From Raineyella sp. LH-20 (GTDB lineage Bacteria; Actinomycetota; Actinomycetes; Propionibacteriales; Propionibacteriaceae), in assembly GCF_033110965.1 (NCBI RefSeq), contig NZ_CP137003.1:372001-436000 (forward strand): a stretch of DNA of 64,000 nucleotides, given 5' to 3'. Positions 1 through 64,000 of the stretch are shown one piece after another; position 1 is the first letter of the stretch, and every line of letters begins with the position of its first letter. Under the pieces are notes generated by a model. It was not told the DNA's origin, searched no databases, and was given only the letters and a program-made list of their open reading frames with translations. Position numbers and translations under genes: made by a program.

Positions 1-1728
1 CGACACCATCTGACGCGGCGACACGTCCATGTAGTCGATCTGCCCACTGGGCAGGGTGTCGACGTCACCGTGGCGCTTGCGGACCAGGATCCGCTCATCG
101 ACGAAGGAGCCGTCCTCGCGCAGCGGGGCGTTGGCCTGGGCGATGACGTAGCGGTCCTCGACGTCGGCGGTCAGGTAGTCGATGTCGTTGGTGACCTTGC
201 CGTCGACGACCCGACGGTACGGGGTCTCGATGAAGCCGAAGGCGTTCACCCGGGCGAACGACGCCAGCGAACCGATCAGGCCGATGTTCGGGCCTTCAGG
301 AGTCTCGATCGGACACATCCGGCCGTAGTGCGACGGGTGGACGTCACGGACCTCCATGCCTGCGCGGTCACGGGACAGACCGCCGGGGCCCAGCGCGGAC
401 AGACGACGCTTGTGCGTCAGACCGGCCAGCGGGTTGTTCTGGTCCATGAACTGCGACAGCTGCGAGGTGCCGAAGAACTCCTTCAGCGCCGCCACCACCG
501 GACGGATGTTGATCAGCGTCTGCGGGGTGATCGCCTCGATGTCCTGGGTGGTCATCCGGTCCCGGACGACGCGCTCCATCCGGCCGAGGCCGGTGCGCAG
601 CTGGTTCTGGATCAGCTCGCCGACCGTACGCAGACGGCGGTTGCCGAAGTGGTCGATGTCGTCGACCTCGACCAGGACGTCCTCGACCTCGCCGTTGGCA
701 TCGACGCCGGGCAGCGAGGTGCGGCCGTCGTGCAGGGCCACCACGTAGCGGATGGACGAGACGATGTCGTCGATCGTCAGCACCTGCTGGTCGAAGGCCA
801 GCCCGACGCCGAGCTTCTTGTTGATCTTGTAGCGACCCACCTTGGCCAGGTCGTAGCGCTTCGGGTTGAAGTAGTAGTTCTCCAGGAGGTTCTTGGCCGC
901 CTCGATGGTCGGCGGCTCACCCGGGCGCAGCTTGCGGTAGATGTCCAGCAGGGCATCGTCCTGGCCGGTGGTGTGGTCCTTCTCCAGGGTGTGGCGGATC
1001 GACTCGTACTGGCCGAACTCCTCCAGGATCTGCTCGTTGGTCCAGCCGAGGGCCTTGAGCAGCACCGTCACCGACTGCTTGCGCTTGCGGTCGAGGCGTA
1101 CGCCGACCTGGTCGCGCTTGTCGACCTCGAACTCCAGCCACGCGCCGCGCGAGGGGATGATCTTGCAGGTGTAGATGTCCTTGTCGGACGTCTTGTCCGG
1201 GGTCTTCTCGAAGTAGACGCCCGGCGACCGGACCAGCTGCGACACGACGACGCGCTCGGACCCGTTGATGATGAAGGTGCCCTTCTCCGTGATCAGCGGG
1301 AAGTCACCCATGAACACCGTCTGGGACTTGATCTCACCGGTGTCGTTGTTCATGAACTCCGCGGTGACGAACAGCGGCGCGGAGTAGGTGGCGTCCTTCT
1401 CCTTGCACTCGTCGACCGAGTTCTTCGGGTCCTCGAAACGGTGGTCGCGGAACGACAGCGACATCGTCTCGGAGAAGTCCTCGATGGGCGAGATCTCCTC
1501 GAAGATCTCCTCCAGGCCGGACTTCGTGTTGATATCGGTGCGGCCCTGCTCCTGGGCCTCCTCCACCGACGCCTTCCAGGCGTCGTTACCGACCAGCCAA
1601 TCGAACGACTTGATCTGAAGATCGAGCAGGTGGGGCACCTGCAAGGGTTCGTGGATCTTCGCGAACGAGATGCGTCCCGTCGAGGAGATGACGTCGGTGT
1701 TCTTCGAGGCAATGCGCGCGGCGGCCAA
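1..1728 (-). CDS. rpoB: DNA-directed RNA polymerase subunit beta (N-terminal half, partial)
   Basis: Catalytic beta subunit of RNA polymerase; only the first 576 codons are in the window and the gene continues off the left edge. The reading frame gives [18 protein letters not shown] followed by [19 protein letters not shown], the usual actinobacterial RpoB N-terminus. The start is called at a TTG (1726-1728) because it matches that N-terminus and has an AAGGA ribosome site 8 bases upstream; no ATG or GTG is better placed in this frame. The rifampicin-resistance region is visible ([20 protein letters not shown], then [11 protein letters not shown]) and looks wild type, so rifampicin sensitivity would be expected. 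Unusually, rplL is not the immediate upstream neighbour: about 5 kb separates them. Confidence 0.97.
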
Positions 1729-1872
1729 CAGTTTGGTCCTTCCAGAACTGGCAGGCGATGTAGTGCCGATGCCACACGACCAGGGAAGGCGCCATCCACG
1801 CGGGCCCCTGTGGGGAAGGGGAAACTCACGCGGTACGGCATCAGGGCGGCAGGCGACAACAGGCAAACGCCG

Positions 1873-1901
1873 ACACTACACGACCATGACAGAAAACGCA
1901 A
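1873..1901 (-). promoter_or_regulatory. candidate rpoB promoter
   Basis: On the minus strand TTGCGT (1896-1901) and TAGTGT (1873-1878) are separated by 17 bases, giving a plausible sigma-A type promoter about 145 bases upstream of the rpoB TTG. An own promoter is expected because rpoB is detached from rplJL. The rest of 1729-2179 shows no convincing gene on either strand. Confidence 0.4.
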
Positions 1902-2179
1902 ACCCAGAAGAATAGCCCATCTCCGGTGCGCTGGCGCCCAGTTTACTCTCCCGCGTGTCGGCCTGCCAGCCTGACGGGGGTGAACACCGGGCGACGCGAG
2001 GGCGCATCGCACCCGTACGACAGGCTTCGTCTCGCCCGAGGCAGCCTCTCGTCCGGTACCGCAATCTCGTCGATGTCGGATTCGCCCGGCGTCGGATGTG
2101 GTCCGACCTCAGCTCTCCTCCGACGCGCATCGGGTCGCACCGATCCGTTCGACGGGGTCATGCTACGCCACCCTGACGA

Positions 2180-2233
2180 CACCACCGCACCACCGACCAC
2201 GAGCGGTGTCGTGCGGTCGGTGGTGCGGTGGTG
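2180..2233 (-). terminator. strong hairpin downstream of bioB
   Basis: Perfect 19-bp inverted repeat, arms 2180-2198 and 2215-2233 around a 16-nt loop, 13 bases after the bioB stop codon. There is no clear U-tract, which is common for actinobacterial hairpin terminators. It would separate bioB transcription from the rpoB upstream region. Confidence 0.75.
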
Positions 2234-2245
2234 GACCGAGGCCGA

Positions 2246-3586
2246 TCAGGCGTTGGGGGCCAGCGCGGTTCCGGCGCCCCGGCGGCGGATCGCCGGCGTC
2301 GCCTGGGTGCCCGGCGCGGTCTGGGCCCCCGGGGTGCCCGGCGCGGTCTGGGCTGCCTGCGCGGTCTGGGCGGCCTGACGGGCCTGCCCGGTCTGGGCGG
2401 CTCCGTACGCCGGATCATCCTTTTCCCCGACCGGCACGAAGCCGGCGTCGGCGATCATCTGCAGGTCGGCTGCGCCGGCCTGTCCCTCGGAGGTCAGGTA
2501 GTCGCCGAGGAAGATCGAGTTGGCGACCTCCAGTCCCAGAGGCTGCAGGGAGCGCAGGCTGTCCTCCCGGCCGCCGGCGATCCGGACCTCCGTGTCCGGG
2601 TGCACGAAGCGCACCATGGCGAGGATCCGCAGGCAGTCGAGCGGGGCGAGGGTGTGACTGCCCGCCAGCGGGGTGCCGTCGAAGGGCATCAGGAAGTTGA
2701 CCGGCACCGAGTCCGAGCCGATCCGGCGCAGCGCGAAGGTGACGTCGACCAGTTCCGCGGCGGTCTCTCCCATTCCGGCGATCAGGCCGGAGCAGGCCGA
2801 CAGTCCGGCGCCGTGCGCCCTGCCGACGGTGTCCTCCCGGTCGGCGTACGTGTGGGTGGAGCAGATGTCGTCGTAGTGGGACGCGGCGGTGTTGAGGTTG
2901 TGGTTGTACGCGTCGACGCCGGCCGCGGCGAGCCGCTCCGCCTGGCCCTCCTTGAGCAGCCCGAGGCAGGCGCACACCTCGACATCAGCGTCGGCCTGCC
3001 TCAGCCCGTCGACGATGTCGCCGACCCGGTCGAGATCGCGGTTGGAGGGACTGCGGCCGGAGGAGACCAGGCAGACCCGGCGGGCGCCGGCATCCATCCC
3101 GGCCCGCGCGGCCCGGACCGCCTCGTCGGTGGACAACCAGGGATAGTTGAGCACATCGGCCTCGGAACCGAGCCGCTGCGAGCAGTACCCGCAGTCCTCG
3201 GCGCACCGCCCCGACTTGAGGTTGACCAGGTAGTTGAGCTTGACCGAGTTGCCGAACCAGTGGCGGCGGAGCCGTCCGGCCGCGTGGACCAGGCCGAGCA
3301 CCTCGGCGTCGGGCACACCGAGCAGGGCCACCGCCTCCTCCTCGGTCACCGCTCCCCCAGCCAGCACGCGATCAGCGAGCGCCTCGGGGTCAACCAACCC
3401 CTCGGAATCGGCCGACCCATCGTGAGCGGCGACCCCCTCGGGATCGGCCGACCCATCGTGAGGTGAGGCGCCCTCGGGATCGGCCGACCGATCGTGAGCG
3501 GCGACATCGGTCGACCGATCGTGAGCGGCGACCCCCTCGGGGCCGACGGCCACTCGTTCGGCGGTGGACAGGTCCTGGCTGGCCAT
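2246..3586 (-). CDS. bioB: biotin synthase (radical SAM)
   Basis: Inserts sulfur into dethiobiotin to form biotin, the last step of the pathway, using SAM radicals and iron-sulfur clusters. The radical SAM motif CAEDCGYC gives cysteines 128, 132 and 135, and the family motifs YNHNLNTA and [12 protein letters not shown] follow. At 446 residues it is about 100 longer than usual. The excess is an N-terminal stretch of roughly 65 residues built from a 12-residue repeat ([12 protein letters not shown]-like) and an Ala/Gln/Pro-rich C-terminal tail of about 45 residues. The ATG has a GAGGAG site 5 bases upstream. It is divergent from a TetR-type regulator across a long palindrome, so biotin-responsive control is likely. 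No other biotin pathway gene is in the window. Confidence 0.95.
3404..3542 (-). repeat. in-frame ~36-bp tandem repeat at the 5' end of bioB
   Basis: About four degenerate units sharing CGGCCGACCCATCGTGAG and CGGCGACCCCCTCGG (plus-strand reading). They encode the low-complexity HDxSADPEG repeats before the BioB core, and the period of 36 preserves the reading frame. Confidence 0.75.
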
Positions 3587-3607
3587 GGAATCTCCTCGAA
3601 GGGCATG

Positions 3608-3656
3608 ATCGGACGACTTGAACAGCGTTCACTATACGGTGTTCAAGTCGTCCGAT
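3608..3656. promoter_or_regulatory. BioQ-type operator between bioB and bioQ
   Basis: A near-perfect dyad: arms 3608-3628 and 3636-3656 (21 bp each, one mismatch) around a 7-nt centre; the outer 16 bp of each arm match exactly. It contains TGAACAGCGTTCA (3619-3631), which fits the TGAAC-N3-GTT palindrome reported for BioQ sites in corynebacteria and mycobacteria. On the minus strand TATAGT (3631-3636), a good -10 hexamer for bioB, lies inside the dyad, so a bound regulator would block bioB. The divergent gene has a possible -10 TAGGCT at 3681-3686. Confidence 0.8.
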
Positions 3657-3722
3657 GCGGCGGGTCCGCGGGCGGGCGGCTAGGCTCGGAACCCGGGGTC
3701 GAACAGCCGGGAGTGAGGGTCC

Positions 3723-4280
3723 ATGTCATTGAGCCGGGCGGATGTCCTCGCCAAGGCCGTCGAGATCCTCGACACGTACGGGCTGGCGGACCTGACGATG
3801 CGCCGGCTGGCGACCGCCCTGCACGTCCAGCCGGGCGCCCTCTACTGGCACTACGCCAACAAACAGGAACTGCTCGCTGCCGTCACCGACCACATCCTCG
3901 CCGGGGTCTGCACCCCCGGGCCCGACGATCCCTGGCAACAGGCCCTGCTCGACTGGTCGGTGTCGCTGCGCGCTACCTTGCTGACCCATCGCGACGGGGC
4001 CGACCTCACCTCGTCGGCGCTGGCGCTGAGCCTGGGCACGCTGCGCCCGCAGGAGCCCCTCGTACGCCTGCTGACCGCAGCCGGCCTGGACACCGCCGAT
4101 GCCGAGGCGATCGGCGAGACGGCCCTCCATCTCACCCTCGGGCTGACCCTCAACGAGCAGTCACGCACCCAGGCGGCGGCCCTCGGGGTGATCGACGGGC
4201 CGGCACCGGACGACGGGAATCGGTTGGAACTGGGCATCGACCTGCTGGCGCGGGGCGTGAGCGCGCGGTTCGGGATCTGA
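3723..4280 (+). CDS. bioQ: TetR-family regulator, probable biotin repressor BioQ
   Basis: 185 residues with an N-terminal TetR helix-turn-helix (about residues 5-50: LTMRRLATALHVQPGALYWH, then YANKQELL), followed by a helical effector domain. The LHVQPGALYWH stretch and length agree with mycobacterial and corynebacterial BioQ. It is divergent from bioB, and the shared spacer holds a long palindrome containing a BioQ-like box. The inferred role is repression of bioB, and possibly of its own gene, with biotin status sensed indirectly. The ATG is preceded by GTGAGGG. The family assignment is clear; the BioQ identity rests on context plus the operator. Confidence 0.8.
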   Translation: MSLSRADVLAKAVEILDTYGLADLTMRRLATALHVQPGALYWHYANKQELLAAVTDHILAGVCTPGPDDPWQQALLDWSVSLRATLLTHRDGADLTSSALALSLGTLRPQEPLVRLLTAAGLDTADAEAIGETALHLTLGLTLNEQSRTQAAALGVIDGPAPDDGNRLELGIDLLARGVSARFGI

Positions 4281-4392
4281 GTGGACGATCCGGGAGCGGA
4301 ACCCCGGCGGAGCGTCGGGGCGTAGCACTCACGGCGCCGGTGGCCTCGGACAGATCCGTGCTCAGGGCCTCCGGCGCTCACGGAGGCCGGGT

Positions 4393-4502
4393 CGGCGTAC
4401 ACGTCGGCGAGGCTCGGCGTACACATCGGCGAGGCTCGGCGTACACGTCGGCGAGGCTCGGCGTACACATCGGCGAGGCTCGGCGTACACGTCGGCGAGG
4501 CT
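4393..4502. repeat. 5 x 22-bp tandem repeat
   Basis: Five back-to-back units of CGGCGTACACRTCGGCGAGG plus CT, with G and A alternating strictly at the R position (G, A, G, A, G). The alternation suggests that a 44-bp dimer was duplicated. There are no spacers, so it is not a CRISPR array. It lies between the convergent bioQ and nuclease genes. Confidence 0.9.
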
Positions 4503-4614
4503 CGGCCCGAGCACGGCCGCTCGCACTCGAGGCGGCCGGCCAGCGAACCACTCCTCCCGCGCCATGCTTCACCAGGCCCCGCGCGCCACTCGCGCACTAC
4601 TTGCGCGCAAGAAG

Positions 4615-4740
4615 GCCGACGACTCTCAGGAACCCCGACGGTCCGCAGGAACACCGACGATGCACGACCGAGTACGGTCGGGGAAGATGAGCAACATCGG
4701 GGTAGCTGAGAATCATCGGGGTAGCTGAGACTCATCGGGG
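4615..4740. repeat. dispersed palindromic repeat, copy A
   Basis: About 126 bp related to copies at 6225-6357 and 29901-30027. The left part has GACTCTCAGGAACCCCGACG, the centre has the dyad CGACCGAGTACGGTCG (4665-4680), and the right part carries two AGCTGAGA(A/C)TCATCGGGG blocks. It is in the same orientation as copy B. No coding sequence is associated. Confidence 0.8.
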
Positions 4741-4745
4741 CTGTG

Positions 4746-4786
4746 GGGGCCTTCGGGGCCCCGCCATCCGGGGCCCCGAAGGCCCC
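4746..4786 (-). terminator. GC-rich hairpin downstream of the nuclease-like gene
   Basis: Perfect 17-bp inverted repeat, GGGGCCTTCGGGGCCCC (4746-4762) and its complement (4770-4786), with a 7-nt loop. It lies about 110 bases past the stop of the minus-strand gene and may serve transcripts from both sides. Confidence 0.7.
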
Positions 4787-4894
4787 TGCCACCGCCCCTG
4801 CGCTCGGTCTGCCGACCACCGGTATCATCCCGCCCCACCCCGCCCCCCTCCCCATCCCGACCGCGGGAGAGATCGGGTGTGGGTGGAGCGCAGC

Positions 4895-5860
4895 TCAGGC
4901 TGTGCGCGGGCGGGTGACGTACGCTCCAGCACGCCGCCGCATCGCGGTCCTGATCCGGGCGGCGAGGGCAGCGGAGTCGTCGAGGTCGTCCCACCCCCAC
5001 CGGACGACCTCCCAGCCGAGACTTCGGATCGCGTCCTCGCGTCGTTTCTCCTGGTAGACGATCCGACCCGCATCCTGGTCATCCTGCCCTCGACGGTATT
5101 TCTGGACACCATCGAACTCGCCGACCGTACGCGCCTCCAGCCACGCCAGATCCGTCCTCGCGACGAACTCACCGTTCTCGTTGCGGATCTCGTACTGCAG
5201 GACCGGATCCGGGAGCCCTTGCTGCTTGAGCAGTGCCCGACTCACCGACTCACCGCCATTCTCGGCAAGCGGCGATGCGCCCGCCACGACCGCCCGCGCA
5301 ATGGCAATCCCGTGTCTTCCGCCCTGAGCCCGCAGCACGCCCACCAGCTGCTCCTTGGTGCATCGGCCGAACGCGAGCCGAAGGGCACTGTCCACCACCG
5401 CCAACCCGTCCGCGAAGCCGAGGGTTCGCGCACAGTCCACGACTGTCCATGGCACTGAGGTGATCGGGCAGCCATCCGAGACCTCGACGTGCGCGGGCGG
5501 GACAGCGGCGACATGACTGATGAGCCGACGACGCCGGCTCTCCCCACCTCGGTCCCTGGTCACATGGACCTGATCCGACAGGTCACGCCAGGGCACGTCC
5601 AATCCGTGCCACGCGGCCGCCGACACGTGACTGACGACGGTACCGTCGTTCAACCCCTCGACCGCCGCAGCCACCAGCAGCCGGTGCCTGTCCGACGGGT
5701 CATCAGGAAGCCGGTCGGTGTACGTGCCCCGGCGAAGCCTGGCGAGAGCCCCGGTGCGGACGGCCGACTCGATAGCGTGGGTCGACATTCCCCGAGCCCG
5801 CAGTCCGGCGGTCGAGGTCAGTGGATACTGAACGTGGTCTGCGGGTTGGCGGCGCTCCAT
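4895..5860 (-). CDS. AbiEi-like N-terminal domain fused to a PD-(D/E)XK (DUF559/Vsr-like) nuclease domain
   Basis: 321 residues from the ATG at 5860. Residues about 12-50 form a winged-helix-like stretch (STAGLRARGMSTHAIESAV, then LARLRRGTY) typical of AbiEi antitoxin-type proteins; residues 70-165 carry the AbiEi middle domain (VVSHVSAAAWHGL). Residues 200-295 look like a small PD-(D/E)XK endonuclease, with D237 and then E248-F-D-G-x-x-K254. Such fusions are common and variable in actinobacteria; their function is not established. No AbiEii toxin gene is adjacent. The frame remains open far upstream through repeats, so the ATG was chosen at the domain start; its ribosome site is weak. The gene sits between two direct copies of a palindromic repeat, in the rplL-rpoB gap. 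Confidence 0.75.
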   Translation of the reverse strand: MERRQPADHVQYPLTSTAGLRARGMSTHAIESAVRTGALARLRRGTYTDRLPDDPSDRHRLLVAAAVEGLNDGTVVSHVSAAAWHGLDVPWRDLSDQVHVTRDRGGESRRRRLISHVAAVPPAHVEVSDGCPITSVPWTVVDCARTLGFADGLAVVDSALRLAFGRCTKEQLVGVLRAQGGRHGIAIARAVVAGASPLAENGGESVSRALLKQQGLPDPVLQYEIRNENGEFVARTDLAWLEARTVGEFDGVQKYRRGQDDQDAGRIVYQEKRREDAIRSLGWEVVRWGWDDLDDSAALAARIRTAMRRRAGAYVTRPRTA

Positions 5861-5926
5861 GCCCCCATCGAATCGCCGGCATGGCGCTGGCGGAAGTCCG
5901 AACAACACACGGACAACACTCGGCGG

Positions 5927-6046
5927 CAGGCGGACAACACCCCTTTGCGGCAGGCGGACAACACCCCTTTGCGGCAGGCGGACAACACCCCTTTGCGGCA
6001 GGCGGACAACACCCCTTTGCGGCAGGCGGACAACACCCCTTTGCGA
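5927..6046. repeat. 5 x 24-bp tandem repeat upstream of the nuclease-like gene
   Basis: Five units of CAGGCGGACAACACCCCTTT plus GCGG, the last ending in GCGA, preceded by one or two decayed units (GGACAACAC at 5911-5919). The array ends 66 bp before the gene start, so it lies in the promoter region. The units are contiguous, with no spacers. Confidence 0.9.
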
Positions 6047-6224
6047 CGTACGTGCCCGCGGCATCGCTGTCGCGGGCAGCCCGGGTGCCGGCGCCACACC
6101 AAGAGCCCGAGACACGAGCATCCGCGCCCCACCGAGCGCACCGAGCACACTGGCGCCGACACACCCCACGGGTGTCGACAACAGGACGTGCAACGACGCG
6201 AAGTCAGCCAGCCTCTGGCCCCCA

Positions 6225-6357
6225 GATCCCCGACGATTCTCAGGAACCCCGATGGCCCTCAGTAGCACCGACGTTGCACGGCCAAATACGGTCGGCGTAG
6301 ATGCGCAGCATCGGCGAGGCTGAGAATGATCGGGGTTCACCAGAATCGTCGGGGATC
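6225..6357. repeat. dispersed palindromic repeat, copy B
   Basis: Bounded by a perfect 16-bp inverted terminal repeat, GATCCCCGACGATTCT (6225-6240) and its complement (6342-6357). Inside are CTCAGGAACCCCGATGG, the central GGCCAAATACGGTCGG, and GCTGAGAATGATCGGGG. Together with copy A it brackets the nuclease-like gene in direct orientation. The flanking stretches 6047-6224 and 6358-6632 show no gene or other structure. Confidence 0.85.
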
Positions 6358-6632
6358 CCTCGTGCCGGGCCCAAAGAGCTGCGTTCCCATGAACCGCGGC
6401 CCACAAACTGCAGCCCACGAGTCGCGGTCCACCGAACCAGGACCGCCCCATGCCAGCTCACCAGAGCCAGCGAACGCGAACCCCGGGCGCCGGGATACCA
6501 GCCGACGATCCCCGCCGCCCGCAAGCCCACCCCAAGCACCAACGCCACCTCAAGCACCACCGCCCCGCCGCGCCACACCGACCGCCGCAGCGCAGGCCGG
6601 CCCCACCGACCACCGCCGAACGCCCGGAAACG

Positions 6633-6670
6633 CCACAGGGGCGGGCCCCAGACGGGACCCGCCCCTGTGG
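6633..6670 (-). terminator. rplL terminator hairpin
   Basis: Perfect 13-bp inverted repeat CCACAGGGGCGGG (6633-6645) with 6658-6670, 12-nt loop, 43 bases beyond the rplL stop codon. No U-tract. It supports the view that rplJL transcription ends here and that rpoB has its own promoter. Confidence 0.75.
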
Positions 6671-6713
6671 ACGGATGTCAGCTCCTCGGGACCCGCGGGC
6701 TCCGAGGCCGTGA

Positions 6714-7103
6714 TCACTTGACGGAGACGGAGGCGCCAGCGGCCTCGAGCTTCTCCTTGGCGGCGGCAGCCGCGTCCTTGGCGACCTTCTCCAGGATGGC
6801 CTTGGGGGCGGACTCCACGAGCTCCTTGGCCTCCTTCAGACCGAGGGAGGTGAGCGCGCGCACCTCCTTGATGACCTGGATCTTCTTGTCGCCGGCCGAC
6901 TCGAGGACGACGTCGAACTCGGTCTGCTCCTCCTCGGCCTCGGCCTCAGCGGCGCCGGCCGGGGCACCGGCGACGGCCACGGCGACCGGGGCGGCGGCGG
7001 TGACCTCGAAGGTCTCCTCGAACAGCTTCACGAACTCGGAGAGCTCGATCAGCGACATCTCCTTGAAAGCGGCGATCAGCTCGTCGTTGCTCAGCTTGGC
7101 CAT
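6714..7103 (-). CDS. rplL: 50S ribosomal protein L7/L12
   Basis: 129 residues beginning [16 protein letters not shown]. The N-terminal dimerisation helix (1-35) is followed by an Ala/Val/Glu-rich hinge (about 36-60) and the globular domain with [20 protein letters not shown], which contacts translation factors. The stalk dimers bind L10. An ATG farther upstream in frame is ignored because this one has an AGGA ribosome site and the conserved N-terminus. It lies 78 bp after rplJ, so both are probably co-transcribed. Confidence 0.98.
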
Positions 7104-7181
7104 GATGGGTTCCTCACTTCTTGGTGTGTGATGCAGTCTGGCCGTCCGGGCCACGCCTGCGGTGGTGGTGATCCGTACGGA

Positions 7182-7814
7182 TCATTCGGCAGCAGGCGCT
7201 GCCTCGGCGGCCTCCGCAGCGGGGGCTGCATCGGCGGTCTCGGGCTCCGTGGTCTCCACCGCGGCCGGCGCCTCGCCGGCACCCGCGATGAGGGAGGGGT
7301 TCGCCTCGGCAGCGGTCTGCAGCGCACCGAACGCGCGAGCAGCCGTCTGCAGCGGGGCGGCGAACAGACCGGCGGCCTTGGAGAGGTTGCCCTTCATGGC
7401 GCCGGCGAGCTTGGCGAGGTAGACCTCGCGCGACTCCAGGTCGGCGAGTGCGCCGACCTGCTTGGCGTCGAGGAACTTGCCCTCCATGACGCCACCCTTG
7501 ATGACCAGGAGCGGATTGTCCTTGGCAAAGTTCTTGAGGCCCTTGGCCACGGTCGCGATGTCGCCCTTGATGAAGGTCAGAGCGTTCGGGCCGGCCAGGA
7601 TCTCATCCAGCACGTCGATGCCGGCCTTGTTGGCCGCCAGCTTCATGAGGGTGTTCTTTGCCACGGCGTAGGTGGCGTCCTCGCCCAGCGCGCGCCGAAG
7701 AGTCTTCAGCTGCGCCACGGAGAGGCCGCGGTACTCGGTGAGCACAACAGCGTCAGAGCTCTCGAACTGCTCCGAGAGCTGGGCGACAGCTGCTGCCTTG
7801 TCCTCCCTCGCCAT
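7182..7814 (-). CDS. rplJ: 50S ribosomal protein L10
   Basis: 210 residues from MAREDKAAAVAQLSEQFESS; base of the ribosomal stalk, binds 23S rRNA and L7/L12 dimers. Conserved segments include VVLTEYRGLSVAQLKTLRRA and AVAKNTLMKLA. The C-terminal tail after about residue 175 is an Ala/Glu-rich extension, longer than in E. coli but common in actinobacteria. The ATG has a GGAGAA site. It is preceded by a leader with an attenuator-like hairpin, consistent with autogenous control by L10-L12. Confidence 0.98.
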   Translation of the reverse strand: MAREDKAAAVAQLSEQFESSDAVVLTEYRGLSVAQLKTLRRALGEDATYAVAKNTLMKLAANKAGIDVLDEILAGPNALTFIKGDIATVAKGLKNFAKDNPLLVIKGGVMEGKFLDAKQVGALADLESREVYLAKLAGAMKGNLSKAAGLFAAPLQTAARAFGALQTAAEANPSLIAGAGEAPAAVETTEPETADAAPAAEAAEAAPAAE

Positions 7815-8074
7815 GGTTCTCCTTCCACTTCTGTCGTGTGCACGTCCCGACGGGACGTACGCCTCGACCGCTGGAGCCACCCGGCACCACCCTCGCGGGT
7901 CCGGGACACGAAAAATGCCCCGGCGCGCGGGCGCACGGGGCACATGATGACCGGCCATCCCCAGGCGGGCCTGGCTGGATGACGGGACGACATGGAACTC
8001 GTCTCACCTGCGCGGGCCTCCGGTGCGGAGCTTAGGGCGTACGACGGGCGTACGACCACCTGCGGTCTTTGGCA
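7815..8074 (-). promoter_or_regulatory. rplJ leader (ribosomal protein L10 leader)
   Basis: About 260 nt between the predicted start site and rplJ. The minus strand has CCAAAGACCGCAGGTGG (within 8050-8075) and later CGCGCAGGTGAGACGAG, resembling the conserved elements of actinobacterial L10 leaders. A U-tract hairpin follows. The inferred function is binding of excess L10(L12)n to switch the downstream terminator. Confidence 0.7.
7911..7942 (-). terminator. intrinsic terminator/attenuator inside the rplJ leader
   Basis: Stem TGCCCCG (7936-7942) with CGGGGCA (7916-7922), an inner GCGC/GCGC stem, and on the minus strand an immediate TTTTT tract (7911-7915). This is one of the few U-tract terminators in the window, and it lies about 100 nt upstream of the rplJ start, so it is a candidate attenuator. 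Confidence 0.75.
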
Positions 8075-8080
8075 GCGACC

Positions 8081-8110
8081 ACTCTAGCCGACCCGTCCGG
8101 TGGAGTCCAA
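8081..8110 (-). promoter_or_regulatory. rplJ-rplL promoter
   Basis: Minus strand TTGGAC (8105-8110), 18-bp spacer, TAGAGT (8081-8086). It sits just after the rplKA hairpin and just before the conserved leader sequence, as expected for a separate rplJL transcript. Confidence 0.65.
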
Positions 8111-8114
8111 TCCG

Positions 8115-8162
8115 CCGAAGGGCTCCGCTGCCGTACGTACGCACGGCAGCGGAGCCCTTCGG
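8115..8162 (-). terminator. rplK-rplA terminator hairpin
   Basis: Perfect 20-bp inverted repeat, CCGAAGGGCTCCGCTGCCGT (8115-8134) with 8143-8162, 8-nt loop, 50 bases past the rplA stop. No U-tract. Confidence 0.8.
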
Positions 8163-8178
8163 GATGGTTCCTGGAGAG

Positions 8179-8230
8179 ATCAGGCGGTCGCCTCGATCCC
8201 GACCGCTGGAATCAGGCGGTCGCCTCGATC
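8179..8230. repeat. duplication of the rplA 3' end
   Basis: ATCAGGCGGTCGCCTCGATC occurs at 8179-8198 and again at 8211-8230. The second copy contains the rplA stop and last codons; the first lies just downstream of the gene. A 32-bp period tandem duplication explains it. Confidence 0.85.
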
Positions 8231-8922
8231 TCAGCCTTGACCTTGGCCGGGTCCATCAGGACGCCCGGGCCCATCGTCGAGGACGCGGAGATCTTCTTGA
8301 CGTAGCGACCCTTCGCGGTGGTCGGCTTGAGCCGGACGATCTCGTCGACCGCGGCGAAGTAGTTCTCCATCAGCTGGTCGATGCTGAACGACGCCTTGCC
8401 GATGATGAACTGCAGGTTCGAGTGACGGTCGACGCGGAACTCGATCTTGCCGCCCTTGATCTCGGTGACGGCCTTCGCGACGTCCATGGTCACGGTGCCG
8501 GTCTTCGGGTTCGGCATCAGGCCGCGCGGGCCGAGGACGCGACCGAGCTTGCCGACCTTGCCCATCATGTCCGGGGTCGCGACGACTGCGTCGAAGTCCA
8601 GGTAGCCACCCTGGATCTTCTCGATCAGTTCGTCGGCGCCGACCTCATCGGCGCCCGCGGCCGTGGCGGCCTCGGCGTTCGGACCGGTGGCGAAGACGAG
8701 GACCCGTGCCGTCTTGCCGGTGCCGTGGGGAAGGTTGACCGTGCCGCGGACCATCTGGTCGGCCTTGCGGGGGTCGACGCCGAGGCGCATCGCGACCTCG
8801 ATCGTCTCGTCGAACTTGGCGGAGGCGTTGTCCTTGACCAGAGTCAGGGCCTCACGCGGAGAGTAGAGGGCCTGTTCGTCGCGATTGGCGGCGGCCGCCC
8901 GATATGCCTTGCTGCGCTTCAT
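8212..8922 (-). CDS. rplA: 50S ribosomal protein L1
   Basis: 236 residues, full length for the family. It binds 23S rRNA at the L1 stalk and is usually a translational repressor of rplKA. Signature stretches [33 protein letters not shown] and [14 protein letters not shown] are present. It starts at the ATG at 8922, 106 bp after rplK, and is co-oriented with it. The last codons have been duplicated downstream of the stop. Confidence 0.98.
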
Positions 8923-9028
8923 GAGCTGGTTTCCTTCAGTGCTGATACCAGTGGTGGTGCGGACCGCGCCGGTCCTCCCACATCCGGTGGATGGAGCCCC
9001 GATCCGTGTCGTACGGACCGGAACGGGG

Positions 9029-9460
9029 TCAGTCCTCGACGGTGACGCCCATGGAACGGGCGGTGCCGGCCACGATCTTCATGGCGGCCTCGACGTCGTT
9101 CGCGTTGAGGTCGGGGAGCTTGGTGGTGGCGATCTCGCGGACCTGGTCGGCGGTGAGCTTGGCGACCTTGTCCTTCAGCGGGTTCGACGAGCCCTTCTTG
9201 ATCCCGGCGGCCTTCTTGATCAGCTCGGCGGCCGGCGGGGTCTTCGTGACGAAGGTGAAAGTCCGGTCCTCGTAGATCGTGATCTCGACCGGGATGACGT
9301 TGCCACGCTGGGATTCCGTCGCGGCGTTGTACGCCTTGCAGAACTCCATGATGTTGACGCCGTGCGGGCCGAGGGCGGTGCCGACGGGCGGCGCCGGGTT
9401 GGCCTGGCCGGCGTTGATGGCGATCTTGACGATCGCCGCGACCTTCTTCTTGGGAGGCAT
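9029..9460 (-). CDS. rplK: 50S ribosomal protein L11
   Basis: 143 residues beginning [20 protein letters not shown]. The N-terminal domain carries the proline-rich [20 protein letters not shown] segment that contacts the GTPase centre; the C-terminal domain binds 23S rRNA. Full length. The ATG has an AAAGGA site. It is followed by rplA, the usual pair. Confidence 0.98.
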
Positions 9461-9834
9461 GCGGTGGGTCCTTTCCGTGCATGCTCAAGGCAGTGCATGC
9501 TCATGGACGTACGCGGACGTACGCCCAACTCTTCGGTGGTCGTACGGGGTCGTGCGACCGATGGTCGGTGACCCGCACCACGGTGGGGTCTCCGGAGGTC
9601 CCCGCGCGGGCGGGATCCTCACATCACGTACGCCGGGGCGTGCGGACGCGGCGGCCGAAGCGGGGCGACCTGGCTGGGGCTGCCCGAGGTCCGACCGGTG
9701 CGTCGTACGGACCGCCCGGGGGCGGGCACACGACGCACAGTGTCAAAGCATAACCCGAGGACCCCTCCGCCGCGCAATCCGCGGGCGTGAGGGGTCCTCG
9801 TGGGGGGTGTCCGGGGCCGGTCGTCCGGCCGCCG
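9461..9834. other. 374-bp nusG-rplK intergenic region
   Basis: No gene seen. It holds the nusG hairpin (9756-9800) and the presumed rplK promoter. Five CGTACG hexamers fall within 9481-9720, including GGACGTACGC twice in tandem (9505-9524). A minus-strand TTGACA (9739-9744) has no good -10 at normal spacing, so no promoter is asserted. Confidence 0.6.
9756..9800 (-). terminator. nusG terminator hairpin
   Basis: Perfect 12-bp inverted repeat CGAGGACCCCTC (9756-9767) with GAGGGGTCCTCG (9789-9800), 21-nt loop, 34 bases downstream of the nusG stop codon. Confidence 0.7.
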
Positions 9835-10866
9835 TCAGGACTTCTGGATCTGCGGGAAGGTCAGGTCCACCGGGGTGTCGCGGCCCATGAACTCCACGGT
9901 GGCGATCAGCCGCTGGGTGTTCGGGTTGATCTCGGTGATGATGCCCGGGACGCCAGCGAACGGGCCCTCGATGACCATGATCGAGTCGCCGATCTGGTAG
10001 TCCTGCACCTCGACCTTCTTGGCCGGGCGCTTGCCCTTGCCGACCGCGGATGCGGCGACGCGGGCCACCACCGAGGGCCGCATCATGTTCTCGACTTCGT
10101 CGAGGGTGAGCGGGGTCGGGTCGTTGGCGTTGCCGACGAAGCCGGTGACGGCCGGGGTGTGCCGGATGCAGCCCCACGACTCGTCGGTCAGGTCCATCCG
10201 GACCAGGACGTAGCCGGGCAGATAGACCCGGGTGACTTCCTTCTTGTTGCCGTTCTTCATCTCGACGACCGTCTCGGTGGGGACGACGGTCTCGTAGATG
10301 TAGTCCTCCATGTTGAGGGAGGTGACGCGCTGCTCGATGTTCTGCTTGACCCGGTTCTCCATGCCGGCGTACGTGTGCACCACGTACCAGTCACCGAACT
10401 TGCTGTCCAGGTCGGTGCGCAGCTCGGCCATCGCGGTGGCGACCGCGGCCTCGGCGTCGAAGTCCATCACCGGCGCCGCGGAGGTCTGCTCCTCCTCCTG
10501 GTCGGCGTCGAAGTTCAGGTTGATCTCGAAGTCGTCGTCCAGCCCGCGGGCCGGTGCCCCCGGCGCGGTGCCGGTGGACTCCGCCTCATCCTCGGCCTCT
10601 TCGACGTCCGCGTGCTCGTCCTCGTCGGCGGGGGTCGTCTCGGTGGGCTCGGTGGTCGCCTCCGCCGGCGGGGTCTGCACGGAGCCGAAGATGTCGGCCG
10701 CGCTCAGCTCCTCGTCGGTCGGCTCCTCGGCGTCGAGACCGAAGTCCAGGTCGGGCTCGTCACCGACGGTGTCGTCCTCGAACGCGTCCAGGTCGATCTC
10801 CACCTCGGACGGGTCGAACTCGTCGTTGTCTGCCACGTTTCCCTCTCGGTCGTTGTCGTACGTCAT
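9835..10866 (-). CDS. nusG: transcription termination/antitermination protein NusG
   Basis: The NusG N-terminal (NGN) domain starts near residue 160 (DWYVVHTYAGMENRVKQNIE) and the KOW domain near 285 (YQIGDSIMVIEGPFAGVPG). NusG links RNA polymerase to Rho and to the ribosome. The protein is 343 residues; the first ~155 are a strongly acidic, low-complexity extension (Asp/Glu/Ala/Thr) that E. coli NusG lacks, although acidic tails are frequent in actinobacteria. The ATG at 10866 overlaps the secE stop as ATGA. A GTG at 10836 has a better AGAGGG site and would shorten the protein by 10 residues. Confidence 0.96.
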   Translation of the reverse strand: MTYDNDREGNVADNDEFDPSEVEIDLDAFEDDTVGDEPDLDFGLDAEEPTDEELSAADIFGSVQTPPAEATTEPTETTPADEDEHADVEEAEDEAESTGTAPGAPARGLDDDFEINLNFDADQEEEQTSAAPVMDFDAEAAVATAMAELRTDLDSKFGDWYVVHTYAGMENRVKQNIEQRVTSLNMEDYIYETVVPTETVVEMKNGNKKEVTRVYLPGYVLVRMDLTDESWGCIRHTPAVTGFVGNANDPTPLTLDEVENMMRPSVVARVAASAVGKGKRPAKKVEVQDYQIGDSIMVIEGPFAGVPGIITEINPNTQRLIATVEFMGRDTPVDLTFPQIQKS

Positions 10867-11204
10867 CCGCCGAACACCTTCAGCACCACCCAGCCAAGCC
10901 CGGTGTCGAGCAGGCTGACGAACACCATGATGAACGCCACGAAAAGGAGCACGGCGATGAACGAGCCGCCCATCTCCTGCCGGGTCGGCCAGGTGACCTT
11001 CTTCAGCTCATCGACGGACTGTCCGGTGAAGGCGATCGGCCCGGCCTTCTGCTCGTACGGCGGGAGTGCGGAGCGGCGCGAGGAATCGTGCGCCCGGCGC
11101 ACCGGGCGGCGTCCGCCCCGTCCACCGGCGCGGGATGCGGGGGTGCGCTCCTCGGCGGCTGCGACATCCTCGGAATCCTGCGGATCCGTCAGGTCCTCTG
11201 CCAC
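10863..11204 (-). CDS. secE: preprotein translocase subunit SecE
   Basis: 113 residues with one C-terminal membrane segment (about 85-105: FIAVLLFVAFIMVFVSLL) preceded by the conserved amphipathic ELKKVTWPTRQEM motif. SecE clamps SecY in the Sec translocon. The first ~55 residues are a charged cytosolic extension common in actinobacteria. A GTG start at 11204 is chosen because it has GAAGGA 8 bases upstream; the frame stays open farther upstream without a good site. It is translationally coupled to nusG by a 4-bp overlap. Confidence 0.95.
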   Translation of the reverse strand: MAEDLTDPQDSEDVAAAEERTPASRAGGRGGRRPVRRAHDSSRRSALPPYEQKAGPIAFTGQSVDELKKVTWPTRQEMGGSFIAVLLFVAFIMVFVSLLDTGLGWVVLKVFGG

Positions 11205-11374
11205 ACATCGTCCTTCGTCTCGCCAGGTCAGCGACCTGTTCGGTCTCGGTGCCCCCCGACAGTCGAGGCGTGCCCCGACAAGGCAGTGCCATCGACCGGT
11301 TCGGACGACATCACCGACTGTAGCGCCAGCGAGGACTGCTCGTCGCGCCCGGCACACACGGTGCCCCGGACTCG

Positions 11375-11447
11375 CACGGCACGAGGGACTTGAACCCCCA
11401 ACCTTCGGTTTTGGAGACCGATGCTCTGCCAGTTGAGCTAGTGCCGT
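11375..11447 (-). tRNA. tRNA-Trp (CCA)
   Basis: A 73-nt cloverleaf on the minus strand: acceptor ACGGCAC/GTGCCGT, D-arm GCTC/GAGC, anticodon stem TCGGT/ACCGA with loop CTCCAAA (anticodon CCA), T-loop TTCAAGT. CCA is not encoded. It lies upstream of secE, its usual actinobacterial position. Confidence 0.97.
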
Positions 11448-11480
11448 CCGTCGGGCGGTTCCCCGTCCGACAAGATCGGT

Positions 11481-11510
11481 AGTCTACGCAGATCGCCGCG
11501 ACGATGTCGA
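11481..11510 (-). promoter_or_regulatory. tRNA-Trp (and secE-nusG) promoter
   Basis: Minus strand TCGACA (11505-11510), 18-bp spacer, TAGACT (11481-11486), ending about 33 bases before the mature tRNA 5' end. The remainder of 11448-11662 shows nothing else. Confidence 0.55.
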
Positions 11511-11662
11511 ACCGGGCCGGCCGTGCCGCCGCCCTGTGGCACGGCACGCCGTGCCCCGGACCGGCACGGGGACGAGACATGACGGGGCGCCGAGCTTGAT
11601 CGTCCCGGCCCCGGACACCGGCCCGCGACCGCCGGCCCGGACCGGCCAGGTCCTCGACCGAC

Positions 11663-13672
11663 TCAGGCCCGGTCGAGGATCACCGATGAGCGTGGCCCGA
11701 GCCGCAGCCCGGTCCCGGCGGTCGCCGTGGCCGGCTCCCCCGCCGTCACGTCACCCCCCGTCACGTCACCCGTCGCCACGTCACCCGTCGTCACGTCACC
11801 CGTCGCCAGCAGGACCGTGCCGGCGAGGCCGGTATCGACCGGTTCCTCGCCGAGGTTGACCGCCACGACGATCCGTACGCCTCGCTCGATCACCAGCAGG
11901 TCGCCGTCGAGCCGCACCGCGGTGCGGTCCAGCCGTGGATCGCCGAGATCGGGCCAGGAGTGGCGCAGGGTGATCAGGTCGCGGACCAGGGCGAGGTGCG
12001 AGGCGTACGGCTCGCGGAGCGGCTCGGACCAGTCGAGGATCGCGTCGGTGAACGTCTGCAGGTCCTGCGGGTCGGGCACCCGGGCGTGGTCCCAGGCCAT
12101 CCGGGCGAACTCCGCCCGCCGTCCCTCGGACACCGCCCGGGCGAGCTCCGGCTCCGGATGGGAGGAGAAGAAGGGCCAGGGCGTCGAGGCGCCCCACTCC
12201 TCCCCCATGAAGAGCATCGGGGTGTACGGGGCGGTCAACGTCAGCACCGCCGCGGTCGCCAGGGTGCGCTCGTCGACCCGGCCACGGAGCCGGTCTCCGG
12301 CGGCACGGTTGCCGATCTGGTCGTGGTTGTCGGCGCACACCACCAGCCGCCAGGCCGGCGTGCCGGGCGGCAGCGGACGGCCGTGCGTACGCCCCCGGAA
12401 GGACGACCATCGCCCGTCGTGCAGGAAACCGTGGCCGAGCACGTACGCCAGGGCTTCGGGGTCGGCGAAGTCGGCGTAGTAGCCGGTGTCGTCGCCGGTG
12501 AGGGTGGCGACCAGCGCGTGGTGGAAGTCGTCGACCCACTGGCCGGCGAGGCCGTAGCCACCGGCCTCGCGGGGTGTGATGAGACGCGGGTTGTTCTGGT
12601 CGGACTCGGCGATCAGGGTGAGCGGGCGGCCGAGGAAGGCGCTGAGCGCGTCGACCTCGGCGGAGAGCTCCTCGAGGATGTCGACGGCCCGGCCCGGGTC
12701 GATCAGGGCGTGCACGGCGTCGAGCCGCAGCCCGTCGACGTGGAAGTCGCGCAGCCACATCCGGGCGTTGTCCAGCAGATAGCGGCGCACCTCGTCGGAG
12801 TCAGGGCCGTCGAGGTTGACCGGATTGCCCCAGGGCGTGTCGGTGCTGGCGTCGAGGTAGGGCCCGAACATCGGCAGGTAGTTGCCCGACGGGCCCCAGT
12901 GGTTGTGCACGACATCCTGCAGCACCGCCAGGCCGCGGCGGTGGCAGGCATCGACGAAGGCTTGGTAGGCGCGCGGGCCGCCGTACGCCTCGTGGACGCA
13001 GAACCAGTCAACCCCGTCGTAGCCCCAGCCGCGAGGGCCGTTGAAGGCGGCCACCGGGAGCAGTTCGACGGTGTCGACACCGAGATCGACGAGATGGTCC
13101 AGCCGGTCGATCGCCGCGACAAGGGTGCCCTCCGGGGTGAACGTGCCGATGTGCAGCTCATAGATGATCGAGCCGGCGAGCTGGCGGCCGGTCCACGCGT
13201 CGTCGGTCCACGGGAAGGAGGCCGGATCGTACGTCCGCGACACGTCGTGCACCCCGTACGGCTGGCGCATCGTGCGCGGGTCGGGGCGCGGTGTCGGGTC
13301 GTCGTCCAGCAGGTAGCCGTAGTCCAGTTCGCCGTCGGCGGGCAACGGGACCGCGGTGACCGGGTCCCACCAGTCGTCGTCGGCCCGGATCATCTCGGTG
13401 ATCCGGGACGCGCTGTCCACAGGCGCGCTGTCCACAGGCGCGCTGTCCAGAGGCATGGTGTCCACAGGCGCGCTGTCCGGGCGCGCGCTACTCGACGGTG
13501 TGGTGATCAGGGCTGGATCGCCCGCCGCCGTGGGCGCCGCCGGACGGGTCCACAACCGCACCCGACGCGGCCGCGGTGCCCAGACCGCGAAATCCGGGGC
13601 GCTGCCGGCCGCTGCACCCGGGACGCCCGGCCGCAGGCCCGTACGGTCCGCGGGGCGGTCAGACCCGGACAT
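11663..13672 (-). CDS. treZ: malto-oligosyltrehalose trehalohydrolase
   Basis: Releases trehalose from maltooligosyl trehalose (GH13, TreYZ pathway). The order is an N-terminal E-set domain, then the barrel with [14 protein letters not shown] (about 169), the nucleophile D318 in [10 protein letters not shown], the acid/base E356 in LIAESD, and D451 in [11 protein letters not shown]. At 669 residues it is longer than the usual ~580. Much of the excess is two in-frame repeats: a 5-residue SAPVD-type repeat near residues 65-88 and a TGDVx repeat near the C-terminus. The start overlaps the end of murB by 14 bp, implying co-transcription. treY and treX are not in the window. Confidence 0.93.
11742..11801 (-). 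repeat. 15-bp tandem repeat in the treZ 3' end
   Basis: Four units of the GTCGTCACGTCACCC type, encoding the Thr-Gly-Asp-Val repeats just before the TreZ C-terminus. The period keeps the frame. Confidence 0.8.
13410..13480 (-). repeat. 15-bp tandem repeat in the treZ 5' part
   Basis: Nearly five units of GCGCTGTCCACAGGC, one degenerate, encoding DSAPV repeats between the E-set domain strands. Confidence 0.85.
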
Positions 13673-14723
13673 CGTCCAGGGAGCAGTTCACCAGGTTGGG
13701 CTCGGGGACGAGGGTGACGCCGTACGCCTCCCGGACGCCGTCGCGGATCGCCCGGGCCAGCTCCAGCACGTCGGCGGTCGAGGCGGAGCCACGGTTGGTG
13801 AGCGCCAGGGTGTGCTTCGTCGACAGCGTCGCCGGGGCCTCGCCGTCGGCGTAGCGGGGCAGGTGCCAGCCCTTGCCGAAGCCGGCGTGCTCGATCAGCC
13901 AGGCGGCGGATGACTTCACCAGGCCAGGACCCGCCGGGTAACGCGGCGCCGCCGCCGGCAGCCGGGTGGCCAGTTCCTCCGGCAACACCGGATTGGTGAA
14001 GAACGACCCGGCGCCCCAGGTGTCGTGGTCGGACGGGTCGACCAGCATGCCCTTGCCGGCGCGCAGCTCGAGGACGGCCTGGCGCACCTGTCGGGCCCGG
14101 GCCGGTTCACCGACCGCGACCCCGAGCCTGTCGGCGAGCTGCTGGTAGCGCACCGCCGGGAGCAGGTCACCGAGCAGGAACTGGAACGCGACATCGAGGA
14201 TGATCCAGCGGCCGGGCTCCTCCTTGAACCGGGATGTCCGGTAGCCGAAGCCGCACTCGGCGGGGAAGAAGGTCTTCTGGGCCCGCTCGCGGCGGTCCCA
14301 GGTGCGGACCCGGACGATGTAGTGGCCGACCTCCGTGCCGTACGCCCCGACGTTCTGGATCGGCACCGCGCCCACCTGGCCGGGGATGCCGGACAGCGAT
14401 TCCAGACCGCGCCACTCGCGGGTGATCGCCTCCTGGACGAACCAGTCCCAGGACTCCCCCGCGGCGACGGTGACGTTGGCGCCGGCGCAGCAGGACTCCT
14501 CCTCCACCCACAGGCCCTGGGTGGCGACCCGGACGACGAGCCCGTCGAACCCGTCGTCGCCGATCAGCAGGTTGGAGCCGCCGCCCAGCACGAGGACCGG
14601 TTCGCCGGCGGCGTCGGCAGCGGTGACGAGGTCGATCAGGGTGCGGTCGTCGTGGGCGACCGCGTAGCGTGCAGCCGGCCCGCCCAGGTGGAAGGTGGTG
14701 TGGTCAGCAAGCCGCTCAGCCAC
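13659..14723 (-). CDS. murB: UDP-N-acetylenolpyruvoylglucosamine reductase
   Basis: Second committed step of peptidoglycan precursor synthesis: NADPH- and FAD-dependent reduction of UDP-GlcNAc-enolpyruvate. 354 residues, type I-like. FAD-binding [20 protein letters not shown] is near residue 45; [20 protein letters not shown] carries active-site residues; a serine in [12 protein letters not shown] supplies the proton, and E342 (PEPNLVN) is at the C-terminal active site. The start is GTG at 14723, overlapping the upstream dehydratase gene by 8 bp. Its place between the Had-type pair and secE/tRNA-Trp is typical for actinobacteria. Confidence 0.96.
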
Positions 14724-15150
14724 GGTCGACCTCCGCGACCGCCTGGCCGAGCACCTTGACGTCGGCCCCGTCGGGCCCGGTGATCACGGCGGTGATGGTC
14801 ACCGTGGCGGTCTCGTCGGTCAGCCCGGTGACGGCGGCGCCGATCCTCACCTCGACCCCGGCGTCGTCGTCGGGGACCGGGACCGGGCTGGTGAAGCGGC
14901 AGGAGTAGCCGCGCACCTTGCCCGGGTCGCCGACCCAGTCGGTGACGACTCGCAGAGCGGTGGCCATGGTCAGCATGCCGTGGGCGATCACCGACGGCAT
15001 GCCCACCTTGCGGGCCATCCGGTCGGACCAGTGGATCGGGTTGAAGTCGGTGGACGCGCCGGCGTAGCGCACCAGGTCGGCCCGGGTGAGATTGACCGTC
15101 AGCGGAGGCAGCTCGGTGCCGACGGTCAGCGGGGTCGGGTCGGTCGTCAT
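14716..15150 (-). CDS. MaoC-like (R)-specific hydratase/dehydratase, HadB type
   Basis: 144-residue hot-dog-fold protein. The hydratase motif is complete: D35 and H40 in DFNPIHWSD, followed by GMPSVIAHGMLTMA. In mycobacteria the corresponding rpmG-linked genes are hadB partners of hadA and form a beta-hydroxyacyl-ACP dehydratase; here the acyl substrate is unknown. This subunit would supply the catalytic residues. The ATG follows GAGGAGG and overlaps the upstream gene as ATGA, so a heterodimer is likely. Confidence 0.88.
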   Translation of the reverse strand: MTTDPTPLTVGTELPPLTVNLTRADLVRYAGASTDFNPIHWSDRMARKVGMPSVIAHGMLTMATALRVVTDWVGDPGKVRGYSCRFTSPVPVPDDDAGVEVRIGAAVTGLTDETATVTITAVITGPDGADVKVLGQAVAEVDRG

Positions 15151-15620
15151 CGGGTGGCCTCCTCGGCTGCGGCGGCCCGGGGGGCCGACCCCTTCGGCGC
15201 GGTGGCCTCACGGTTGTGGATCAGCTGGGCGGTCACGGTGCAGACATGCTCGCCGGCGACCGTACGGACGTCGACGGACGTGGTGATGAACTCCATCGGG
15301 CCACGCAGCCGCACTTTGTCGAGGGTCAGCACGCCGACGACCTCGTCACCGGCCCGCAGCGGGCGATCGTACGTGAACCGCTGCTCGCCGTGGATCATCC
15401 GCTCCAGCCGCACCTCCAGCTCCGGGTCGGCGAGCATCGCCTCCCATGCGGTCGAGGCGATGACGAAGGCGAAGGTCGGCGGGGCGATCGGGTTCGGGCC
15501 ACCGTACGAGGGATTGTCGTCGCCGATCGCCCGAGCGAATTCGTGGATCTTGGCGCGGGACACCCGGTAGGGCGCCGTGGCCGGGTAGGACCGGCCGGCA
15601 TGCTCAGTGGTGATGGCCAT
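15147..15620 (-). CDS. FAS1-like dehydratase N-terminal domain protein, HadA type
   Basis: 157-residue hot-dog domain protein (MAITTEHAGRSYPATAPYRV; FARAIGDDNPSYGG; HGEQRFTYDRPLRAGDEV). It lacks the Asp-His pair of its neighbour, as in HadA, and so is the presumed substrate-binding partner of the HadB-type subunit. The start at 15620 is preferred over an ATG three codons earlier because TAGCGT (15628-15633) lies 7 bases before it, suggesting a leaderless transcript. Confidence 0.85.
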   Translation of the reverse strand: MAITTEHAGRSYPATAPYRVSRAKIHEFARAIGDDNPSYGGPNPIAPPTFAFVIASTAWEAMLADPELEVRLERMIHGEQRFTYDRPLRAGDEVVGVLTLDKVRLRGPMEFITTSVDVRTVAGEHVCTVTAQLIHNREATAPKGSAPRAAAAEEATR

Positions 15621-15697
15621 GGGCACCACGCTACCCGTTCACGGGGTGCCGAGGGAGGCCGGCGCAGGGGCTCAGGACGCGCGCGGACACGGAAACG

Positions 15698-15732
15698 CCA
15701 CAGGGCGTCACCGCGTGGGTGACGCCCTGTGG
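15698..15732 (-). terminator. rpmG terminator hairpin
   Basis: Perfect 15-bp inverted repeat CCACAGGGCGTCACC (15698-15712) with 15718-15732, 5-nt loop, 22 bases after the rpmG stop codon. It separates the tRNA/rpmG transcript from the dehydratase-murB-treZ transcript. Confidence 0.8.
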
Positions 15733-15754
15733 GACGGTGTTCGGGAGGAGCCGC

Positions 15755-15922
15755 TCAGCGGGTCTCGCGGTGGGCCGTGTGACGGCCGCACTTCGGGCAG
15801 AACTTGGCCAGCTCCAGACGATCCGGCGTGTTGCGCCGGTTCTTCTTGGTGATGTAGTTCCGCTCCTTGCACTCGGTGCAGGCGAGCGTGATCTTCGGGC
15901 GAATATCAGCGGCCTTGGCCAT
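15755..15922 (-). CDS. rpmG: 50S ribosomal protein L33, zinc-binding form
   Basis: 55 residues, [20 protein letters not shown] at the N-terminus and [15 protein letters not shown] at the end. The two CxxC pairs (C15/C18 and C42/C45) mark the zinc ribbon (C+) paralogue. The ATG has AGAGGA upstream. It lies directly after the tRNA-Met gene, the conserved actinobacterial arrangement ahead of the Had-type genes and secE. Confidence 0.97.
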
Positions 15923-15962
15923 GGTCGATCCTCTGTCTGTTCACGTTCACTGGTCTGAATGG

Positions 15963-16036
15963 TAGCGAGGGCGGGATTCGAACCCGCGACCTCACGATTA
16001 TGAGTCGTGCGCTCTCACCAACTGAGCTACCCCGCC
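15963..16036 (-). tRNA. tRNA-Met (CAT), elongator type
   Basis: 74 nt on the minus strand: acceptor GGCGGGG with CCTCGCT, anticodon stem ACGAC-type with loop CTCATAA (anticodon CAT), T-loop TTCGAAT. The paired first acceptor base (G-U) and sequence argue for an elongator rather than an initiator tRNA. Confidence 0.95.
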
Positions 16037-16113
16037 ATGTTCCGGACCAGTCGCCTGGTTGGCATCCACGGTGTCACCGACTGCGGTTGTCGCTGACTGT
16101 GGATCCGGATCCG

Positions 16114-16186
16114 AGCCCCCAAGCAGAATCGAACTGCTGACCTTCTCCTTACCATGGAGACGCTCTGCCTACTGAGCTATAGGGGC
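16114..16186 (-). tRNA. tRNA-Thr (GGT)
   Basis: 73 nt on the minus strand: acceptor GCCCCTA/TGGGGGC, anticodon stem TCTCC/GGAGA with loop ATGGTAA (anticodon GGT), T-arm AGCAG-TTCGATT-CTGCT. Confidence 0.96.
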
Positions 16187-16317
16187 CTGCACCCTGGTCC
16201 GGGAGGCGAATCCCGGCTCAGCTGCCGAGGAACCAACTTACACAACTCGGATCATCTTGCCAAACCGTCGTTCGGCGCGGATCCTGCAGTGGTGCAAGCC
16301 GGGACCCCGGCTGTGCG

Positions 16318-16399
16318 TGGCAGGTGCTGGATTCGAACCAGCGTAGGCGAAGCCGACGGTTTTACAGACCGCTCCCTTTGGCCGCTCGGGCAACCTGCC
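16318..16399 (-). tRNA. tRNA-Tyr (GTA)
   Basis: 82 nt on the minus strand with a long variable arm (class II): acceptor GGCAGGT/ACCTGCC, anticodon loop CTGTAAA (GTA), T-arm GCTGG-TTCGAAT-CCAGC. First tRNA of the Tyr-Thr-Met-rpmG series. Confidence 0.96.
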
Positions 16400-16442
16400 A
16401 TGCCCACCGCCCCCGGTCTCCCGGGTTCTGCGGGCGACGGAA

Positions 16443-16472
16443 ACCATAGCAAGGTTGTCGGGCTCAGTGCAA
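16443..16472 (-). promoter_or_regulatory. promoter of the tRNA-Tyr/Thr/Met-rpmG transcript
   Basis: Minus strand TTGCAC (16467-16472), 18-bp spacer, TATGGT (16443-16448); the start site would fall about 37 bases before tRNA-Tyr. Confidence 0.65.
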
Positions 16473-16551
16473 AACGGCGTCATCGGGCCTGCCCGCGCAG
16501 CCCCGGCACGGCAGAATGGTCGGACACCGACCCCCACCCGAGGAGCACATC

Positions 16552-17046
16552 GTGGCCAGTGAGAACTCGTTCGACGTCGTGAGCAAGGTCGATCACATGG
16601 AGGTGGCCAATGCCGTGAACCAGGCCGCCAAGGAGGTGCATCAGCGCTTCGACTTCAAGGGCACCGACGCGAAGGTTGCGCTCAGCGGCGAGGCCGTCAT
16701 CGAGCTGGAGGCGACCACCGAGGAGCGGGTCAACGCCGTGCTGGACGTGCTTCAGTCCAAGCTGGTCCGCCGCGGGATCAACCTCAAGTCGCTGGACGCC
16801 GGCGAGCCGCGGGCCTCCGGCAAGGTGTGGAAGATCACCGCCTCGATCCAGGAGGGGATCAGCCAGGACAACGCCAAGAAGGTCTCCAAGCTGATCCGCG
16901 ACGAGGGCCCCAAGGGGGTCAAGGCGCAGATCCAGGGCGACGAGCTGCGGGTCTCCTCGAAGAGCCGCGACGACCTGCAGACGGTCCAGTCGCTGATCAA
17001 GGCCCAGGACTACGACTTCGCCGTGCAGTTCACCAACTACCGCTGA
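16552..17046 (+). CDS. YajQ family nucleotide-binding protein (UPF0234)
   Basis: 164 residues from a GTG with GAGGAG 6 bases upstream ([20 protein letters not shown]). Two RNP-like ferredoxin folds; hallmark segments [12 protein letters not shown] and [14 protein letters not shown] are present. YajQ proteins bind nucleotides, and c-di-GMP in some proteobacteria; the actinobacterial role is unclear. Divergent from the tRNA cluster. Confidence 0.9.
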
Positions 17047-17100
17047 CGCCGCCCCGCCCGACCCGGCAGAGGACCACGCCGCTACCCCTATGCTGGGCCC

Positions 17101-17922
17101 GTGCTGCGCATCGCCACCTTCAACGTGAACGGGATCCGAGCCGCTGATCGACGCGGTTTCCCTACCTGGTTGGCGACCCGTCGGCCGGATGTGCTGGCGG
17201 TGCAGGAGATGCGCTGCCCCGCTGGTGAGGTGCCGGATGTGTTCGGCGGCTACCACCTGGTCCACGACGCCGGGGTGATCCCGGGGCGCAACGGGGTGGC
17301 GATCGCGACACGTACGGCGCCCAGTGCGGTGCGGACCGGCTTCGGCAGCAAGGAGTTCGACCGGGAGGGGCGCTACGTCGAGGTCGACCTCGAGCCGGAG
17401 TCCGGCCCGAAGCTGCGGGTCGCTTCGGTCTACGTCCCCAAGGGCGGCACGCCGTACGAGGACGAGGCCTCGCTGGCGAAGATGCAGCGCAAGTTCCGTT
17501 TCCTGCGGTCCTTCTCCCGGCACCTGACCGGCAGCCGCCGCGAGGCGGCGCGGCAGGGCCGGGAGTTCGTCGTGATGGGCGACTGGAACATCGCCCCGAC
17601 TGAGTTGGACATCAAGAACTGGCGGACCAACCGCCGGTCGGAGGGGTTCCTGCCGGAAGAACGGGAGTGGATCGCCGGCGTGCAGTCGCCGCGCACCCTG
17701 GTCGACGTGGTCCGCCACCACCACGCCGGTGTGGACGGCCCGTACTCCTGGTGGTCGTGGCGCGGCAAGGCGTTCGACAACGACGCCGGCTGGCGGATCG
17801 ACTACCAGCTCGCCACCCCGGCGCTGGCCGACGCGGCGACCGGTGCGGGGACCGACCGCGACCCGTCGTACGACGCGCGGATCTCCGACCACGCTCCGGT
17901 CGTGGTCGACTACGCACTGTGA
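17101..17922 (+). CDS. xth: exodeoxyribonuclease III / AP endonuclease
   Basis: 273 residues, EEP fold; cleaves DNA at abasic sites and removes 3' blocks in base excision repair. Catalytic residues in order: N8 (FNVNGIR), E36 (VQEMR), Y111, D161 and N163 (MGDWNIAPTE), D263-H264 (ISDHAPVV). The GTG start lies 6 bases after a perfect TATGCT -10 hexamer (17089-17094), so the mRNA is probably leaderless. The next gene follows 16 bp after the stop. Confidence 0.95.
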   Translation: MLRIATFNVNGIRAADRRGFPTWLATRRPDVLAVQEMRCPAGEVPDVFGGYHLVHDAGVIPGRNGVAIATRTAPSAVRTGFGSKEFDREGRYVEVDLEPESGPKLRVASVYVPKGGTPYEDEASLAKMQRKFRFLRSFSRHLTGSRREAARQGREFVVMGDWNIAPTELDIKNWRTNRRSEGFLPEEREWIAGVQSPRTLVDVVRHHHAGVDGPYSWWSWRGKAFDNDAGWRIDYQLATPALADAATGAGTDRDPSYDARISDHAPVVVDYAL

Positions 17923-17938
17923 CCGAGGAAGGTATCCG

Positions 17939-18994
17939 ATGGAGCTGACCAGTTGCACCACCGACGACGTCCTGTTCGGCATCGACGGGCCGGTGGCCCG
18001 GATCGTGCTCAACCGGCCGCGGGCGATCAACGCCCTGAACCTCGGCATGGTCACCGACATCCATGACCGGCTCGACGCGTGGGCGGCCGACGACTCCATC
18101 GGCGCGGTGGTGATCCAGGGTGCCGGCGCGCGCGGGCTCTGCTCGGGCGGCGACGTCCGGGCGGTCCGCCGCAACGTCCTGGAGGACGGCAATCCGGGGC
18201 CGTTCTTCGCCGCCGAGTATGCGATGAACGCTGCCATCGCCGACTTCCCCAAGCCGTACGTCGCGCTGATGGACGGGATCGTGATGGGCGGCGGCGTGGG
18301 CGTCTCCGGCCACGGCTCGATCCGGCTGACCACCGAGAACACCCAGTTGGCGATGCCGGAGACCATCATCGGCTTCACCCCGGACGTCGGCGCCCAGTGG
18401 CTGCTGGCCCGGGCGCCCGGCCGGATCGGTGCCTGGATGGCGATGACCGGGGCGACCTTGGACGGCGCCGATGCGGTGGCCGCCGGGTTCGCCGACGCGA
18501 TGGTGGCCGCCGACCGGCTGGTGGAGATGGCAGCCCTCGACGGCCGTCGTGACCCGTGGCTGTACGCCCTTGCCGAGGGGGCCCCGTTCACCGGGGTGGA
18601 GCTCTCCTTCCCCGCCCTGTCGGCGCTGCACGCGGACGGCCCGTCCAGGGTCTGGATCGACGAGTGCTTCGCCACCGACGACGCCGTCACGGTCGTCGAG
18701 CGGCTGCTCGACCACCCCGCTCCGGCGGCCCGCCGAGCGGGTGCCGACCTGCGCCTGCGCTGTCCGCTGTCGGTGGTGACCAGTCTGGAGGCGCTGCGGC
18801 GTGCCCGGGCGATGTCCGGGGTGCACGAGGTGCTCGCCCAGGACCTGCGGGTCGCCGAGCGGATGGCGATGCTGCCCGACTTCGCCGAGGGCGTCCGCGC
18901 CCAGCTGGTGGACAAGGACCAGAGCCCGCGGTGGAGCGACGCCTCGATCGAGGACGTCGACCCGCAGGAGGTCGCCGAGCTGTTCGCCGACTGA
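17939..18994 (+). CDS. 3-hydroxyisobutyryl-CoA hydrolase family protein (enoyl-CoA hydratase superfamily)
   Basis: 351 residues, the length of HIBYL-CoA hydrolases rather than the ~260 of simple enoyl-CoA hydratases. Crotonase-fold signals: GLCSGGDVRAVRRN (acyl-CoA oxyanion region), PYVALMDGIVMGGGVGVSGH, and MPETIIGFTPDVGAQWLL with the glutamate expected for the hydrolase subgroup. The presumed reaction is release of 3-hydroxyisobutyrate in valine breakdown; substrate specificity cannot be fixed from sequence. The ATG at 17939 has GAGGAAGG upstream. Probably co-transcribed with xth. Confidence 0.85.
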   Translation: MELTSCTTDDVLFGIDGPVARIVLNRPRAINALNLGMVTDIHDRLDAWAADDSIGAVVIQGAGARGLCSGGDVRAVRRNVLEDGNPGPFFAAEYAMNAAIADFPKPYVALMDGIVMGGGVGVSGHGSIRLTTENTQLAMPETIIGFTPDVGAQWLLARAPGRIGAWMAMTGATLDGADAVAAGFADAMVAADRLVEMAALDGRRDPWLYALAEGAPFTGVELSFPALSALHADGPSRVWIDECFATDDAVTVVERLLDHPAPAARRAGADLRLRCPLSVVTSLEALRRARAMSGVHEVLAQDLRVAERMAMLPDFAEGVRAQLVDKDQSPRWSDASIEDVDPQEVAELFAD

Positions 18995-19025
18995 GGCCGG
19001 GCCTGCCCGATGGGGGATCACTCCC

Positions 19026-20606
19026 TCAGCGGGACGCAGCCGGTGACCCGGCCGCCAGCGACGTACGCCACGCGGCCTTGTCGTGGCGCAGCATCAGCAG
19101 CGCGAACGGCACCAGCGCAACGATGCCGGCCCAGCCGGCCCCGTTGCGGATCGACAGATCGGTGCCGTAGTAGACGACCATGCCGACACTGACCCATACG
19201 GCCACCCGGACCAGCCGGGGCGACGGACGGGTCGCGGGCAGCAGCAGCCCGCCCCACAGCAGATACCAGCCGTGCAGCGCGGCGCCGCCGATCGCGGCCG
19301 CCAGCAGGCCCCAGGAGACGAAGCGGATCGGGCGGTGCAGCGCGATCCGGGCAGCCATCCAGGCGATGAACCCGACGGTGGCCAGACCGAACACCGTCTC
19401 GATCGCCCCGGTGATCACCCCGCCCCACTCGTAGTAGCCCCATTGCAGGACCAGCGAGTTGACCGCCTGGGCGACCAGGCTGCTGGGAGCGATGGTGGGG
19501 ACCGATCCGGGCACGGCCATCGCGTGCAGCCAGCCGAACCCAAGACCGGTGAGCAGCGACACCGCGGCGAACGCGCCGAGGGCGATCGCCGCAGTGGTGG
19601 CCGTACGCCGGAGGATCTCCCGCCAGGCCGACCAGCGCCTGGCGGCCGCCGGCAGGAACATGAACGCGACGGCGAGGCCCGCCAGTGCCGCGGGTTGTTT
19701 GGCGGCGGTGGCGATGCCGACCAGGACCGCCGCGGTGACGAACCGGCCCTTGGCGCCGTACCACAGCGCGAGGACCATCAGCCCGACCATCAGCGCATCG
19801 TTGTGGGCGCCACCGACGAAGTGGACGATCATCAGCGGATTGGCCACCGCCAGCCACAGGCCCCGGTCGAGGTCGACACCGGTGCCGCCGACGTGGCGGA
19901 TCAGGCCGGGCAGGCAGGCGGCCAGCAGCACCACCCCGACCACGGCCGGGACGCGCATCGCCAGCGCGGCGAGGTAGGCGTGCAGCGGGCTGCCGGCGGC
20001 CGGCGCCAGCAGGTGCCCGCCGGTCGCGTCGACCAGGATCCGCTGGATCTGGAGACTGAGCGGACCGTACGGCGCCGGGGTGTAGAGCCACACCCGCGAG
20101 ACCGCATCGGCGAACGAGCCGGGCAGAGCCGCCGGCCCCACCTGGTAGGGGTCCACCCCACGGGAGACCAACCAGCCCTGCGCAGCGTACGAGTAGGCGT
20201 CCTGGCTGAAGATGGGCGGGGCCGCCAGCAGCGGCGCCGACCACAGGGCCAGCACGGCGCGGAAGTCGTGGCGTCCCGAGGCGGTCGGCCGCAGTCGCAG
20301 CCAGGCGTCCAGCAGCAGCCAGACACCGGCGAGCGCGACGATCGAGGTGAAGGCGGTGCCGACCGGCGTGTGGAGCATGCCGAGGCCGGGCAACGACCAC
20401 AGTGGTGAGGCGTCCGGCAGGAAGGCGGGGCTGAACGAGCCGACGACGAGCAGGATCGTGCCGAGGATGCCCTGGCGGACCATCGGGTCGAACCATTCGG
20501 CACCGAGGGCGGCCAGCGCGTCGGTCGCCAGGTCCCGGAGGGCGGCACGGGAGGAGAGGCGGAGCGCCTGCGGCGACTCGAGGTCACGCACCCGGTCACC
20601 AGCCAT
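19026..20606 (-). CDS. polytopic GT-C glycosyltransferase, MptB-like alpha-1,6-mannosyltransferase
   Basis: 526 residues, about 12-13 predicted membrane segments. FSQDAYSYAAQGWLVSRGVD followed by PYQVGPAAL is characteristic of the polyprenol-phosphomannose-dependent MptB family, with the acidic D in the first periplasmic loop as the likely catalytic residue; VGGAHNDALMVGL is also conserved. In corynebacteria and mycobacteria MptB builds the lipomannan core; the acceptor here is unknown. The ATG at 20606 (AAGGGG site) is preferred to a GTG two codons earlier. Convergent with the hydrolase gene. Confidence 0.8.
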   Translation of the reverse strand: MAGDRVRDLESPQALRLSSRAALRDLATDALAALGAEWFDPMVRQGILGTILLVVGSFSPAFLPDASPLWSLPGLGMLHTPVGTAFTSIVALAGVWLLLDAWLRLRPTASGRHDFRAVLALWSAPLLAAPPIFSQDAYSYAAQGWLVSRGVDPYQVGPAALPGSFADAVSRVWLYTPAPYGPLSLQIQRILVDATGGHLLAPAAGSPLHAYLAALAMRVPAVVGVVLLAACLPGLIRHVGGTGVDLDRGLWLAVANPLMIVHFVGGAHNDALMVGLMVLALWYGAKGRFVTAAVLVGIATAAKQPAALAGLAVAFMFLPAAARRWSAWREILRRTATTAAIALGAFAAVSLLTGLGFGWLHAMAVPGSVPTIAPSSLVAQAVNSLVLQWGYYEWGGVITGAIETVFGLATVGFIAWMAARIALHRPIRFVSWGLLAAAIGGAALHGWYLLWGGLLLPATRPSPRLVRVAVWVSVGMVVYYGTDLSIRNGAGWAGIVALVPFALLMLRHDKAAWRTSLAAGSPAASR

Positions 20607-20751
20607 GCTCACCCCTTCCCGCTGCGCGATCCCCTCCTGCTGCGGGCCGACCCTGCCAGACTATGCCCGGATCCGGCCTCCCGGCCAATCCCTGCGGGCG
20701 AGTCCTCACCCGATCAGCGCAGCCTCACCCGATCAGCGCAGCCGGGCGGGA

Positions 20752-21093
20752 TCAGGCCGGACCCGACACCGGACCAGGGGCGGGCGCCAGCCGGTCCCGC
20801 TCGTGCACCAACCCACCGGCGCTGCCGGCCGGCGTCACCCGATCATCGCTCCAGGCCAGGGCGTCGAAGGGGCACTCGTCGACACAGATGCCGCAGTACA
20901 TGCAGACCGACCAGTCGATGGCGAACCTATCCAGGACGTTGTGCAGCCGCGGCCGCCGGGAGCCCTCCGAGCCGGCATCGGGCTCGGTGTGGGCCTGCAC
21001 GGTGATGCACCAGACCGGGCACTCCCGGACACAGATCATGCACGAGGTGCAGCGGTCCTCGATCAGCCGGATGCTGCGGTGCGGCCCGGTCAT
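20752..21093 (-). CDS. NuoI-like 2x[4Fe-4S] ferredoxin-type protein
   Basis: 113 residues with two complete cluster motifs, CTSCMICVRECP (about residue 15) and CMYCGICVDECP (about 64), and a Pro/Gly-rich tail. It resembles the core of complex I subunit NuoI but lacks that subunit's C-terminal half. Distinct from the true NuoI at 41030-41749. The start overlaps the preceding NuoC-like gene by 4 bp. Likely role: iron-sulfur electron relay in a small soluble complex with the NuoC- and NuoB-like proteins. Confidence 0.85.
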   Translation of the reverse strand: MTGPHRSIRLIEDRCTSCMICVRECPVWCITVQAHTEPDAGSEGSRRPRLHNVLDRFAIDWSVCMYCGICVDECPFDALAWSDDRVTPAGSAGGLVHERDRLAPAPGPVSGPA

Positions 21094-21719
21094 CTCGGCC
21101 CCCGCTCATCCCGGCTCCGGCCGCGGTCTCGATCCTGGCTCCGGTCTCGATCCTGACTCCGGTCGCGGGAGCGGCGGACCCGCGCCCCGGACACCCCCGC
21201 GGCAACCTCCTCGGGGTCGGCCGGCCCTGCCGCGGGGTCACGTTCGCCCCACACCGCGGGATCGGGGACGCCCGGCGGCACCATCCGGCGGCGGGCCCGG
21301 GCACCCTCCTCGGGGTCGGCGGCGCCCGGCCACGGCACCGCGACACGGGCGGCGAGCGGGTGGTCCTTGCGGAGCGGCGCCTCGGGGGCGTCCGGGGCGA
21401 GCAGCAGCCGACGGTCGTCTCCGCCACTGAACTCGACGGCGTACCCCTCCCCCGCCTCACGTTCGCACCAGCCGGCCCCCGGGAAGATGCCGGCCAGGCT
21501 GGCCAGCGCACCACCCTCTCGCGACACGCTGGTCCGCACCCGGAGCGTACGGGCCGCCCGGTCGCGCAGCTGGCAGACCACCGTCACGGTCGACGCCCGG
21601 CCGATGTCGTCGGTGGCGTCGAGCCAGTCGAAGCGGTCGAACCCCTCGTCACGGGCCGCGCGGACGGCGTCGACCCAGTCGGCCGGGTCCACCCGGCGGG
21701 TCAGGTCGTCCCTCATCAC
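21090..21719 (-). CDS. NuoC-like protein (complex I 30-kDa subunit homologue)
   Basis: 209 residues. The middle matches the NuoC 30-kDa family pattern (FDRFDWLDATDD; FPGAGWCEREAGEGYAVEF; APLRKDHPLAARVAVPWPG). The last ~45 residues are a low-complexity, charge-rich tail with RSQDRD repeats. The usual NuoC YEREV..F motif is altered to WCEREAGEGYAVEF. It overlaps both neighbours by 4 bp, so the three genes form a tight operon. Paralogous to true nuoC at 49097-49804. Function inferred only from family and context. Confidence 0.75.
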   Translation of the reverse strand: MMRDDLTRRVDPADWVDAVRAARDEGFDRFDWLDATDDIGRASTVTVVCQLRDRAARTLRVRTSVSREGGALASLAGIFPGAGWCEREAGEGYAVEFSGGDDRRLLLAPDAPEAPLRKDHPLAARVAVPWPGAADPEEGARARRRMVPPGVPDPAVWGERDPAAGPADPEEVAAGVSGARVRRSRDRSQDRDRSQDRDRGRSRDERGPR

Positions 21720-22171
21720 GCCTCCTCGGCCACCGTCGGCGCTGCCGGGACGGTCGCTACTGCCGGGACGGTCAGCCCGGCGAGGGCGTCGTCGAGGGAT
21801 CCCGGCGGGGGCGGGCAGCCGGGGACGACGGCGGCCACCGGGACGAACTGCGCGATGCCGTCGGCGACGGCGTACGAATCCCAGTAGGGGCCGCCCGAGT
21901 CGGCGCAGGCACCGTACGCCACCACCTGGGGACGCCGGCCGGTGCGGTCACCGAGGGCGTCGATCGCCTGCCGGACCACCGGCACCAGCGCATCGGGGAC
22001 GGTGCCGGAGACCACCACCGCGAGCGCTGCACCGGGGACCTCGTCCGCGGCCACCTCGCGGCGTTCCATCGCGGCGGCCTCGAATTCCAGGGTGCAACAG
22101 GCCAGTCCGAGGTCGGCGACGAGGAGCCGGCCGTCGCCGTACCAGTCGTACATCCGTGTGCCCTGTGCCAT
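21716..22171 (-). CDS. NuoB-like protein with all four N2-cluster cysteines
   Basis: 151 residues starting MAQGTRMYDWYG. It retains C25-C26 (DLGLACCTLEF), C89 (YGACADSGGPYWDSY) and C119 (VPGCPPPP), the ligand set of the terminal N2 cluster of complex I. It is shorter and clearly diverged from the true NuoB at 49801-50355. The ATG at 22171 lies 7 bases after TAGGCT (22179-22184, minus strand), suggesting a leaderless transcript; the open frame upstream is ignored. First gene of the B-C-I-like operon, divergent from korA. Confidence 0.85.
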   Translation of the reverse strand: MAQGTRMYDWYGDGRLLVADLGLACCTLEFEAAAMERREVAADEVPGAALAVVVSGTVPDALVPVVRQAIDALGDRTGRRPQVVAYGACADSGGPYWDSYAVADGIAQFVPVAAVVPGCPPPPGSLDDALAGLTVPAVATVPAAPTVAEEA

Positions 22172-22240
22172 ACCCGACAGCCTATCGCCGCAGACGTGCC
22201 ACCCTCCGGACCACTCTGAGGCATAAGAACTTGCACCTAC

Positions 22241-22291
22241 ACTCATTAGCAGATCCAATGAGTAAGGCTCACCTGCGGTGAGCACTAGACT
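22241..22291. promoter_or_regulatory. dyads in the nuoB-like/korA divergent promoter region
   Basis: Two inverted repeats: ACTCATT (22241-22247) with AATGAGT (22257-22263), and GCTCACC-TGC-GGTGAGC (22267-22283), directly followed by TAGACT (22286-22291), a possible korA -10. TAAGGCTCACCT overlapping the second dyad resembles half of a DtxR/IdeR iron box. Regulator identity is a guess. Confidence 0.4.
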
Positions 22292-22344
22292 TGCGGCGCC
22301 TCCCCCCACGAGGCGTCGTACGACAAGAAGTGAGGCACACCGAC

Positions 22345-24282
22345 GTGGCAGACGTCCAGATGCTCAACCGTGTGGTCATCCGGTTCGCAGGCGACTCCGG
22401 CGACGGAATGCAGCTCACCGGCGACCGGTTCACCGCCGAGGCGGCGTCGTTCGGCAACGACATCTCCACCCTTCCCAACTTCCCGGCCGAGATCCGGGCC
22501 CCCCAGGGGACGATCCCGGGAGTGTCGAGCTTCCAGGTGCATTTCGCCGACTTCGACATCGTCACCCCCGGCGACACCGCCGACGTGCTGGTGGCGATGA
22601 ACCCGGCGGCCCTCAAGGCGAGCCTCCCCCAGCTCAAGCGCGGCGGGCTGATCATCGTCGACACCGCGGAGTTCACCAAGCGCAACCTCACCAAGGTGGG
22701 CTACCCGGAGAGTCCACTGGAGGACGGCTCGCTGGACGACTACCAGCTGCACGCCCTCGACCTCACCGGCATGACGGTGGCGGCGGTCCACGACTTCGGG
22801 CTGACCCGCAAGGACGCCTCCCGGGCGAAGAACATGTACGCGCTGGGCCTGCTCAGCTGGCTCTACAACCGTGACACCGACACCACGCTGAAGTTCCTCA
22901 GCGAGAAGTTCGCCGGCAAGCCGCAGCTGCGCGACGCCAACATCACCGCCTTCCGCACCGGCTACGCGTTCGGCGAGACCACCGAGACCTTCGGCGTCAC
23001 CTACCAGGTGGCCCCCGCGCCGATGCCGGCCGGCCGTTACCGGCAGATCTCCGGCAACGTCGCCCTGGCGTACGGCCTGGTCGTCGGTGCGCGGAAGGCC
23101 GGCCTGCCGCTGTTCTTCGGCGCCTACCCGATCACGCCGGCCTCCGACGTGCTGCACACCCTGTCGAAGCTCAAGCGCTTCAACGTGATGACCTTCCAGG
23201 CGGAGGACGAGATCGCCGCGGCCGGGTCGGCGCTGGGCGCCAGCTTCGCCGGTCGGCTCGGGGTCACCGCGTCGTCGGGCCCCGGCATCGCCCTGAAGTC
23301 CGAGACGATCTCGCTGGCCGTGATGACCGAGCTGCCGATGGTGATCTGCGACGTGCAGCGCTCCGGCCCCTCGACCGGCATGCCGACCAAGACCGAGCAG
23401 TCCGACCTGTTGATGGCCCTCTACGGCCGCCACGGCGAGGCACCGGTGCCGGTGATCGCTGCCAAGTCCCCCTCCGACTGCTTCGACGCCGCGATCGAGG
23501 CGGTCCGGGTGGCGGTCGAGTACCGTACGCCGGTCTTCGTGCTGACCGACGGCTATCTCGCCAACGGCGCCGAGCCCTGGCGGGTGCCGCAGCTGGACAC
23601 CATCGACCCGATCGACCCGCGTTTCGCCACCGCACCGAACGGCGAGAAGGGCCCGAACGGGAAGAAGGCCGAGTTCCTGCCGTACCTGCGCGACGAGGAG
23701 ACCCTCGCCCGCCCGTGGGCCGTCCCCGGCACGCCGGGCCTGGAGCACCGCCTCGGCGGCATCGAGAAGGACTCCCGCACCGGCAACATCTCGTACGATC
23801 CGGCAAACCACCAGCTGATGACCGACACCCGTCAGGCCAAGGTCGACGGCATCGCCCGGATCATCCCGCCGCTCGAGGTGGACGACCCGGGCCGGGAGGA
23901 CGGTGACGGCGCCCGGGTGCTGGTGCTCGGCTGGGGGTCGACGTACGGCCCGGCGCTGGCGGCGATCCGCCGGATGCGCAAGACCGGCACCAAGATCGCC
24001 CACGCCCAGCTGCGCTGGCTCAACCCGTTCCCGGCGAACCTCGGCGAGGTGCTGCGGTCGTACGACAAGGTGGTCGTGCCGGAGATGAACCTGGGCCAGC
24101 TCGCCCTGCTGCTGCGGGCGAAGTACCTGGTCGACGTCCAGAGCTACTCCCGGGTCCGGGGCCTGCCGATCTCGGTCGACGAGTTCGAGGCGGACCTGTA
24201 CGAGATCATCCGCGAGGTCGAGGCGCTGGCCTCGGCGACGCAGGCCTCCGCACCCGAGGCCTCGGAAGGAGCCCTCCAGTGA
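22345..24282 (+). CDS. korA: 2-oxoacid:ferredoxin oxidoreductase subunit alpha (gamma-alpha fusion)
   Basis: 645 residues from GTG (AGTGAGG site upstream). The N-terminal gamma domain (about 8-190: FAGDSGDGMQLTGDRFTAEA) is fused to the pyrimidine-binding alpha domain (GAYPITPASDVLHTL; FQAEDEIAAAGSALGASFAG; TASSGPGIALKSETI), the KorA arrangement of actinobacterial 2-oxoglutarate:ferredoxin oxidoreductases. With KorB it converts 2-oxoglutarate to succinyl-CoA and reduces ferredoxin. Divergent from the NuoB/C/I-like operon. No dedicated ferredoxin gene is next to it other than the NuoI-like one. Pyruvate specificity is not excluded by sequence. Confidence 0.93.
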   Translation: MADVQMLNRVVIRFAGDSGDGMQLTGDRFTAEAASFGNDISTLPNFPAEIRAPQGTIPGVSSFQVHFADFDIVTPGDTADVLVAMNPAALKASLPQLKRGGLIIVDTAEFTKRNLTKVGYPESPLEDGSLDDYQLHALDLTGMTVAAVHDFGLTRKDASRAKNMYALGLLSWLYNRDTDTTLKFLSEKFAGKPQLRDANITAFRTGYAFGETTETFGVTYQVAPAPMPAGRYRQISGNVALAYGLVVGARKAGLPLFFGAYPITPASDVLHTLSKLKRFNVMTFQAEDEIAAAGSALGASFAGRLGVTASSGPGIALKSETISLAVMTELPMVICDVQRSGPSTGMPTKTEQSDLLMALYGRHGEAPVPVIAAKSPSDCFDAAIEAVRVAVEYRTPVFVLTDGYLANGAEPWRVPQLDTIDPIDPRFATAPNGEKGPNGKKAEFLPYLRDEETLARPWAVPGTPGLEHRLGGIEKDSRTGNISYDPANHQLMTDTRQAKVDGIARIIPPLEVDDPGREDGDGARVLVLGWGSTYGPALAAIRRMRKTGTKIAHAQLRWLNPFPANLGEVLRSYDKVVVPEMNLGQLALLLRAKYLVDVQSYSRVRGLPISVDEFEADLYEIIREVEALASATQASAPEASEGALQ

Positions 24283-25412
24283 CCGCCACCCAGTCCCCCG
24301 CCGCGCAGGCACCCAGCACGCAGACACCCGATGCCGTGGCCACCCCGCGGGCACTCGGCCGGGGCCTCGCCCACGTGCCGCTGGCCATCGAGCCGCTCAA
24401 CCGCAAGGACTTCGTCTCCGACCAGGAGGTCCGCTGGTGCCCCGGCTGCGGCGACTACGCCGTGCTGGCCGCCTTCCAGGGGTTCATGCCGCAGCTCGGC
24501 ATCAAGCGCGAGAACACCGTGATCATCTCCGGGATCGGCTGCTCGTCGCGGTTCCCGTACTACGTCGACTCGTACGGCATGCACTCGATCCACGGCCGTG
24601 CCCCGGCCATCGCCACCGGCGTCGCGGCGACCCGCGAGGACCTCGCCGTCTTCGTCATCACCGGTGACGGCGACGCCCTGTCGATCGGCGGCAATCACCT
24701 GCTGCACGCGCTGCGCCGCAACGTCAACATCACCATCCTGCTGTTCAACAACCGGATCTATGGCCTCACCAAGGGCCAGTACTCGCCGACCTCGGAGATG
24801 GGCAAGGTCACCAAGTCGACCCCGATGGGGTCGCTGGACCAGCCGCTCAACCCGGTGTCGCTGGCGCTCGGCGCGGAGGCGACCTTCGTCGCCCGCGCGG
24901 TCGACTCCGACCGCAAGCACCTCAGCGAGGTGTTGAAGGCGGCCGCCGCACACCGCGGTGCCTCGCTGGTGGAGATCTACCAGAACTGCCCGATCTTCAA
25001 CGACGGCGCGTTCGACGCCCTCAAGGGCGGTGACGAGTCGGCCGAGGCGATCATCCCACTGGTCCACGGCGAGCCGATCGTCTTCGGGGTCGACGGCCAC
25101 CTGGCGGTGGTCCGGGAGCGGGCCACCGGGGCGCTGCGGATCGCCGAGCGCGCCACGGTGTCCGCGGAGGACATCGTCGTCCACGACGCGCACGCCGAGG
25201 ACCCCTCGTACGCCTTCGCGCTGTCGCGGCTGAGCAGTGCCGGGCACCTGCAGCGCTCGCCGATCGGCGTCTTCCGCGACGTCCAGCGCCCGTCGTACGA
25301 CGACGAGGCCCGCGAGCAGGTCCGGACCGCCCGCGGCGACGGGAACGAGGTCGACGACGCCTCACTGCAGGACCTGCTGTACGGCCAGGACACCTGGGAG
25401 GTCGGCGCCTGA
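24279..25412 (+). CDS. korB: 2-oxoacid:ferredoxin oxidoreductase subunit beta
   Basis: 377 residues; binds thiamine diphosphate and a [4Fe-4S] cluster. WCPGCGDYAVLA gives C54 and C57; C88 (ISGIGCSSRFPYY) and C237 (IYQNCPIF) complete the expected ligands. The TPP motif starts at ITGDGDALSIGGNH (about 128) and runs to LFNNRIYGLTKGQ. The GTG start overlaps the korA stop by 4 bp. Two imperfect copies of CGACTGAGGG(N)CCCTGAG follow the gene at 25422-25460 with no clear terminator. Confidence 0.95.
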   Translation: MTATQSPAAQAPSTQTPDAVATPRALGRGLAHVPLAIEPLNRKDFVSDQEVRWCPGCGDYAVLAAFQGFMPQLGIKRENTVIISGIGCSSRFPYYVDSYGMHSIHGRAPAIATGVAATREDLAVFVITGDGDALSIGGNHLLHALRRNVNITILLFNNRIYGLTKGQYSPTSEMGKVTKSTPMGSLDQPLNPVSLALGAEATFVARAVDSDRKHLSEVLKAAAAHRGASLVEIYQNCPIFNDGAFDALKGGDESAEAIIPLVHGEPIVFGVDGHLAVVRERATGALRIAERATVSAEDIVVHDAHAEDPSYAFALSRLSSAGHLQRSPIGVFRDVQRPSYDDEAREQVRTARGDGNEVDDASLQDLLYGQDTWEVGA

Positions 25413-25568
25413 GCCCTCCCCGACTGAGGGCCCCCTGAGGCGACTGAGGGTGCCCTGAGTCGGCGGGGCACGACACGCGGCACGCCTGCCAAGCATGCCC
25501 CGTCGCGCGCCTAGCCTGAGGTGGATGTGTCCCCGTCAAGCGTCCTCGGACGCCCGGAGGAAGTCTCG

Positions 25569-26459
25569 ATGACCCCAGCCCGTCCGTCGTCCCGCCGCCC
25601 GATCACGGCGCTCGTCCGGCCACTGTCGGTGGCCCTGGTGCTGGCGACGCTGCTGCTGTCGGCGTGCGCCCCGCCGCAGCGAGGGCGGTCCCGCCCGGAC
25701 GCCACGCCGACGCCGACGCCGTACGTCGTGGCCGGCACCAACCATGCCGCCGCGGCACAGGCGTACGCCTATCCGGCGGCGTCGGTGCACGACTGGCTGG
25801 TGAACGGCCGGTCGGCCGCGGACTACCCGCAGCAGAAGATCGCCTTCCTCACCTTCGACGACGGCCCGAGCACCGACGCCACCCCGCTCGTCCTCGACGC
25901 CCTGCGGGCCAACAACGTCCCGGCCACCTTCTTCGTGATCGGCGGCCCGCTCGGGCTCGGCCGCAGCGGCCCGGCGCTGATGCAGCGTGAGGTGAGCGAG
26001 GGCAATGCAGTGTGCATCCACTCGTTCAGCCACGACTACCACTACCTCTATCCCCAGCGGCACGCGGACGCCGAGCACGTGCTGACCGACGAGGGCAGGG
26101 CGCTGGATGCGGTGCGGACCGCACTCGGCCCCGGCTACACGCCCGATTGCTTCCGCTATCCGGGCGGGCACATGTCGTGGCAGGGCCTGACGGGTGCGGA
26201 TGCCGGTCTGGCCTCCCGCGGCCTGGCGTGGATCGACTGGAACGCGATGACCGGTGATGCCGAGGCGAAGAAGAAGGAGCCCACCACGCCCGCCGAGGCG
26301 GCCGACAACGTCCGCAAGGACATGGCGCTGCTGAAGGACCCGCACGTCGTGGTGATCCTGATGCACGATGCCCCGGGCAAGCGGATCTCCGTCGAGGCGC
26401 TGCCGCAGATCGTCGCCGATCTGCGCGCGGCCGGCTTCACCTTCGGGGTGATCGGGTGA
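25569..26459 (+). CDS. polysaccharide deacetylase (NodB domain) lipoprotein
   Basis: 296 residues. Type II signal peptide: basic N-region, hydrophobic stretch 17-32, lipobox LLSAC with C33 as the lipidated residue. The NodB domain spans about 90-290: TFDDGPS (D97, D98), metal histidines H151 and H155 in HSFSHDYHY, RYPGGH at 196-201, and LMHDAP with H266. A surface N-deacetylase of peptidoglycan or another N-acetylglucosamine polymer is likely. The ATG has GGAGGAAG upstream; TAGCCT near 25512 may be its -10. Confidence 0.88.
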   Translation: MTPARPSSRRPITALVRPLSVALVLATLLLSACAPPQRGRSRPDATPTPTPYVVAGTNHAAAAQAYAYPAASVHDWLVNGRSAADYPQQKIAFLTFDDGPSTDATPLVLDALRANNVPATFFVIGGPLGLGRSGPALMQREVSEGNAVCIHSFSHDYHYLYPQRHADAEHVLTDEGRALDAVRTALGPGYTPDCFRYPGGHMSWQGLTGADAGLASRGLAWIDWNAMTGDAEAKKKEPTTPAEAADNVRKDMALLKDPHVVVILMHDAPGKRISVEALPQIVADLRAAGFTFGVIG

Positions 26460-26594
26460 TCGGGTGAGCGGGTGAGCGTTGATCGGGTGAGCGGGTGGGC
26501 GCCGGACGGCCCGGTGCGGGGTCGCTGTTAGATTGAGCGGCCGGCGGTCCTCCCGCTCGGTGCCGCCGTACGTCTGTGATCGTGAGGAGTCCCG

Positions 26595-27677
26595 ATGCCC
26601 GAGCCGACCACCAGCAGCGGACGGCCCGGACTGCGCCGCGGGCTGCTCGCCGGTCTCGGCGCCTATCTGCTGTGGGGCTTCTTCCCGCTCTACTGGCCGC
26701 TGGTCGCCCGGGCCGGCGCGATCGAGATCCTCGCCCAGCGGGTGGTCTGGTCACTGGTCTTCGCACTGCTCGGCTGCCTGCTGCTGCGCCGGCGGTTCTG
26801 GCAGGGGCTGACCAGCCGGCGCGCCTGGGCCACCCTGCTCGGCGCCGGGGCGCTGGTCAGCGTCAACTGGGGCACCTACATCTGGGCGGTCAACAACGGC
26901 CACGTTCTCGATGCCGCCCTCGGCTACTACATCAACCCCATCCTGTCGATCCTGCTCGGCGTCCTGTTGCTGCACGAACGGCTGTCCCGGCTGCAGTGGC
27001 TCGCCGTCGGGCTCGCCGCGATCGCCGTGGTGGTGCTGACCGTCGAGGTCGGCGGGCTGCCGTGGGCGGCCCTGGTGCTGGCGGTCACCTTCGGTGTGTA
27101 CGGGCTGATGAAGAAGGGCGTACGGATCGATGCGCTGTCCGGCATGGTCGTCGAGGGGCTCGGGATCAGCGTGGTCGCCATCGCCTTCCTCGGCTGGCTG
27201 CAGGCCTCCGGGCAGGCGACGTTCACCGCGTACGGTCCGCTGCACACCGCCCTGCTGGTGATCGGGGGCCTGGTCACCCTGGTCCCGCTGCTGTTCTTCG
27301 CCGACGCCGCCCAGCGGCTGCCGCTGACCGCGATCGGGCTGCTGCAGTACCTGGCACCGACACTGCAATTCCTGATCGGCTGGCTGGTGCGCGGCGAGAT
27401 GATGTCGCCGGGGCGCTGGATCGGCTTCCTGCTGGTCTGGGTGTCGGTGATGATCGTCAGCACCGAGGCGCTGCTGGCGTGGCGACGACTGCGCCGGAGC
27501 GGGCTGCCGAGCGGCGGGCCGGGTGGGCCGCAGAACGCCGGGCCGGGTGGGCCGCAGAACGCCGGGCTAGGTGGGCCGCAGAACGCCGGGCTAGGTGGGC
27601 CGCAGAACGCCGGGCTAGGTGGGCCGCAGAGCGGCGATCGGGCCGACAGCGGCCGCCCGACTACGATCGGCTCATGA
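26595..27677 (+). CDS. rarD: RarD-type EamA family transporter
   Basis: 360 residues, about ten membrane segments in two EamA repeats; GAYLLWGFFPLYWPL at the start and GYYINPILSILLGVLLLHER at the end of the first repeat are RarD hallmarks. The substrate is unknown for most members (chloramphenicol resistance is implied only by the name). The last ~55 residues are an unusual GGPQNAGL repeat tail produced by a 24-bp tandem repeat. The ATG has GAGGAG upstream, with TAGATT near 26529 as a possible -10. The stop overlaps the next ATG (ATGA). GATCGGGTGAGCGGGTG repeats fill 26455-26500. Confidence 0.88.
   Translation: MPEPTTSSGRPGLRRGLLAGLGAYLLWGFFPLYWPLVARAGAIEILAQRVVWSLVFALLGCLLLRRRFWQGLTSRRAWATLLGAGALVSVNWGTYIWAVNNGHVLDAALGYYINPILSILLGVLLLHERLSRLQWLAVGLAAIAVVVLTVEVGGLPWAALVLAVTFGVYGLMKKGVRIDALSGMVVEGLGISVVAIAFLGWLQASGQATFTAYGPLHTALLVIGGLVTLVPLLFFADAAQRLPLTAIGLLQYLAPTLQFLIGWLVRGEMMSPGRWIGFLLVWVSVMIVSTEALLAWRRLRRSGLPSGGPGGPQNAGPGGPQNAGLGGPQNAGLGGPQNAGLGGPQSGDRADSGRPTTIGS
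27522..27633 (+). repeat. 24-bp tandem repeat in the rarD 3' end
   Basis: Four full units plus a partial fifth of GGTGGGCCGCAGAACGCCGG plus GCTA, encoding GGPQNAGL. Units 2-4 are identical, suggesting recent expansion. Confidence 0.9.
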
Positions 27678-29680
27678 CTGTTGAGGAGACCCCCGTCGTG
27701 CTGGACCTGACCGCGGTGGACGAGGCGGTCCCCGCCCGCGCCGACTTCTACCGGCACGTCAACGGGAGCTGGCTGGCCCGGGCGGTGATCCCCGACGACA
27801 AGCCGCTCACCGGCGCCTTCAGCGACCTGCGGGACCGCTCCGAGGAGGCGGTCCGCGACATCGTCACCGGCCTCGGCACCCCCGCCGCGCACGACGGCCC
27901 GCAGACCGACGCGGACCGGATCGCGGGCCTCTACGCCAGCTTCATGGACACCGCGACGATCGATGCCCTGGGCACCGGCCCGCTGCAGGACGAGTTGGGC
28001 ACGATCGACGCGCTGGCCGACGTCGCCTCCCTGGTCACCCTGCTCGGCAGCAACGCCCGCCGCGGCCTGGGCAGCCTGCTGTACGGCGGCGTCGACGCCG
28101 ATCCAGGCCGGCCCGAGGCGTACGCCCTGTTCCTCGGTCAGGGCGGTCTCGGGCTGCCGGACGAGGAGTACTACCGCCTCGACCAGTACGCCGACATCCG
28201 TGCGGCGTACGTCGACCACGCGGAGCGGATGTTCGGGCTGGCCGGGCTGGCCGACGGGCGAGCGCAGGCGGAGGCGATGATGGAGCTGGAGACGGCGATC
28301 GCCGCCTGCCACTGGGACAAGGTCCGCCGCCGCGACATGGTCGCCTCGTACAACCCGATCGAGGTCGAGGCGCTGGCCGATCGAGTCGCCGCGATCAACC
28401 CGCAACTGGACCTGCGCCGCTACCTCGACGCACTCGGCGTCGACGGTGCGAAGGTCACCGGGCTGATCGAGTCACAGCCGTCGTTCCTCGACGACGTCGC
28501 GCTGCTGCTGGTCGCCGACCGACTGCCCGGCTGGCGCTCCTGGGCCCGCTGGCGGCTGCTGGTCGGCACCGCGGCCTACCTGCCCGAGGCGTTCACCTCG
28601 GAACACTTCGCCTTCTACGGCACCGTCCTGTCGGGCACGCCGACCATCAAGCCGCGCTGGAAGCGCGGTGTCGGGCTGGTCGAAGGCTGCATTGGGGAGG
28701 CCGTCGGACAGCTCTACGTGGAACGCTATTTCCCGCCGGCCGCCAAGGAACGCTGCGACGAACTGGTGGCCAACCTGGTCGAGGCCTACCGACGCTCGAT
28801 CAGCGCGTTGGACTGGATGACCGACGCGACCCGGGAGGAGGCGCTGGCCAAGCTCGCCCACTTCACCCCGAAGATCGGCTACCCGACCAAGTGGATCGAC
28901 TACACCAAGCTGTCGATCGTGCCCGACGACCTGATCGGCAACGTACGACGCACCGCCGAGTTCGAGACCGACCGCGAGCTGGACAAGCTCGGCGGGCCGA
29001 TCGACCGTGAGGAGTGGTTCATGACTCCGCAGACGGTCAACGCCTACTACCACCCGCTGCGCAACGAGATCGTCTTCCCGGCCGCGATCCTGCAGTCGCC
29101 GTTCTTCCACCCCGAGGCGGACGACGCGGTCAACTACGGCGGCATCGGTGCGGTGATCGGTCACGAGATCGGCCACGGCTTCGACGACCAGGGCTCGACC
29201 TGCGACGGCGACGGCCGGTTGCGGAACTGGTGGACCGACGAGGACCGTACGGCGTTCACCGCCCGCACCACGGCGCTGATCGCCCAGTACGACGAGCTGT
29301 CCCCGGAAGGGGCCGACGGGCTGAAGGTGAACGGGTCGCTGACCATCGGCGAGAACATCGGCGACCTGGGCGGCGTCTCCATCGCGTACGCCGCGTGGCG
29401 GATCGCGCTGACCGACCCGGACACCGGCGAGGTCCGCGAGCCGGAGTCGATCGACGGGCTGACCGGGGCGGAGCGCTTCTTCATGAACTTCGCGCGGATC
29501 TGGCAGCAGAAGACCCGCCCGGAGACCGTCCGGCAGCGCCTGGCGACCGACCCGCACTCCCCCTCGGAGTTCCGCTGCAACCAGACCTTGCGCAACGTCG
29601 ACGCCTTCCACGAGACGTACGCCACCCGGCCCGGCGACGGCATGTGGCTGGATCCCGAGGACCGCGTCCGGATCTGGTGA
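27674..29680 (+). CDS. M13 family zinc metallopeptidase (neprilysin/PepO-like)
   Basis: 668 residues. Zinc site: H497-E498-x-x-H501 (VIGHEIGHGFDDQG) and E560 in GENIGDLGG with D564; NAYYHPLRNEIVFPA supplies the NAYY substrate-binding motif and the C-terminal RCNQTLRNVDAF the histidine-less family end. No signal peptide, so probably a cytoplasmic endopeptidase, as for many actinobacterial M13 enzymes. The frame continues upstream antisense to nothing real; the ATG at 27674 overlaps the rarD stop and lies 6 bases after TACGAT (27662-27667), which suggests an additional leaderless transcript. Confidence 0.93.
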   Translation: MTVEETPVVLDLTAVDEAVPARADFYRHVNGSWLARAVIPDDKPLTGAFSDLRDRSEEAVRDIVTGLGTPAAHDGPQTDADRIAGLYASFMDTATIDALGTGPLQDELGTIDALADVASLVTLLGSNARRGLGSLLYGGVDADPGRPEAYALFLGQGGLGLPDEEYYRLDQYADIRAAYVDHAERMFGLAGLADGRAQAEAMMELETAIAACHWDKVRRRDMVASYNPIEVEALADRVAAINPQLDLRRYLDALGVDGAKVTGLIESQPSFLDDVALLLVADRLPGWRSWARWRLLVGTAAYLPEAFTSEHFAFYGTVLSGTPTIKPRWKRGVGLVEGCIGEAVGQLYVERYFPPAAKERCDELVANLVEAYRRSISALDWMTDATREEALAKLAHFTPKIGYPTKWIDYTKLSIVPDDLIGNVRRTAEFETDRELDKLGGPIDREEWFMTPQTVNAYYHPLRNEIVFPAAILQSPFFHPEADDAVNYGGIGAVIGHEIGHGFDDQGSTCDGDGRLRNWWTDEDRTAFTARTTALIAQYDELSPEGADGLKVNGSLTIGENIGDLGGVSIAYAAWRIALTDPDTGEVREPESIDGLTGAERFFMNFARIWQQKTRPETVRQRLATDPHSPSEFRCNQTLRNVDAFHETYATRPGDGMWLDPEDRVRIW

Positions 29681-30162
29681 GGGTAGGGCCCGGGGCAGGA
29701 GCTGCCGCTCAGCGCCGCCCCGGGCGTCCAGCCGGCCCTGGGTCCACCTGGACACCTGCCTCGGCGGCCACCGGGGTGCGGCAACCCTGACGGTCTCCGA
29801 GCCTGCCCAGCAACCTCGGCGCCCCGAAACCCACCCTCCGTGGCCACCGAGGTGCACCGCCTGACGCTCCCGACCCCGCGCACCACTTCGGCACCCCGAT
29901 CACCGATGATTCTCAGGAACCCCGATGGCCCTCAGGAACCCCGATGGCCCTCAGGAACCCCGACGTTCCACGGCCGATTACGGTCGGTGTTGCCGCAGAA
30001 CGTCGGGCGACCTGAGAATCGTCGGGGAACGCGGCCATTGACCGTCGAAGAGCCCCTGGGGCGCCGAAGACCACCGAGCCTCGGCCGCCGTCTCCCCGGA
30101 CCCCCGGCCGCCGAGTCCCCGGATCGCCGCCCCCGTACTGCCAGATCTCCCCGTACCCCGGA
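29681..30162. other. 482-bp convergent intergenic region
   Basis: No gene is supported. It contains copy C of the dispersed palindromic repeat; the flanks (29681-29900 and 30028-30162) are Pro/Arg-coding-like GC-rich sequence without a start and ribosome site. Confidence 0.65.
29901..30027. repeat. dispersed palindromic repeat, copy C
   Basis: Terminal inverted repeat CACCGATGATTCTCAGG (29901-29917) with CCTGAGAATCGTCGGGG (30011-30027), two mismatches. The left half has a 19-bp direct repeat CTCAGGAACCCCGATGGCC twice plus a partial third. The centre is CGGCCGATTACGGTCGG. Same layout as copies A and B, about 24 kb away. Confidence 0.85.
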
Positions 30163-30480
30163 TCACTGACCGGCGTGCCGCTGTCCCATCAGATGCAGCA
30201 CCCGGTGGGCCAGGTCGTCCAGCAGCGTGTAGCGCATCGACCGGCCGTCCCGCTCCGCCCCCACCCAGCCCTGCCGACGCAGCACCCGCAGCGCCTGGGA
30301 CGTCGTGGTAGGGGTGGTCCCGGCGGCCGCGGCGAGTTCGCCAACCGTGCATCCCGGGTGCAGGTGCATGTGAGCCAACAGGCTGAGCCGAGTCGGATCG
30401 CCGAGCAGGTCGAACCGGGCCGCCCAGGCATCGGTGTCATCCATGGGGACGGGCAGCGGCCCGTCGGCAGGGCGGGTCAA
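30163..30480 (-). CDS. ArsR/SmtB-family regulator, probably nickel/cobalt responsive
   Basis: 105 residues, a winged helix covering nearly the whole protein (FDLLGDPTRLSLLAHMHLHP; CTVGELAAAAGTTPTTTSQA; LRRQGWVGAERDGRSMRYTL). The start is TTG with GAGGAG 8 bases upstream; an ATG 12 codons later has no site. It lies downstream of cbiM-cbiQ-cbiO on the same strand, so it is likely the metal sensor of this transporter. The helix-3 ELCVCDL metal site of SmtB is absent; His-rich stretches (HMHLHPGC, HLMGQRH) could bind metal. The palindrome in front of cbiM is its candidate operator. Confidence 0.8.
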   Translation of the reverse strand: MTRPADGPLPVPMDDTDAWAARFDLLGDPTRLSLLAHMHLHPGCTVGELAAAAGTTPTTTSQALRVLRRQGWVGAERDGRSMRYTLLDDLAHRVLHLMGQRHAGQ

Positions 30481-30528
30481 CGCGCCAGCTCCTCGTCAGT
30501 CGTGCCGGTCATCGCGTCGCCACTCCGT

Positions 30529-30640
30529 CCACCGCCCCATCATCGCGCCGTCCCCCGGGCCACCGCCCCATCATCGCGCCGTCCCCCGGGCCACCGCCCC
30601 ATCATCGCGCCGCACCCCGGGCCCCGCCCCATCATCGCGC
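30529..30640 (-). repeat. 31-bp tandem repeat spanning the cbiO stop codon
   Basis: Three units of CCACCGCCCCATCATCGCGC plus CGTCCCCCGGG and a partial fourth. The period is not a multiple of 3, and the cbiO stop (30571-30573) lies inside, so the last ~20 CbiO residues read successive units in different frames. Confidence 0.9.
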
Positions 30641-31590
30641 ACCTTCTCATCAGCCGGCGAGGCCAGCCGGAAGTCGTACGGCAGTTCAAGGCGGTGCGCG
30701 GCGAGCAGCTCCGCATCGGAGAGCACGTCGAGGATCGGGCCGTCGGCGACGATCCGGCCGCCGTCCAGGATCGCGCATCGGCTGCACAGCTGCGCGGCGT
30801 ACGGCAGGTCATGGGTGACCATCACCACGGTGACGTCGAGCGAGGTGAGGATCTCAGCGAGTTCCCGGCGCGCGGCGGGGTCGAGGTTGGAGGACGGTTC
30901 GTCCAGCACGAGGATGTCGGGATCCATCGCCAGCACCCCGGCCAGTGCGACCCGCCGCTTCTGGCCGAAGGAGAGATGGTGCGGCGTACGGTCCCGCAGA
31001 CCGGCCAGCCCCACCCGCTCCAGTGCCCCCGTCACCCGGCGGTCGACCTCTTCGGAGGGCCAACCGAGATTCGCCGGGCCGAACGCCACGTCCCGACCGA
31101 CCGTGGGCAGGAACAACTGATCGTCGGGGTCCTGGAAGACGATCCCGACCCGGCGCCGGATCTCGCCCAGCGTGTCCGGGCGCACCGGCACGCCTCCCAC
31201 CCTGATCTCGCCGACCCCGAAGCCCCCGGACGTCGGGCCCAGGGTGCCGTTGAGGTGCAGCAGCAAGGTGGTCTTGCCCGCCCCGTTCGGCCCCACCAGG
31301 GCGATCCGTTCGCCCGGCGCGACGGTGAGGTCGACACCGAACAGCACCTGTCGGCCGTCCGGGTAGGCGAACGCGAGTCCCTCGATCGCGAGCGCCGGTG
31401 TCGGCGTCGGCGTCCGAGCCGGTGGCGGGGTCCGGGTCGGTCCGGCAGGCTCGACGGCGTCCGCCGTCACGTCCGCAGTGGGATCCGCGGTCGTGTCCGC
31501 GGCGGCATCCGCGGTCGTGTCCACAGGGGCATCCGCGGTCGCGGCCGCACCGACATCCGCCGCGCCGCCCTCGGTCGCGTCCCAGCTCAT
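30571..31590 (-). CDS. cbiO: energy-coupling-factor ATPase of a Ni/Co transporter
   Basis: 339 residues. Walker A GPNGAGKTT, Q-loop in VFQDPDDQLF, signature LSFGQKRRVALAG, Walker B DILVLDEPSSNLDP and switch H in VTHDLPYA are all intact. The ABC core begins near residue 68; before it is an Ala/Thr/Asp repeat tail (TADAAADTTADPTADV), after it a repeat-encoded tail RRDDGAVARGTAR. The ATG overlaps the cbiQ stop by 4 bp. It energises uptake with CbiQ and CbiMN. Confidence 0.94.
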   Translation of the reverse strand: MSWDATEGGAADVGAAATADAPVDTTADAAADTTADPTADVTADAVEPAGPTRTPPPARTPTPTPALAIEGLAFAYPDGRQVLFGVDLTVAPGERIALVGPNGAGKTTLLLHLNGTLGPTSGGFGVGEIRVGGVPVRPDTLGEIRRRVGIVFQDPDDQLFLPTVGRDVAFGPANLGWPSEEVDRRVTGALERVGLAGLRDRTPHHLSFGQKRRVALAGVLAMDPDILVLDEPSSNLDPAARRELAEILTSLDVTVVMVTHDLPYAAQLCSRCAILDGGRIVADGPILDVLSDAELLAAHRLELPYDFRLASPADEKVRDDGAGPGVRRDDGAVARGTAR

Positions 31591-32402
31591 CGGGCCCCCA
31601 TCGCGAAAGCCACCAGCAGTGCAGCGCCGACCAGCATCGGCAACGCCAGCGCCCGGCCCCACTCCCCCGCGGCCGGTGCCGGCCGGCCGCTCGGCGGCAG
31701 GGTGCCTCGGTAGCCGCGGGACAGCATGGCGAGCTGGAGTCGTTCACCGCGTTCGACACAACGTACGAAGAGGTGGCCGGCCGAGGCCGCGGTGGCCGCG
31801 AGGCGTACGCCGCGGCTCCGATGGTCTCCTCGAGCGGCGTGGGCGATCCCCTGGCGGCGCAGGTCGTCGGCGACAAGATCGAGAAAGCGGATCATGTGGG
31901 TGAGCACGTCCACCAGGGCACGCGGCAGCCGAAGCCTCCCGAGACCCTCGATGATCTCGTACGGCGGGGTGGAGGCGGCCAGCACGAGCGCCGCTCCCAG
32001 GCCCAGGGTGGCCCGGACGAGGACCGCCCCGCCGCCGACCAGGCCGGCGTGGGAGAGCGTCAGCGGACCGACCGGCACCCGAGGGCCGGTCGCGACGAAC
32101 GGCATCAGCAACGCGAACACGACGAACGGCAGTTCGACCCCGGCGCGGCGCAGGGCCCAGCCACCCGGCACCCGCGCGATCACCGCGACCGCTGCCAAGC
32201 CGAATGCGGCGACCACGGCCACCGGCCAGGCCGCCGTCGGAGTGGCCACCACAACCAGGGCGAAGGTGACCAGGGCGACCAGTTTGGTCTCCGGCGGGAG
32301 CGACCGGACAGCGCTCGAGCGCTCCCACGGCCGTTCCATCCGCGGGGTGATGGCCAGCAGCACCGGAGGTACGGCCGGTGCAGCGACCTTCACGGCGGTC
32401 AT
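31587..32402 (-). CDS. cbiQ: energy-coupling-factor transmembrane protein CbiQ
   Basis: 271 residues with about five or six membrane segments. The coupling helices carry the Ala-Arg-Gly signatures: AARGDHRSRGVRL and MLSRGYRGTLP. It couples CbiO to the substrate-binding CbiMN. One-base overlap with cbiM (TGATG) and 4-bp overlap with cbiO. Confidence 0.92.
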   Translation of the reverse strand: MTAVKVAAPAVPPVLLAITPRMERPWERSSAVRSLPPETKLVALVTFALVVVATPTAAWPVAVVAAFGLAAVAVIARVPGGWALRRAGVELPFVVFALLMPFVATGPRVPVGPLTLSHAGLVGGGAVLVRATLGLGAALVLAASTPPYEIIEGLGRLRLPRALVDVLTHMIRFLDLVADDLRRQGIAHAARGDHRSRGVRLAATAASAGHLFVRCVERGERLQLAMLSRGYRGTLPPSGRPAPAAGEWGRALALPMLVGAALLVAFAMGAR

Positions 32403-33679
32403 CAGAGGTCTCCCGTGGGCCGCGACGGGTCTCCCGAGCCCCGCGACAGGCCCCCCGAGCCTGGCGACACCTCCCCGAAGCCTCGCGACACCTCCCCGAA
32501 GCCTGGCGACACCTCCCCGGACGGTGCCGACCGATCGGCCGCATGCGCCGGGTACTCCGCCGATCCCGCGACGTCGACCTCGACCTCACCGGCCAGCGGG
32601 CGCCCCCGACGGACCAATCCGGTGACCAGCAGACCGAGTCCCAGAGTCAGCGCGACACCGGCCACGCCGGCCAGCGACGTCCCGACCGCGCCCAGACCGG
32701 CGATGCCGTAGTCGGCCAACGAGGAGTGCACCACCGGCGAGGTCGCACTGCTTGCGAAGCCGAGGGCGGCCGCGACATGCTCCAGACCGTCCGGGCTGGT
32801 CGAGGCCATCAGGCTCAGCCCGCCGGCGATCACCACCGCCGCCGCTGCAGCGAGCAGAAGGCCCCGCCGGCCGACCGGACGCTGCCTCGCCCAGGCCCCG
32901 ACAGCGGGATCCGTACGATCAGCGGCCGAGTGCACCGAGTGCAACACCACAGTGCCGTCGGCCAATGTCACAGCGGCCACCTGCGCGCGTTCCCCGCCCG
33001 CCAGCCGGACCAGGTCGGGGCGCACAGCGAGCACCGCGCCGACCACGGCCCCGGTGATCAGTGCCTCGCCGATGCCGATCAGCAGGTGGGTGCCCACCAT
33101 CGCGACGGTGAGGGCGCCGATCGGCATCGGCACCGCGCCGCCGATCGCATAGAGCAGACAGAAGGCGGCTGCCGCCGCGGGGACGGACACGAACGCCCCG
33201 GCCATGCTCGCCGCGACGACGCTTCGGCCCTGTCCCTGGGACCCGCCCGGACGCCCGGCGTGCTGTCTCCGCGCCCGGCGGCCGAGGAGCGCCATCAGGC
33301 CGTACGACACCACGGTGGCGACCCCTACGCCGACCACGGCCATCAGCACGATGTTCGTACCCAGAGCCGTCACCCCGCCGTCGGCGAACACGAGCGCCTG
33401 CACCACCAGGACGCAGGACATCACCAGTACGGCGGTCCACGGCCCCACCAGTGTCACCGCGAGGGCACCGCCGAGGAGGTGTCCCGAGGTGCCGGCGGCG
33501 ACAGGGAAGTTGACCATCTGCGCGGCGAAGATGAAACACGCAGTCAAGCCGGCGCGCACCGCCCCGACCTCGCCGAGCTCACGACGAGAGCCGCGCAGGG
33601 CCAGGCCGAGGGCGGCGGCCGCCACGGCGCCGGTGGCCACCGAGACGGGGACGCCGAGGAATCCGTCGGGCACGTGCAT
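32402..33679 (-). CDS. cbiM: CbiMN-type fused substrate-binding subunit of the Ni/Co transporter
   Basis: 425 residues. It starts MHVPDGFLGVPVSVATG: the N-terminal amine and H2 are the known metal ligands of CbiM/NikM, so exact start processing matters and the ATG at 33679 must be right. The CbiM part (1-230) has NFPVAAGTSGHLLGGAL. It is followed by a CbiN/PDGLE-type domain (about 265-355, TSPDGLEHVAAALGF). The last ~50 residues are a GEVSPGFG repeat tail. TAGTCT (33686-33691, minus strand) ends 6 bases before the ATG, so the mRNA is leaderless. Confidence 0.92.
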   Translation of the reverse strand: MHVPDGFLGVPVSVATGAVAAAALGLALRGSRRELGEVGAVRAGLTACFIFAAQMVNFPVAAGTSGHLLGGALAVTLVGPWTAVLVMSCVLVVQALVFADGGVTALGTNIVLMAVVGVGVATVVSYGLMALLGRRARRQHAGRPGGSQGQGRSVVAASMAGAFVSVPAAAAAFCLLYAIGGAVPMPIGALTVAMVGTHLLIGIGEALITGAVVGAVLAVRPDLVRLAGGERAQVAAVTLADGTVVLHSVHSAADRTDPAVGAWARQRPVGRRGLLLAAAAAVVIAGGLSLMASTSPDGLEHVAAALGFASSATSPVVHSSLADYGIAGLGAVGTSLAGVAGVALTLGLGLLVTGLVRRGRPLAGEVEVDVAGSAEYPAHAADRSAPSGEVSPGFGEVSRGFGEVSPGSGGLSRGSGDPSRPTGDL

Positions 33680-33685
33680 GCCGCG

Positions 33686-33734
33686 AGACTATCCCGCAGA
33701 CATCGAAACATGTGAACGTACGCTCACATGTTTC
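33686..33734 (-). promoter_or_regulatory. cbiM promoter with metalloregulator-type palindrome
   Basis: Perfect 11-bp arms GAAACATGTGA (33705-33715) and TCACATGTTTC (33724-33734) with an 8-nt centre. The -10 TAGTCT lies at 33686-33691, so the palindrome covers the -35 region. The size and TGTGA/TCACA symmetry fit an ArsR/SmtB operator. Confidence 0.75.
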
Positions 33735-33749
33735 TCTGGGTGGAACGGC

Positions 33750-34745
33750 TCAGGCCGAGCGGTTCACCACCGTGTCGCAGAGCTCGCTCAGTGCGTCCCT
33801 GGCCATCCCGTCCGGCAGGGCTGCGAGGTGTCCGCGGGCGATCTCGGCACGGCGGGCGACCTCCGCACCGGCCCGCTCGATCACCGCGTGTCCCCGCAGT
33901 CGCCGCAGCGCCTCGGCCAGCGCGTCGTCGTCGGAGAGATCACCACGGACCGTCCGCAGCAGGTCCTGGGAGTCGTCGTCCTGATAGTCGGCGAGCATCA
34001 GGGTCGGCAGGGTCGGCACGCCCTCGCGGAGGTCGGTGCCGGGCGTCTTGCCGGTGCTGTCGGAGGTGATGTCGATGATGTCGTCGCTGAGCTGGAAGAC
34101 CACGCCCAATTCCTCGCCGAACCCGGCGAGCGCCGCCACCTGCTCCTGCGGCAGTCCAGCGATCATGCCGCCGAACATCGCCGAGGAGGCGATCAGCGAG
34201 CCGGTCTTGTCGGCCACCACGTCGAGGTAGGCACCCACCGCGTCCTGGCCCTCGGCGGGACCGACGGTCTCGGCGATCTGGCCCTGCACCAGGCGGGAGA
34301 AGGTCCGGGCCTGCAGCCGGACGAAGTCGACGCCGAGGTCGGCGACGATGTCGGAGGCGCGGGCGAAGAGGTAGTCGCCGACGAGGATGGCGACGCTGTT
34401 GTCCCAGATGCTGTTGGCGCTGGGAGCGCCCCGGCGGATCTCCGCCTCGTCCATCACGTCGTCGTGGTAAAGGCTGGCCACGTGGGTCAGCTCCATCACC
34501 AGCGCGGCCCGGGTCAGGTCCTCCGCCGACCGCGGGGTGCCGAGAGCGGAGGCCAGGACGACGAGCAGCGGCCGGAACCGCTTCCCGCCGGCGGCGATGA
34601 TGTGCCGGGCGGCTTCGGTGACGAACGGCATCGAGCCGGTCGCAGCGTCGGCGAGAGCGGTCTCGATCACATCGAGCCGCTCCCGCACGTACGCTTCGAA
34701 CGCATCCCGGGTCTGCGGCGCTGAGATGGGGGTCACAAGGCTCAC
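33750..34745 (-). CDS. polyprenyl diphosphate synthase (menaquinone side chain)
   Basis: 331 residues, trans-isoprenyl diphosphate synthase. First Asp-rich motif DDVMD at 95-99 (after MELTHVASLYH), second DDIID at 221-225. Lack of bulky residues just before the first motif suggests a long product, such as a hepta- to nonaprenyl chain; the exact length is not readable. It overlaps the nuoN stop by 4 bp, so it is at the end of the complex I operon, consistent with supply of the menaquinone tail. Confidence 0.9.
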   Translation of the reverse strand: MSLVTPISAPQTRDAFEAYVRERLDVIETALADAATGSMPFVTEAARHIIAAGGKRFRPLLVVLASALGTPRSAEDLTRAALVMELTHVASLYHDDVMDEAEIRRGAPSANSIWDNSVAILVGDYLFARASDIVADLGVDFVRLQARTFSRLVQGQIAETVGPAEGQDAVGAYLDVVADKTGSLIASSAMFGGMIAGLPQEQVAALAGFGEELGVVFQLSDDIIDITSDSTGKTPGTDLREGVPTLPTLMLADYQDDDSQDLLRTVRGDLSDDDALAEALRRLRGHAVIERAGAEVARRAEIARGHLAALPDGMARDALSELCDTVVNRSA

Positions 34746-36316
34746 ATCATACCCAGACGGAGGAACTCACTCGCATTGTGGAAGAAGCCCATCGCCGGGC
34801 CGGGAACGATGCCCAGCACCACGGTGGCGACCAGACCGAGCACCACCACGACCAGCGTCGCCGCCGAGGTGTCGATGACCTCAGGCCCCTCGACCGGCTC
34901 GCGGAAGAACATCACCGCGATCACCCGCAGGTAGTAGACCGCCGCCACCAGGCTGAGCAGCACACCGACCAGGGACAGCCAACCCCAGCCGCCCTCGAAC
35001 GCGGACGCGAAGACGGCCCACTTGCCCATGAAGCCGGCGGTCAGCGGGATGCCGGCAAAGCTCAGCATGAACACCGCCATCACCGTGGCGAACACCGGGT
35101 TCTTCCGGCCGAGGCCGGCCCAGCCGGACAGCTGGGTCACCTCGGCGCCGTTGTCGCGCACCATGGTCACCATCGCGAAGGCGGGGATGGTCGCCACACC
35201 GTACGTCAGCAGGTAGAACGAGGTGGCCGACACCGAGGTCAGGCCGTTGATGCCGTTGACCGCCTGGGCGGCACCGGCGACGGCGACCAGGATGTAGCCG
35301 GCGTGGGTGATCGAGGAGTACGCGAGCAGCCGCTTGATGTCGGTCTGCGCCAGACCGACGACGGCACCGACCAGCATGGTGAGGATCGCCATCACCGCGA
35401 CGACCGGCTGCCAGTTCCAGCGCTCCGCGCCGAGGGCCACGTAGAGCACCCGCATCAGACCGCCGACGGCGGCGATCTTGGTGCAGACCGCCATGAACGC
35501 GGTGACCGGGGTGGGGGCGCCGGTGTAGACGTCCGGGACCCAGCTGTGGAACGGCACGATGCCGACCTTGAACAGCAGCCCGACGAGCATCATCAGCACA
35601 CCGGAGATCAGCACGCCCTCGGACAGCGAGCTCTGGCCGATCGACGCGTCGATCACGGCCAGCTGGAACGAGCCGGCGTACGCGAAGACCAGGGCGATGC
35701 CGAAGAGGAAGAACGCCGAGGACAGCGCGCCGAGCAGGAAGTACTTCAGCGCCGCCTCCTGGCTGAGCAGCCGGCGGCGACGGGCCAGCCCGGAGAGCAG
35801 GTAGAGCGGCAGAGACATGATCTCGAGCGCGACGAACATCATCATCAGGTCGTCGGCGGCGAGGAAGAGCATCATGCCGGTCACCGAGAACAGCAGCAGG
35901 GTGAAGACCTCGCTGTGTTCGTGGCGGGCCTCGCCGGCCGCCTTCTCGTCGAGCGAGCCGGGGATGGCCGCGCCGGACGGGGTGAAGGCGCTGACCCCGC
36001 CGTACACCTCACGCTCGGCGAACAGCAGAATCGACAGCAGGCCGAAGACCGTCAGCAGCATCCACAGCCCGAGCGCGGGTCGGTCGACCATCACCATCGC
36101 GGTCTGGTCCTGGGCCAGCGACGAGGAGCCGTACATCGCGATCGAGGAGGCGAACGCCGCGGCCAGGACGACCAAGGACAAGCCCAGCTGGGTCCCCCAC
36201 CGGGCGCGCCGCGGCAGGACGGCCTCCGCCAGCAGGCTCAACGAGGCGCCGGCGAAGACGATCACGACGGGAAGGATCGCGGTCAGCAGCCCCGCGTAGT
36301 CCATGCTGGTGTTCAT
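34742..36316 (-). CDS. nuoN: NADH-quinone oxidoreductase subunit N
   Basis: 524 residues, about 14 membrane helices; one of three Mrp-antiporter-like proton-pumping subunits of complex I. Conserved lysine/glutamate channel segments lie in LMMMFVALEIMSLPLYLLSG and LFKVGIVPFHSWVPDVYTGA; also TDIKRLLAYSSITHAGYIL. The start overlaps the nuoM stop by one base. Confidence 0.97.
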   Translation of the reverse strand: MNTSMDYAGLLTAILPVVIVFAGASLSLLAEAVLPRRARWGTQLGLSLVVLAAAFASSIAMYGSSSLAQDQTAMVMVDRPALGLWMLLTVFGLLSILLFAEREVYGGVSAFTPSGAAIPGSLDEKAAGEARHEHSEVFTLLLFSVTGMMLFLAADDLMMMFVALEIMSLPLYLLSGLARRRRLLSQEAALKYFLLGALSSAFFLFGIALVFAYAGSFQLAVIDASIGQSSLSEGVLISGVLMMLVGLLFKVGIVPFHSWVPDVYTGAPTPVTAFMAVCTKIAAVGGLMRVLYVALGAERWNWQPVVAVMAILTMLVGAVVGLAQTDIKRLLAYSSITHAGYILVAVAGAAQAVNGINGLTSVSATSFYLLTYGVATIPAFAMVTMVRDNGAEVTQLSGWAGLGRKNPVFATVMAVFMLSFAGIPLTAGFMGKWAVFASAFEGGWGWLSLVGVLLSLVAAVYYLRVIAVMFFREPVEGPEVIDTSAATLVVVVLGLVATVVLGIVPGPAMGFFHNASEFLRLGMM

Positions 36317-37860
36317 CAGTTCTTGCCCTCCGGGATCTGCGGCTGGGGTTCGGACACCCCGACGGACTGCATGGCCGCGACCGTCTGGGCCCCCTGGGGC
36401 TCAGCCAGCTGCAGGGCAGGACGCGGGAAGAAGCCGAGCACGAGGATGATCGCGAGCAGCGGGACGACGGCCACCCGCTCGCGCAGGGTGAGGTCGGCGT
36501 GGACCGTACGGGTCACCTGGTCGGTCACCGGGCCGGTCATCGTGCGCTGGTAGACCGCCATCACGTAGATCGCGGACAACAGCAGGGCGGAGGCGGCCAG
36601 CGCGGCGATCCACGGCGTCCGGCTGAAGGTGCCGGCGAGCACCATGAACTCCGAGACGAAGCTCGACAGACCGGGCAGGGCCAGGGCGGACAGACCGGAG
36701 AGCAGCAGGAATCCGGCCATCACCGGGGCGACCTTCTGCACCCCACCGAAGGCGGCGATGTCGGCCGATCCGCGACGCTTGACCATGAAGCCGACGACCA
36801 GGAACAGTGCTGCGGTCGACAGACCGTGGTTGAACATGTAGAAGATCGACCCGGCGATACCGGAGGTGGTCATCGCGAAGATGCCCATCACCATGAAGCC
36901 GAAGTGGCTCACCGAGGTGAAGGCGACGAACCGCATCAGGTGCCGCTGCCCGATCGCCGCGACCGCACCATAGACGATCGAGATCAGCGCCAGCACCAGG
37001 ACGAACGGGGTCGCCCACACGCTGGCCTCGGGGAACAGGCCGAGGCAGAACCGCAGCATGCCGAAGGTGCCGATCTTGTCGAGCACGGACACCATCAGCG
37101 TGGCGCTGCCGGGATGCGAGGCCTCGGCGGCGTCGGCCAACCAGGTGTGTACGGGGACCATCGGCGCCTTGATCGCGAAGGCGATGAAGAATCCGGCGAA
37201 CAGCCACTTGCCGACCGGGGTGTCGAACAGACCCGCCGCGGCGGCCGGCTGCAGCGACTGCAGGGCGTACGTCGGCTGGCCGAGGCCCGCCGTGACCGCA
37301 TAGATGCCGATCACCGCGACCAGCATCACCAGACCGCCGGCCAGCGAGAACAGCAGGAACTTCATCGCCGCGGAGTTGCGCTTCTTTCCGCCGAATCCCC
37401 CGATCAGGAAGTACATCGGGATCAGCGTGGCCTCGAAGAAGAGGTAGAAGAGCAGCACGTCGGTGGCCATGAAGACATACAGCGACAGGCCCTCCAACAG
37501 CAGGGCCAGGGCGAAGAACGTCTGCGAGGTCCAGCGGCCGTCGTTGGCATCGGGATCGTCCCAGACAGCGATCAGCACCACCGGCACCAGGATGGTCGTC
37601 AGCAGGACCATCAGCAGACCCATGCCGTCGACGCCCAGGGAGTAGGAGGCGCCGATCGCCGGGATCCAGGACTGCTGTTCGACGAACTGCATGCCGGAGC
37701 CGGGATCGAAGCCGATCGCCACTCCGATCGAGATGACCAGTGTCACCAGCGAGAAGGCGAGCCCGACCGTACGGGCCAGCGCGCCCTTGATGAAGACCAG
37801 TGCGAGCGCACCGATCAGCGGCAGCACCGCGAGCACGGTGAGCCAGGGGAACGTCGTCAT
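36316..37860 (-). CDS. nuoM: NADH-quinone oxidoreductase subunit M
   Basis: 514 residues, antiporter-like membrane subunit. LFYLFFEATLIPMYFLIGGF holds the key glutamate; AIKAPMVPVHTWLADAAEAS and GQRHLMRFVAFTSVSHFGFM are the channel motifs. It follows nuoL by 16 bp. The minus-strand start has GGAGAAATCAC upstream. Confidence 0.97.
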   Translation of the reverse strand: MTTFPWLTVLAVLPLIGALALVFIKGALARTVGLAFSLVTLVISIGVAIGFDPGSGMQFVEQQSWIPAIGASYSLGVDGMGLLMVLLTTILVPVVLIAVWDDPDANDGRWTSQTFFALALLLEGLSLYVFMATDVLLFYLFFEATLIPMYFLIGGFGGKKRNSAAMKFLLFSLAGGLVMLVAVIGIYAVTAGLGQPTYALQSLQPAAAAGLFDTPVGKWLFAGFFIAFAIKAPMVPVHTWLADAAEASHPGSATLMVSVLDKIGTFGMLRFCLGLFPEASVWATPFVLVLALISIVYGAVAAIGQRHLMRFVAFTSVSHFGFMVMGIFAMTTSGIAGSIFYMFNHGLSTAALFLVVGFMVKRRGSADIAAFGGVQKVAPVMAGFLLLSGLSALALPGLSSFVSEFMVLAGTFSRTPWIAALAASALLLSAIYVMAVYQRTMTGPVTDQVTRTVHADLTLRERVAVVPLLAIILVLGFFPRPALQLAEPQGAQTVAAMQSVGVSEPQPQIPEGKN

Positions 37861-37876
37861 GTGATTTCTCCTCCCG

Positions 37877-39784
37877 TCAGGCCAGCCGGCCCAGGATCAG
37901 CACGACGGCGATGAGGACGGAACCCGCCACCATCGTCAGCGCGTACGAACGGACATAGCCGGTCTGGAGCCGCTTGAAGAGCTGGCCGACACCGCCGAAG
38001 GCGGTCCCCGTCCCGTTGGCGACCGCGTCGATCACGTGGTCGTCGACGGCCACGACAGCCGTCACCACGCCGTTGCCGGTGTTGGTGAACGCCGCGGCGT
38101 TGATGGTGTCGCCGTAGAGGTCGTTGCGACCGATTCGAGTGACCACCGACACGTTCTGCGGCGCCTTGTCGGGAATGTCACCGCGGTACAGCCACCAGCC
38201 GAGGGCGACGCCCGCGGCCACCACCAGCACCGTGATGAGGGCGATCGGGCTGAAGTGGAACAGCCCGGGGACCTCTTCCACCCCGTTGACCGCCGGGGCA
38301 AGGAAGCGGCCGATCCAGTTGTTGAATGCGAAGCCGCCGACCACCGACATCGCCGCGAGGATCACCAGCGGCACCCACATCACCGCCGGGGACTCGTGCG
38401 GGTGCTGGTCGTCACGCCAGCGCTTCTCGCCGAAGAAGGTCATCATCATCAGTCGGGTCATGTAGAAGCCGGTGACACCCGCGCCGAGCAGCGCCAGGAT
38501 GCCGATGATGATGTTGTGTTCGAAGGCCGCCTCGATGATGTGGTCCTTCGAGTAGAAGCCGGCGAAGAACGGGAAGCCGATGATCGCCAGGTAACCCATC
38601 GCGAAGGTCACGAAGGTGATCCGCATGGCGCGGGCCAGGCCGCCGTAGTGGCGCATGTCGACGTCGTCGTTCATGCCGTGCATGATCGAACCGGCCCCGA
38701 GGAACATGTTGGCCTTGAAGAAGCCGTGGGTCAGCAGGTGGAAGATCGCGAAGACGTACCCGGCCGGGCCGATGCCGGCGGCGAGCATCATGTAGCCGAT
38801 CTGCGACATCGTCGAGCCGGCCAGCACCTTCTTGATGTCGTCCTTCGCCGAACCGATCCACGCACCGGCGAGCAGCGTGACGGTGCCGACGATGACCACC
38901 ACGGTGGAGGCCACCTCGGACATCGCGTAGATCGAGCCGGAGCGGACCACCAGGTAGACACCCGCGGTGACCATCGTCGCGGCGTGGATCAGCGCGGAGA
39001 CCGGGGTCGGGCCCTCCATCGCGTCGAGCAGCCAGGCCTGCAGCGGCACCTGGGCCGACTTGGCGCACGCACCGACCAGCAGCAGGATGCCCAGCAGCGT
39101 GGCGACCGGAGTGGTCATCTGCGGCGCCCCGGCGTTGACCGCGTCGAACGAGGTCGAGCCGAACAGGGCGATCATCAGGATCAGCGCGATGGACATCCCG
39201 ACGTCGCCGACACGGTTCATCACGAATGCCTTGGTGGCCGCCTTCGCGGCGCTCGGCCGCTCCTGCCAGAAGCCGATCAGCAGGTAGGACGACAGACCGA
39301 CGCCCTCCCAGCCCATGAACAGCAGCAGGTAGTTGTCCGCGAGCACCAGGATCAGCATCGCGGTGATGAAGAGGTTCAGGTAGGCGAAGAAGCGGCGCCG
39401 GTTGGGGTCGTGCGCCATGTAGCCGATCGAGTAGATGTGGATCAGCGAGCCGACCCCGGTGATCAGCAGGGCGAACAGGATCGACAGCGGGTCGATCCGC
39501 AGCCCGAAGCTCGCGGTCCAGGGGCCCGCGTTGAACCACTCGTAGAGCGGCGCGCTGACCACCCGCTCCCCCGCCGGGCGGGTGAGCAGTCCGACGAACA
39601 GCGTCGAGGCGATCGCGAACGACCAGATCGGCATCAGGGTGGCCAGGTAGTGGCCCCAGCGGTCGGTCAACCGGCCGAGTACGAGGAGCAGCAGGGCGCC
39701 GAGCGCCGGGGCGGCGAGCATCGTCCATGCCCAGGTGAACGCTCCCTCGGCGGGCACCGAGGCGATCAGTTCAAGCGGAATCAT
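37877..39784 (-). CDS. nuoL: NADH-quinone oxidoreductase subunit L
   Basis: 635 residues, the largest antiporter-like subunit with the C-terminal lateral helix. LLFMGWEGVGLSSYLLIGFW, SAQVPLQAWLLDAMEGPTPV and TVTLLAGAWIGSAKDDIKKV are the family motifs. It lies 11 bp after nuoK and before nuoM. Confidence 0.97.
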   Translation of the reverse strand: MIPLELIASVPAEGAFTWAWTMLAAPALGALLLLVLGRLTDRWGHYLATLMPIWSFAIASTLFVGLLTRPAGERVVSAPLYEWFNAGPWTASFGLRIDPLSILFALLITGVGSLIHIYSIGYMAHDPNRRRFFAYLNLFITAMLILVLADNYLLLFMGWEGVGLSSYLLIGFWQERPSAAKAATKAFVMNRVGDVGMSIALILMIALFGSTSFDAVNAGAPQMTTPVATLLGILLLVGACAKSAQVPLQAWLLDAMEGPTPVSALIHAATMVTAGVYLVVRSGSIYAMSEVASTVVVIVGTVTLLAGAWIGSAKDDIKKVLAGSTMSQIGYMMLAAGIGPAGYVFAIFHLLTHGFFKANMFLGAGSIMHGMNDDVDMRHYGGLARAMRITFVTFAMGYLAIIGFPFFAGFYSKDHIIEAAFEHNIIIGILALLGAGVTGFYMTRLMMMTFFGEKRWRDDQHPHESPAVMWVPLVILAAMSVVGGFAFNNWIGRFLAPAVNGVEEVPGLFHFSPIALITVLVVAAGVALGWWLYRGDIPDKAPQNVSVVTRIGRNDLYGDTINAAAFTNTGNGVVTAVVAVDDHVIDAVANGTGTAFGGVGQLFKRLQTGYVRSYALTMVAGSVLIAVVLILGRLA

Positions 39785-39795
39785 CGGCGCACCCC

Positions 39796-40095
39796 TCAGA
39801 ACTTCAGCAGGTTGGCGTCATCGACCGAGGCCGAGCGACGCGTACGGAAAATGGACACGATGATCGCGAGGCCGACCACGACCTCGCAGGCCGCGACCAC
39901 CATCACGAACAGGGCACCGACCTGACCGTCCAGGACCCCCCAGTACTGGGAGAAGGTGACCAGCAGCAGGTTGGCGCTGTTCAGCATCAGCTCGATCGAC
40001 ATGAAGGCGACGATGGCGTTGCGCCGCAGCATCACGCCGGAGGCGCCGATGACGAACAGCAGCGCCGCCAGGATGAGGTAGTTGTTCGGATTCAT
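39796..40095 (-). CDS. nuoK: NADH-quinone oxidoreductase subunit K
   Basis: 99 residues, three membrane helices, standard length. [20 protein letters not shown] contains the conserved membrane glutamate of the proton path; [20 protein letters not shown] carries the second. The start overlaps nuoJ by 4 bp. Confidence 0.96.
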
Positions 40096-41033
40096 CGTTC
40101 TTCGATTCCCTCCGCGGACTCGGACCCGGCGTCCGCCACCGTGGCGGCCTCCAGCTGATCGCGCTCGGCGCGCGCTCCCTCGGACTGGTCGGCCCGCGCC
40201 TGGGCGAGCTGATCGGCCCGCGCCTGGGCGACCGTACGCCCGCCGACGGCGTCCTCGGAGCCGGGATCGATCTCGCCGAGGCTCTCCCGCACCGGGTCGG
40301 CCAGGTTGTCACCCTGCAGCATCACACCGCGCAGCTTCAGGGTCCGCGACACCGAAGGCTCGGCGACCGAGCCGTCCGGCAGCAGGGCCGGGGCATCGAC
40401 ACCGTTGTGCCGGGCGAAGACACCCGAGGACGGCAGGCCGCCCGGGTGGGCGCCGGTGCGGGCATACGCCTGCATCCGCTCTCGCGACTGCTCGGGCTGG
40501 GACTTCTTCGGCGTGGTGCGCTCCCGGTGGGCGAGGACCATCGCGCCGATCGTCGCGATCAGCAGCAGCGCGGCCGCGGCCTCGAGCACCAGCACGTAGC
40601 GGTTGAACAACAGTCCGGCGATGCCCTGGGCGTTGCCCAGCGAGTTCGCGTCGGCCAGGCCGCGCGCCGTCCCGCTCACCGCGCTCGACAGGCCGACGAC
40701 CACCAGGACCAGCAGCGCGATCGCGGCGATCACCGCGACCACCCGCTGTCCCTTGATCGTCTCGACGATCGAGTCGGTGGTGTCGACACCGACCAGCATC
40801 ACGACGAAGAGGAACAGCATCATGATCGCGCCGGTGTAGACGATGATCTGCACGGCCAGCAGGAACGGCGAGTCCAGCGCGCCGTACTGCACGGCCAGCG
40901 CGATCATCACGAAGGCCATCAGCAGCGCGGAGTGGACCGGCTTGCGCGACAACACGATGCCGAGCGCCGCCAGCACCATCAGCGGTGCCAGCAACCAGAA
41001 GGCCACCGCTTGGGCGGTCACCAGGGGGATCAT
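40092..41033 (-). CDS. nuoJ: NADH-quinone oxidoreductase subunit J with long C-terminal tail
   Basis: 313 residues. Residues 1-170 form the five-helix NuoJ ([20 protein letters not shown]). The remaining ~140 residues are a hydrophilic tail rich in Ala/Glu/Arg/Gln with an AQARADQ repeat, not part of E. coli NuoJ (184 residues) but seen in some actinobacteria. The start at 41033 overlaps the nuoI stop by 4 bp; the open frame upstream is ignored. Confidence 0.94.
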
Positions 41034-41749
41034 CGTTCGGCTCCCTTGTTCTTGTCCGACGGCTCGAGGGCCCGGATGTCCTGGGCCGACGGCGTGCTGT
41101 AGTCGGGGTGGAACTGCTTGCGCATCTCCTTGCGCACCTCCGACCCGGAACGGATCCACGGCGTGCCCACCGGGCGGGCCTCGGACTCGTCCACGTACGT
41201 CTCCTGCTGCCCCTCCGGCATCCGCGGGTCGCGGGCGCCGGTGTCGGGCAGGCCGAGGAAGTACGCTCGCTCGTCATCGCCGAGCCGACGCGGGTGCGGC
41301 GGCTGTTCCATGCCGGGCAGCAACGGGGCGAGCAGCTGGTCCTTCTCCAGGATCATCGCCTCACGGCTGGTGTCGGCCAGCTCGAACTCGTTGGTCATCG
41401 TCAGCGCCCGCGTCGGGCAGGCCTCGATGCAGAAGCCGCACAGGATGCAGCGCAGGTAGTTGATCTGGTAGACGCGGCCGTAACGCTCCCCCGGCGAGTA
41501 GCGCTCCTCGTCGGTGTTGTCGGCGCCCTCGACGAAGATCGCGTCGGCCGGGCAGGCCCAGGCGCACAGCTCGCAGCCGACGCACTTCTCCAGACCGTCG
41601 GGCCAGCGGTTGAGCTGGTGTCGACCGTGGTAGCGCGGCATGATCATCGCCGGCCGTTCGGGATACATCCGGGCCTGGTCGCCCTTGACCTGGGTCTTGC
41701 GGAACAGGGTGGAGAACGTCACCCCGAACCCGGCAACAGGATTCGCCAT
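41030..41749 (-). CDS. nuoI: NADH-quinone oxidoreductase subunit I
   Basis: 239 residues with two [4Fe-4S] motifs, [12 protein letters not shown] (about 56) and [12 protein letters not shown] (about 101), which carry clusters N6a and N6b towards NuoB. The N-terminal [18 protein letters not shown] anchors it on the membrane arm. The C-terminal extension of ~80 residues is typical of actinobacteria. One-base overlap with nuoH. Confidence 0.97.
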
Positions 41750-43098
41750 CAGGAATCAGCCCTTCGCTGGGAGTCGGACGTTTCGGACAGGACCGCGCGG
41801 GCCGGCTCGTCGGCCGCCGAGCTGACCACGTCGACCAGGCCGGGCACCTTCTGGTCGCCGATCGGCGGCACCGGGTAGCCCCCGGCGTACGGGTCGAACG
41901 CCGTCGGCTCCTCCTCCACGGCCGTCTCCCGCGGCCCGCCGAAGAGCAGCAGGGCGATCAGCACCGCCGCGACGACGATGGCGGTGATCCAGAAACCGCG
42001 GCTGCCGAGCCAGCCATCGGCGATGCCGACGCGGAACACCGCGACGAGCATCGTCCACCCCAGGGACACCGGGATGAGCCACTTCCAGCCCAGCCGCATC
42101 AGCTGGTCGTACCGGATCCGCGGGATGGTGGCCCGGACCCAGATGAACAGGAACATGAACATGTAGGCCTTGATCAGGAACCAGACCGGACCCAGCCACG
42201 GATTGTTCAGCACGCCGATGTTGTTGAACGGCCAGATCGGCAGGTAGCCGCCCATGAACAGCGTGGTGGCCACGCAGGACACCATGAACATGTTGATGTA
42301 CTCGGAGAGGAAGAACAGGGCGTACGTCATGCCGGAGTATTCCGTCATGTAGCCCGACCCCAGCTCGCCCTCGGCCTCCGGGAGGTCGAACGGCTGACGG
42401 TTCGTCTCGGCGAACATCGAGATCACGTAGATGATGAACGACGGGATGAGCAGCAGGAAGTACCAGCCCATCGAGCCCTGCCACTGGGCCGCACCGAACT
42501 GCAGCGGTCGGGCCTGGGCCTGGACGATCTCACTGGTCGACATCGTCCCGGCGTAGAGGAAGACCGACACCAGCGACAGACCCATCGCGATCTCGTAGGA
42601 GATCATCGACGCGGTCGAGCGCAGGCCGCCGAGCAGGGCGTACGTCGAGGAGGACGACCAGCCGGCGAGCACCACGCCGTACACGGCGATCGAGGTGAGC
42701 GCGAGATAGAGCAGCACCGCCGCGGGGGTGTCCACCAGCTGCAGCTGGGTCTGGTGCCCGAACATCTTCACCGTGCCGCCGAAGGGGATCAGCGAGAAGG
42801 TGCCGAAGGCGACCACCGTCATGATGAACGGCGCCAGCTTGAACACGAAGCGGTCCGCCAGCTTCGGCGTCACGTCTTCCTTGAACAGCAGCTTCAGACC
42901 GTCACCGAGGGCCTGGATCAGGCCGAACGGGCCGGCGAAGTTCGGTCCGATGCGCTGCTGCATGCGACCGAGCGTGCGCCGCTCCAGCCAGACGTTGAAG
43001 ATCGTCGCCAACAGGATGAACACGAACCAGATGATCACCTTGACGATCACCAACCACACCGGGTCGTGACCGAACAGGGAGAGGTCCAGCGGGATCAT
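41749..43098 (-). CDS. nuoH: NADH-quinone oxidoreductase subunit H
   Basis: 449 residues, about eight to nine membrane helices; forms much of the quinone chamber. [20 protein letters not shown] and [20 protein letters not shown] with its acidic loop are diagnostic. The C-terminal ~50 residues are a polar tail ([20 protein letters not shown]). Overlaps nuoG by 4 bp. Confidence 0.97.
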
Positions 43099-45647
43099 GC
43101 CATGCCTCCAAACGAGTCGCGGGAGCGAGCAGTCGAGTCCTCGATACCAGCAGTCGGCTCGCCGGAGCCGGCGGCCTCGGTCGTCGCGGCGGCGAGTCCG
43201 ACCCGGTCACCGGCGGTGACGTCGAGGTGCTCGGCCACCGAGAGAGCGGGGGCGTTGCGCGGGACCCAGACCACGCCATCGGCCATCGTGGCCTCGACCA
43301 CCAGCGGCAGGCGAAGCTCGGCGTCACCGGCCCGCACGGACACCGTCTGCGGGGTGCCGATCAGGGCGGCGGTCGCCGCCGAGACCCGCGCCACCGCGGC
43401 GGGCGCGGTCTCGGCCAGCTGCGGCTCGCCGTCCTGGCCACGGCCCGCATCGAGCAGGGTGCGCCAGGTGGCCAGGACGAACTGATCAGCGGTGGGCTCG
43501 CCGGCGGCCGGCGCCGGGACGGCAGGAGCAGCGACCCGCTCCCCCTCCCAGCTGCCGAGCTGATCGAGCTCGGCCTTGGCGGCGTCGGTGTCACGGATCC
43601 CGAGGTCGACGCCCAGGCCGTCGGCGAGAGCGACCAGGATGCGCAGGTCGTCGACCAGGCTGGACGGGGTGACCACCTGGGCGACCGGACGCTCGCGTCC
43701 CTCCCAGTCCAGGAAGGTGCCGCGACGCTCCTCGAACAGGCTGACCGGGAACACCACGTCGGCGCGCTCGGTGACCTCCGAGAGGCGCTGTTCCAGGCTG
43801 ATCACGAAACCGGCGTTCTCCAGGCCGCGGCGGGCGGCTGCGGGGCTGGCGAAGTCGGTCGGCTCGACGCCGCCGACGACCAGGGCCCGCACCGTGCCCT
43901 CGGCCGCTGCGGCGAGGATCGCGTCCGCGTCCAGTCCGGTCTCGGTGGGCAGAGCGGCGACCTCCCAGGCGGCACGTACGTCGACCCGGGCCGCCGGATC
44001 CGCGACCGGCCGACCGCCGGGCAGCAGGGTCGGCAGCAGGCCGGCCTCGACGGCACCGCGCTCACCGGCGCGACGCGGGATCCAGGCCAGCCGGGCCCCG
44101 GTGCGCTGCGCCAGCCGCAGGGCCGCGCTCAGCGCGCCGGCGTCGGCGCCGGCCCGCTCACCGACCAGGATGATCCCGGCGGAGCCGAGGTCGACCTCGG
44201 CATCCAGGGTGTCGAGCCGGGCGGCTTCCTCGCCCGGCACGGTGGCCAGCAGCGTGGCGCCGGTCTTCGCCGCACCGTTGCTGAGGAACGGCGCGACGGT
44301 CCAGACCGGCAGGTGCTTCTTGAGCCATGCCTTGCGCAGCCGCAGGAAGACGATCGGCGACTCCTCCTCGGGCTCGAACCCGACGAGCAGCGCACCGGAC
44401 GCCTTCTCCAGGTCGGCGTACGTCACCGACTCGGCCAGCGACCGGCCGGCGACCGCGCTGCCCAGGAAGGCGGTCTCCTCCGCGCTGTGCGGGCGGGAGC
44501 GGAAGTCGACGTTGTTCGTGCCGAGCGCCACCCGGGCGAACTTCGACCAGGCGTACGCGTCCTCGACGGTGACCCGGCCACCGGGCAGCAGCCCGACGGA
44601 GGACCCGGCTGCCCGCAGTCCGGCGACCGCGGCGTTGATCGCCTCGGGCCAGGATGCCGGCCGCAGCGCGCCGTCCTCGCGGATCAGCGGGTGGGTGAGC
44701 CGGTCATCGCCCCGTCCGGAGACGAAGGCGAAGCGGCCCTTGTCGCAGTTCCACTCCTCGTTGACGTCGGGATCGTCGCCGGCGTAGCGGCGCATCACGT
44801 CGTTGCGGCGGTGGTCGACCCGCAGCTCGCAGCCGGCCGCGCAGTGCTCACAGGTGGTCGTCGTCGACACCAGGTCGAACGGGCGGGCCCGGAAGCGGTA
44901 GGCGGTGCTGGTCAGCGCGCCGACCGGGCAGATCTGGATGACGTTGCCGGAGAAGTACGAGTTGAAGGGCTGCTCGCGGAAGATCGACACCTGTTCCACG
45001 GCTCCGCGCTCGGCCAGGTCGATCAGGTGGTCGCCGGCGATCTGGTCGGCGAACCGGGTGCAGCGCGAGCAGAGCACACAGCGCTCGCGGTCCAGCAGGA
45101 TCTCCGCGGAGATCGGGATCGGCTTCGGGTAGGTCCGCTTCACGTCGCTGAACCGGGTGTCACCGCTGCCGACCATCATCGCCTGGTTCTGCAGCGGGCA
45201 CTCCCCGCCCTTGTCACAGATCGGGCAGTCGAGCGGGTGGTTGATCAGCAGGAACTCGTTGATGCCGCTCTGGGCCTTCGCGGCCACCGCCGAGGCGGCC
45301 TGGGTCTTGATCACCTGGCCCGGCATCACCGTGGTGGTGCAGGAGGCCTGCGGCTTCGGCATCGGCCGCCCGCGGCCGTCGTCGGTGATCTCCACCAGGC
45401 ACTGCCGGCAGGCGCCGATCGGGTCGAGCAGCGGGTGGTCGCAGAAGCGGGGCACCGGGTGGCCGATCATCTCGGCCGCGCGGATGATCAAGGTGCCCTT
45501 GGGCACCCTGACCTCGACCCCGTCGATGGTGACGCTGATCAGGTCCGCCGGATCCATCTGTGCGATCTGGCGCGCCAGCGGGTTGCGCGTCAGCGCCGGC
45601 GCCGCGGCAGCGCGGGGGGCGAGCTGGGCTTCCGTCGTCTCGGTCAT
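43095..45647 (-). CDS. nuoG: NADH-quinone oxidoreductase subunit G
   Basis: 850 residues. [2Fe-2S] N1b ligands C69, C80, C83, C103; H137, C141, C144, C150 for N5; C190, C193, C196, C239 for N4; and an N7 set C265, C268, C272, C300 that is kept in only some lineages. The C-terminal half is a molybdopterin-oxidoreductase-like domain without evident cofactor function. Overlaps nuoF and nuoH by 4 bp each. Confidence 0.96.
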   Translation of the reverse strand: MTETTEAQLAPRAAAAPALTRNPLARQIAQMDPADLISVTIDGVEVRVPKGTLIIRAAEMIGHPVPRFCDHPLLDPIGACRQCLVEITDDGRGRPMPKPQASCTTTVMPGQVIKTQAASAVAAKAQSGINEFLLINHPLDCPICDKGGECPLQNQAMMVGSGDTRFSDVKRTYPKPIPISAEILLDRERCVLCSRCTRFADQIAGDHLIDLAERGAVEQVSIFREQPFNSYFSGNVIQICPVGALTSTAYRFRARPFDLVSTTTTCEHCAAGCELRVDHRRNDVMRRYAGDDPDVNEEWNCDKGRFAFVSGRGDDRLTHPLIREDGALRPASWPEAINAAVAGLRAAGSSVGLLPGGRVTVEDAYAWSKFARVALGTNNVDFRSRPHSAEETAFLGSAVAGRSLAESVTYADLEKASGALLVGFEPEEESPIVFLRLRKAWLKKHLPVWTVAPFLSNGAAKTGATLLATVPGEEAARLDTLDAEVDLGSAGIILVGERAGADAGALSAALRLAQRTGARLAWIPRRAGERGAVEAGLLPTLLPGGRPVADPAARVDVRAAWEVAALPTETGLDADAILAAAAEGTVRALVVGGVEPTDFASPAAARRGLENAGFVISLEQRLSEVTERADVVFPVSLFEERRGTFLDWEGRERPVAQVVTPSSLVDDLRILVALADGLGVDLGIRDTDAAKAELDQLGSWEGERVAAPAVPAPAAGEPTADQFVLATWRTLLDAGRGQDGEPQLAETAPAAVARVSAATAALIGTPQTVSVRAGDAELRLPLVVEATMADGVVWVPRNAPALSVAEHLDVTAGDRVGLAAATTEAAGSGEPTAGIEDSTARSRDSFGGMA

Positions 45648-46975
45648 GCGGTGGCTCCGCTCTCGGCAGCGACGCCCGGGCGGTACCAGGCGGTCGTCTT
45701 CTCGTACGGGAACAACTCCCGGGCGGGGGTGTGCAGGCCCGCCTCGAACTCGGATCGGAAGTGGTTGATCATGGACTTCACGATCGTGGCGGTGCCGTCG
45801 GCCAGCGCACAGAACGACCGACCGGCGATGTTGTCGGACAGGTCGAGCAGCTTCTCGACATCACCCTCCTCGCCCTTGCCGGCCTCGAGGCGGTCGAGGA
45901 TCTGGACGAGCCACCAGGAGCCTTCACGACACGGCGTGCACTTGCCGCAGGACTCGTGCTTGTAGAACTCGACGTAGCGGGCGCAGGCCCGGACCGCCGA
46001 GGTGGTCTCGTCGAAGCACTGCAGGGCCTTGGTGCCCAGACCGCTGCCGGCCTTCGCCGGGCCGTCGTAGTCGAGCGGCACGTCCAGGTGCTCGTCGGTG
46101 AGGATGCCGAGGGAGGAACCGCCCGGAGTCCAGAACTTCAGCCGGTGCCCGTGCCGGATCCCGCCGGCCATGTCGAGCAACTGGCGCAGCGTGATGCCCA
46201 TCGGGGCCTCGAACTGGCCGGGGTTGGCCACGTGGCCGGACAGCGAGTAGAGGGTCATCCCCCGCGAGCTCTCCGAGCCCATCGACTGGAACCAGTCGAC
46301 ACCGTTGCCGACGATCGACGGCACGGTGGCGATCGTCTCCACGTTGTTGATCACCGTCGGGGAGGCGTACAGACCGGCGACCGCCGGGAACGGCGGCTTC
46401 AGCCGGGGCTGTCCGCGACGTCCCTCCAGGGAGTCGAGCAGCGCGGTCTCCTCGCCACAGATGTACGCGCCGGCGCCCGCGTGCACGGTGACCTCGAGGT
46501 CGAAGTCGGTGCCGAGGATGCCCTTGCCGAGGTAGCCCGCCGAGTACGCCTCGCGGACGGCCTGCTGCATCCGCCGGATGACGTGCAGCACCTCACCGCG
46601 GATGTAGACGAACGCGTGGTGGCAGCCCACCGCGTACGAGCTGATGATGATGCCCTCGAGCAGGGTGTGCGGGGAGGCCATCACCAGCGGGATGTCCTTG
46701 CAGGTGCCCGGCTCGGACTCGTCGCAGTTGACCACGAGATAGACCGGGTTCGGGTTGTCCTTGGGGAGGAAGCTCCACTTCACACCGGCCGGGAAGCCAG
46801 CACCGCCACGGCCGCGCAGGCCAGCGGTCTTGACCTGGCCGGCGATGTCGGCGGGAGCCTGCTGGAGCGCCGTACGCAGCGCCCCGTAGCCCCCGCGCCG
46901 CTCATAGTTGGTGAGCTTCCAGGCCCGCTCGTCGCCCCAGTTGGCACTGAGGACCGGGGTCAGCATGTCGGTCAC
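45644..46975 (-). CDS. nuoF: NADH-quinone oxidoreductase subunit F
   Basis: 443 residues; binds NADH, FMN and cluster N3. GLRGRGGAGFPAGVKWSF and AGAGAYICGEETALLDSLEG form the nucleotide/FMN sites; ESCGKCTPCREG plus a later cysteine (NIAGRSFCALADG) ligate the [4Fe-4S]. The start is GTG at 46975, overlapping the nuoE stop (GTGA), which fits the coupled pattern of the operon better than the longer open frame. Confidence 0.96.
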   Translation of the reverse strand: MTDMLTPVLSANWGDERAWKLTNYERRGGYGALRTALQQAPADIAGQVKTAGLRGRGGAGFPAGVKWSFLPKDNPNPVYLVVNCDESEPGTCKDIPLVMASPHTLLEGIIISSYAVGCHHAFVYIRGEVLHVIRRMQQAVREAYSAGYLGKGILGTDFDLEVTVHAGAGAYICGEETALLDSLEGRRGQPRLKPPFPAVAGLYASPTVINNVETIATVPSIVGNGVDWFQSMGSESSRGMTLYSLSGHVANPGQFEAPMGITLRQLLDMAGGIRHGHRLKFWTPGGSSLGILTDEHLDVPLDYDGPAKAGSGLGTKALQCFDETTSAVRACARYVEFYKHESCGKCTPCREGSWWLVQILDRLEAGKGEEGDVEKLLDLSDNIAGRSFCALADGTATIVKSMINHFRSEFEAGLHTPARELFPYEKTTAWYRPGVAAESGATA

Positions 46976-47715
46976 TTGCCCTCCTCCTGGGGTGCCGCGC
47001 CCGGCAGATCGGCCGGGTCGGGGGCGTGCCAGCCGTTGCGTTCGGCGATCTTCAGGCCGAGCAGGGACTGCGCCCCCGCGGCCGGACCTTCGTCGGCGCG
47101 CCCGTCGGGGAATCCGGCGAGCACCCGCTCCGCCTCGCGCCACGAGGTGATGGTCGCGCCGCGCGGGGAGAACACCGGTTCGTCGTTGCGCAGTTTCTCG
47201 ACCAGCTCGACCGCCTTGCGAGGCGTCATCGTGTCGAAGAACTCCCAGTTGACCATCACCACCGGCGCGTAGTCACAGGCGGCGTTGCACTCGATGTGCT
47301 CCAGCGTGATGGCGCCGTCCTCGGTGGTCTCGTCGTTGCCGATGCCGAGGTGCTCGTGCAGCGCCTCGGCGATCTCGTCACCGCCGAGGATCGCGCACAG
47401 CGAGGTGGTGCAGACGCCGATGTGGTGCTTGCCCATCGGCTTGCGCTTGTACATCGTGTAGAAGGTCGCCACACCGTTGACCTCGGCCGGGGTGAGGCCG
47501 GTGACGCGGGCGCAGATGTCGATCGCGGCCGGGGTGATCCGGCCCTCGACGCTCTGTGCCAGGTGCAGCATCGGCAGCAGTGCCGACCGCTTCTGCGGGT
47601 AGCGGGAGGCGAGTTCCTCCATCTCCGCGATGGTCTCGGCCGTGATCAGGGTCTCCCCGGCGGTGTCGAAGTCGACGCCCCCGGTGTTGTCGAAGTGGCT
47701 CCGAAAACCGCTCAT
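46972..47715 (-). CDS. nuoE: NADH-quinone oxidoreductase subunit E
   Basis: 247 residues; thioredoxin-fold [2Fe-2S] N1a subunit with ligands C102 and C107 (CTTSLC) and C143 and C147 (CNAAC). The C-terminal ~60 residues are an extension with respect to E. coli NuoE. The ATG overlaps the nuoD stop by 4 bp. Confidence 0.96.
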
Positions 47716-49100
47716 CGATCGACTCCTCCGATCACCATGTCGAGACTGGCCCCGGCGACCGAGACGTCGGACAGCATGGCGCCCTTCGCCATCGCCGGGA
47801 GGCATTGCAGATTGGCGAAGCTGGGATCCCGGAAGTGGGCCCGGTAGGGTCGCGTGCCGCCGTCGGAGACGAGGTGCACCCCGAGCTCGCCCTTCGGGCT
47901 CTCCACGGGGACGAACACCTGGCCCGGCGGGACCTGGAAGCCCTCGGTGACCAGCTTGAAGTGGTGGATCAACGACTCCATCGACTCACCCATGATGTGG
48001 CGGATGTGTTCGGTGGCGTTGCCCTGGCCGTCGGGGCCGACGGTGAGTCGGGAGGGCCAGGCGATCTTCGGGTCGTCGACCATCCACGGCTGTCCGTCCA
48101 GCTTCTCCAGCCGGTCGATCGCCTGGTCGACGATCTTCAGCGACTCGAACATCTCGTCGCGACGCACCACGTAACGGGAGTACGCGTCACAGCCGTCATC
48201 GGTGACGACGTCGAAGTCGTACGTCTCGTAGCCGCAGTACGGCTGCTTCTTACGCAGGTCCCAGTCGATGCCGGTGGCCCGCAGCGGCGGCCCGGAGGTG
48301 CCCAGAGCGACGCAGGTCGACAGGTCGAGGTAGCCGATGCCGTTGTCGAGGCGGGCGCGGAAGATCGGGTTGTCGTCGCACAGCTGGCCGATCTCGGGCA
48401 GGTGCTTGTGCAGCCAGTCCGACATCTCGCGCAGCTTGGGGATGGCACCGGCGGGCAGGTCGTTGGCGACGCCGCCGGGGCGGATGAAGCCGTTGTTCAT
48501 CCGCAGGCCGGTGATCATCTCGATCATGTCGAAGATCACCTCGCGCTCCCGGAACGCGACGGTCATCACGGTGGTGGCGCCCATCTCGTTGCCGGTGGTG
48601 CCGATCGCGACGAGGTGGTTGATGATCCGGTTCATCTCCATCAGGAGGACCCGCATCACGGTCGCCTTCTCGGGGACGTCGTCGGTGATGCCGAGCAGCT
48701 GCTCGACGCCCAGGCAGTACGACACCTCCTGATAGAACGGCGTCAGGTAGTCCATCCGGGTGCACAGGGTGACGCCCTGCGACCAGGTGCGGTACTCCAT
48801 CGACTTCTCGATGCCGGTGTGCAGGTAGCCGATCGCGACCCGCGCGTCGGTCACCGTCTCGCCGTCGAGCTCGAGGATCAGCCGCAGCACGCCGTGCGTG
48901 GACGGGTGCTGGGGGCCCATGTTGACCACGATGGTCTCGTCGCCGCGCTCGGCCTGCGCCTCCGCGATGTCGTCCCAGTCACCGCCGTCGGCGTAGTAGG
49001 TCGCGTCGACGTCCGGGTCACCGGCCTGACGGTACGGGTCCTCGCCGATCGCGGTGGCGTCGTCGAGGATCTCCTCGCCGTGGAATTCGGTGCTGCTCAT
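47712..49100 (-). CDS. nuoD: NADH-quinone oxidoreductase subunit D
   Basis: 462 residues, 49-kDa subunit lining the quinone site. [20 protein letters not shown] carries the quinone-interacting His; [20 protein letters not shown] and [18 protein letters not shown] follow. The first ~55 residues are an acidic extension. Start at 49100, overlapping nuoC by 4 bp. Confidence 0.97.
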
Positions 49101-49804
49101 GAGTTGTAGTCCCTCCGCTCGTGGACCGGGGAGTTCGTGGCGCCGTGGAACTCGATCGGGATGCCGCCCAGCGGGTAGTCCTTGCGCTGGGGGTGGCCGG
49201 GCCAGTCGTCCGGCATCTCGATGCGGGTGAGCGCCGGGTGACCGTCGAAGATGATCCCGAAGAAGTCGTACGTCTCCCGTTCGTGCCAGTCGGCCGTCGG
49301 GTAGGTCGGGACCACCGAGGGGATGTGCGGATCGGCGTCCGGGCAGCTGACCTCGAGCCGGATCCGGCGGTTGTGGGTCATCGACAGCAGGTGGTAGACC
49401 GCGTGCAGCTCGGCGCCACGGTCGGTCGGGTAGTGCACCCCGGACACGCTGGAGCACCACTCGAAGCGCAGCATCGGGTCGTCCCGGAGCACCCGGGCGA
49501 CCTCGGCGATGTGCTCGCGCTCGACGAAGAGGGTGAGCTCACCGCGATCCACCACGACCTTGCGGATCGCGGTGTCCGGATCGGCGATGGCGGCCCGGAG
49601 CCGGTCGACGGCGCCGTCGTACCAACCGCCGTACGGGGGCCGACTCGCCTGCGGCATCTCGACGAACCAGGTCATGTCGTTGTAGCCGGAGACGTCGGAG
49701 GTGGTCGACGCGTGGAAGAGGCCCTGGCGTACGTCGAGGACCTCACGCTCCTGGCCGGCGCCCTGCTCGCCCTCGGGGACGGCGGGGATGTTCGATTCGC
49801 TCAT
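49097..49804 (-). CDS. nuoC: NADH-quinone oxidoreductase subunit C
   Basis: 235 residues; 30-kDa subunit of the peripheral arm. [20 protein letters not shown] then [20 protein letters not shown] is the family signature. N-terminal extension of ~45 residues. Separate from nuoD (not fused). Overlaps nuoB by 4 bp. Confidence 0.96.
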
Positions 49805-50355
49805 CGCAGCAAGCCCTTCTGCTCGGCGAGGGGGGAGGCGACCAGCTGGCGGGCCTCGCGGGCGATCGCGGCGTCACGCTCGTCGGCGCCGATCGGCGCG
49901 TTCTGCACGATGGTGCGCAGCTTCATGATGCCGTCGATCAGCATCTCCGGACGCGGCGGGCAGCCGGGCACGTAGACGTCGACCGGGACGATGTGGTCGA
50001 CGCCCTGGACCAGCGCGTAGTTGTTGAACATGCCGCCGGAGGACGCGCACACGCCCATCGACAGCACCCGCTTCGGCTCGGCCATCTGGTCGTAGATCTG
50101 CCGGACGACCGGGGCGAACTTCTGGCTCACCCGGCCGGCGACGATCATCAGGTCGGCCTGGCGCGGCGAGGCACGGAAGACCTCCTGGCCCCAGCGGCCC
50201 GCGTCGTGCGGGGTGGCGCCGAAGGACATCATCTCGATCGCGCAGCAGGCCAGGCCGAAGGTGGCCGGCCAGAAGGACGCCTTGCGCGCCCAGCCGAACA
50301 GCTGTTCGGCGGTGGTCAGCAGGATCCCCTGGGGGATCTTGTCCTCGACACCCAT
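49801..50355 (-). CDS. nuoB: NADH-quinone oxidoreductase subunit B
   Basis: 184 residues carrying cluster N2. [20 protein letters not shown] supplies the tandem cysteines, [15 protein letters not shown] the third, and [13 protein letters not shown] the fourth. Standard length. It follows nuoA by 45 bp; the ATG has GTGAGG upstream. The diverged paralogue lies at 21716-22171. Confidence 0.97.
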
Positions 50356-50400
50356 ATCAGCACCTCACAATTCGGCTCAGGACGGACGGGGCGATGCGTG

Positions 50401-50763
50401 TCAGTCCCACTCGAGACCCCCGCGCCGCCACTCGTAGACGTAGGCCAGGAAGACCAGGCCGATGAAGATCAGCATCTGGACCAGGGCGAAGGACCGCAGC
50501 CCGGGCATCTCCAGGGAGACCGCCCACGGGTAGAGGAAGACGACCTCGATGTCGAAGATGATGAACAGCATCGCGGTGATGTAGTACTTCACCGGGAACC
50601 GGCCGCCGCCGATCGGCTGGGGCGTCGGTTCGATGCCACATTCGTACGAGTCGGACTTCACCCGGTTGTACCGGGACGGCCCGATGATCGCCGACACCAG
50701 GGCGACGGTCGCCATGATGGCGCCCATCACCAGCATCAGGATCAACGGAAGGTACATGTTCAT
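50401..50763 (-). CDS. nuoA: NADH-quinone oxidoreductase subunit A
   Basis: 120 residues, three membrane helices; YECGIEPTPQPIGGGRFPVK and FIIFDIEVVFLYPWAV are the conserved loop and helix. First gene of nuoA-N. The ATG has AGGAAAGG upstream. A possible -10 TACATT lies at 50835-50840 (minus strand), just after the menJ stop, so the operon may also receive read-through from menJ. Confidence 0.96.
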   Translation of the reverse strand: MNMYLPLILMLVMGAIMATVALVSAIIGPSRYNRVKSDSYECGIEPTPQPIGGGRFPVKYYITAMLFIIFDIEVVFLYPWAVSLEMPGLRSFALVQMLIFIGLVFLAYVYEWRRGGLEWD

Positions 50764-50841
50764 CGCCAGGTCCTTTCCTGTGCCGAGTCCATCCTCGCAG
50801 CCCTCTCTGTCATCTCCGCCATCACCCCGGCCCGAATGTAC

Positions 50842-52158
50842 TCAGACCGACGGAGCGATCCGTACGAGGGTGTTGATCACGCGATCGAAGGCATCTCCGT
50901 CGCGCTGGTCGGTGAGCCCGGCCAACAACTTGTGCACCAGCCGCATCAGGGTGCGACGTGGCAGTCCGTAGTGCACGGCGATCCGCATCACCGTGGGATG
51001 TCCGATCAGCCGGGCGAACACCGCGCCGAGGCGGTAGTACTTGCCCAGCTCGTCCTTCATCAGCAGCGGGTAGCCGGCCAGCGCCCGCTCCGCCGAGGCG
51101 GTGCCGAAGCCGCGGGACTTCGCATCGACGATGACACCCGCCGCGACCCGGCCGGCCTGCATGGCCGAGTCGATCCCCTCACCGTTGAAGGGGTTGACCA
51201 TGCCGCCGGCGTCGCCGACCAGCAGCAGCCCGTCGCGGTAGTGGGGCTTGCGGTTGAAGGCCATCGGCAGCGCCATGCCCTTGATCGGCGCCCGCAGGTT
51301 GTCCGGACGGAAGCCCCAGTCCTCCGGGGTGTTGTCCAGCCAGGTGCGCATCATCGCGCGGTAGTCGGTCTTCGCGAAGGCCGGCGAGGTGTTGAGCATG
51401 CCGAGACCGACGTTGACCGTGCCGTCCCCCATCGGGAACGCCCAGCCGTACCCCGGCAGCAGGTTCGAGGCGCCCGGGCGTCCGTCCCACAGCTCCAGCC
51501 AGGACTCCATGTACGCCCCGTCGTGGCGCGGCGAGGCCACGTACGACCGTACGGCCACGCCCATCGGCCGCTTCTCGTCGCGGGTGATCCCCATCGCGAC
51601 GCCGAGTCGGGACGAGTTCCCGTCGGCGGCGACCACCACCGGAGCGCGGAACGTACGACCGTCCTTGGTCGTCACGCCGACGATCCGGCGGCCGCGGAGC
51701 ACCGGCTCGGTGACGTGGGCGCCCTCGACCAGGTGAGCACCACGCGTGGCCGCGTGCCGGGCGAGCAGCTCGTCGAGCTCGGTACGCCGCCGGGTCATGC
51801 CGTAGTGCGGAAAGTCGGCCAGCTCGGGCCAGTCCAGGGTGAACGGACGTCCGTTGCCGCCGTAGACGCGCAGGCCGCGATTGTGCACCCAGCCGGCCTC
51901 TTCGGACGTGTCGATGCCGAGGCGGACCAGCTCGCGGACCGCTCGGGGGGTCAGGCCGTCACCACAGATCTTGTCGCGCGGGAAGGTGGCCTTCTCCAGC
52001 AGAGCGACGTCGAGGCCCAGACCGGCCAGATGGGCGGCTGTGGCCGACCCGCCGGGGCCGGCGCCGACGACCACCACGTCATGCTCCGACGCCTCACGCC
52101 CGGACGGCGTGTGCACTCCCCCCGCGGCACTGACTGCTGCCTCGGTGGCGGAGGACAT
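50842..52158 (-). CDS. menJ: geranylgeranyl reductase family FAD oxidoreductase, probable menaquinone side-chain reductase
   Basis: 438 residues. FAD-binding GAGPGGSATAAHLAG at 32 and LLLVGDAGGMVNPFNGEGID later; KICGDGLTPRAVRELVRLGI and PGYGWAFPMGDGTVNVGLGM are typical of the GGR family. Mycobacterial MenJ saturates one isoprene of menaquinone-9; the location next to nuo and opposite menF supports the same role, but substrate is inferred. The start at 52158 has AGGAG 7 bases upstream and is preferred to the longer frame. Confidence 0.85.
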   Translation of the reverse strand: MSSATEAAVSAAGGVHTPSGREASEHDVVVVGAGPGGSATAAHLAGLGLDVALLEKATFPRDKICGDGLTPRAVRELVRLGIDTSEEAGWVHNRGLRVYGGNGRPFTLDWPELADFPHYGMTRRRTELDELLARHAATRGAHLVEGAHVTEPVLRGRRIVGVTTKDGRTFRAPVVVAADGNSSRLGVAMGITRDEKRPMGVAVRSYVASPRHDGAYMESWLELWDGRPGASNLLPGYGWAFPMGDGTVNVGLGMLNTSPAFAKTDYRAMMRTWLDNTPEDWGFRPDNLRAPIKGMALPMAFNRKPHYRDGLLLVGDAGGMVNPFNGEGIDSAMQAGRVAAGVIVDAKSRGFGTASAERALAGYPLLMKDELGKYYRLGAVFARLIGHPTVMRIAVHYGLPRRTLMRLVHKLLAGLTDQRDGDAFDRVINTLVRIAPSV

Positions 52159-52399
52159 GGACACGCTCCTGTGGTCGGTGACGCCCGTGGTCTGCATCTC
52201 ACGCAGGCCGGAGACATCCGCAGTCTACGACTCCCGCCGTGCTAGGGCGAACCTTCCACATTCCGCATTCACCCTAGTCAGCGCCATATTGGCGGAATAA
52301 TTTCCGCAATGCTCGCGTGGTGTTATTCATCTGTGACTCACGGGTCCGCGGGCTGCCGGAGCACACGGCCGGTCCGTGCCGACGGGCTAGAGTGCCGGG
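52159..52399. promoter_or_regulatory. menJ-menF divergent promoter region
   Basis: 241 bp, less GC-rich than its surroundings. It contains GCGGAA-TAAT-TTCCGC (52292-52307), another TTCCGCA at 52261-52267, and for menF TAGAGT (52388-52393) 6 bases before the GTG start. For menJ, TAGGGT (52272-52277, minus strand) is a possible -10. Confidence 0.5.
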
Positions 52400-53791
52400 G
52401 TGACGCAGCCTGCCTCGCTCCCCTCTGTCCCCCGCCTGCGTGCGGCGACCACCCCGATCGGCGACCCGGGGCGCCTGCAGGACTTCCTGCCCGCCACCGG
52501 CGCGAGCGCCTGGTTCCATCGCGAGGCCTCCGGCGCGAGCGGCCGGGTGCTGGGCGAGGCCTCCGGCGCGAGCGGCCGGGGGCCGCGCGAGGACGGCGTG
52601 ATCGGGATCGGTGAGGCGGCGCGCTGCGAGGTCGACTCGCTGGCCGAGGCCGACGCCTGGTGGCGGGCCGTGGTGGCCGCGATGCCGGAGAACCTGGGTG
52701 GCGACGATCTGCCGTCGGGGGTCGGGCCGCTGGCCTTCGGTTCCTTCACCTTCGACCGCGACCACACTGCGCGCCGTTCGGTGCTGGTGGTGCCGTCGCT
52801 GGTGATCGGCCGCCGCGACGGCCGGCACTGGTTGACCCGGATCGGTCCCGCGGAACTGCCGCTGCCGGCGCCCGAGCTGCCGCCGCGGACCGCCGCACCG
52901 GTCGGCCCCGGCGAGGTGTCCTGGTCGGACGGGGCGATGTCCGGTCCGGAGTGGGAGGAGGCGGTCGCCACCGCCGTCCACCGGATCACCGGCGGGCATC
53001 TGCAGAAGGTGGTGCTGGCCCGCGACATCGTCGCCACCACTCCCGACCGGATCGACCCGCGCTGGCTGGTCGACCGGCTCGGCCCGAGGTATCCGCGATG
53101 CTGGACCTTCTGGGTCGACGACATGGTCGGCGCCACCCCGGAGATGCTGGTCCGGGTCGACCAAGGGTTGGTCACCTCCCGGGTGCTCGCGGGAACGATC
53201 TGGCGTGGGGCGATGGGCCCGAAGCGACGCAGCAGTGGGGAGACCGGACAGCGAGGTGTGGAGGACACCCTTTCTTCCCGGGCGATCGCCGAGGTGCTCT
53301 CCCAGTCGGAGAAGAACCTGGGCGAGCACACCCTGGCGGTCGAGTCGGTGGCGCGGGCGCTGGCGCCGTACTCCACCAGCATGAACGTGCCGGAGACCCC
53401 GTACGTGCTGGAACTGCCGAACGTCATGCACCTGGCCACCGACGTGAATGCGGCGGTCCGGCCCGGGACCACGGCGCTGGCGTTGGCGGCGGCACTGCAT
53501 CCGAGCGCCGCGGTGTGCGGCACCCCGACCGACGTCGCCCGGGCCACCATCGCCGAGATCGAGGGACTGGACCGCGGCCGCTACTCGGGGCCGGTCGGCT
53601 GGATCGACGCGCAGGGCAACGGCGAATGGGCGATCGCGCTGCGCTGCGGCCGGCTGCTGCCCGACGGGCACTCGATGGAGCTGTTCGCCGGGTGCGGGAT
53701 CGTCGCCGACTCCGAACCGGCCAACGAGCTGGCCGAGTCGACGGCGAAGCTGGTCGCGATGCGGGACGCCCTGGAGGAACAGCAGGACTGA
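52400..53791 (+). CDS. menF: isochorismate synthase
   Basis: 463 residues, chorismate-binding family. HLQKVVLARDIVATTP, SRVLAGTIWRG, SSRAIAEVLSQSEKNLGEHT, LHPSAAVCGTPTDVA and FAGCGIVADSEPANELAEST trace the conserved active site and magnesium ligands. Converts chorismate to isochorismate, the entry to menaquinone synthesis; a siderophore (entC) role is less likely given the men neighbours. The GTG start follows TAGAGT by 6 bases (leaderless). An 11-residue EASGASGR-type tandem duplication (33-bp period, 52521-52580) lies near the N-terminus. Confidence 0.9.
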   Translation: MTQPASLPSVPRLRAATTPIGDPGRLQDFLPATGASAWFHREASGASGRVLGEASGASGRGPREDGVIGIGEAARCEVDSLAEADAWWRAVVAAMPENLGGDDLPSGVGPLAFGSFTFDRDHTARRSVLVVPSLVIGRRDGRHWLTRIGPAELPLPAPELPPRTAAPVGPGEVSWSDGAMSGPEWEEAVATAVHRITGGHLQKVVLARDIVATTPDRIDPRWLVDRLGPRYPRCWTFWVDDMVGATPEMLVRVDQGLVTSRVLAGTIWRGAMGPKRRSSGETGQRGVEDTLSSRAIAEVLSQSEKNLGEHTLAVESVARALAPYSTSMNVPETPYVLELPNVMHLATDVNAAVRPGTTALALAAALHPSAAVCGTPTDVARATIAEIEGLDRGRYSGPVGWIDAQGNGEWAIALRCGRLLPDGHSMELFAGCGIVADSEPANELAESTAKLVAMRDALEEQQD

Positions 53792-53858
53792 TCGCCCGCG
53801 GAGCCGACCCGTACGTACGGCATCCGTACGGGCCGGGCTCTCCAGCGGACGGACCGGC

Positions 53859-54968
53859 TCAGCGGAACGGCAGGGCGCGGGTGTACTGCACCGGGAACCG
53901 GGTCGGTCCGCCGTCCAGGTGCGCTTCCCACCGTGCCGGGGCGTACGGGTCGCGGAGCAGTTCGCGGGCCACCATCACCGCGTCCGCACGGCCCTCGACG
54001 AGGACCTCTTCGGCCTGGTCGGCGTCGACGATGATGCCGACCGTGCTGACCGGGATCCCCACCACCTCGCGGACCGACGCAGCGAACCGCACCTGGTAGC
54101 CCGGCCCGACCGTCGTCGGCCGGGACAGCGGCGAGACACCGCCGGTGGACACGTCGATCAGGTCCACTCCGTGCTGTTCCAGGAGACGAGCGAACGTACG
54201 CGTCTGCTCCAGGGTCCAGCTGTCCCCCTCGATCCCGTTCTCGGTGAACCAGTCGGTGGCCGACACCCGATAGAGGACCGGGACGTCGGGGCCAACCTCC
54301 TCGCGGACCGCGTCGACGACGGCCAGCGGCAGCCGGACCCGCCCCTCGAAGGAGCCGCCCCAGTCGTCGGTGCGTCGATTGCTGAGCGGGGAGCAGAACT
54401 GGTGCAGCAGATAGCCGTGGGCGCCATGGATCTCGACGGTGTCGAAGCCGGCCTCCAGCGCACGGCGGGCCGCGGACCGGAAGCCCTCGATCACCGACAC
54501 GATGTCGGCTGCGGTCATCGCCCGCGGGGTGGCATGGTGCTCGTCGAACGCGACCGCGCTGGGGGCGACCGGGGTCCAGCCGCCGTCCCTGGCCGACAGG
54601 GTGCCGACGCCGGCCCACGGCTGGCGGGTGCCGGCCTTGCGACCGGCATGGTTCAGCTGGATGCCGACCGCGGCGCCGAGCCGGTGACACAGGTCGACGA
54701 TCGGTGCGAACGCGTCGGCCTGCGCGTCGTTCCACAGCCCGAGGTCCCACGGCGAGATCCGTCCGACCGGCAGCACCCCGGTCGACTCGACCAGCACCAG
54801 TCCCGCCCCGCCGCCGGCCCGCGAGGCCAGGTGCTGCAGGTGGAAGTCCGTCGGGCAGCCGGCCGAGGCTCCGGAGGGGGCCGCGGAATACATGCACATC
54901 GGGGACATCCAGACCCGGTTCGGGACGGTCGTGCCCCGCAGGGTGAGGGGCGTGAACAGTTGCGACAT
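53859..54968 (-). CDS. NADH:flavin oxidoreductase, old yellow enzyme family (YqjM-like)
   Basis: 369 residues, FMN barrel. MSPMCMYSA, LNHAGRKAG, HGAHGYLLHQFCSPLSNRRT and the substrate His pair pattern are those of the thermophilic-like/YqjM class; DLIDVSTGGVSPL and FPVQYTRALPF close the barrel. Reduces activated alkenes in vitro; the natural substrate is unknown. The start is set at 54968, 7 bases after TACCCT (54976-54981, minus strand), so leaderless. It lies between menF and menG but is on the opposite strand, so a menaquinone role is not implied. Confidence 0.88.
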   Translation of the reverse strand: MSQLFTPLTLRGTTVPNRVWMSPMCMYSAAPSGASAGCPTDFHLQHLASRAGGGAGLVLVESTGVLPVGRISPWDLGLWNDAQADAFAPIVDLCHRLGAAVGIQLNHAGRKAGTRQPWAGVGTLSARDGGWTPVAPSAVAFDEHHATPRAMTAADIVSVIEGFRSAARRALEAGFDTVEIHGAHGYLLHQFCSPLSNRRTDDWGGSFEGRVRLPLAVVDAVREEVGPDVPVLYRVSATDWFTENGIEGDSWTLEQTRTFARLLEQHGVDLIDVSTGGVSPLSRPTTVGPGYQVRFAASVREVVGIPVSTVGIIVDADQAEEVLVEGRADAVMVARELLRDPYAPARWEAHLDGGPTRFPVQYTRALPFR

Positions 54969-55138
54969 GCGATTGAGGGTAGCCCTGGGCCGTGTCCGGC
55001 ATCCGAGGTGCCTGCCCACCTCATGGACGATCGGCCGGCGTTCGGGGCCTGGCACCGGCTGTCCTTTCCGGGGCGGGCCGCGGCCGCCGACGTGCCCGCA
55101 ACAGGCGTACGACCACCGTCCGTGGCATATTTGGGCCC

Positions 55139-55852
55139 GTGCCCCGAGGAGACGACAAGACCGACTACCGTGCGACGCTGGCGAAGCGCCGCCACGACGT
55201 GGCGATGATGTTCGACGGGGTGGCCCGCCGCTACGACCTCGCCAACGACGTCCTCTCGATGGGGCAGGTGCGCTGGTGGCGCGAGGCCACGACGCGGGCG
55301 CTGGATCCTCGCCCCGGCCAACTGATCCTCGATCTGGCGGCCGGCACCGGCACGTCCAGCCTGTCCTTCGCCGCGTCCGGCGCGACGGTCGTCCCGACCG
55401 ACCTGTCCCTCGGCATGCTGCAGGTGGGCAAGGAACGCCACCCCGAGCTGTCCTTCATCGCCGGTGACGCGCTGCGACTGCCGTACGCGGACGGCGCCTT
55501 CGACGCCGTCACCGCCTCGTACGGCTTGCGCAACATGGAGGACACCGTCGGGGCGCTGCGGGAGCTGCGTCGGATCACCCGGCCGGGCGGCCGGATCGTG
55601 ATCTGCGAGTTCTCCACCCCGACCTGGGCGCCGTTCGCGACGCTCTACAAGGAGTACCTGATGGAGGCGCTGCCGCGGATCGCCACCGCGGTCTCCTCCA
55701 ACCCGTCCGCGTACGTCTACCTGGCGGAGTCGATCCAGGCCTGGCCGGACCAGCGCGGGCTGGCCGCCCTGTTCGTCGAAGCGGGCTGGCGCGACGTCCA
55801 GTGGGAGAACCTCACCGGCGGCATCGTCGCGGTGCACCGCGCCTGGGCCTGA
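55139..55852 (+). CDS. menG: demethylmenaquinone methyltransferase
   Basis: 237 residues, UbiE/MenG class. [15 protein letters not shown] is the SAM-binding motif; [20 protein letters not shown], then [14 protein letters not shown] and [19 protein letters not shown] are UbiE signatures. Final methylation of menaquinone synthesis. GTG at 55139 begins [20 protein letters not shown]; a CATATT at 55126-55131 lies 7 bases upstream. Followed after 6 bp by the nuclease gene, likely co-transcribed. Confidence 0.93.
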
Positions 55853-55858
55853 CCCTCG

Positions 55859-57589
55859 ATGCCCGGCTTCGTCCTCGACGCGTACGCCGCGCGCAGTTGC
55901 GCGGTGAAGACGCACAATCTCTTCGACCCGCGCGCCCACCCGGCGGCCCCGGCGGTGGACCCGTCGGTCGCCGAGAGCTTCGACGACGGGCCGAGTCACG
56001 CCGATCGGGTGATCGCCGCGATCCTGGCGGCGGCCCGTCGTTCCGGCCGTCCGCGGGTGGTGGACCTGCGGGACGGCGTACGCGAGCCCTGGGCGGAGCG
56101 GGAGGCCGCCTGCCGGGCGGCGATGCTGGGCGGTGCCGACGTGATCATCCACGGGATCGTGCCGCTCGATCTCGCCGGGCACCGCAGCGGTCGGGCGGAC
56201 CTGTGGGTGCGCGGCGCCGACACCGCCGACGGTCGGCCCGGCTACCACCCGGTGGAGATCAAGGCCCACCGGGTGCAGGAGCTGCGCCGGTCCGGGCGCG
56301 ATCACACGTTCACCGTCCCGGTGTCCGACCTCGCGTCCCCCTCCCCACAGCATTCCCGGCCGGCCGATTCACGGGCGATCCGGGTGGCCAGCCGGGAGGG
56401 TGATCTGCTGCAGGTCGCGCACTACTGGCGGCTGCTGGAGTCGGCCGGCTTCGCCGCAGCGGGGCGGCCGCTCGGCGGGGTCATCGGCACCGACGACGTG
56501 CCCGGCCACGGGATCGCGATCAGCTGGGTCGACCTCGCCGAGCCGATGGTGCGGACCTTCTCCCGCCGCTCGGCGGAGGGCTGGACCCGGCGCAGCGTGC
56601 TGGAACGCTACGACCACGAGCACGACTTCCGGGTGCGAGTGGCCCTGGTCGCCCGCCAGCAGGGCGGGGCCGATGCGCCGGAGCCGCTGGTGCTGCCGAT
56701 CGTCAACAAGGAATGCCCGCGCTGCGACTGGTGGGAGACCTGCCGGCCGCGGCTCGACGACCATGACCTGAGCCTGAAGATCGACAAGTCCCCGCTGGAC
56801 ATCCGGGAGATCTCGGTGCTGCGACGGCTGGGGATCAACACCATCGACGACCTGGCGGTGATCGACCTGGCCGAGTTGATGCCCCGCTACCTGCCGGAAG
56901 TGCAGCACCGGCCGGGCGCCGACCGCCGGCTCGAACTCGCCGCGCACCGGGCCCGACTGATGGCCGCCGGCCAGAGCCTGGAGCGGATCACCACCGGCCC
57001 GATCGTCGTGCCGCGCGCCGACCTGGAGATCGACCTGGACATCGAGAACGCCGAGGACGACCGGGTCTACCTGTGGGGGTTCCTGGTCACCGACACCGCC
57101 TCGGGCGAGCGCTACTACCGTCACTTCAGCGCGTTCGCCGACCTGGACGACGACGGCGAGGACCGGCTGGCGGTCGAGGCGATGGCGTGGCTGCTCGGGA
57201 TGGCCGAGGGGCCACGGTCGGTGCGGGTCTACCACTACTCGGCGTACGAGGTCACCCGGCTGGGACGGCTCGCGGAGCGCAGCGGCGATCCGGTGCTGGC
57301 ACGCGCCCACGCGTACGCCGCGAGCCACTTCGTCGACCTGTTCACGACCGTACGGGAACACTGGTTCGGCATCCACGGGCTCGGCCTGAAGGTGGTCGCG
57401 CACGACGGTGCCGGGTTCAGCTGGCGCGACGACGATCCCGGCGGCCTGAACTCCCAGGCCTGGTTCGACGAGGCGGTGCACGCCGACGACACGGCCGAGC
57501 GGGAGGCGTCCCGCAGCCGGGTGCTGGAGTACAACGAGGACGACGTACGGGCGACGGCGGCCCTGCGGGAGTGGCTGGCGTCCGCCTGA
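55859..57589 (+). CDS. TM0106-family RecB-like nuclease: Cas4-like [4Fe-4S] domain plus RNase H-like domain
   Basis: 576 residues, two nuclease modules. N-terminal PD-(D/E)XK: D114 (GRADLWVRG), E133 and K135 (HPVEIKAHR), Q185 (QVAHYW), with an iron-sulfur set C14, C286, C289 and C295 (ECPRCDWWETC) as in Cas4/AddB. After a helix-hairpin-like linker (LRRLGINTIDDLAVIDLAEL), an RNase H-fold exonuclease-like domain starts near 380 with EIDLDIENAEDDRVYLWGF, ending in YNEDDVRATAALREWL. Biochemical role not established; a DNA repair function is plausible. Immediately follows menG (6 bp). Confidence 0.82.
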   Translation: MPGFVLDAYAARSCAVKTHNLFDPRAHPAAPAVDPSVAESFDDGPSHADRVIAAILAAARRSGRPRVVDLRDGVREPWAEREAACRAAMLGGADVIIHGIVPLDLAGHRSGRADLWVRGADTADGRPGYHPVEIKAHRVQELRRSGRDHTFTVPVSDLASPSPQHSRPADSRAIRVASREGDLLQVAHYWRLLESAGFAAAGRPLGGVIGTDDVPGHGIAISWVDLAEPMVRTFSRRSAEGWTRRSVLERYDHEHDFRVRVALVARQQGGADAPEPLVLPIVNKECPRCDWWETCRPRLDDHDLSLKIDKSPLDIREISVLRRLGINTIDDLAVIDLAELMPRYLPEVQHRPGADRRLELAAHRARLMAAGQSLERITTGPIVVPRADLEIDLDIENAEDDRVYLWGFLVTDTASGERYYRHFSAFADLDDDGEDRLAVEAMAWLLGMAEGPRSVRVYHYSAYEVTRLGRLAERSGDPVLARAHAYAASHFVDLFTTVREHWFGIHGLGLKVVAHDGAGFSWRDDDPGGLNSQAWFDEAVHADDTAEREASRSRVLEYNEDDVRATAALREWLASA

Positions 57590-57783
57590 CGCGGGACCGC
57601 GGACGTCCCACAGGCGACGTCGCACAGACGTCCCTCGGACTCCACGTGAGCTCCCCCGGAGCGACCGCACGAGGCCTACTGCGCTCTGGACACATCGGCC
57701 CTCCACCGGGGGCGTACGGGCCAGCACTGCGCCGCGGCCGAATGGCGCCACCGGCTGCGCCCGCCTTTGACCCTGCGTTGCTT

Positions 57784-57885
57784 TCCCGGCCCCACACTGC
57801 TGGCCCTGTAGTGCTCTCCCGGCCGCACCCGCCGCTGGCCCTGTGATGCTTTCCCGGCCCCACCCGCCGCTGGCCCCAAGAATTC
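57784..57885. repeat. three degenerate 33-35-bp repeats
   Basis: Units start with TCCCGGC at 57784, 57817 and 57852 and share CCGCTGGCCC and GTGATGCT-like ends. More decayed than the other tandem arrays. Confidence 0.6.
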
Positions 57886-57935
57886 CAGCCCCCTCTCATC
57901 CGCCCCCCGGGTCGATTCAGCCCCCTCCACATCGG

Positions 57936-57999
57936 TCATGCGTTGTGCTCATGCGTTCCTGCGCGTCTTCACGCACCAACGCATGAGCACAACGCATGA
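57936..57999. repeat. perfect 22-bp-arm palindrome
   Basis: Arms 57936-57957 and 57978-57999 are exact reverse complements around a 20-nt loop that itself has a GCGT-CTTC-ACGC mini-stem. Each arm contains CATGCGTT twice, so this octamer occurs four times (two each way). It is 350 bp downstream of the nuclease stop; it may be a terminator or a protein-binding/recombination site. Confidence 0.85.
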
Positions 58000-58373
58000 G
58001 CCAGGTTCGCCCGGGATTCCCGTGCCGGGCCGGCTGCCACACCCGTTCAGGACGCCACTCGGACCCGATACCACCCGTCCGGACAGCGCACCCCAGCCCG
58101 ACGCCACACCTCAGCCCCACGGCGCAGCCCTACCACCACCCGTCGCCACCGGCCATCCCTGTCACTCCCGCTCCGATCGGAGGCCTCTTCACCCCGAAGC
58201 TCGATGAGAACGGCCGCTTCCTGCTACCCCTGCTCCGACCGGAGGTCCCACCTCACCGGAAAAGCCGGACATATTCGACTTAAGGTGATCGTGTGGGTGA
58301 CGGGCGTTGGTTAGGCTCGGGTTGCCCGTCGTGGACAGCCACCCCGGCGGACCGCCGAACAGAGGACGTCATC

Positions 58374-58586
58374 ATGACCGACGCCACATCCCGGATCATC
58401 GTGCTGGCCGCGATGGGATTCATCGCCGCATTCCTGCTCGGCGGTTGGCTCACCGGCACTGTGGGTGGCGCCGGCTGGGGCGAGTCCATCGCAATGGCTG
58501 CTTCCTTGGGCATCGCCGGGGCGGGGGTCCAGCTGCTGTTGGTGGCCGTCCGCCGCCGCGAGGAGCTGGAGCACCCGGAGCACTGA
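58374..58586 (+). CDS. small membrane protein, unknown function
   Basis: 70 residues, two predicted membrane helices (about 8-28 IIVLAAMGFIAAFLLGGWL and 38-60 ESIAMAASLGIAGAGVQLLL), then a charged tail RRREELEHPEH. The ATG at 58374 has GAGG 8 bases upstream and a possible TAGGCT -10 about 57 bases before. Convergent with menD (34-bp gap). I do not recognise a family; coding is supported by start context, codon use and sensible topology. Confidence 0.65.
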   Translation: MTDATSRIIVLAAMGFIAAFLLGGWLTGTVGGAGWGESIAMAASLGIAGAGVQLLLVAVRRREELEHPEH

Positions 58587-58620
58587 CTCGGGCGACATCC
58601 TGGTCACCGGATCAGGCGCC

Positions 58621-60270
58621 TCACCCCTCAGGCCGCGCCAACCCTCGCAGCCGCGCCTCCAGGTCGCGCCGGTCGTCCCGGCTGATCGGCACCTCCAACA
58701 GTTCGCGCCCCTGCACCGGCGCGGCCAGCGCCTCGGCCAACTCCGAGCGGGTGGTGACCAGCCGGTGGCGCCAGCCGTACGCTGCGGCCAAGGCGGCGAA
58801 GTCGACGCCGTGCGGGGTGGCGAACAGTCGCTCGAAGGACCCGGCGTACGCCCCGGCCCGATAGCGCGGATCGCCCTGCTCGAGGGTGTGGAAGATCGAG
58901 CCACCGTCGTCGTTGACCAGCACCACCCGCAGGTCGGGCACCGACTCGCTCGGACCGATCAGCAGGCCGCCGGCATCGTGGGCCAGCGAGACGTCGCCGA
59001 TCAGCACGGTCACCGGCCGGCCGAGACCGAGGCCCGCCCCGGTGGCGGTCGAGAGCAGGCCATCGATGCCGGACAGCCCGCGGTTGCCGAGCACACGCCC
59101 CGGGGCGTCCTGGATCGGCGCCAGGTCGGCGTCGCGCATCGGCTGAGAGTTACCGAGCAGCAGCAGGTCCTCAGCGGGCACGGAGGTGACCACCGCCGCA
59201 GCGATCTCCGGCCCGGTCAGCACGGGTTGGGCGGCCAGCAGTGCGGCCAGGTCCGCGGCGACCCGGCGGTCCGCCTCCCGCCATTCCGCCAGCCATCCCG
59301 GATCGCCAGCGGGCAGTCGCACCTCGTCGGCCACCACGGCGGCGTGCAGCCCGACGTCGTTCCAGTCCGAGCCGTCGGCGACCACGATCACCTCGACGTC
59401 GGTGCGGGCGAGCAGCCGCATCACCGGCCGGGACAGGGTGGGCCGGCCGTACACGACGGCCCGTTCGATCCGGGCCGCCAGCGGCGAGTCGAGCAGCAGG
59501 CGGTAGGTGCCGAGGGCGCTGCCGGTGCGGGCGTTGGAGGCGGGGCCGGCGAGCAGCGGCACGCCCGCCTCCTCGGCGACCCGGCGGGCCCGGGCCCCGG
59601 TGGCCGGGCCACCGCTGCCGACCAGCACCACGGTGCGCGGCCCGGCGGCGGGTTCGGTCAGCATGCCGGCGCCGAGCGGGGCGATCGCCGGGGCGTCGAC
59701 GTCCAGCCAGGCCAGGTCGTCGTCGTCCGGATCCGGGACGAGCGGCTCCGCGAATCGTAGGTTGAGGTGGCCGGGGCCGGCGAGGCGGCTGCGTACGCCA
59801 CCGGCGGCGGCCAGCACCCGGGCGATCTGGTGGCGTACGGCCCGGATCCCGGAGTCGGCTTCGAGGTTGGCCTCGGCCCGGACGAACGTGCCGTAGATCC
59901 CCAACTGGTGGGTGGTCTGGTTGGCGCCGGTGTCGAGCATGCCGTTCGGCCGGTCGGCGGTGAGAGCGATCAGCGGCACCCCGGTGTGCGCGGCCTCCAT
60001 CATCGCCGGCAGCAGGTTGCCGACCGCCGTGCCCGAGGTGACCAGCACCGGCACCGGCCGTCCGGTGACCCGGGCGATGCCGTACGCGGTGAACCCGGCG
60101 ACCCGCTCGTCGAGACGTACGTGCAGCCGCAGTCGCCCGGCGGCCTCGGCCCGGTGCGCGGCGAACAGCAGCGGGGTGTTGCGGGAGCCGGGCGAGACGA
60201 CCAGGTGCTCGACGCCGTTGGCGACGAGGTGACCGATGACGGCCCGGGCGAGGGCGGTGGACGGGTTCAT
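58621..60270 (-). CDS. menD: SEPHCHC synthase
   Basis: 549 residues, thiamine-diphosphate enzyme adding succinic semialdehyde (from 2-oxoglutarate) to isochorismate. VVSPGSRNTPL near residue 24, LDERVAGFTAYGIARVTGRP, TSGTAVGNLLPAMMEAAHTG, the TPP-motif IGDVSLAHDAGGL to NDDGGSIFHTLEQ are all present. ATG at 60270 with GGGAGGCC upstream. Probably translated in series with menC (52-bp gap). Confidence 0.95.
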   Translation of the reverse strand: MNPSTALARAVIGHLVANGVEHLVVSPGSRNTPLLFAAHRAEAAGRLRLHVRLDERVAGFTAYGIARVTGRPVPVLVTSGTAVGNLLPAMMEAAHTGVPLIALTADRPNGMLDTGANQTTHQLGIYGTFVRAEANLEADSGIRAVRHQIARVLAAAGGVRSRLAGPGHLNLRFAEPLVPDPDDDDLAWLDVDAPAIAPLGAGMLTEPAAGPRTVVLVGSGGPATGARARRVAEEAGVPLLAGPASNARTGSALGTYRLLLDSPLAARIERAVVYGRPTLSRPVMRLLARTDVEVIVVADGSDWNDVGLHAAVVADEVRLPAGDPGWLAEWREADRRVAADLAALLAAQPVLTGPEIAAAVVTSVPAEDLLLLGNSQPMRDADLAPIQDAPGRVLGNRGLSGIDGLLSTATGAGLGLGRPVTVLIGDVSLAHDAGGLLIGPSESVPDLRVVLVNDDGGSIFHTLEQGDPRYRAGAYAGSFERLFATPHGVDFAALAAAYGWRHRLVTTRSELAEALAAPVQGRELLEVPISRDDRRDLEARLRGLARPEG

Positions 60271-60322
60271 GCGGCCTCCCTGACGAACCTGCTGGTGGCC
60301 GGCTCCGTCGGCGGCCGTGGAC

Positions 60323-61276
60323 TCACCGGCTCAGGCTAGCCGTCTCCGCCAGCCGTCGGTCCCACCGCGCGCGGGTCTCCGGGTCGGCACCCAGCGTCGC
60401 CAGCCGGGCCGCGGTCGGCTCGGGGCGACGGACGTCCAGCCAGCCGTCGACGGCGACCAGCGGGGCGTCGACCACGTCGTCGACGAACAGGCGGGAGGTG
60501 TTGAGACCGCAGGCGTACGGCAGTTCGGGCAGTGCCGCCGCCAGCGCGACGCCCGCGGCCAGCCCGACCGAGGTCTCCAGTGCGCTGGACACCACCACCG
60601 GCAGGCCGAGGCGGTCGGCGAGCTGCAGGCAGGCACGTACGCCACCGAGCGGCTGCACCTTGAGCACCGCGACATCGGCCGCCTCCAACGCCACCACCCG
60701 CTCCGGATCACCCGAGCGGCGGATCGACTCGTCGGCGGCGATCGGCACGTCGATGCCGTCGTGGGCGAGGTGGCGACGCAGCGCGGCGAGGTCCTCGGTG
60801 GTCGGGCACGGCTGTTCGGCGTACTCCAGCTCGAACCGGGCCAATGTCTTGAGGTGACGGCGGGCGGTGGGCACGTCCCAGGCCCCGTTCGCGTCGATCC
60901 GGACCCGGCCATCGGGCCCCAGCGCGTCGCGGACAGCCTCCAACCGGGCGATGTCGTCCGCGATGTCGGAGCGGGGATCGGCGACCTTGACCTTCGCGGT
61001 GCGGCACCCGGACTCCACCACCAGGGCGTATGCCTGCTCGGGCGCGACGACCGGCACCGTCACGTTGACCGGCACCCGGCCGCGGATCGGGGCGGGCCAG
61101 CCCTCCTCGGCGGCCTCCCGCGCCGCGGCGAGCCAGGGCACCAACTCGGCGCCGTGGTAGTCGAGGAAGGGGCTCCACTCGGCCCAGCCCGCCGGGCCGC
61201 GCCACAACAGACCCTCCCGCACTTCGATCCCCCGGAACCGGGTGCGCAGCGGGATCGAGTAGGCGTACGTCTCCAT
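60323..61276 (-). CDS. menC: o-succinylbenzoate synthase
   Basis: 317 residues, enolase superfamily (MLE subgroup). Catalytic K97 (KVKV), metal ligands D128 (RIDANGAWD), E154 (YAEQP) and D182 (IAADES), and K206 (AVLKVQPLGG). Dehydrates SHCHC to o-succinylbenzoate. The ATG lies 6 bases after TAGGGT (61283-61288, minus strand), so the menC-menD mRNA is probably leaderless. Confidence 0.95.
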   Translation of the reverse strand: METYAYSIPLRTRFRGIEVREGLLWRGPAGWAEWSPFLDYHGAELVPWLAAAREAAEEGWPAPIRGRVPVNVTVPVVAPEQAYALVVESGCRTAKVKVADPRSDIADDIARLEAVRDALGPDGRVRIDANGAWDVPTARRHLKTLARFELEYAEQPCPTTEDLAALRRHLAHDGIDVPIAADESIRRSGDPERVVALEAADVAVLKVQPLGGVRACLQLADRLGLPVVVSSALETSVGLAAGVALAAALPELPYACGLNTSRLFVDDVVDAPLVAVDGWLDVRRPEPTAARLATLGADPETRARWDRRLAETASLSR

Positions 61277-61565
61277 GCCCCGACCCTATGCCGCCCGGTC
61301 GCTCGGCGGGGCTCCGGTGATCGGCCTCGTACGCTGGACACCGGCTGTCCCCGGGGCGGCCGTACGCCGGACGCCGCGACCGTGACCCGACAGGGCAGGT
61401 GTGACGCGGAGCAGTCCTCCCGCTGCACCGGCTCAGACACATTCGAACAGCTCTGCATTTCGCCCGTGCAGAAGTGTCCGTCATTCCGCACCAACGCACG
61501 GGCGAGGTGAAGAGCTGAGCGTTTGTGCGTGAGAGACCGTGCGGGGACGGGCCTACGCTGGGCGC

Positions 61566-62849
61566 GTGTCAACACCCCCGCTGCGCTTGCTGCCCATGGC
61601 CGGGCTGGATGCCGAGGAACTGACCGAGGCGTTCGCCGGCGCACTGGACGGGTCGTACGTGCTGGCCCCGCTGCCGCCGGACCCGGTCGAGGAAGCGGCC
61701 GTCCGCGCGATGCTGGCGACAGCGGGCCGGCCGGGCGCGGTCCCGGACGGGGTCGCGCTGATCGTCTCCACCTCCGGGTCGACCGGCACCCCGAAGGGGG
61801 TGATGCTCTCGGCCGCCGCGATCCGGGCCGGCGCCGCGGCCACCGATGACCGGATCGGGGGGCCGGGCGACTGGTCGCTGGCTCTCGGGGCGCATTACGT
61901 GGCCGGTGCGATGGTGGTCTGCCGCGCGCTGCTCGCCGGCACCGCCCTGCACCTCGCCCCGCCGCACCTGGACGCTCCGCGGATCGCCGACCTCACGGCG
62001 GCCGCCGGCCCCGACGTCCGGCACTATCTGTCGGTCGTCCCCACCCAGCTGGCCCGCCTGCTCGATGACGATGCGGCGCTGGCGGCCTTGGCCCGGTTCG
62101 ACGCGATCCTGCTCGGTGGCGCCGCCGTGGCCCCGGAGCTCCTCGCCGATCTGCGGGCCCGCGGCCTGCGCATCGTCACCACGTACGGGATGAGTGAGAC
62201 GTCCGGCGGCTGCGTGTACGACGGTCGGCCGCTGGCCGGGGTGGAGGTGCGGGTCGAGACTGCCGCCGTGGCCGATCCGGACCATGCCGCCCCAGACAGG
62301 GCAGATCCAAACCGACCAGACCCAGACCACGCCGCCCCAGACCACGCCGACCCAGACCGCGCTTCCGCCGGCCGGCTGACCATCACCGGCCCGATGGTGT
62401 TCTCCGGCTACCTCGGCCGCCCCGACCTGACCGCCGAGGTGCTTCGGATCGGCCCCAGCGGCCGCCGGACCCTGCTGACGGGCGACCGGGGCGAGATCGC
62501 CCCCGACGGCAGCGTACGGGTCCTCGGCCGGCTCGACGACGTGGTGATCTCCGGCGGGCTCAACGTCGACCTGGCCGCGGTCCAGACCGCCGCACGGCGG
62601 GCCCTGGGCACCACCGACCTGGTGGCACTGGGAGTCACCGACGAGATCTGGGGCACCCGGGTGGTCGTCGTCACGACCGTACGTACCTCCCTGCCGGACC
62701 TCCGCACGGTCCTGGCGCCCGTGCTGGCGCACCACGCGCTGCCGCGTGGTCTGGCCCGTCTCGACGTGCTGCCGACGACCAGTAGTGGCAAGATCGACCG
62801 GCGGGCGCTGATCGCCGCGTGGGGGACGATGGACGAAGAGCTGGCGTGA
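61566..62849 (+). CDS. menE: o-succinylbenzoate-CoA ligase
   Basis: 427 residues, adenylate-forming. P-loop STSGSTGTPKGVM at about 68, TTYGMSETSGGCVYDG at 205, GDRGEIAPDGSVRVLGRLDD hinge region and the C-terminal lysine in TSSGKIDRRAL. Residues about 237-268 are an odd Asp/Pro/His/Ala repeat insert (DPDHAAPDRADPNRPD) that interrupts the domain before LTITGPMVFSGYL. GTG start 6 bases after TACGCT (61554-61559), leaderless. Divergent from menC. Confidence 0.93.
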   Translation: MSTPPLRLLPMAGLDAEELTEAFAGALDGSYVLAPLPPDPVEEAAVRAMLATAGRPGAVPDGVALIVSTSGSTGTPKGVMLSAAAIRAGAAATDDRIGGPGDWSLALGAHYVAGAMVVCRALLAGTALHLAPPHLDAPRIADLTAAAGPDVRHYLSVVPTQLARLLDDDAALAALARFDAILLGGAAVAPELLADLRARGLRIVTTYGMSETSGGCVYDGRPLAGVEVRVETAAVADPDHAAPDRADPNRPDPDHAAPDHADPDRASAGRLTITGPMVFSGYLGRPDLTAEVLRIGPSGRRTLLTGDRGEIAPDGSVRVLGRLDDVVISGGLNVDLAAVQTAARRALGTTDLVALGVTDEIWGTRVVVVTTVRTSLPDLRTVLAPVLAHHALPRGLARLDVLPTTSSGKIDRRALIAAWGTMDEELA

Positions 62850-62885
62850 CGAAAGGGACGTGGCCGTGACGAAGGGTGCTCAGGC

Positions 62886-63770
62886 GTGACGACGATGGCT
62901 GATTGGGTCGAGGGTGCCCGGCTGCGGACCCTCCCGGCAGCGGTCAGCCCGGTCCTGGCCGGCACCGGCGCGGCCGCCGCGGTGGGATCGTTTCGGCCCC
63001 TCCATGCGGTGCTCGCGCTGGTGGTGGCGCTGGCCCTGCAGGTCGGGGTGAACTACGCCAACGACTACTCCGACGGCATCCGCGGCACCGACTCCGCCGA
63101 ACGGGTCGGCCCGCAGCGACTCGTCGGCTCCGGCGCGGCACCGGCGGCGACGGTCAAGCGGGCGGCCTTCGGGTGTTTCGGTCTGGCCGGGATCGCCGGT
63201 CTGGTGCTGGTGATCCTCACCCAGCAGTGGTGGCTGCTGCTGGTCGGCCTCGCCTGTGTGCTGGCCGCCTGGTACTACACCGGCGGAAAGCACCCGTACG
63301 GCTATCTGGGCCTCGGCGAGGTCTTCGTCTTCGTGTTCTTCGGGCTGGTCGCCGTCTGCGGCACGACGTACGTCCAGGTCGGTGCGGTGACCCTGCCCAG
63401 CCTCTTCGCCGCGATCGCAATCGGCGCGCTGGCCTGCGCGATCCTGGTGACCAACAACCTGCGCGACCTCGACACCGACATCGTCGCCGGCAAGCGCACC
63501 CTGGAGACCCGGCTCGGCGACCGCGGCAGCCGGCTGCTGTTCCTCGCGCTGGTGCTGGTGACGGTCGCCGCAGTGGTGGCCGTCGCGATCGCCTCCGGAC
63601 GCTGGTGGTCGCTGCTCGGCCTGGCCTTCGTCCTGCCACTGGCCGGTCCCACCCGCGCGCTGTTGACCGGGGCGAAGGGCCTGGCCCTGGTGCAGGTGCT
63701 GAAACTGACCGGCATCGCCGAGCTGATCGCGGCCGCCGGCCTGCTGATCGGCCTCGCCATCCCGTTCTGA
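62886..63770 (+). CDS. menA: 1,4-dihydroxy-2-naphthoate polyprenyltransferase
   Basis: 294 residues, UbiA-type membrane prenyltransferase with about eight or nine helices. First Asp-rich motif VNYANDYSDGIRGTD (N56, D60, D63), second NNLRDLDTDIVAGKRTL (N190-D198). Attaches the polyprenyl chain to DHNA to give demethylmenaquinone. GTG start at 62886, 36 bp after menE; the gap holds GTGACGAAGGG-type repeats but a weak ribosome site. No menB or menH in view. Confidence 0.94.
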   Translation: MTTMADWVEGARLRTLPAAVSPVLAGTGAAAAVGSFRPLHAVLALVVALALQVGVNYANDYSDGIRGTDSAERVGPQRLVGSGAAPAATVKRAAFGCFGLAGIAGLVLVILTQQWWLLLVGLACVLAAWYYTGGKHPYGYLGLGEVFVFVFFGLVAVCGTTYVQVGAVTLPSLFAAIAIGALACAILVTNNLRDLDTDIVAGKRTLETRLGDRGSRLLFLALVLVTVAAVVAVAIASGRWWSLLGLAFVLPLAGPTRALLTGAKGLALVQVLKLTGIAELIAAAGLLIGLAIPF

Positions 63771-63880
63771 GTCGTACGCGCCGACCTGCCCTACACGCTG
63801 CCCTCAGGCGGTCGCACCGGCCTGGATCGCCCCCGACCGACACCGTTCCGACAGGGCGTCCCGACGCCTACAATTCCGTC

Positions 63881-64000
63881 ATGATGCGCTATCTGCCCGT
63901 CCTGATCGCCATCATGCTGGCGATCTACTGCATCACCGATCTGGCGCAGACCGACTCGGTGAAGGTCAACTTCATGCCGAAGTGGATGTGGTTCATGGCG
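63881..64000 (+). CDS. PLDc_N-domain small membrane protein (partial, 3' end off window)
   Basis: The first 40 codons: MMRYLPVLIAIMLAIYCITD followed by LAQTDSVKVNFMPKWMW. A hydrophobic N-terminal helix followed by the MPKWMW segment is typical of short proteins with the phospholipase D nuclease N-terminal (PLDc_N) domain, often found beside men genes in actinobacteria. TACAAT (63869-63874) is 6 bases before the ATG: a very good leaderless start. Confidence 0.7.
   Translation, partial: MMRYLPVLIAIMLAIYCITDLAQTDSVKVNFMPKWMWFMA

Follow-up and report, generated by a model that had tools for sequence, protein, structure and literature searches.

BioQ, a TetR-family regulator, belongs to the closest described counterpart of the system analyzed here. 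In the published account of the actinobacterial BioQ regulon (M. smegmatis and C. glutamicum, with predicted members in Propionibacterium and others), a predicted TGAAC-N3-GTTCA box lies upstream of bio genes, and bioQ clusters with bioB in several actinobacterial genera (PMC3398298). A further point of comparison is DarR, a TetR-family protein that binds overlapping palindromes as a dimer of dimers; as described in PMC10636190, the pseudo-palindrome on which its second dimer sits has only one good half-site. DarR is a different family member with a different motif, and it acts on one 20-bp operator with contacts between the dimers (PMC10636190).

The locus of Raineyella sp. LH-20 was analyzed within a 64-kb window (the whole stretch of 64,000 nucleotides, to which all coordinates refer unless stated). 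It shares with the BioQ regulon both the TetR regulator beside bioB and the TGAAC-N3-GTTCA box upstream of bio genes, but differs in that two boxes abut, the second box shares its inner half with the presumed bioB -10 element, and an accidental-looking 49-bp dyad is present. With DarR it shares a second site having a single good half-site, whereas the predicted BioQ boxes abut at this locus and are spaced by 14–21 bp where paired. Our main reading, to which we assign a probability of about 0.78, is that the bioB-bioQ spacer carries a BioQ operator of two abutting boxes placed over the probable bioB -10, and that the outer 11 bp on each side are probably not part of the operator and, at least at the far end, likely arose by template switching.

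The divergent bioB gene (2246-3586, minus strand) was identified as biotin synthase by TIGR00433 (374 bits against a cut-off of 225), and the open reading frame at 3723-4280 (plus strand) encodes a TetR-family protein of 185 aa. A phmmer search of this product against the PDB returned 5yek, 5xs9, and 5yej as the top three matches (E ~1e-38), followed by 3bqy (2.9e-22); according to their PDB titles, 5xs9 is M. smegmatis BioQ and 5yek is BioQ. Among solved structures, the protein is thus closest by sequence to BioQ of Mycobacterium smegmatis, and we refer to it as predicted BioQ. The sequence match has to carry the weight of this assignment, since the AF2 model was poor (mean pLDDT 71, below 50 in parts of the DNA-binding domain, rmsd to 5xs9 9.8 Å). 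NCBIfam matched eight families to the protein, none above its cut-off, and no BioQ model was among the matches; this is the absence of a name, not a contradiction of BioQ identity. The protein is 73% identical to one from Raineyella antarctica, and homologues were present in three further genomes of the genus, at 93, 81, and 73% identity. The gene adjoins bioB in the window, and bioB linkage was found in 19 of 82 family loci. Two repetitive stretches were seen nearby. The 5' part of bioB (3405-3540) contains repeated units around CCCTCGGGATCGGCCGACCCATCGTGAG that encode a repetitive N-terminal extension, and bioB matches in two of three relatives begin only at residue 65; downstream of bioQ, a unit resembling GGCGTACACGTCGGCGAGGCTC was seen by eye to recur in tandem (4395-4510).

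An inverted-repeat search located the 49-bp dyad at 3608-3656, in the spacer separating bioB from the TetR gene. Its arms (3608-3628 and 3636-3656) are 21 nt each with a 7-nt loop and an axis at 3632, and 20 of 21 positions (95%) are complementary, leaving one mismatch. The geometry given in the initial annotation was therefore confirmed, as was the perfect BioQ box that it had placed inside the dyad (TGAACAGCGTTCA, 3619-3631). The dyad exceeds the expectation from shuffled sequence: 20 dinucleotide-preserving shuffles of the window averaged 0.05 axes at arm length 16 and had none at arm length 18. It is not unique in the window, where three dyads combined arms of 21 nt or more with no more than one mismatch and a loop of up to 12 nt (2180-2233, 3608-3656, and 8114-8163). 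The first lies just downstream of bioB and the third between the genes for ribosomal proteins L1 and L10 (frames read by eye), and each may be a terminator or a leader. The 16-nt half-dyad occurred in the whole genome only at the two arms of 3608-3656, all other sites having at least two mismatches, and a mobile or repeated element was ruled out on this ground.

Alignment of the spacers of four Raineyella species on their common core revealed that conservation is concentrated in a smaller unit. The 29-bp operator core TTGAAC-N17-GTTCAA (3618-3646) was identical at 26 of 29 positions, and its ungapped flanks were identical at 0 of 30 positions on the left and 6 of 30 on the right. The core consists of TTGAAC, two variable bases, CGTTCACTATACGG, one variable base, and GTTCAA. 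It holds two boxes on the plus strand: box 1, the perfect TGAAC-AGC-GTTCA at 3619-3631, which was also recovered in the genome box scan, and box 2, TATAC-GGT-GTTCA (TATACGGTGTTCA, 3633-3645), found by a scan allowing mismatches. These boxes abut with a centre-to-centre distance of 14 bp. Box 2 has two mismatches out of ten, both in its inner half, while its outer half-site is intact, with GTTCAA identical in all four species. Two adjacent sites in a DarR-like arrangement are thus found, the second with two mismatches. With box 1 palindromic and box 2 retaining half a palindrome, the two boxes alone make a 29-bp dyad, and comparison with relatives reduces the striking 49 bp to these 29, the remainder probably being neutral symmetry around a functional core.

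The initial annotation had the dyad overlapping the bioB -10. Read from 3636 to 3631, the minus strand gives the hexamer TATAGT, which corresponds to the inner half of box 2 plus the base pairs preceding that half, lies within CACTATACGG, and is identical in the four species; from its sequence and this invariance it is probably the bioB -10. A strict sigma-70 scan of both strands over 3560-3740 found no promoter, so that the proposed overlap was supported by the conserved hexamer and not by the scan. The suggestion of a dual promoter-operator found no clear support. The candidate bioQ -10, TAGGCT (3681-3686, plus strand, read by eye), lies 35 bp beyond the core and reads TAGTCT in one relative, and as the strict scan gave no sigma-70-like site, the dual promoter was dropped.

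Pairing of boxes was then evaluated across the family. A search for BioQ homologues at E <= 1e-30 yielded 83 stretches, distributed over 82 of the 198 genomes of the family, and 82 stretches were studied after one that starts at the first base of its contig, with no upstream DNA, had been dropped (G061); another (L060) included only 240 bp of upstream DNA. An exact box was present within 320 bp upstream in 30 of the 82 loci, which are related, so that the counts are not independent. It occurred in all 19 bioB-linked loci compared with 11 of the 63 without bioB nearby; the 52 loci in which no exact box was found in this interval probably include some other TetR proteins. When up to two mismatches were allowed, a second box was found in 23 of the 30 box-bearing loci (14 of them exact), again related and not independent, and in 17 of the 19 bioB-linked loci. 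With up to three mismatches, the count was 24 of 30, whereas random positions within these loci would give 2.8. The 23 pairs were spaced by 14 bp (five loci), 15 bp (five), 16 bp (five), 17 bp (seven), and 21 bp (one), and this variation from 14 to 21 bp argues against one fixed cooperative geometry or dimer contact.

Given the two boxes that abut in the conserved core and the recurrence of such pairs in the family, a site for more than one predicted BioQ dimer within the 29-bp core is plausible, and the second DarR dimer, seated on a site with one good half, makes double occupancy plausible here as well. The multi-dimer binding proposed in the initial annotation is thus reasonable for the core, with its abutting boxes and the pairs in 23 of 30 box-bearing family loci, but not for the outer arms, whose symmetry is not shared by the other three Raineyella species. 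With its two inner-half mismatches, box 2 may nevertheless stay unoccupied; BioQ would then bind 3619-3631 as a single dimer, and the second half-site would be owed to conservation of the bioB promoter and to chance. The promoter alone can account for the conservation of CACTATACGG, and seven of the 30 box-bearing loci had no second box at up to two mismatches. This reading is nonetheless unlikely: all four species share an unchanged outer half-site, GTTCAA, although it lies upstream of the presumed -10, and second boxes in the family are far above chance. An RNA hairpin or terminator in place of a DNA operator would fit the long, near-perfect arms, and the two other long dyads of the window do adjoin gene ends. 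We consider it highly improbable, as the flanking genes diverge, so that a transcript of either, presumed to begin within the dyad or past it, would include no more than one arm, conservation lies in the paired boxes rather than in the stem, and a scan for terminator-like sites at the dyad found none.

The outer arms gave a different picture. Beyond the outer edges of the boxes, the symmetric run is 11 bp here. It ranges from 0 to 6 bp in the other 29 operators with a box, and left flanks paired with the right flanks of different operators (870 combinations) never gave more than 6 bp. Such length would favor a function for the whole 49 bp, with the outer arms offering extra contacts or sites for more BioQ dimers or another regulator. 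So would the recurrence of GACGAC one base ahead of TGAAC on both outer sides here and at both bioA boxes, which speaks for some outer-arm function and against a template switch. Yet in the other three Raineyella operators the symmetric run beyond the boxes is 1–2 bp, and over 54 boxes the information in the flanks does not exceed 0.33 bit per position at -1/-2 or 0.21 bit further out, so that no general extension of the operator is visible. The outer arms contained no TGAAC-like half-site, and the absence of such a half-site and of conservation ruled them out as further BioQ boxes. As the full half-dyad is also confined to this one site in the genome, we regard a functional 49-bp unit as quite unlikely, even more so than the single-dimer reading. 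The claim that the entire symmetry is the operator was not borne out; the outer 11 bp per side are probably lineage-specific and unlikely to belong to it.

The preferred reading, a two-box operator with added outer symmetry, requires an origin for that symmetry. According to PMC8794818, template switching at quasipalindromes copies sequence as its reverse complement and can thereby lengthen inverted repeats or make them more perfect; the event proposed for this locus, by comparison, is inferred from four species that include no closer relatives. The outer left arm (3608-3618) is symmetric in this genome only, and its outermost part resembles a copy of the right arm. The outer right arm (3646-3656), read inwards from further out, shares CGCATCG with the closest species (G003), whose left flank has no such match in the four-species comparison. 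On the left, CGAC is common to another relative (G002), so that only about 6–7 outer bp require an event. The simplest account of the four species compared is a template switch in which the right arm served as the source of the outermost 6–7 bp of the left arm. As for GACGAC, an inverted duplication could explain two of its occurrences and a tandem duplication another two.

In the proposed mechanism, the perfect palindrome of box 1 would hold one BioQ dimer and box 2 a second, weaker one. At sufficient biotin supply, the predicted signal, the dimer on box 2 would cover the bioB -10 and block RNA polymerase from the bioB start. A template switch that rewrote the left flank with the right arm as its model would account for the outer symmetry, or at least its outermost part. 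A more speculative extension, which we offer tentatively and rate below even odds, is that BioQ of Propionibacteriaceae acts as a pair of dimers, that in Raineyella the second dimer occupies a hybrid element in which the bioB -10 has taken the place of the inner half-site, setting repressor and polymerase in competition for the same bases, and that the outer symmetry stems from a template switch seeded by the operator itself. If the template switch is true, palindromic operators may lengthen their own symmetry, and dyad length would then mislead on operator size. In other respects this is a predicted BioQ operator of known type; only the extra outer symmetry is unusual, and it may be a species-specific copying accident.

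Scanning of the complete genome (3.63 Mb, single contig) revealed six exact sites of TGAACNNNGTTCA, compared with none for the backwards-read control. Five of these lie at bioB, bioY, bioA (two sites), and an AMP-ligase gene, and the sixth (L002) is unrelated and has a different centre. One-mismatch boxes numbered 31, against 10 in the control, and included a second box 18 bp from the exact box upstream of bioY (Pfam BioY). Upstream of bioA, which is followed by a bioD match, the two exact boxes are 21 bp apart; the remaining box precedes the gene of a 350-aa AMP-binding protein and, after it, a thiolase gene. The boxes at bioB, bioY, and the AMP-ligase were present in all four Raineyella genomes (control counts 0, 0, 2, and 0), and the bioA box in the one genome having bioA. 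The possibility, raised as a refutation of the initial annotation, that the motif might be absent from other biotin loci was thereby refuted, and its assignment of a BioQ-type operator is upheld by the BioQ structures closest to the TetR protein and by the boxes upstream of bioY, bioA-bioD, and the AMP-ligase. These positions place a paired-box BioQ operator with a small predicted regulon (bioB, bioY, bioA-bioD, and AMP-ligase/thiolase) in Raineyella.

Several features of the other regulon loci were also recorded. At E <= 1e-60, the three other Raineyella genomes gave no bioA match; the bioA-bioD operon with its two boxes 21 bp apart (L136, positions 3237397-3239386 of the LH-20 contig) may have been gained here or lost there. 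A bioF-like match elsewhere in the genome was below its family cut-off. A similar grouping of bioY, ligase, and thiolase stands under BirA in Bacillus, and the ligase/thiolase sites possibly tie a fatty-acid or pimelate step to biotin supply. The frames concerned are L004 (425-1477, minus strand) and L138 (2671-3855, minus strand) for the short, box-linked AMP-binding protein and the thiolase after it, and L003 (814-1452, minus strand) and L137 (2857-3945, minus strand) for bioY and the thiolase-like frame that follows it, coordinates being those of the respective loci.
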